Origin: Bacilli bacterium
GTDB taxonomy: Bacteria; Bacillota_I; Bacilli_A; Haloplasmatales; Haloplasmataceae
Direction of reading: 5' to 3'
Assembly: GCA_012513195.1 (NCBI GenBank)
Contig: JAAZCR010000211.1
Coordinates: 1-10,891, forward strand
Length of the DNA stretch: 10,891 bases
The notes under the pieces were generated by a model that saw only the letters and a program-made list of their open reading frames with translations, did no database searches and was not told where the DNA came from. The position numbers and the translations under genes are program-made. This document shows positions 1 through 10,891 of this stretch, in pieces; within the stretch, counting starts at the first letter, position 1, and each line of letters begins with the position of its first letter.

Positions 1-17
1 GTTTTTCCATAGATAAT

Positions 18-46
18 ATTATATACGATTTATATAAATTATTCAA
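18..46 (-). promoter_or_regulatory. Sigma-A-type promoter for a gene off the left edge
   Basis: On the minus strand a TTGAAT -35 box (41-46) is followed after exactly 17 bp by a perfect TATAAT -10 box (18-23). Transcription would start near position 11 and run out of the window. It lies downstream of the trhP2 terminator, so the next gene on this strand probably has its own transcription unit. In B. subtilis the genes after yrrO are udk and greA, but nothing in the window identifies this one. Confidence 0.7.
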
Positions 47-127
47 AATAATTTTACAATAATTTCATAACTAATATCTATATCATATTTTTAACCGCAT
101 CATTTCCTTAATACTTAATAGTAATTG

Positions 128-155
128 AAAAACGGACTAACCTTAAGGTGAGTCC
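128..155 (-). terminator. Rho-independent terminator of the trmR-trhP operon
   Basis: The two arms are 134-142 and 147-155 around a TTAA loop. They form a 9-bp stem with one C/T mismatch. On the minus strand the stem is followed by G and then TTTTT (128-132). It starts one base past the trhP2 stop codon, so it closes the operon tightly. Confidence 0.8.
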
Positions 156-156
156 A

Positions 157-1374
157 TTATCTTACTTTTCTTATCAAATCATAAGGTTCCACTTTGAATG
201 GTAGTTTTATTTTCAAGATTTGGCGTGGATGTCGAGCTGCATCAAGTAAATTAAATGATTCATCATATATAGCATCTATTATTGTGTAGTTTTTCCGCAT
301 TTTTGGTCCATAAACTTCAATCTCAACACCTGGTTTAAAGTGATTGCGTTGTTCAATGGTCGCAATTTGCGTATTTTCATCATAATCTAAAACCATGGCT
401 AAGAACTCTTGGGTTGGTGTATCACTCCTAACATTATAAAGTTGTTCTTGATATGTAGGTTTACCTGCTAGTGCACCAGTAGAAGTTAAACGACTCTCTG
501 CTTTGGCTATTTCTTCAACATAAAAGTTAGTAACTTGGAAATGTTCAGGGTCTTCCATAAAGTCATCAATGAGTTTACGATATACACTAACCACCGTCGC
601 AATATAGTGGATAGTTTTCATACGACCTTCAATCTTCAAACTATTCACACCAGCACGAAGTAAATCGGGGATATATTTTACTGCCATTAAGTCTTTAGAA
701 CCAAGATTGAAAAAGCTATTTTCTGGTGTTAGTAGTTGATTATTTTTATTATATAACCAATAATTCCACCGACACGAATGAGCACAACCACCACGATTGG
801 CATCACGATCAGTCATGTTATTGCTTAGGGTACAACGTCCTGAATAAGAAACACACATACCACCATGGATAAACACTTCTAAATCAGCCTTAGTTTTTTG
901 GCGAATTTTGGCAATCTCGTCTATCGATAATTCTCGTGCTAATACGACACGGTGGGCGCCAAAGTCGTACCAAAAATTAACAGCTTCAGAGTTTGTAATT
1001 GATTGTTGCGTACTTATATGTATTTCCATATTTAAGTTTAAATTCTTAGCGGTAGAAATTATAAACGGATCAGCACAAATAATCGCATCTACACCAATGC
1101 TATCAAGTGCTGTTAAATATTCATCTAATCCTCGAAGATTTTCGTTATGAGCGATGATATTAGTCGTAACATAGACTTTTGCCCCATGTTCATGTGCAAA
1201 CTCAACACCTTCTCTAATATCATCTAGCGTAAAATTGCTGGCGCGAGCTCTCAAACTAAACTCTTTACCACCAATGAAAACAGCATCAGCACCATAGAGG
1301 ATTGCGACTTTGAGTTTTTCTAAATCACCAGCTGGAGCTAAGAGTTCAGGTTTTTTTAGATTATTTGGAGCCAC
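157..1374 (-). CDS. trhP2: Peptidase U32 family tRNA hydroxylation protein TrhP2 (YrrO-like)
   Basis: This is a full-length U32 family protein of about 405 residues. The B. subtilis homologue YrrO/TrhP2 works with TrhP1 to make 5-hydroxyuridine at tRNA wobble position 34, with prephenate as a known requirement in the E. coli system. The N-terminus has the family signature PELLAPAG (about residues 9-16) and YGADAVFIGG. The U32 signature EVFIHGGMCVSYSGRCTLS is present, with a second cluster, GGCAHSC, shortly after. The resulting four cysteines (about 174, 181, 197, 201) match the iron-sulphur ligands proposed for this family. Start choice: an in-frame ATG at 1383 directly abuts the AAAGGAG ribosome site, which is too close. 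The GTG at 1374 sits 9 nt from it and is preferred. Longer in-frame extensions to 1422 lack a better site. The gene overlaps the end of trhP1 by 14 nt, which suggests translational coupling. Confidence 0.9.
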   Translation of the reverse strand: MAPNNLKKPELLAPAGDLEKLKVAILYGADAVFIGGKEFSLRARASNFTLDDIREGVEFAHEHGAKVYVTTNIIAHNENLRGLDEYLTALDSIGVDAIICADPFIISTAKNLNLNMEIHISTQQSITNSEAVNFWYDFGAHRVVLARELSIDEIAKIRQKTKADLEVFIHGGMCVSYSGRCTLSNNMTDRDANRGGCAHSCRWNYWLYNKNNQLLTPENSFFNLGSKDLMAVKYIPDLLRAGVNSLKIEGRMKTIHYIATVVSVYRKLIDDFMEDPEHFQVTNFYVEEIAKAESRLTSTGALAGKPTYQEQLYNVRSDTPTQEFLAMVLDYDENTQIATIEQRNHFKPGVEIEVYGPKMRKNYTIIDAIYDESFNLLDAARHPRQILKIKLPFKVEPYDLIRKVR

Positions 1375-2296
1375 TGTTTTCATCTCCTTTATAGATGGTT
1401 TTCTTAAACAAGAAACCATCATTAAATGGACGAATCCGAGGGATATTCTTCAACAGATTTAGATAATGTTCTTTATTTGATTTATATAATGATGGAGCAT
1501 CATAATAATCTTTAATAGCTTTCTGGTAAACTTTCACAATTTCTAGTAAAGTATCATCATCTTTAAATAAACCATCTATTCTAATAGCAGTGATGTTATT
1601 TTCAATAAAATCATCTAAATAATTAACTGTACATAAATCATACCCAGAAAAAACATGCGTTCCATGTTCATCTTCTAAAATGGGATATTTATCAGTACGA
1701 TGTTCTTCAATGAGATACAACTCTTGATTGCGAACTTCTTCTAGATTAGCATGCTTTAAAAAACGATAATAATTCGTCAATAAGTCCCGATAGGAATGGA
1801 ACATATTCATGACACCATGACCTAATACTTCAATTTCTAAACGATGTTTACTTCCGATTAATTTAATATCATCTAAAGTGATTTCTTTAGCTAAACATAC
1901 TCGTTTAATCCCATAATCAGAAAAGAAGCGCACTGTTTCATAATTTGTTATTAGGGTTTCGGGATTATAAATTAATTTCTCGACAAGGTTATATTTTCTA
2001 GCCAACCTTAAAACAGCCAAATCACCAAAGATAATCCCATCGATATCTAATGACAGTATTTCACTTAAATATTCATCAACTTCACTTAAATGATCCTCGT
2101 GAATAATTCGATTAAGAGCTATATAGACTTTTTGCTTGCGTTTTTTAACGATGGGAATAATTTCTTTTATATCAGTTAAAGTAAAATTGGCTGCTAATCT
2201 TAAACCAAAATGCTGCTCGCCTAAAATAAACGCATCACAATATTCACATCTATCAATAAATTGTTTACTTGTTGGACTTACTACTATCTCTAACAT
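1361..2296 (-). CDS. trhP1: Peptidase U32 family protein TrhP1 (YrrN-like), cysteine-poor paralogue
   Basis: This is a U32-type TIM-barrel protein of 311 residues, close to the size I recall for B. subtilis YrrN/TrhP1, the partner of TrhP2 in tRNA U34 hydroxylation. It aligns visibly with trhP2 over the first 200 residues: FGLRLAANFTL parallels FSLRARASNFTL, YGIKRVCLAKEITLDDI parallels FGAHRVVLARELSIDEI, and GHGVMNMFHSYRDL parallels the U32 signature. None of the four TrhP2 signature cysteines is kept; the region around residues 159-172 has Val, Met and Ser or other residues instead. A catalytic Fe-S site is therefore not evident, and a structural or substrate-binding role beside TrhP2 is an inference. 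Start choice: AAAGGTG lies 6 nt before the ATG at 2296. A GTG at 2305 is also in frame but lies within that ribosome site. The gene overlaps trmR by 32 nt. Confidence 0.85.
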   Translation of the reverse strand: MLEIVVSPTSKQFIDRCEYCDAFILGEQHFGLRLAANFTLTDIKEIIPIVKKRKQKVYIALNRIIHEDHLSEVDEYLSEILSLDIDGIIFGDLAVLRLARKYNLVEKLIYNPETLITNYETVRFFSDYGIKRVCLAKEITLDDIKLIGSKHRLEIEVLGHGVMNMFHSYRDLLTNYYRFLKHANLEEVRNQELYLIEEHRTDKYPILEDEHGTHVFSGYDLCTVNYLDDFIENNITAIRIDGLFKDDDTLLEIVKVYQKAIKDYYDAPSLYKSNKEHYLNLLKNIPRIRPFNDGFLFKKTIYKGDENSGSK

Positions 2297-2930
2297 GTTC
2301 TTCACCTTTAATGCTCACCGCTATACCATCACCGATATTAAAGAAGTAAGTATCATAACCTTCCATATCTTTTAACCATTCATTGAATGCTTTAATTCTT
2401 TGAATTAAACTTCTAGTACGACGATTCTTAATATAATCTTTAAAAAGTAAATCATGGAAAACGACATTATCAATAATAATTAGTCCTCCAGGTTTTACTA
2501 ATGGCGCATACTTTTCAAAGAAATTTCGATATTGACTCTTAGCTGCATCGATAAACAACATATCATAGTCTACTCTTAATTCTTTAATATCAAGTTCTAA
2601 TGCATCTTGTTCAATGAGATGGATGCGATTTTCTAAGTTAAATAAAGCGATATTTTTTTTCGCTTCCGCAATCATCAATGGATCACGTTCAATCGTGTCA
2701 ATATAAATATCATCACTTAAAAGCGCAAAATTTATCGATGAATAACCAATTGCAGTACCGATTTCGAGAATTAGCTTTGCTTGTTTTGTTCTAATTAACA
2801 TTTTGAGAAAATCTAATCCTGTTTCATCAATAATAGCCACATTATGTTCCTTGGCATATTGTTGAAGTGCGATAATGTTGTCATTTTTTGATTTTTTATT
2901 CAAGGATTCAATATATATTGTCCTATTCAT
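2265..2930 (-). CDS. trmR: tRNA 5-hydroxyuridine methyltransferase TrmR (YrrM)
   Basis: This is a class I SAM-dependent methyltransferase of 221 residues in the O-methyltransferase family 3. B. subtilis TrmR (YrrM) methylates ho5U34 to 5-methoxyuridine in tRNAs that read four-codon boxes. Visible motifs are motif I LEIGTAIGYSS (about 55-65), the acidic residue ending strand 2 in TIERD (about 79-83), the metal/SAM-site FIDAAKSQY (about 126-134), and KPGGLIIIDNVVFHD (about 146-160). The DN pair in the last motif is typical of divalent-metal O-methyltransferases. An AAAGGTG ribosome site lies 5 nt before the ATG. The upstream zinc-ribbon frame ends 14 nt before this start, and the two TrhP genes follow with overlaps. 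The hydroxylating and methylating steps of one wobble modification therefore appear to be co-transcribed. Confidence 0.9.
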   Translation of the reverse strand: MNRTIYIESLNKKSKNDNIIALQQYAKEHNVAIIDETGLDFLKMLIRTKQAKLILEIGTAIGYSSINFALLSDDIYIDTIERDPLMIAEAKKNIALFNLENRIHLIEQDALELDIKELRVDYDMLFIDAAKSQYRNFFEKYAPLVKPGGLIIIDNVVFHDLLFKDYIKNRRTRSLIQRIKAFNEWLKDMEGYDTYFFNIGDGIAVSIKGEEHVRDSSKSNK

Positions 2931-2944
2931 AATAACACCTTTAT

Positions 2945-3406
2945 TTATTGGTTATTGACTATAACTTCACCCTTACACATTGGACAGTACTTAATGTCCT
3001 TATAATCTTCATAAGGTATTTTAATAAAGCGGTCACAACAGATAAATGCGAATTCCATTAAATCATTTTCATCGAGAAATTCATCGATTCGATATTCAAC
3101 AATATCAATTTCTACTTCATCTGCATCTAGACTATCAAAGAACTCTTCAATCTTTTCGATATCGACATTTTTGCGGAAAGCAACTTTTTCTGCTTCTTCA
3201 AAGGGTATATCAAGTTTTTCTTTTCATAATAATTCTGTAAAAGTCATGAGATTTCCTTGTTCGCTACAATATGGGCAAAAGAAAGCATCATCGACATTTA
3301 AGTCTTTTGGATTTATTAAAAAGAATTTACCAAAATGATTGCACTTCATTAAATGATAACCTTCATGATCGGGAATCGGGTTTACGACTGTTGATATGAC
3401 TTTCAT
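2945..3406 (-). CDS. Two-zinc-ribbon small protein with an in-frame TGA at codon 61
   Basis: I do not recognise this gene. From ATG 3406, after a good AAAGGATGG ribosome site, 60 codons run to a TGA at 3224-3226. The same frame then continues open for 92 codons to TAA at 2945-2947. Read through, the product is 153 residues. The N-terminal part has KCNHFGKFFLINP (about 21-33) and CPYC (44-47). The C-terminal part has FICCDRFIKIP (about 121-131) and CPMC (141-144). The middle is acidic and likely helical. There is no ATG, GTG or TTG after the TGA until an ATG about 34 codons from the end, so the second half has no independent start of useful length. Options are a recent nonsense mutation, a sequencing error, stop readthrough, or TGA recoding. 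It is first in the trmR-trhP operon, which hints at RNA or tRNA-related work, but that is only context. If TGA stops translation, only a 60-residue protein (3224-3406) is made. Confidence 0.7.
3224..3226 (-). other. In-frame TGA codon splitting the zinc-ribbon gene
   Basis: The codons around the site read TTA TTA TGA AAA GAA. The frame on both sides looks coding, and no base insertion or deletion is needed to join the halves. A single substitution (TGG for Trp, or AGA or CGA for Arg) would give an unbroken protein. All other tryptophans in the window are TGG, so a general TGA=Trp code is not supported. Confidence 0.8.
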
Positions 3407-3433
3407 ACAACCATCCTTTCACTTAACATAACT

Positions 3434-3462
3434 ATTTTAGCCTATAATAGAAAAAAAGTAAA
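3434..3462 (-). promoter_or_regulatory. Promoter of the zinc-ribbon-trmR-trhP1-trhP2 operon
   Basis: On the minus strand TTTACT (3457-3462) and TAAAAT (3434-3439) are spaced by 17 bp, giving 4/6 and 5/6 matches to the sigma-A consensus. It sits directly after the carboxypeptidase terminator. The predicted start near 3427 leaves a leader of about 20 nt before the ATG at 3406. No riboswitch or operator is visible in so short a leader. Confidence 0.6.
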
Positions 3463-3463
3463 C

Positions 3464-3490
3464 TAAAAAGGATTTCGTGCCGAAATCCTT
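3464..3490 (-). terminator. Rho-independent terminator of the carboxypeptidase gene
   Basis: The arms 3468-3477 and 3481-3490 form a perfect 10-bp stem around a 3-nt loop. On the minus strand it is followed by TTTTT, and there is a longer T run a little further on. It begins 4 nt after the stop codon at 3495-3497. Confidence 0.9.
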
Positions 3491-3494
3491 CGTA

Positions 3495-4349
3495 TTACTT
3501 ATCACTATCACCTGATCTGATTTCTGGTGTTGGTACATCAATACCGTAACGACTGTACCCATACTTAAACATATTCAATTGATCGACCCAATCATCAGGG
3601 GCATTGAGGGTTACCGCGATTAAGGGAATATTATTTGCTTCAGCATAACTGATTAGCGTTCTACCTGATGCGCGCGTAAACCCTGTTTTCCCTGCCTTAA
3701 CGTAATCTACTTGTTGCACTAAGCGATTCTTGTGATCAAAGCGATAAGGTATACCTAACTTACTTGTAGTTTCATAGGTTTTTGCACTCGCAATTCTACG
3801 GAAAACATCATTTTGCATCGCGTAACGCATAAGTTGGGCTAGTTCGCGTGCAGTTGAATAATTTGGTGATGGTTCACTTAAACCAGATGGATTAGAAAAC
3901 TTTGTGTTAACTAAACCTAAACTTTGTGCTTTTTGATTCATTAACTTCACAAAATTATCAACATTACCACCGATATACTCAGCGATTGCCCACGCGGCAT
4001 CATTACCCGACTCGAGGATTAATCCATATAATAAATCCTCTAATGTTAAACTATCACCAGCTTGTAAAGGCAATGATGAAGGTGGTTGATTAGCTGCTTC
4101 ATTACTTATCGGTACTTGTGCATTTAAATCGCCACTCTCAATAGCAACAATAGCAGTCATAATTTTAGTTAATGAAGCAATTGGTAGTACTTCATCTGCA
4201 TTTTTAGTAAAGAGAAACTCCCCAGTATCAGCATTCATTAAACTCGCCGCTTGAGCACTGACACTTACTTGTGCAACAGTGATAATGGGTTTTAGAACAT
4301 AACTAAAAAACAATACTAAACAGATTGATAAACCAATAATCCGTTTCAT
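3495..4349 (-). CDS. Secreted D-alanyl-D-alanine carboxypeptidase (S11 family, DacF/DacB-like)
   Basis: This low-molecular-weight penicillin-binding protein trims the terminal D-Ala from peptidoglycan stem peptides outside the membrane. The three active-site motifs are clear in the 284-residue product: SLTK (59-62, nucleophile Ser59), SGN (114-116) and KTG (221-223, in KAGKTGFT). The N-terminus MKRIIGLSICLVLFFSYVL is a basic plus hydrophobic signal sequence, with likely cleavage near the SAQA around residues 31-34. The protein ends soon after the catalytic domain. It lacks the PBP5-type beta domain and amphipathic membrane anchor, so it may be released or held by an uncleaved signal. Start choice: ATG 4349 follows GGTGGTGA by 5 nt, whereas the upstream TTG at 4364 overlaps that site. 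It is flanked by terminators on both sides and is probably monocistronic. In Bacillus the equivalent position holds mltG. Confidence 0.92.
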   Translation of the reverse strand: MKRIIGLSICLVLFFSYVLKPIITVAQVSVSAQAASLMNADTGEFLFTKNADEVLPIASLTKIMTAIVAIESGDLNAQVPISNEAANQPPSSLPLQAGDSLTLEDLLYGLILESGNDAAWAIAEYIGGNVDNFVKLMNQKAQSLGLVNTKFSNPSGLSEPSPNYSTARELAQLMRYAMQNDVFRRIASAKTYETTSKLGIPYRFDHKNRLVQQVDYVKAGKTGFTRASGRTLISYAEANNIPLIAVTLNAPDDWVDQLNMFKYGYSRYGIDVPTPEIRSGDSDK

Positions 4350-4401
4350 AACAATCACCACCAATAGTTTCTACGTTTAATGCTCCAATTATTACACCAT
4401 T

Positions 4402-4410
4402 CTTATAACA
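4402..4410 (-). promoter_or_regulatory. Possible extended -10 promoter for the carboxypeptidase
   Basis: The minus-strand sequence TGTTATAAG fits the TGn extended -10 pattern, with TATAAG at 4402-4407. No good -35 box is seen; the region where it would fall is the T tract of the preceding terminator. The call rests on the extended -10 and on the need for a promoter after that terminator. Confidence 0.35.
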
Positions 4411-4420
4411 ATTTATGGAT

Positions 4421-4447
4421 AAGAAAAAGGGACAGGTAACTGTCCCT
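4421..4447 (-). terminator. Rho-independent terminator of the ruvX-DUF1292 unit
   Basis: The stem arms 4428-4435 and 4440-4447 (AGGGACAG and its complement) form a perfect 8-bp stem with a 4-nt loop. A T run follows on the minus strand (4424-4428). It begins 4 nt after the stop codon of the DUF1292 gene. Confidence 0.88.
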
Positions 4448-4451
4448 AATC

Positions 4452-4871
4452 TTATTCTTCGTCATCATCATGACAACAACATTCGTCGTCATCATCGTGA
4501 TGGTGATGACCACAACAACAATCATCATCGTCATCATCATCAAAATCTTCGTCTTCATCATCTTCAAAATCGTCATAGTCTTCATCATCAAAATCTTCGG
4601 TTATATAATCACCGAATGTTTCATCGAAGACTCTTTGAAGCATTTCCCATTCTTCATCTGATTCGATTGGTAGTAATTCACCGATGGAACCATCTTCAGC
4701 TGGTTCATAAGCGTAACATAAGACTTCTACTTCTTCATCTTCATCTTTTGTTTCGACTGGTACATAGAATACGTAAGATTTGTTGAATTCTTCTGATCTG
4801 AAAGCATGGAGAACTTCGCAAAGAATTTCATTGCCGTTCTCATCAAATACAGAAAATAATCTTTCTTCCAT
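4452..4871 (-). CDS. DUF1292 protein (YrzB-like) with an Asp/Cys/His-rich C-terminal tail
   Basis: Residues 1-90 match the DUF1292/YrzB family of unknown function: FSVFDENGNEILCEVLHAF, then YVFYVP, an acidic loop, and the family ending ELLPIESDEEWEMLQRVFDE. Known members are about 90-100 residues. This one has 139, with an extra tail from about residue 92 that is mostly Asp and Glu. The last 22 residues contain CCC (118-120), HHHH (122-125), CCC (131-133) and H134 between Asp runs. Six Cys and five His in so short a stretch suggest soft-metal binding (Zn, Ni, Cu or Co), which is inference. A strong AGAGGTG site lies 6 nt before the ATG. The gene follows ruvX by 19 nt, as yrzB follows yrrK in Bacillus, and is the last gene of that unit. 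Family membership is secure; the role of the tail is unknown. Confidence 0.9.
   Translation of the reverse strand: MEERLFSVFDENGNEILCEVLHAFRSEEFNKSYVFYVPVETKDEDEEVEVLCYAYEPAEDGSIGELLPIESDEEWEMLQRVFDETFGDYITEDFDDEDYDDFEDDEDEDFDDDDDDDCCCGHHHHDDDDECCCHDDDEE
4455..4598 (-). repeat. Low-complexity GAT/GAC-rich coding stretch
   Basis: The DNA coding for the acidic tail is a near-trinucleotide repeat of GAT, GAC and GAA interrupted by TGT and CAT/CAC runs. Asp uses both GAT and GAC irregularly, so it is not a pure microsatellite. It could still undergo replication slippage in units of three, changing tail length without breaking the frame. The open frames on the opposite strand here are by-products of this composition. 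Confidence 0.75.
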
Positions 4872-4890
4872 TTTTTCACCTCTTTTAAAT

Positions 4891-5304
4891 TTATAAACTA
4901 TTTAAATAGCTTTGTAGTATTACTACAGCTGCCATTTTATCAATGATTTTTTTGCGTTTTTGACGCGAAAGGTCCGCATTAATCAAGACCTTTTCTGCTT
5001 CAAGTGTGGATAAGCGCTCATCCCATAAGACTACTTTTATTTTTAGGGAGTTTTCAAGCATATGCGCAAAGGTTTCGCTAGCCTTCCCTCGTTCACCAAT
5101 CGTACCATTCATGTTTTTAGGATAACCTAGTACGATTAGTTCTACTTTATATTCTTCCACAATTTCTTTTACTCTATTTAAAGCATGTTTAAATTGGTTT
5201 TCTGGAAAGGTAAAGGTCTCTATGCCTTGCGCAGTTAAACCCAAAGCATCACTAATAGCTATACCAAGCGTCTTACTCCCTAAATCTAGTCCTAATATTC
5301 TCAT
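4891..5304 (-). CDS. ruvX: Holliday junction resolvase-like / pre-16S rRNA nuclease RuvX (YqgF)
   Basis: This is a YqgF/RuvX family RNase H-fold nuclease of 137 residues, the usual family length. It is an essential factor in E. coli that processes the 5' end of 16S rRNA and was first proposed as a Holliday junction resolvase. Visible motifs are [18 protein letters not shown] (2-19, catalytic Asp7), [16 protein letters not shown] (58-73), LWDERLST (93-100) and the C-terminal [17 protein letters not shown] (Asp122). Start choice: an ATG at 5313 overlaps the AAAGGA ribosome site, whereas the ATG at 5304 lies 8 nt after it and gives the canonical MRILGLDLG start. In Bacillus ireB lies between alaS and this gene; here only a short promoter region does. 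Confidence 0.93.
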
Positions 5305-5344
5305 TGCTAACATCCTTTTATAATAATACCACGAGGCTAGGTTT

Positions 5345-5353
5345 ATTATACCA
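5345..5353 (-). promoter_or_regulatory. Extended -10 promoter for ruvX-DUF1292
   Basis: Minus-strand TGGTATAAT has a perfect TATAAT (5345-5350) with the TGn extension (TG at 5352-5353). The -35 region (AGTTAA or TAGTTA) is weak, as is common with extended -10 promoters. No terminator is visible between the alaS stop and this site, so some readthrough from alaS is likely. Confidence 0.6.
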
Positions 5354-5379
5354 TTAATTTACTGGATTTAACTAGCATT

Positions 5380-8010
5380 TTACTTGTTTTTTAAATATTC
5401 TGTCACATAATTTAATGCTTTATCCGTGTTTTGAATATTTTTGGCACCTGCTTGGGCGAAATCAGGACGTCCGCCACCACCACCACCGCAGATTTGGGCA
5501 AGTTCTTTTACTAAATTACCAGCATGAATACCTTTAGCGACATAATCAGTAGTAACACCAGCCATAAAGATTACTTTATCATCAAGTATATTAGCTAATA
5601 CAACTACAGCACTCTTAAGCTTATCTTTAAAGTTATCAACCATGTTTCGTAATGCATTAATCTCTATATTTTTAACTACCGCAGTTAAAACATTATAACC
5701 ATTGATGACTTGTGATTTGTTCAAAAGTTCATTTGCTTCAATATTAGCAAGTTTATTATGTAAACTTTCTAATTCTTTTTCTTGTTGTCTGTGTTCAGCT
5801 ACTAATGTTTGTACCTTTTGGACGACTTCACTAGGTGTACCTTTGACTAATTGCGCTATGGTGTCAACTTTATCGACGAACTCATTTAAATATTCTATCG
5901 CTTTAAGGCTAGTAACTGCTTCAATCCGTCTTACACCAGCACCAATACCACCTTCTGAAACTACTTTAAACAGCCCAATTTCAGCGGTATTCTTGACATG
6001 GCAGCCACCACATAGTTCTTTTGAATAATCCTCACAGCTTACTACCCGAACAACATCACCATATTTTTCTGTGAATAAGGCTACTGCACCTTGTTTCTTC
6101 GCATCATCAAGGCTCATATATTTATACGTAACTTTTAAGCCACTCGCAATCTTTTCGTTTACGATTCTTTCGATTTCTAACAGTTCTTCTTTTGTCACTG
6201 GAGCGAAATGCGTGAAGTCAAATCTTAAACGATCACTTGAAACTTCAGAACCAGCTTGGTTAACGTGATTACCTAAAACTGTTTTTAAAGCTTTATGTAA
6301 TAGATGGGTAGCAGTATGGTTACGTTCAGTTAAAATACGCGCAAGTTTATCAACTTTAAGGGTAAAAGTATCCCCAACGCGAATTACACCTGATTTTACC
6401 AAGCAATGATGAAGGTTTTGCTTATTAGGAGCAGTGGATACATCTTCAACTTCTATATAAGCCTTATCGTTACTAATAGTACCTTTATCAGCTACTTGTC
6501 CCCCACTTGTCGCATAAAATGGAGTTTTATCAAAAATGAGTTGGACATGCATGCCTTCCGTAGCTTCTTCAAGTAATTTATCACCTTGCACAATCGCAAG
6601 TAACTTCGCTTCAGTTTCTAGCACTTCATAACCGATAAATTCACTTGGCACGGTTATATCCATCAGCGTTTTATTTTGAGACTGCATTGATTGCACTTCT
6701 TCTCGTGCTTCCCTTGCTCTACGTCTTTGTTCTTCTAATAAAGCTTTAAACCCTTCTACATCGACAGTAAAGTCCTTTTCTTCCGCATATTCAATCGTAA
6801 GTTCAATGGGGAAACCAAAAGTATCATAGAGTTTAAAAGCTGTTTTCCCATCAATAACTTTATCTTGACTGTTATTCATGACGTTATATAGGATGGTTAA
6901 CCCTTCATCTAATGTTTCATGGAAGCGCGTTTCTTCTTTTTCTAGTATAGTTTGGATATAACCTGTGTTAGCGGTTATTTCTGGATAATAGTCTTCCATA
7001 ATCTTAGCGACTACAGGGACTAAATATTTCATAAATGGTTCTTTAATATCTAATTTTAATGCATACTTAACAGCGCGGCGAATTAATCGTCTGATGACAT
7101 AACCGCGACCTTCATTAGATGGTAAAGCACCATCATTAATCGCAAAGATACATGCACGGATATGGTCAGCGATAACACGGAAACTAATATCTAATTCCGC
7201 ATTTTCCCGATATTTTTTCCCTGATATCCGTTCTACTTCATTGATAATTGGTAAGAAAAGATCAGTATCGTAGTTAGTTTCAACTTCTTGGATTACGGAA
7301 GCCATCCGTTCTAATCCCATGCCAGTATCAATATTCTTACTTGGTAATTCAGGGTATTCAGAGCGCGCTAATCCTTCTTTAGCGTTATATTGTGAGAAGA
7401 CCAAGTTCCAAATTTCTAAATAACGTTCGTTTTCCCCACCAGGATAGAGTTCTTCTTGTGGTGTATCATAATTAAACGCAGGTCCACGATCATAGAAGAT
7501 TTCTGTATTAGGACCACAAGGTCCCTCGCCAATCTCCCAGAAGTTATCTTCTAATCTCACAATATGAGTAGGATCCATACCTACTTCAACCCATAATTGG
7601 AAAGCTTCATCATCATCTTTATAAATAGTAGCATATAAACGATCTTTATCAAAAGCAAACCATTCATCGCTTGTTAATAGTTCCCAAGCAAATTTAATCG
7701 CTTCTTTTTTGAAATAATCACCGATGGAGAAATTACCTAACATTTCAAAGAAAGTATGGTGACGTGCGGTCTTACCTACATTTTCAATATCATTAGTACG
7801 AATCGATTTTTGACTATTGGTAATCCTGCGATTTTCTGGAATGAGCCGACCATCAAAATACTTCTTTAATGTCGCGACACCTGAGTTTATCCATAATAAG
7901 GTCGGATCATCGACAGGAATTAATGATTGGCTAGGATATACTTGATGATTTTTAGATTTAAAGAACTCGAGAAACATACGACGAATCTGAGAACCAGTCA
8001 GTTTTTTCAT
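5380..8010 (-). CDS. alaS: Alanine-tRNA ligase
   Basis: AlaS charges tRNA-Ala with alanine, recognising the G3-U70 pair, and edits mischarged Ser and Gly. At 876 residues it is full length. The N-terminal class II catalytic domain opens with KKLTGSQIRRMFLEFFKSKNH and contains the segment HHTFFEMLGNFSIGDYFKKEA. The tRNA recognition domain follows. The editing domain has its zinc-binding set: HTATHLLH (about 565) and CGGCH (about 668). The C-Ala domain ends with CGGGGGGRPDFAQAGAK near residue 843, a form of the conserved Gly-rich GGRPDxAQAG motif. The start is firm: AAGGAGGT lies just upstream of ATG 8010. Expression is controlled by the T-box leader immediately upstream. Confidence 0.98.
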   Translation of the reverse strand: MKKLTGSQIRRMFLEFFKSKNHQVYPSQSLIPVDDPTLLWINSGVATLKKYFDGRLIPENRRITNSQKSIRTNDIENVGKTARHHTFFEMLGNFSIGDYFKKEAIKFAWELLTSDEWFAFDKDRLYATIYKDDDEAFQLWVEVGMDPTHIVRLEDNFWEIGEGPCGPNTEIFYDRGPAFNYDTPQEELYPGGENERYLEIWNLVFSQYNAKEGLARSEYPELPSKNIDTGMGLERMASVIQEVETNYDTDLFLPIINEVERISGKKYRENAELDISFRVIADHIRACIFAINDGALPSNEGRGYVIRRLIRRAVKYALKLDIKEPFMKYLVPVVAKIMEDYYPEITANTGYIQTILEKEETRFHETLDEGLTILYNVMNNSQDKVIDGKTAFKLYDTFGFPIELTIEYAEEKDFTVDVEGFKALLEEQRRRAREAREEVQSMQSQNKTLMDITVPSEFIGYEVLETEAKLLAIVQGDKLLEEATEGMHVQLIFDKTPFYATSGGQVADKGTISNDKAYIEVEDVSTAPNKQNLHHCLVKSGVIRVGDTFTLKVDKLARILTERNHTATHLLHKALKTVLGNHVNQAGSEVSSDRLRFDFTHFAPVTKEELLEIERIVNEKIASGLKVTYKYMSLDDAKKQGAVALFTEKYGDVVRVVSCEDYSKELCGGCHVKNTAEIGLFKVVSEGGIGAGVRRIEAVTSLKAIEYLNEFVDKVDTIAQLVKGTPSEVVQKVQTLVAEHRQQEKELESLHNKLANIEANELLNKSQVINGYNVLTAVVKNIEINALRNMVDNFKDKLKSAVVVLANILDDKVIFMAGVTTDYVAKGIHAGNLVKELAQICGGGGGGRPDFAQAGAKNIQNTDKALNYVTEYLKNK

Positions 8011-8046
8011 TATTTCTACCTCCTTAACTTAATTGCTTGATCTAAT

Positions 8047-8075
8047 AAAAAAACCCTTACTGTAAACAGTAAGGG
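8047..8075 (-). terminator. Regulatory terminator of the alaS T-box
   Basis: Arms 8054-8062 and 8067-8075 (CCCTTACTG and its complement) form a perfect 9-bp stem with a TTTA loop. Seven Ts follow on the minus strand (8047-8053). Its 5' arm includes the CCCTT that pairs in the antiterminator, so the two structures are mutually exclusive. It lies 36 nt before the alaS start. Confidence 0.92.
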
Positions 8076-8280
8076 ACGTTGTCAAAACGCGGTACCACCC
8101 TAATTCTAGATAAAAATCTAGCACCTCTACAGTTATAACGGAACTACCGGTTGGGTTACAACACTCGAGAGTGGCTTCGACTATCCTAGAATGAAATCCC
8201 TCTCAGCCTAGGGGACTTCTCTCTGTGAATCATTAGATAATCTACTCTTCTCTCTCAACGTTCGGTATGAACTTAACATA
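8047..8280 (-). promoter_or_regulatory. T-box leader (tRNA-Ala-sensing riboswitch) of alaS
   Basis: The 14-nt T-box AGGGTGGTACCGCG is present on the minus strand at 8088-8101. Its TGGT would pair with the ACCA end of an uncharged tRNA with discriminator A, as tRNA-Ala has. About 70 nt upstream the specifier loop reads GAA-GCC-A, putting a GCC alanine codon at 8173-8175. The CTCTC just after it can pair with GAGAG near the 5' end of the leader to close Stem I. A short hairpin (8106-8121) precedes the T-box as Stem III. CGTCCCTT after the T-box supplies the other side of the antiterminator. Uncharged tRNA-Ala should stabilise the antiterminator and turn alaS on. Confidence 0.93.
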
Positions 8281-8286
8281 TATTGT

Positions 8287-8315
8287 ATTATATCTAATAT
8301 TATCCATCATTTCAA
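8287..8315 (-). promoter_or_regulatory. Promoter of the alaS T-box transcript
   Basis: TTGAAA (8310-8315) and a perfect TATAAT (8287-8292) are spaced by 17 bp on the minus strand, a near-consensus sigma-A promoter. Predicted initiation is near 8280, at the 5' end of the T-box. The -35 box overlaps the TGA stop codon of the upstream AI-2E family gene. Confidence 0.85.
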
Positions 8316-9412
8316 CTATTATTATGTAAAAGTTTATTTCTATTTCTTGCTTTTCGGAACCTTATATATATCTTAATATACTTTATTATTAACATAATAA
8401 TGGAAAGAAGAGGAATCGCAAAAACCATTCCTAAGAAACCAAAATAATGACCAAACACTATAAAGGAAAGAATTATCCATAAAGGATGACAGGAAATTGA
8501 TTTGCTTTGGATGTAGGGGGTAACAATATTAGATTCAACTAACTGTACTATAACAACTACAAGTACAGCCATCAATGCCAGTCGCCATGATTTTGTTAAT
8601 GCAAATAAAAAGGCAGGTACTCCCCCAATATAGTTTCCAATAAGAGGAATCGCATTGGTATACCCAACGATAAAGCCAAATAAGACGGGATATTTCAAAC
8701 CAATTAAGTAAAAACCGAGAGAACTGGCGATGGACATTAAATTCATGACAAGAATTAAACCGCGAAAATAGTTACCCACTCCTTCATCAGCATCGCGAAG
8801 AAAATGGTATAAGAGTTTTTGGTTTTTTCTTATCAAGTATTTTTTAATACTAATCTTAATATTATTGTAATCATAGAGAAAATAATAGGCAATTATCGGT
8901 GTTAAGAAAATCACACTAAAGGAATCTAGGATACGATTTAAATGTTCAAAACGAAACCTAAATTTCGCAAAGTAAGATGAAATCCATTTCTCTAAATCAT
9001 CCAAATTAAAACGATACTTCTCTGGTACAAAGTGGAGTTTCTCCCATAAATTGTCAATAAAATTTTGGAGTGATTTATATAACTCAGGTATTTGTTTTTC
9101 TAACTCACTAATCTGACTATAAACGATGGGAATAAGACTGGAAATAATATACACTAATAAGATTATAAAAGTAACAAAAACCAATAGGACCGCAAGAACT
9201 CGATTTATGCCTTGTTCCTCAATTTTATCAACGACTGTATGAAGTAAATACGCAATAAAAAAACCAAAAATAAAGGGATAAAAGAGTTGAATAATTTTCA
9301 TTATTAACCGAAATATGATTGGTAACGCTAGATTACCCAGAATTACAACAGTAAAGATTCCGAATAGTATGGCTAAGATGTAAATTAACTTGAGTTCGCG
9401 TTTACTAATCAT
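8312..9412 (-). CDS. AI-2E family (PerM/YrrI-like) membrane transporter
   Basis: This is a 366-residue polytopic membrane protein of the AI-2E/UPF0118 family. Characterised members export autoinducer-2 or act as Na+/H+ antiporters; the substrate here is unknown. Hydrophobic segments lie at about residues 8-38, 44-58, 72-96 and 165-182, with several more in the C-terminal half. The large soluble segment between about 100 and 160 is typical. Family motifs include NAIPLIGNYIGGVPAFL, then VQLVESNIVTPYIQSKSISCHPLWIILS and GFLGMVFAIPL. AAGGTG lies 5 nt before the ATG at 9412. It occupies the place of yrrI upstream of alaS. It is the only gene in the window whose normal end is TGA; a TAA follows four codons later in frame. 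No terminator precedes the T-box, so readthrough transcripts would also meet T-box control. Confidence 0.9.
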   Translation of the reverse strand: MISKRELKLIYILAILFGIFTVVILGNLALPIIFRLIMKIIQLFYPFIFGFFIAYLLHTVVDKIEEQGINRVLAVLLVFVTFIILLVYIISSLIPIVYSQISELEKQIPELYKSLQNFIDNLWEKLHFVPEKYRFNLDDLEKWISSYFAKFRFRFEHLNRILDSFSVIFLTPIIAYYFLYDYNNIKISIKKYLIRKNQKLLYHFLRDADEGVGNYFRGLILVMNLMSIASSLGFYLIGLKYPVLFGFIVGYTNAIPLIGNYIGGVPAFLFALTKSWRLALMAVLVVVIVQLVESNIVTPYIQSKSISCHPLWIILSFIVFGHYFGFLGMVFAIPLLSIIMLIIKYIKIYIRFRKARNRNKLLHNNS

Positions 9413-9435
9413 AATATCACCTTATGTATATATCT

Positions 9436-9465
9436 ATTATATGCATCTTAACCATATAATATAAA
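9436..9465 (-). promoter_or_regulatory. Promoter of the AI-2E family gene
   Basis: A perfect TATAAT (9436-9441) is preceded after 18 bp by TTTATA (9460-9465), a 4/6 -35 box on the minus strand. It begins within the T tract of the preceding terminator. Initiation near 9429 would give a very short leader before ATG 9412. Confidence 0.5.
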
Positions 9466-9492
9466 AACTACACCAGTTCGTCTGGTGTAGTT
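9461..9492 (-). terminator. Rho-independent terminator of the small YrzQ-like gene
   Basis: Arms 9466-9476 and 9482-9492 form a perfect 11-bp stem around a 5-nt loop. TTTTT (9464-9468, partly paired) and an AT-rich tail follow on the minus strand. The stem includes two bases of the upstream stop codon (9491-9493). This ends transcription from recD2 and the small gene before the AI-2E unit. Confidence 0.9.
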
Positions 9493-9640
9493 AAAAGATT
9501 TCCCGTATTTTTCGGAATGTTTTACTATTATGTTTCATCATTTTTTTCATTTCTTTTGCGAGTTCTTCTTGATGCTCAAGCATTTTTTGGACTGCTAAAG
9601 TGCCTAATACACCTATAACAATGTAAGTTAGTTGTTTCAA
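9491..9640 (-). CDS. Small membrane-anchored protein, YrzQ/DUF3918-like by position
   Basis: This is a 49-residue ORF starting with TTG after an excellent GAGGTGATAAC ribosome site. Its N-terminus KQLTYIVIGVLGTLAVQ (about 2-18) is one transmembrane helix. The rest is a highly basic, Lys/Met/Glu-rich segment, likely helical, ending FRKIREIF. B. subtilis has the small protein YrzQ (DUF3918), also with one N-terminal hydrophobic segment and a basic tail, at the same place between recD2 and yrrI. Position and shape support that match, but the sequence is too short for me to prove homology. Function is unknown. It follows recD2 by 67 nt without an evident promoter, so it is probably co-transcribed with it, and its stop lies inside the terminator stem. 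Confidence 0.75.
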   Translation of the reverse strand: MKQLTYIVIGVLGTLAVQKMLEHQEELAKEMKKMMKHNSKTFRKIREIF

Positions 9641-9707
9641 GTTATCACCTCAGTCTTATTGTTCACCAGATATCAAAAAAATATAAATACTATTTCTTGC
9701 CAAATAC

Positions 9708-10891
9708 TTACTCAAGAAAATCATAAGGTGATAACTTCTTTATAGGTTTATAAATAAACTTATAGTCATCAATAGTTATGATGCGTCGATTAAAGCGCAT
9801 TTGTAATCGCTCTATTAAGGTAGTTTGGCGCATGATTTCTTGATCATTTTGGATAGCTAACTTATATGCATCAGGGTCACCAAGGAGTATTAGCGATTTT
9901 TTCGCTCTAGTAACGGCAGTATATAAAAGGTTCTTTCTTAACATGATATAGTAACTTTTCGATAATAATACGATTACGATATCAAACTCACTACCTTGCG
10001 CTTTATGAATCGATATACAATAAGCCAAGGATAAATCATTTAGATCATTTTCGGTTAAATCAACGATATTACCATCAAAATCAACTGTTAACCTAACGTC
10101 ATCATCACGACTTTCCTCGTCATAAATATCTTTAATAAAGCCGATATCACCATTCATGATATTTAAATCGGGACGGTTAACTAATTGGATTACTTTATCA
10201 CCTGTGCGAAATACTTTATTTAAATACTTAAACTCCTTAATATCTCCGCTCTTAGGATTCAACCATTCTTGGAGATAACTATTGATGTTATCGATACCAA
10301 GATTACCTTTATACATTGGTGCTAAGACTTGGATTTCTTCTAATGTATATGCTTTATCTAAAGCATTTTCCATGATGAACTTCAAATTTTTTAATAATGT
10401 ATCATTACTACAAATAATAAAGTTACGGTCCTTTTGCTTAATTAATAAATCTTTCGAAATAATTTGCTTATTAATATCATGAGCTAGACTAACAATGGAT
10501 GAACCCTCACCTTGTCTATGTACTTTATCAAGTTTAATAATCGGTACTACTCCACTCGTGATTATATCTTTTAAAACATTTCCTGGTCCTACCGATGGTA
10601 GTTGATCCACATCCCCAACAATGATCATCTTCACATGATTTCGTAGAGATTTAAGGAGTTGACTCATCAACACGACATCAATCATTGATGCCTCATCAAT
10701 GACGATAACATCGCAATCTAAAGGATTATGCTCATTAAAGGTGAATTCACCTGATAATTGATAACCTAATAATCGATGGATTGTTTGCGCTGGATAATTA
10801 GTCGTTTCATTCAATCTTTTCGCTGCTCTTCCCGTAGGAGCAACTAACGCAATGGATTTTTTGCCAAAGAGTTTACGATAAGCCCGTAAAA
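9708..10891 (-). CDS. recD2: RecD2 family ATP-dependent DNA helicase, C-terminal part (5' end outside window)
   Basis: RecD2 is a superfamily 1B 5'-3' DNA helicase linked to replication fork maintenance and repair in Firmicutes, without RecBC. Only the last 393 residues are here; the B. subtilis protein is about 800. The frame stays open to the window edge, so the TTG at 10814 is not the true start. Motifs in order are Ia (ALVAPTGRAAKRL), the TIHRLL segment, II/Walker B (DVIVIDEASMID), III (VGDVDQLPSVGPGNVL), V (LAYCISIHKAQGSEFDIVI) and VI (LLYTAVTRAKKSLILLGD). The end ERLQMRFNRR with a short tail is normal for the family. The Walker A lysine and the N-terminal RecD2-specific domain must lie beyond 10891. 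The order recD2 then yrzQ-like is as in Bacillus, but yrrD is missing between them. Confidence 0.95.
   Translation of the reverse strand, partial: LRAYRKLFGKKSIALVAPTGRAAKRLNETTNYPAQTIHRLLGYQLSGEFTFNEHNPLDCDVIVIDEASMIDVVLMSQLLKSLRNHVKMIIVGDVDQLPSVGPGNVLKDIITSGVVPIIKLDKVHRQGEGSSIVSLAHDINKQIISKDLLIKQKDRNFIICSNDTLLKNLKFIMENALDKAYTLEEIQVLAPMYKGNLGIDNINSYLQEWLNPKSGDIKEFKYLNKVFRTGDKVIQLVNRPDLNIMNGDIGFIKDIYDEESRDDDVRLTVDFDGNIVDLTENDLNDLSLAYCISIHKAQGSEFDIVIVLLSKSYYIMLRKNLLYTAVTRAKKSLILLGDPDAYKLAIQNDQEIMRQTTLIERLQMRFNRRIITIDDYKFIYKPIKKLSPYDFLE

Follow-up and report, generated by a model that had tools for sequence, protein, structure and literature searches.

An in-frame TGA in a two-zinc-ribbon gene of a Haloplasmataceae-like bacterium is very probably a single-base nonsense change without a decoding role

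The window, meaning the whole 10,891-nt stretch of DNA analysed here, carries a two-zinc-ribbon gene on its minus strand whose reading frame opens with ATG at position 3406 and runs to TAA at 2945–2947, with a TGA at codon 61 as its sole interruption (Table 1). An ORF of 60 codons precedes this TGA and 92 sense codons follow it, and the frame ends 14 nt from the start of trmR at 2930; both halves are coding and share one frame without an indel. The first-pass annotation had described the locus in this way, and our reading of the frame bears it out. With regard to its remark that no usable start follows the TGA, the frame has just two start codons downstream of the site, both ATG (codons 117 and 143), and no GTG or TTG. 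The gene lies between dacA and trmR, as it does in the related genomes G001, G003, and G004, and some relatives of trmR in the database bear Haloplasmataceae names. Elsewhere in the window, a DUF1292 protein (PF06949; 4452–4871), likewise found in G001 and G004, ends in a tail with runs of Asp, Cys, and His that is perhaps metal-binding, and a T-box leader (RF00230; 8069–8267) lies 5' of a gene that we take to be alaS. The Rfam scan at gathering scores placed this T-box alone in the window and no element near the TGA.

Table 1. Features of the zinc-ribbon locus and confirmed in-frame stops in the genome of the window, G000 (window positions, except where a locus is named).
Feature	Position	Strand	Remark
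Two-zinc-ribbon gene, 153-codon frame interrupted at codon 61	2948..3406	-	97% identical to full-length P0002; orthologues in G001-G004
In-frame TGA, codon 61	3224..3226	-	8 aligned relatives: Cys 4, Arg 3, Tyr 1
Codon 25, Phe in window copy	3332..3334	-	Cys in 8/8 aligned relatives
SECIS-like hairpin 3' of TGA	3163..3223	-	33-nt spacer; 8-nt loop starting with G; not above control
trmR, intact neighbour taken as yardstick	2268..2930	-	Protein identical to database copy P0005
Confirmed stop, window zinc-ribbon gene			TGA
Confirmed stop, cardiolipin-synthase-like (Cls-like) gene, PLD domains			TGA
Confirmed stop, LytTR regulator			TAG
Confirmed stop, NFACT			TAA
Confirmed stop, metallophosphoesterase			TAG
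Confirmed stop, ABC-2 permease			TAA
Confirmed stop, gene without Pfam match			TAA
Six other interrupted genes	L062 7128, L057 13259, L142 6970, L125 12855, L120 7949, L121 3753		

A search of 5.8 billion proteins (E up to 0.001) returned two matches, P0002 (97% identity) and P0003 (79%), each a single protein of 153 residues that runs across the site with Cys at codon 61, in agreement with the earlier view that the continuation past the TGA is coding-like. The 60-residue short form gave no candidate in the protein collection, which perhaps does not include proteins that short. Among the genomes of 149 relatives, nine gave a match, G000 itself included; six were used for comparison, namely G001–G004 and the remote G006 and G007, and two that matched the later part of the protein only (G027 and G067) were dropped. 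The G001 orthologue is open across the site (82% identity to P0002), and the matches in G002, G003, and G004 extend across almost the full protein with no stop. The genome search matches in G006 and G007 were confined to about residues 8–66, and the alignment of these two at codon 61 is less sure because they are only 23%–24% identical to P0002; P0003 and G001 are one residue apart and therefore count nearly as one. The first-pass annotation had asked which residue homologues carry at codon 61, and all eight aligned relatives have a sense codon there: Cys in P0002, P0003, G001, and G006, Arg in G002, G003, and G004, and Tyr in G007. Trp was found at this position in none of the eight, and a stop in none of the six read as DNA (G001–G004, G006, and G007).

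Eight cysteines (22, 25, 44, 47, 123, 124, 141, and 144) are present in all eight relatives and, judging from their CxxC spacing, would bind zinc. The window copy keeps seven of them; what is the first CxxC in the relatives reads CxxF here, with Phe at codon 25, a change that the first-pass annotation does not mention. The family had no match above the curated cut-offs of Pfam and NCBIfam. Its matches among solved structures were weak (best E 0.019) and included zinc-binding proteins, and AlphaFold, given three sequences, produced a poor model (mean pLDDT 41.3).

The pattern of change in the window copy is unusual. At family-conserved sites it carries private changes at 4 of 39, against 15 of 713 in five other window genes, those with two or three outgroups (Fisher p = 0.014), and against 48 of 1579 when the same test is run over all seven comparison genes (p = 0.034); similarly, the zinc-ribbon copy and P0002 differ at 5 of 153 positions when the stop is counted, against 0 of 221 between trmR and P0005 (p = 0.011), with the qualifications that P0002 and P0005, being cluster representatives, may derive from different strains and that both kinds of test were chosen after seeing the data. 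This cluster of changes in the zinc-ribbon gene fits either relaxed selection in the strain or a locally bad consensus. A generally error-rich contig is argued against because private changes summed over the seven other window genes show no clear excess (48 in G000 versus 44 in G001), with two dacA sites falling within the first seven residues and possibly reflecting alignment noise.

Similar interruptions occur elsewhere in the same genome. The scan of G000 covered 208,525 + 159,050 unmasked bases (367.6 kb) with a simple codon score and inspection by eye, and yielded 30 candidate stops (17 + 13): three are those of selD, grdA, and grdB, seven were confirmed against G001, and the other 20 are unconfirmed, many of them resembling gene ends with another gene next in frame. 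Each of the seven confirmed genes has one in-frame stop where G001 has a sense codon, with three TAA, two TAG, and two TGA among them (Table 1); the other TGA, in the Cls-like gene, falls on Gly in G001, not on Cys. At five of the seven sites a single base separates the stop from the G001 codon, each time through a transversion, although the cases are few and no expectation was computed. G001 has at least two single in-frame stops of its own that are absent from G000, these being the two tested against G000, both confirmed, out of 24 candidates in its sampled part, so that the rates of the two genomes are not fairly comparable; one further G001 candidate (L104) went through a Pfam scan only, with no match. 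In addition, the LytTR gene of G001 contains a TAA in frame at codon 18, a position that may precede its start, and a DUF3795 gene (L167 and L168; G000 contig C6, 1036–1513) gives two overlapping matches, perhaps through a frameshift, and has an in-frame TAA in its G001 copy. Single-base stops of several kinds are ordinary in the G000 and G001 drafts, and the window TGA therefore needs no special decoding.

The genome does have one means of decoding TGA. Contig C156 encodes tRNA-SeC(tca), selD with an in-frame TGA, selA, and selB, and TGA-containing grdA and grdB are also encoded in G000; the check for selenocysteine machinery (selC/selA/selB) proposed in the first-pass annotation was thus positive. 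The selA, selB, selD, and read-through grdA products score above NCBIfam cut-offs, and grdB, which matches PF07355, is split across two contigs, with its TGA on C122. This Sec locus (L019 on C156, 2463–11113, and L051, 1–615), with tRNA-Sec, selD, selA, and selB on one contig, also holds a thioredoxin reductase, a GrdG/GrdE-like gene (below the NCBIfam cut-off), grdA, and grdB. A literature search on selenoproteins in Haloplasma gave only one review on zebrafish gut microbes.

Reading TGA as Trp would keep the zinc-ribbon frame open, but TGA is a normal terminator here: of 113 terminated stop-to-stop frames 200 codons or longer, 19 end in TGA (among them the interrupted Cls-like gene), as does the AI-2E transporter gene of the window, and Trp is absent from codon 61 in all aligned relatives. 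This excludes a general TGA=Trp code, which the first-pass annotation had judged unlikely. The Trp codons themselves also speak against it: all 19 in the nine other window genes are TGG, matching the approximate count made earlier, none of these nine genes has an internal TGA, and 149 sampled genes contain 486 TGG. The sole UCA-anticodon tRNA is tRNA-Sec, among only nine tRNAs found in an incomplete genome. Regulated or basal readthrough, which would give a short and a long form, is consistent with two coding halves kept in frame, but we consider it highly improbable. With no stop at codon 61 in any relative read as DNA, conserved readthrough is unlikely; moreover, P0002 and P0003 are full-length, so that nothing points to a short and a long form being kept across the family. 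The short form would retain three of the four cysteines of the first ribbon.

Because the genome encodes Sec insertion, a selenocysteine reading had to be tested as well. Under it the window gene would be a new selenoprotein, with SelA, SelB, and tRNA-Sec reading the TGA as Sec in place of the Cys of close relatives, and the TGA does align with Cys in P0002, P0003, and G001 with conserved flanks on both sides. This pairing is weak evidence, however, because Cys accounts for 8 of 17 codons in the frame that lie one step away from TGA (7 of 16 before codon 61 is itself taken as Cys). Against the same reading, the site is not a conserved functional Cys across the family, half of the relatives having Arg or Tyr, and the first ribbon is already missing a cysteine; Glu and Lys occupy positions -3 and +3, so that the redox motifs CxxU, UxxC, TxxU, and UxxS, as given in passages of PMC13188914 and PMC1088965, are all absent. 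The hairpin sought downstream of the TGA is present but borderline. With a loop of GAAAAAGU at a spacer of 33 nt, it falls narrowly within the bacterial SECIS limits set out in a passage of PMC13188914 (-7.6 kcal/mol against an energy limit of -7.5), and it is missing from the G001 Cys gene, but among 562 ordinary Cys codons in this genome 73 have a hairpin that is just as good. Simple folding of stretches of other lengths after the TGA gives -0.4 to -6.6 (z -1.13 at best), and the loop lies farther from the TGA than the 18–23 nt seen in selD, grdA, and grdB. Among the genuine sites in the same control, selD (7/562) and grdB (2/562) stand out and grdA (105/562) does not, and because a genuine site scores no better than the window hairpin the control cannot reject Sec. 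A control with a narrower loop range, in which 34% of 569 Cys codons equalled the window, was superseded by the one using the published range. Taken together, we regard a selenoprotein as improbable, and its more particular form, a selenoprotein at birth in which the zinc-ribbon protein of a glycine-reductase bacterium has just undergone Cys-to-Sec conversion, as if anything more doubtful. Were it correct, the Sec might coordinate a metal or act as a redox switch next to a ribbon lacking one Cys, and the protein would be a zinc-ribbon selenoprotein, of which the literature searched gave none.

The interrupted frame, the intact relatives, the lost cysteine, and the single stops in further genes of this genome are all directly observed, and on this basis we conclude that the TGA is very probably a single-base nonsense change without a decoding role, either an error of the draft consensus or a real and recent loss in the strain. 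Among the causes put forward in the first-pass annotation, recent nonsense mutation and assembly error have gained support from the sense codons of the relatives, the similar stops including TAA and TAG, and the lost ribbon Cys, whereas readthrough and low-level TGA decoding are left without clear support despite the Sec machinery and the borderline hairpin. An error-or-loss reading has to accommodate a genome in which Sec insertion is possible, a TGA placed where the nearest relatives have Cys, the narrow-pass hairpin that the G001 Cys gene lacks, and a frame free of indels. Between its two forms, the stop in the conserved NFACT and the five one-base stops that are all transversions lean towards sequence error, while the local cluster of amino-acid changes in the zinc-ribbon gene alone leans towards real relaxation. 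If real, a one-base nonsense change would have struck one copy of a two-zinc-ribbon gene that is in other respects ordinary, in a Haloplasmataceae-like bacterium; translation would end after codon 60, yielding a truncated product whose first ribbon is damaged, the full-length product would presumably not be made, and the change would probably not be adaptive. A passage of PMC1088965 warns that, for selenoprotein candidates known from a single sequence, sequencing errors that create an in-frame TGA cannot be discounted. In the same vein, where a draft genome decodes Sec, a TGA that replaces a Cys codon in a Cys-rich gene says little in favour of a selenoprotein, and a tally of TAA and TAG interruptions across the assembly offers an inexpensive control for such candidates.

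Compared with the two-zinc-ribbon family found between dacA and trmR in Haloplasmataceae-like Bacilli, the window gene shares its synteny, but it retains seven of the eight cysteines conserved in the relatives and carries a stop. It resembles bacterial selenoproteins derived by Cys-to-Sec conversion in having a TGA opposite the Cys of close relatives, Sec machinery in the genome, and a hairpin within limits; unlike them, its site is neither a conserved nor a redox-motif Cys, its hairpin does not stand out in the Cys-codon control, and the interruption is seen in one genome only, in a copy that has lost another Cys. The likeness is closer to nonsense-interrupted genes in draft MAGs, whether pseudogenes or consensus errors, with which it shares a single substitution-type stop, coding signal on both sides, intact copies in relatives, and several such genes in the same assembly. 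It differs from these in being a Cys-rich gene in a Sec-decoding genome, hence its selenoprotein-like look.
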